Positions 1 through 5,757 of a stretch of DNA of 5,757 nucleotides are shown here, one piece after another (position 1 is the first letter of the stretch; every line of letters begins with the position of its first letter). The position numbers and the translations under genes were made by a program. The notes below the pieces were generated by a model. The model was not told the DNA's origin. It did not search any database and was given only the letters and a program-made list of their open reading frames with translations. Origin of the DNA: Oscillospiraceae bacterium (GTDB taxonomy: Bacteria > Bacillota_A > Clostridia > Oscillospirales > Oscillospiraceae); NCBI GenBank assembly GCA_902795095.1, contig CADBKB010000092.1:1-5757 (forward strand), read 5' to 3'.

Positions 1-20
1 CTTGGCTGCGCCGATTTGTT

Positions 21-1412
<1,392 letters not shown>

Positions 1413-1439
1413 AATTCTGACTCCTTTCGTATGACTGCT

Positions 1440-2456
1440 TTACAGCAGCATGACGCCTGCGTCGGCGCAGGCTTTTTTGGTGGCCTCGTCCCAGATGGAG
1501 GACTGCACCTCGCCGATGTGGGCGCAGCCCATCATCAGCATGCACAGCCGGGACTGGCCGATGCCGCCGCCGATGGTCAGAGGGAGCTCACCGGCGAGCA
1601 GGGCCTTGTGGAAGGGGAGGCCGCGGCGCTCGTCGCAGCCGGCGGCGGTCAGCTGGCGGTCAAGGGATTCCTCATCCACACGGATGCCCATGGACGAGAT
1701 CTCGAAGGCGCGGCCAAGCACGTTGTTCCAGTAGAGAATGTCGCCGTTGAGGGCCCAGTCGTCGTAGTCCGGGGCGCGGCCGTCGTGGGGCTTGCCGGAG
1801 CGCAGGGCCCCGCCGATGCCCATGAGGAACACCACGCTGTCGCGGTGCTCGGAAAGATACGCGGTCTCCCGGTCGCTGCCGCCCGGCAGGTCGGGATACA
1901 GATCCTCCAGCTCCTGGGTGGTGACGAAGCGCACATTGCGGGGCAGGTCCACCGTGAGCTGCGGGAATTCGATCTTCAGCGTCTCGTTGGTGACGTAGAT
2001 GGCGTTGGCGATGGCGCGCACCACGCCCTGCAGATATGCCTCGTTCCGCTCCTCGCGGGTGATGACCTTCTCCCAGTCCCACTGGTCCACGTAGACGGAG
2101 TGGAGGTTGTCCAGGGTCTCGTCGCGCCGGATGGCGTTCATATCGGTGACCAGGCCGTTGCCGGGGAAGAAGTTGTAGCGCTTGAGCGCGTAGCGCTTCC
2201 ACTTGGCCAGGGAGTGCACCACCTGGCTCTCCGCGCCCACGGCGGGCACGTCGAAGCTGACGGGACGCTCATAGCCGTTGAGGTTGTCGTTCAGACCGGA
2301 GGATTCCTCCACGAACAGCGGGGCGGACACCCGCTTCAGATTCAGGGCGTGGCACAGATTTCGCAGAAAATTGTGCTTGATGAATTCAATGGCCCGCTGG
2401 GTCTCGTAGACAGACAGCGGATTTTTGTAACCTTCGGGAATGTAGCAGCTGTTCAT
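1440..2456 (-). CDS. asnA: Aspartate--ammonia ligase (asparagine synthetase A)
   Basis: Makes asparagine from aspartate, ammonia and ATP, giving AMP and PPi, in the cytoplasm. It is the ammonia-dependent enzyme, structurally related to the class II aminoacyl-tRNA synthetases, and unrelated to glutamine-dependent AsnB. The 338 residues match the usual family length. Conserved blocks seen are SAPLFVEESSGLNDNLNG (44-61), HSLAKWKR (81-88), TDMNAIRRDE (104-113), DQWDWEK (124-130), KPHDGRAPDYDDW (222-234), LNGDILYWN (236-244), SSMGIRVD (254-261) and LTIGGGIGQSRLCM (293-306), followed by HIGEVQ. No core block is missing. The ATG at 2456 has AAGGAGGG (complement of 2463-2470) six bases upstream. It is the first gene of an operon with asnS, so free asparagine synthesis and its transfer to tRNA are made from one message. 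Confidence 0.97.
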   Translation of the reverse strand: MNSCYIPEGYKNPLSVYETQRAIEFIKHNFLRNLCHALNLKRVSAPLFVEESSGLNDNLNGYERPVSFDVPAVGAESQVVHSLAKWKRYALKRYNFFPGNGLVTDMNAIRRDETLDNLHSVYVDQWDWEKVITREERNEAYLQGVVRAIANAIYVTNETLKIEFPQLTVDLPRNVRFVTTQELEDLYPDLPGGSDRETAYLSEHRDSVVFLMGIGGALRSGKPHDGRAPDYDDWALNGDILYWNNVLGRAFEISSMGIRVDEESLDRQLTAAGCDERRGLPFHKALLAGELPLTIGGGIGQSRLCMLMMGCAHIGEVQSSIWDEATKKACADAGVMLL

Positions 2457-2494
2457 AGCACGCCCTCCTTTTCTAAAGTAAATAATACCCTGTT

Positions 2495-2523
2495 AGTATA
2501 CGTCAAAACCTCCCAATTTACAA
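2495..2523 (-). promoter_or_regulatory. Sigma-A promoter of asnA-asnS
   Basis: On the minus strand, TTGTAA (complement of 2518-2523) is followed after exactly 17 bases by TATACT (complement of 2495-2500). Transcription would start near 2488, leaving a leader of about 32 nt that holds the asnA Shine-Dalgarno site. The upstream flank is the terminator of the preceding gene, which ends only 4 bp from the -35 box. An alternative -35, TTGACG nearer asnA, has no well-placed -10 box. The call rests on consensus and spacing only. Confidence 0.7.
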
Positions 2524-2527
2524 GTGC

Positions 2528-2555
2528 AAAAATCCGCCGAAACCGGCGGATTTTT
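2528..2555 (-). terminator. Intrinsic terminator after the TIGR04255 gene (potentially bidirectional)
   Basis: A 12-bp perfect inverted repeat (2528-2539 against 2544-2555) surrounds a 4-base loop. The inner seven pairs are TCCGCCG/CGGCGGA, and the outer five are an A-run facing a T-run. The A- and T-runs make it symmetrical, so it could stop transcription on either strand. The only gene pointing into it is the minus-strand TIGR04255 gene, about 95 bp upstream. It would insulate the asnA promoter from that gene. Confidence 0.85.
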
Positions 2556-2572
2556 AAGCAATTTGACGAGAG

Positions 2573-2614
2573 AAAGCCCATAAGCCTTCCCCTCGAAGGG
2601 AAGGCTTTGGCTTT
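2573..2614. repeat. Long imperfect palindrome (hairpin) in the asnA upstream gap
   Basis: The core is a perfect 10-bp stem, AAGCCTTCCC (2582-2591) against GGGAAGGCTT (2598-2607), with a 6-base loop. An outer stem, AAAGCC (2573-2578) against GGCTTT (2609-2614), extends it across a small asymmetric internal loop. On plus it is followed by a short T-run, but no plus-strand gene reads into it. On minus it lies in the 3' tail of the TIGR04255 transcript, ahead of the main terminator. It could be a second terminator, an mRNA 3'-end stabilising hairpin, or a copy of a dispersed REP-like intergenic palindrome. Similar CCTTCCCC/GGGGAAGG palindromes are, from memory, common between genes in gut Clostridia. 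Confidence 0.6.
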
Positions 2615-2650
2615 TTCCGCGGCCGGGACAGCGATCCGATCACTGCTTGC

Positions 2651-3424
2651 TCAGATCTCCTGGGGCTCCATGGCGTCGTGCAGAGTATCTGTGATCGCGC
2701 CGCGGAAGATGTTGTCGGCGTGGGTATGGACGATGTTCAGGCCGGGGGCCACGTGCTTGAGCTCCATGTTGCCGTCCATGTAGACGTCGACGTCCAGCAT
2801 GAAGCCCGGCTCGTCCACGGTCTGGCGGGTCTTGTTGTTGACCTTGTGCAGAACGCCGGGGCCGCACTTGATGTTGCAGCGGGCGCCGCCGGGCAGGGCC
2901 AGGTTCACGGTCTGGTGCGCTTCGCTGAAGGCGCCCTCGGGCACGTCCTCGTCGGCCAACAGGCCCAGGAAGCCGGGCTGGATCAGCTCCCGCCAGGGCA
3001 CATCCTCAAGCTCCAGGCGCTTGCGGCTGAAGGCGTTGATGTAGCGCAGGCCGATGCGATTGAAGCAGGCGGGCTGATACACGCCGATCACATGGGCGAT
3101 GACCCGGTCCAGCCGCTTGGCGAAGTCCTCCCAGGTGGAATAGCGGTGGGTGGACAGGGACACGAAGCTGCGGGTGAGGTTGACCTTCCAGCCGCCGTCC
3201 AGGGAGACGAATTGGTGATTTTTCACCGTCTCCTTCGGTGCGTTGGCCTGGGCGGGGGGACGCTCCTCCTTCACGGAGTAGTTGGGATAGTCCCCGCGGA
3301 TCAGTTCCTGGAACTCATAGGGGGACTGGTTCTCGATCTTCAGGATCACGGGAAAACGGAGCTGGCAGACCACCTCGATCAGCTGCGGCTTGCCGTAGCG
3401 GCAGCGTTCTGCATTGGAAAACAT
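2651..3424 (-). CDS. TIGR04255 family protein, function unknown
   Basis: A 257-residue protein resembling the sporadically distributed TIGR04255 family, whose function is unknown. Family-like features are the N-terminal GKPQLIEVVCQLRFP (11-25), followed by a tyrosine-rich segment with DYPNYSV (45-51), then a central FNRIGLRYINAF (121-132) with its typical RxGLRYIN core, and a C-terminal half of alternating beta-strand-like segments ending in HTHADNIFRGAITDTLHDAM. It has no signal peptide, transmembrane segment or obvious catalytic motif, so it is probably a soluble cytoplasmic protein. I chose the ATG at 3424 because it has GAAAGGA (complement of 3434-3440) nine bases upstream and sits just downstream of a strong promoter. 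A start at 3568 would lie upstream of that promoter. It appears monocistronic, with its own promoter and terminator, and is divergent from the hydrolase-dUTPase gene. No neighbour suggests its function. Confidence 0.85.
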   Translation of the reverse strand: MFSNAERCRYGKPQLIEVVCQLRFPVILKIENQSPYEFQELIRGDYPNYSVKEERPPAQANAPKETVKNHQFVSLDGGWKVNLTRSFVSLSTHRYSTWEDFAKRLDRVIAHVIGVYQPACFNRIGLRYINAFSRKRLELEDVPWRELIQPGFLGLLADEDVPEGAFSEAHQTVNLALPGGARCNIKCGPGVLHKVNNKTRQTVDEPGFMLDVDVYMDGNMELKHVAPGLNIVHTHADNIFRGAITDTLHDAMEPQEI

Positions 3425-3463
3425 GGGAACACATCCTTTCGCGGAGGATCGCTTTTTATAAAT

Positions 3464-3492
3464 AGTATAGCGAACGCGCAGAAAGTTTTCAA
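3464..3492 (-). promoter_or_regulatory. Sigma-A promoter of the TIGR04255 gene
   Basis: On the minus strand, TTGAAA (complement of 3487-3492) and TATACT (complement of 3464-3469) are separated by exactly 17 bases. Each box is one mismatch from consensus, so this should be a strong promoter. Transcription would start near 3457, giving a leader of about 33 nt before the ATG at 3424. Its -35 box lies 5 bp from that of the divergent hydrolase-dUTPase promoter. Confidence 0.8.
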
Positions 3493-3497
3493 GGGTG

Positions 3498-3526
3498 TTG
3501 GCGTTTTTTGCCCGATGTGCTATAAT
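3498..3526 (+). promoter_or_regulatory. Sigma-A promoter of the hydrolase-dUTPase gene, extended -10
   Basis: TTGGCG (3498-3503), a 17-base spacer and a perfect TATAAT (3521-3526), preceded by TG at 3518-3519 in the extended -10 position. The start site would be near 3533, about 22 nt before the chosen GTG start. This rules out the upstream in-frame GTG at 3495, which lies before the promoter. Confidence 0.8.
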
Positions 3527-3540
3527 CAGAAAAAACGATC

Positions 3541-3546
3541 GGGAGG
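3541..3546 (+). promoter_or_regulatory. Shine-Dalgarno site that fixes the hydrolase-dUTPase start
   Basis: GGGAGG lies eight bases before the GTG at 3555-3557. It is the only strong Shine-Dalgarno site downstream of the predicted transcription start and upstream of the first transmembrane residues. It therefore selects GTG 3555 over the longer frame opening at 3495. Confidence 0.8.
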
Positions 3547-3554
3547 TGGGCGCT

Positions 3555-4922
3555 GTGATCTGGATCATTGCTGCCGCGGCGCTGATCGCGCTGGCCTTGA
3601 TCGCGGGCTATGTCGGGTTCCGGGAGGCCTGCGGCTGGGGCCGGCGGATCGATCCGCTGGATCCGCAGACCTATGAGAAGGGCATCTATGCCAAGAACGG
3701 TAAGATTCTCCATGAAAACGCCAAAGCCCTCGCCGAGCTCCCGGCGGAGGACGTTTACGTCACGAGCTTCGACGGCCTGCGTCTGCACGGACGGCTGCTG
3801 CCGCTGGACGGCGCGAAGGGCACGATTCTGCTGTTCCACGGCTATCATTCCTTTGCCGATGTGGACTTCGGCTGCGCCGTGCCTCTGCTGCGGGAAATGG
3901 GCTATCAGCTCCTGCTGGCGGACGAGCGCGCCCACCAGGACAGCGAAGGGAAGTATCTCACCTTCGGCGTGAAGGAGCGGCGGGACGTTCTGACCTGGGC
4001 GACGGCCATGTCCGAGCGCTTCGGCCCGGCGCACCCGCTGTATCTGCAGGGCATTTCCATGGGCGCGTCCACGGTGCTCATGGCCTCGGATCAGGTGTTC
4101 CCGGCGAGCGTCCGGGGCATCGTGGCCGACTGCGGCTTCACCGCTCCGGCGGAGATCGTTCGCCGGGTCATGGGCGCGATGAAGGTGCCGGTGTTCCCGA
4201 TGCTGTATCTGACGGAGCTATGGTGCCGGCTGCTGGGGGGCTTCTCCCTGTGGGGATATTCCACGCAGAAGGCCCTTTCCCGGTGCCGGCTGCCGGTGCT
4301 CCTCGTCCACGGCAAGGCCGACGGCCTCATTCCCTGGCAGATGACCCAGCGCAGCTATGAGGCCTGCGCCTCGGAGAAAACCCTGCTCTACGTCGAAGGC
4401 GCCGGCCACGGCGAAAGCTTCCTGGTTGACCGCCCCGCCTGCGAGCGGGCCCTGCGGGAATTCTTCGGAAAGACGGAGGGGAAGCTCCCGGTGCGCGTGC
4501 AGCTGCTGCGCGAAAGCGCGGCCCTGCCGGTCTACGGCTCCGCCTCCGCCGCGGGCGCGGACCTGCGGGCCTGCCTGGACGCGCCGATCACGATCGGCCC
4601 CGGTCAGACGGCCATGATCCCCACGGGCCTGGCGCTGGAGCTGCCGGTCGGCTGGGCGGGCCTCATCTATGCCCGCAGCGGCTTGGCGGGCAAGCGCGGT
4701 CTGGCCCCGGCCAACAAGGTCGGGGTGGTGGACGCGGACTATCGAGGCGAGGTCCTGGTGGCCCTGCACAACCACGGAACGCAGCCCCAGAGCGTCGAGC
4801 CCGGCGAGCGTATCGCCCAGCTGGTGCTGGCAAAGGCGCCCCAGGCGGCCTTCACCGTTGCCGAGCAGCTCAGCGATACCGCCCGGGGCGGCGGCGGCTT
4901 CGGCTCCACCGGAAAAAAATAA
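3555..4922 (+). CDS. Membrane-anchored alpha/beta hydrolase fused to dUTPase
   Basis: One 455-residue frame encodes two enzymes. Residues 2-20 are an uncharged hydrophobic helix followed by arginines (R23, R30, R31), fitting a membrane anchor. Residues about 35-307 are an alpha/beta hydrolase of the YqkD/COG1073 type: oxyanion-region FHGYHS (94-99), nucleophile elbow GISMG with Ser168, acid Asp256 in HGKADGLIP, and His285 in GAGHGE. The triad is intact, but the substrate is unknown. Residues 313-455 are a complete dUTP diphosphatase (dUTP to dUMP and PPi): motif 1 AGADLRA (333-339), motif 2 ARSGLAGKRGL (373-383), motif 3 GVVDADYRGE (390-399, catalytic Asp393 and base-selecting Tyr396), motif 4 GERIAQLV (417-424) and motif 5 RGGGGFGSTG (444-453). 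Only about six residues link the domains. The GTG start follows GGGAGG, and no convincing terminator follows the stop. The domain calls are firm; the reason for the fusion is unknown. Confidence 0.92.
   Translation: MIWIIAAAALIALALIAGYVGFREACGWGRRIDPLDPQTYEKGIYAKNGKILHENAKALAELPAEDVYVTSFDGLRLHGRLLPLDGAKGTILLFHGYHSFADVDFGCAVPLLREMGYQLLLADERAHQDSEGKYLTFGVKERRDVLTWATAMSERFGPAHPLYLQGISMGASTVLMASDQVFPASVRGIVADCGFTAPAEIVRRVMGAMKVPVFPMLYLTELWCRLLGGFSLWGYSTQKALSRCRLPVLLVHGKADGLIPWQMTQRSYEACASEKTLLYVEGAGHGESFLVDRPACERALREFFGKTEGKLPVRVQLLRESAALPVYGSASAAGADLRACLDAPITIGPGQTAMIPTGLALELPVGWAGLIYARSGLAGKRGLAPANKVGVVDADYRGEVLVALHNHGTQPQSVEPGERIAQLVLAKAPQAAFTVAEQLSDTARGGGGFGSTGKK
4475..4493 (+). promoter_or_regulatory. 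dut: Possible internal ribosome binding site and GTG start for free dUTPase
   Basis: GGAGGGG (4475-4481) sits nine bases before an in-frame GTG (4491-4493) exactly where the dUTPase domain begins (VRVQLL). Initiation there would give a 143-residue protein, the usual length of a stand-alone trimeric dUTPase. The site could be active, a relic of a once separate dut gene, or chance, because the same bases encode Glu-Gly in GC-rich DNA. Sequence alone cannot decide. Confidence 0.4.
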
Positions 4923-4943
4923 TCCATTTTATTGAAAATTTCA

Positions 4944-4980
4944 TTAGAAATTCAGAAAAACTTGTGGTAAACTGTATATA
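4944..4980 (+). promoter_or_regulatory. Probable promoter of the CarD-like gene
   Basis: The 94-bp gap after the dUTPase stop is much more AT-rich than the rest of the window. Two -10 candidates overlap. One is the extended -10 TG-G-TAAACT (4965-4973), with a weak -35 TTAGAA (4944-4949) 18 bases upstream. The other is TATATA (4975-4980), with TTCAGA (4951-4956) 18 bases upstream. Neither is close to consensus, so the region is supported better than the exact boxes. Read-through from the hydrolase-dUTPase gene is also possible, since no terminator separates them. Confidence 0.4.
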
Positions 4981-5016
4981 GAAGCGATATCACTGCGAAA
5001 TAGTTCGGAGGTTTCT

Positions 5017-5541
5017 ATGTATCAGGTCGGCGATTATCTGGTTTACGGGATGGAGGGCGTCTGCCGCGTCGCGGACGTGGGGCACCCGAAGCTCTCGGGG
5101 GTGAGCCGCACGCAGCTCTACTATACCCTCGTACCCGTCGGCAAGACCGATTCCATCTATATCCCCGTGGATACCCGGGTTTATATGCGCCGTCCTATGG
5201 ACCGGGCGACGGTACAGAGCCTGTTGGAGGCGCTGCCCGCGCTCCCGGTGTGCACCGATCTGCCCGCCGACGCCCGCATGCTGGCGCCATATTATCAGGA
5301 AATCCTCGCCTCCCACGACGCGCAGCGCCTGGCCAGGCTGTATAAGACCATCTGGTGCAAGCAGCAGGCCCTGGCCGGCAGCCGGCGCTCGCTGAGCGTT
5401 ACGGATATGCGCTACTGGAAGCAGGCGGAGACCCTGCTGCTGGGGGAGGTCGCCTTTGTGCTGGGCGTTCCCTATGCCGAGGCGGTCCGGGACGTCAGGC
5501 AGCGTCTGGACGAAGCTTCGCCAGCCACTCCAGCACCTTGA
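5017..5541 (+). CDS. CarD/CdnL-family transcriptional regulator
   Basis: A 174-residue cytoplasmic protein of the CarD/CdnL/TRCF family, whose members bind the RNA polymerase beta subunit and affect open-complex stability. Residues 1 to about 58 fit the Tudor-like polymerase-interaction domain: YQVGDYLVYGMEGVCRVADV (2-21), then YYTLVPVG and the SIYIPVDT strand (46-53). Residues about 60-165 fit the alpha-helical C-terminal domain, with LARLYKTIWCKQQALAGSRR (105-124) and a MRYWKQAETLLLGEVAFVLG helix (131-150) as in Firmicutes homologues. The tail ends in an Ala/Pro-rich ASPATPAP. The ATG has GGAGG (5007-5011) five bases upstream. Its last 47 bp overlap the end of spoIIR on the other strand, and its likely terminator lies inside spoIIR. 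DNA targets cannot be read from the sequence, and clostridial genomes may carry several paralogues. Confidence 0.9.
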   Translation: MYQVGDYLVYGMEGVCRVADVGHPKLSGVSRTQLYYTLVPVGKTDSIYIPVDTRVYMRRPMDRATVQSLLEALPALPVCTDLPADARMLAPYYQEILASHDAQRLARLYKTIWCKQQALAGSRRSLSVTDMRYWKQAETLLLGEVAFVLGVPYAEAVRDVRQRLDEASPATPAP

Positions 5542-5757
5542 ATTTGATTTCGTAATGATCCGCCTCGGTGATGAGGCGGATCTCTTTTTCCGTAAAGCCT
5601 GCCCCGGCGGCCACCGCCTCCAGCTCATCGGCGCAGGCGCTGCGGCACAGGGTGGGGAAGCAGACGCACCACCAGTTGTGCCCCTCGCCGCTGCCGATGC
5701 GCACCCGCAGCGCGGTGTAGGGGCCGGCGGGCAGGGAAAAGGTATCGTAGATCCGGG
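5495..5757 (-). CDS. spoIIR: Stage II sporulation protein R, C-terminal part (partial)
   Basis: The frame enters from the right edge and runs to a TGA at 5495-5497, giving the last 86 residues. It begins RIYDTFSLPAGPYTALRVRI, followed by the SpoIIR hallmark GSGEGHNWWCVCFPTLC, with the paired tryptophans, FP and both cysteines in their usual context. It ends with HYEIKFKVLEWL, also typical of the family. SpoIIR is made in the forespore and secreted into the intermembrane space, where it activates the protease SpoIIGA to process pro-sigma-E in the mother cell. A GTG at 5704 is not the true start, because conserved family sequence continues upstream of it. The N-terminus with its signal peptide, and the promoter, lie outside the window. 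The gene overlaps the CarD-like gene tail-to-tail. Confidence 0.93.
   Translation of the reverse strand, partial: RIYDTFSLPAGPYTALRVRIGSGEGHNWWCVCFPTLCRSACADELEAVAAGAGFTEKEIRLITEADHYEIKFKVLEWLAKLRPDAA
5557..5590 (+). terminator. Intrinsic terminator of the CarD-like gene, inside spoIIR
   Basis: A perfect 10-bp stem, GATCCGCCTC (5557-5566) against GAGGCGGATC (5573-5582), encloses a 6-base loop and is followed on plus by TCTTTTTC. It begins 15 bp after the CarD-like stop codon, a normal distance for an intrinsic terminator. On the minus strand the same bases encode the EIRLITEAD segment of SpoIIR, and on that strand the stem is not followed by a T-run. It should therefore act only on plus-strand transcripts. 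Confidence 0.75.

Follow-up and report, generated by a model that had tools for sequence, protein, structure and literature searches.

The enzyme dUTPase keeps uracil out of DNA, and in its trimeric form it is usually a stand-alone protein. In a stretch of 5,757 nucleotides from an Oscillospiraceae bacterium, analysed here at its full length and called the window, one open reading frame holds a trimer-type dUTPase and, ahead of it, an alpha/beta hydrolase. The locus raises three questions: whether the joined gene is real, how it arose, and whether the two enzymes have anything to do with each other. The fusion gene (3555..4922, plus strand) runs uninterrupted from a GTG start to a TAA stop and encodes 455 amino acids. 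Its Shine-Dalgarno sequence, GGAGG (3542..3546, plus strand), lies 8 nt before the GTG, and the anti-Shine-Dalgarno energy at this start (-15.3) was the strongest among the four gene starts scored in the window. Farther upstream is a sigma-70-type promoter-like site (TTGGCG-17-TATAAT; 3498..3526, plus strand; 10 of 12 matches), the sole plus-strand site found by the promoter motif scan of 3400-5060, a region in which two sites were observed on both strands together as compared with 0.2 expected. An alternative start at GTG 3495 was rejected, since the codon at 3555 has a ribosome-binding site and sits downstream of the promoter-like site. The divergent upstream neighbour encodes a TIGR04255 family protein (2651..3424, minus strand; the listed open reading frame extends to 3568, and ATG 3424 is the start chosen in the analysis), and the downstream neighbour a CarD-like/TRCF-RID protein (5017..5541, plus strand). 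On the minus strand, positions 5495-5755 encode stage II sporulation protein R, of which the C-terminal portion lies in the window and the rest beyond its edge; judged from this gene, the lineage may be one of spore formers.

A sequence-only reading of the window had described a Ser168-Asp256-His285 hydrolase and a five-motif dUTPase in a single frame, joined by about six residues, and the reading frame, the family models and a structure model all bear this description out. On the plus strand, the protein begins with an N-terminal membrane helix (residues 2-26; 3558..3632), followed by the alpha/beta hydrolase domain (residues 61-307; 3735..4475), a linker (residues 308-313; 4476..4493) and the trimer-type dUTPase domain (residues 314-455; 4494..4919). 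The hydrolase half was recognized by the Pfam models Hydrolase_4 (47.4 bits, cut-off 27) and Abhydrolase_1 (35.9, cut-off 25.8), the C-terminal half by the Pfam dUTPase model (90.4 bits, cut-off 22) and by NCBIfam dUTP diphosphatase (160.7 bits, cut-off 103). The codon of Ser168 (4056-4058) lies within GISMG; those of Asp256 and His285 are at 4320-4322 and 4407-4409. In the dUTPase half the sequences AGADL, ARSGL, GVVDADYRG (including the motif-3 catalytic Asp), GERIAQ and RGGGGFGSTG, which we take to be dUTPase motifs 1-5, are intact and in order, starting at residues 333, 373, 390, 417 and 444. The monomer structure model had a mean pLDDT of 92.0. Its N-terminal half has the alpha/beta hydrolase fold, and its C-terminal half has the beta-rich dUTPase fold, matching the Burkholderia enzyme 4lhr with a TM of 0.93 (by target length) and an rmsd of 1.3 at 42% identity. 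Between the final hydrolase helix, whose last residue is 307, and the first dUTPase strand, which starts at 314, lie the six residues of the linker. The C-terminal arm bearing motif 5 is free and, on its own in a monomer prediction, of low confidence. From its family membership the fused dUTPase would form a homotrimer, and such a trimer would carry three anchored hydrolases.

Neither half appears to be decaying. The catalytic motifs of both domains were present in all 12 fused proteins compared, the window's among them, and the Ser-Asp-His triad with GxSxG was found in these 12 and also in P0016, G007 and G059, the relatives described below. Between the window and its counterpart in SIG463, an Oscillospiraceae metagenome-assembled genome (MAG), dN/dS was 0.19 for the hydrolase core and 0.11 for the dUTPase, with 0.57 for the anchor and stalk; in this one sequence pair, both halves look to be under purifying selection. 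Decay of either half was rejected on these motifs and ratios, in agreement with the earlier argument from intact active sites.

One objection to a joined gene is that an assembly or sequencing error created it. Points in favor of an error are that the nearest other species (genome G007) has two genes separated by a stop codon, that a near copy of one fused protein (P0013, 302 amino acids, near copy of P0003) ends before the linker, possibly at a contig end, and that a related record, P0017, looks like a chimeric assembly. A search of protein databases for the two-domain architecture, as the sequence-only reading had proposed, returned it at full length in 11 protein clusters, aligned over 95-100% of the query, among the best 120 of 2660 matches. 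Among the matches listed, one cluster (P0002) was 99% identical to the window's protein and, in a database clustered at 90% identity, is in effect the window's own; the ten others were 73-84% identical. One of these (P0003) represents 27 sequences, which come from 22 contigs and three different sources. The in-frame linkers differ in length among the fused proteins, and SIG463 (G001; locus L001) carries the fusion between the same neighbours as the window, in the order asnS, asnA, TIGR04255, fusion, CarD-like, SpoIIR. For the clade as a whole, the 11 clusters among the matches listed and the synteny of SIG463 refute an assembly error, the chance of which we put at practically nil. The earlier reading had held that relatives with two separate genes and a stop codon near 4490 would make the fusion an artefact or a strain-specific stop loss; such a relative exists in G007, but the fusion in ten other clusters and in a syntenic genome leaves no room for that conclusion. 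The fusion is thus real and inherited, and it is not peculiar to one strain or one assembly.

The scope of these searches was as follows. Protein searches scored the candidates sharing most words, and the best 120 of 2660 and the best 120 of 3614 matches were considered. A search of 198 relatives gave 162 matches at E 1e-30 or better; among the matches listed, the whole query was spanned only in SIG463 and G007. The DNA context of fused genes was that of two genes, from the window and SIG463. The record P0017, a 1,115-base contig, is a probable chimera, with a window-type N-terminus, a P0003-type middle and a diverging C-terminus; on this example, short metagenome contigs call for caution.

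G007 is the sole other genome of SIG463's genus in the species-level genome set, and it holds the same locus in an unfused state: the TAA of the hydrolase gene, 15 bases containing GAGG, and the ATG of dut, all in one frame. The TIGR04255 and CarD-like genes occupy the same places as in the window, and the arrangement TIGR04255, fusion or unfused pair, CarD, SpoIIR is common to SIG463 and G007. The distance from the residues FF (FL in G007), which close the last hydrolase helix, to the residues RVQ of the first dUTPase strand is 9 codons in the window and 13 in SIG463, as compared with 12, counting the stop, in G007, which places the linker where the spacer used to be. In a hydrolase tree of 51 rows, which left out P0013, P0017 and most of the 120 matches listed per search, the 12 fused proteins formed one clade (support 100/99) inside unfused relatives. 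Nearest to this clade were the unfused P0014 and P0015 (93/87, under the strict support threshold), then a group with G007. In a dUTPase tree of 44 rows, G007 joined the fused clade (96/88), with the fused clade itself weakly supported (88/66; bootstrap not settled). Four of ten chosen other-fusion proteins (P0182, P0202, P0206, P0211) were absent from the latter tree, the motif pattern having found no match in them (seen by eye for P0202). Taken together, the trees and the unfused G007 locus are most simply explained if the fusion is a derived state and both halves descended vertically. Two end states were observed; the step between them was most likely the fusion of neighbouring genes through loss of the hydrolase stop codon.

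These domain kinds seem to have been joined a second time. P0016 (463 amino acids), known from a single contig of 5,920 bases, has the same architecture at 47% identity and with a longer linker, and it falls elsewhere in both trees; in the hydrolase tree the long branches of its group and of G059 meet, which calls for care with their placement. As judged from these placements, P0016 is a second, phylogenetically independent fusion, on the strength of that one contig, so that fusion of these two domain kinds appears to have two origins. No prior description of a hydrolase-dUTPase fusion was found among the papers listed by one open-access library. The earlier suggestion of a lineage-specific fusion is supported, and that of an undescribed one holds within those listings.

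Fusion of the two genes may not have silenced the old start of dut. A GGAGG (4475-4479) lies 11 nt before an in-frame GTG at 4491, and this possible internal dUTPase start (4475..4493, plus strand) is at the region of the unfused dut start. Two products could then be made, the anchored fusion and, by way of the retained dut ribosome-binding site, a free dUTPase, with mixed trimers of both. When the 25 start-like codons lying in frame inside the window's fusion gene were scored, the GTG at 4491 had the strongest anti-Shine-Dalgarno energy (-10.6); its homologue in SIG463 ranked first of 27 (-10.0), and the unfused dut ATG of G007 scored -11.8. The window and SIG463 sites are homologous, however, and hence not independent. 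The spacing of 11 nt exceeds the 8 nt of the unfused dut, five of the 12 fused proteins (P0004, P0005, P0008, P0011, P0012) lack, at the protein level, the Glu-Gly that the motif encodes, and no plus-strand promoter-like site was found within the fusion gene. The score is also no strict guide, given that the called start of the G007 hydrolase itself scored +1.0. We regard a second product as unlikely. Were it made, mixed trimers might set the amount of dUTPase and the number of hydrolase heads on the membrane, and so have made it less costly to tie an essential trimer to a membrane protein; this, too, we hold to be rather doubtful.

A further question is on which side of the membrane the domains of the fusion lie. 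Lysine and arginine were counted in up to 15 residues on each side of the anchor core. The window's anchor has an Arg following its hydrophobic core and no charge ahead of it. Of 13 fused proteins, P0016 among them, 12 had more Lys/Arg on the C-terminal side, the exception being a 3:3 tie in P0007, the upstream start of which is doubtful. The same side was richer in 99 of 101 strong-helix relatives, with two ties; these were drawn from 108 scored (P0014-P0121), P0016 and the probable chimera P0017 included. By the positive-inside rule, the Lys/Arg-rich flank of a membrane helix lies inside. The fusion is thus predicted to be anchored with its N-terminus outside and its C-terminus inside, both domains facing the cytosol. 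The cytosol is where a dUTPase has to be, and the fusion is in keeping with the inward orientation predicted for the related hydrolases.

Whether the dUTPase half works in the cell can be judged from the rest of the SIG463 genome. In this MAG, the completeness of which is not given, the fusion was the only match to the trimeric dUTPase family PF00692. The dimeric dUTPase family PF08761 had no match there, although the control for this search was weak, the family being seen in 1 of 14 control genomes and at a score under its cut-off, and no DCD match was found apart from the fusion. An incomplete assembly could be hiding a second dUTPase. A uracil-DNA glycosylase is present. So is a MazG-type pyrophosphohydrolase, which could hydrolyse some dUTP, and thus dUTP removal may not depend on the fusion alone. 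PMC3360063 reports dUTPase as essential in Mycobacterium smegmatis and cites its essentiality in E. coli and yeast. The lone dUTPase found in SIG463, essentiality elsewhere, and purifying selection together suggest that the fused dUTPase is likely a working enzyme.

A working dUTPase does not imply that the hydrolase serves it. The sequence-only reading had suggested that trimerisation could tie nucleotide-pool sanitation to a hydrolysis. In a rival account built on such a tie, the fusion would have been kept since an anchored dUTPase beside the hydrolase links membrane-side hydrolysis to nucleotide-pool cleaning or, in a variant, since three hydrolases per trimer provide the link. Consistent with either form, the fusion has been kept, its two active sites intact, in 11 clusters (among the matches listed) that are as little as 73% identical to the window's protein, the same domain kinds were fused a second time in P0016, and in genome G059 the hydrolase and dut genes are adjacent yet separate. 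Against them, a hydrolase gene adjoins dut in just two of 25 related dut loci (G007 and G059), NrdG is the commonest recognised upstream neighbour (7 of 25), P0016 is one sequence on one contig, and dUTPase has been fused to many other partners. We know of no pathway shared by dUTPase and such a hydrolase. Given the rare adjacency and the fusions of dUTPase to NrdG, Sel1-repeat and CoaBC-type partners, the proposed tie is not supported. We consider the link between membrane-side hydrolysis and pool cleaning improbable, and the variant with three hydrolases per trimer no less so. The 25 loci (L002-L006, L051-L070) were taken, with a few kb on either side, from strongly matching genomes and were not drawn at random: L058 and L059 were chosen for a hydrolase-dut pair already known there, and L051-L057 for a match that seemed to reach upstream of dut, although none of these seven showed a hydrolase.

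The varied partners were counted, by Pfam column, in the best 120 of 236 dUTPase-bearing proteins of roughly 250-800 amino acids. Among these 120, the partner was an alpha/beta hydrolase in 12 (P0002-P0012, P0016), a radical-SAM pair in 7 (two were checked and are NrdG), a CoaBC-type domain (PF04127) in 20 and Sel1 repeats (PF08238) in 43. Some of the remaining listed fusions resemble chimeric contigs, as with P0140 and P0134, which differ in their N-terminal domains and have nearly the same dUTPase. From the varied partners and the rare adjacency, the hydrolase looks like one more neighbour that became attached, and dUTPase seems to be an easy fusion partner.

Upstream genes were run against family models for the seven NrdG-like genes, one PAP2 gene (L064) and the hydrolases of G007 and G059. 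NrdG, the activator of anaerobic ribonucleotide reductase, is encoded just upstream of dut in L003, L004, L005, L051, L060, L062 and L068, and by family models NrdG-dUTPase fusions also exist (P0134, P0173). Joining two proteins of dNTP metabolism makes clearer functional sense than joining a hydrolase to dUTPase. Single chains of Sel1 repeats and dUTPase are frequent (P0138 and 42 others among the 120 of 236 listed). A gene for a PAP2-type membrane phosphatase lies near dut in L031/L058 (G059), L004 and L064, arranged as PAP2-hydrolase-dut, PAP2-NrdG-dut and PAP2-dut, respectively; PAP2 is a recurring dut neighbour without obvious reason.

Set beside known systems, the C-terminal half shares the five motifs and free C-terminal arm of trimeric dUTPase (Dut; PF00692, NF001862/TIGR00576; Burkholderia 4lhr, E. 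coli 1dud), differing in the membrane helix and hydrolase domain that precede it. It also shares a superfamily fold with dCTP deaminase and DCD-DUT. The bifunctional DCD-DUT enzymes have one active site in one domain, and a DCD-type bifunctional enzyme was rejected here, the dCTP deaminase model TIGR02274 scoring 36.1 bits as compared with a cut-off of 92.8. The N-terminal half is 22% identical to the esterase/lipase Pf2001 of Pyrococcus furiosus (5g59), a 274-residue chain without a dUTPase domain. Much closer (55-67% identity) are unfused N-anchored alpha/beta hydrolases (P0014, P0015, P0018, P0019, P0024 from G007, P0026, P0032), which share the anchor, triad and length but end before the linker. 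Other proteins have a dUTPase joined in frame, to partners that are not alpha/beta hydrolases: NrdG in P0134 and P0173, both checked; a CoaBC-type domain in P0206, P0208 and, by Pfam, 18 others among the 120 of 236 listed; and Sel1 repeats, with the dUTPase coming first in P0138.

The account that we consider probable is that of an inherited two-domain protein, made from neighbouring genes by stop loss and consisting of an anchored, cytosolic, trimeric dUTPase and an independent hydrolase. The ancestor would have had a hydrolase gene, encoding a membrane-anchored enzyme of the serine esterase-like kind, directly ahead of dut and in frame with it; once the stop codon of that gene was lost, the 15-base spacer would have become a linker. 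The single N-terminal helix is predicted to hold the protein in the cytoplasmic membrane, with both catalytic domains cytosolic. The dUTPase halves would assemble as a homotrimer, the free arm with motif 5 completing the active site of a neighbour subunit, and would hydrolyse the dUTP of the entire cell into dUMP and PPi, as intact motifs and the status of sole dUTPase found in SIG463 suggest. The hydrolase half would act as a Ser-Asp-His esterase largely independently of the dUTPase. Fusion would thereby put both enzymes in one expression unit and anchor the dUTPase.

The locus offers a clean before-and-after view of gene fusion, with unfused and fused states at the same place within one genus and a spacer where the linker now is, and in the one fused genome searched (SIG463, a MAG of unstated completeness) no dUTPase other than the fused enzyme was found. 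The domain architecture is new, the likely route to it an ordinary one. The fusion also acts as a natural reporter of topology: a dUTPase half that is active in the cell would require a cytosolic C-terminus, in which case the related N-anchored hydrolases probably face inward as well.
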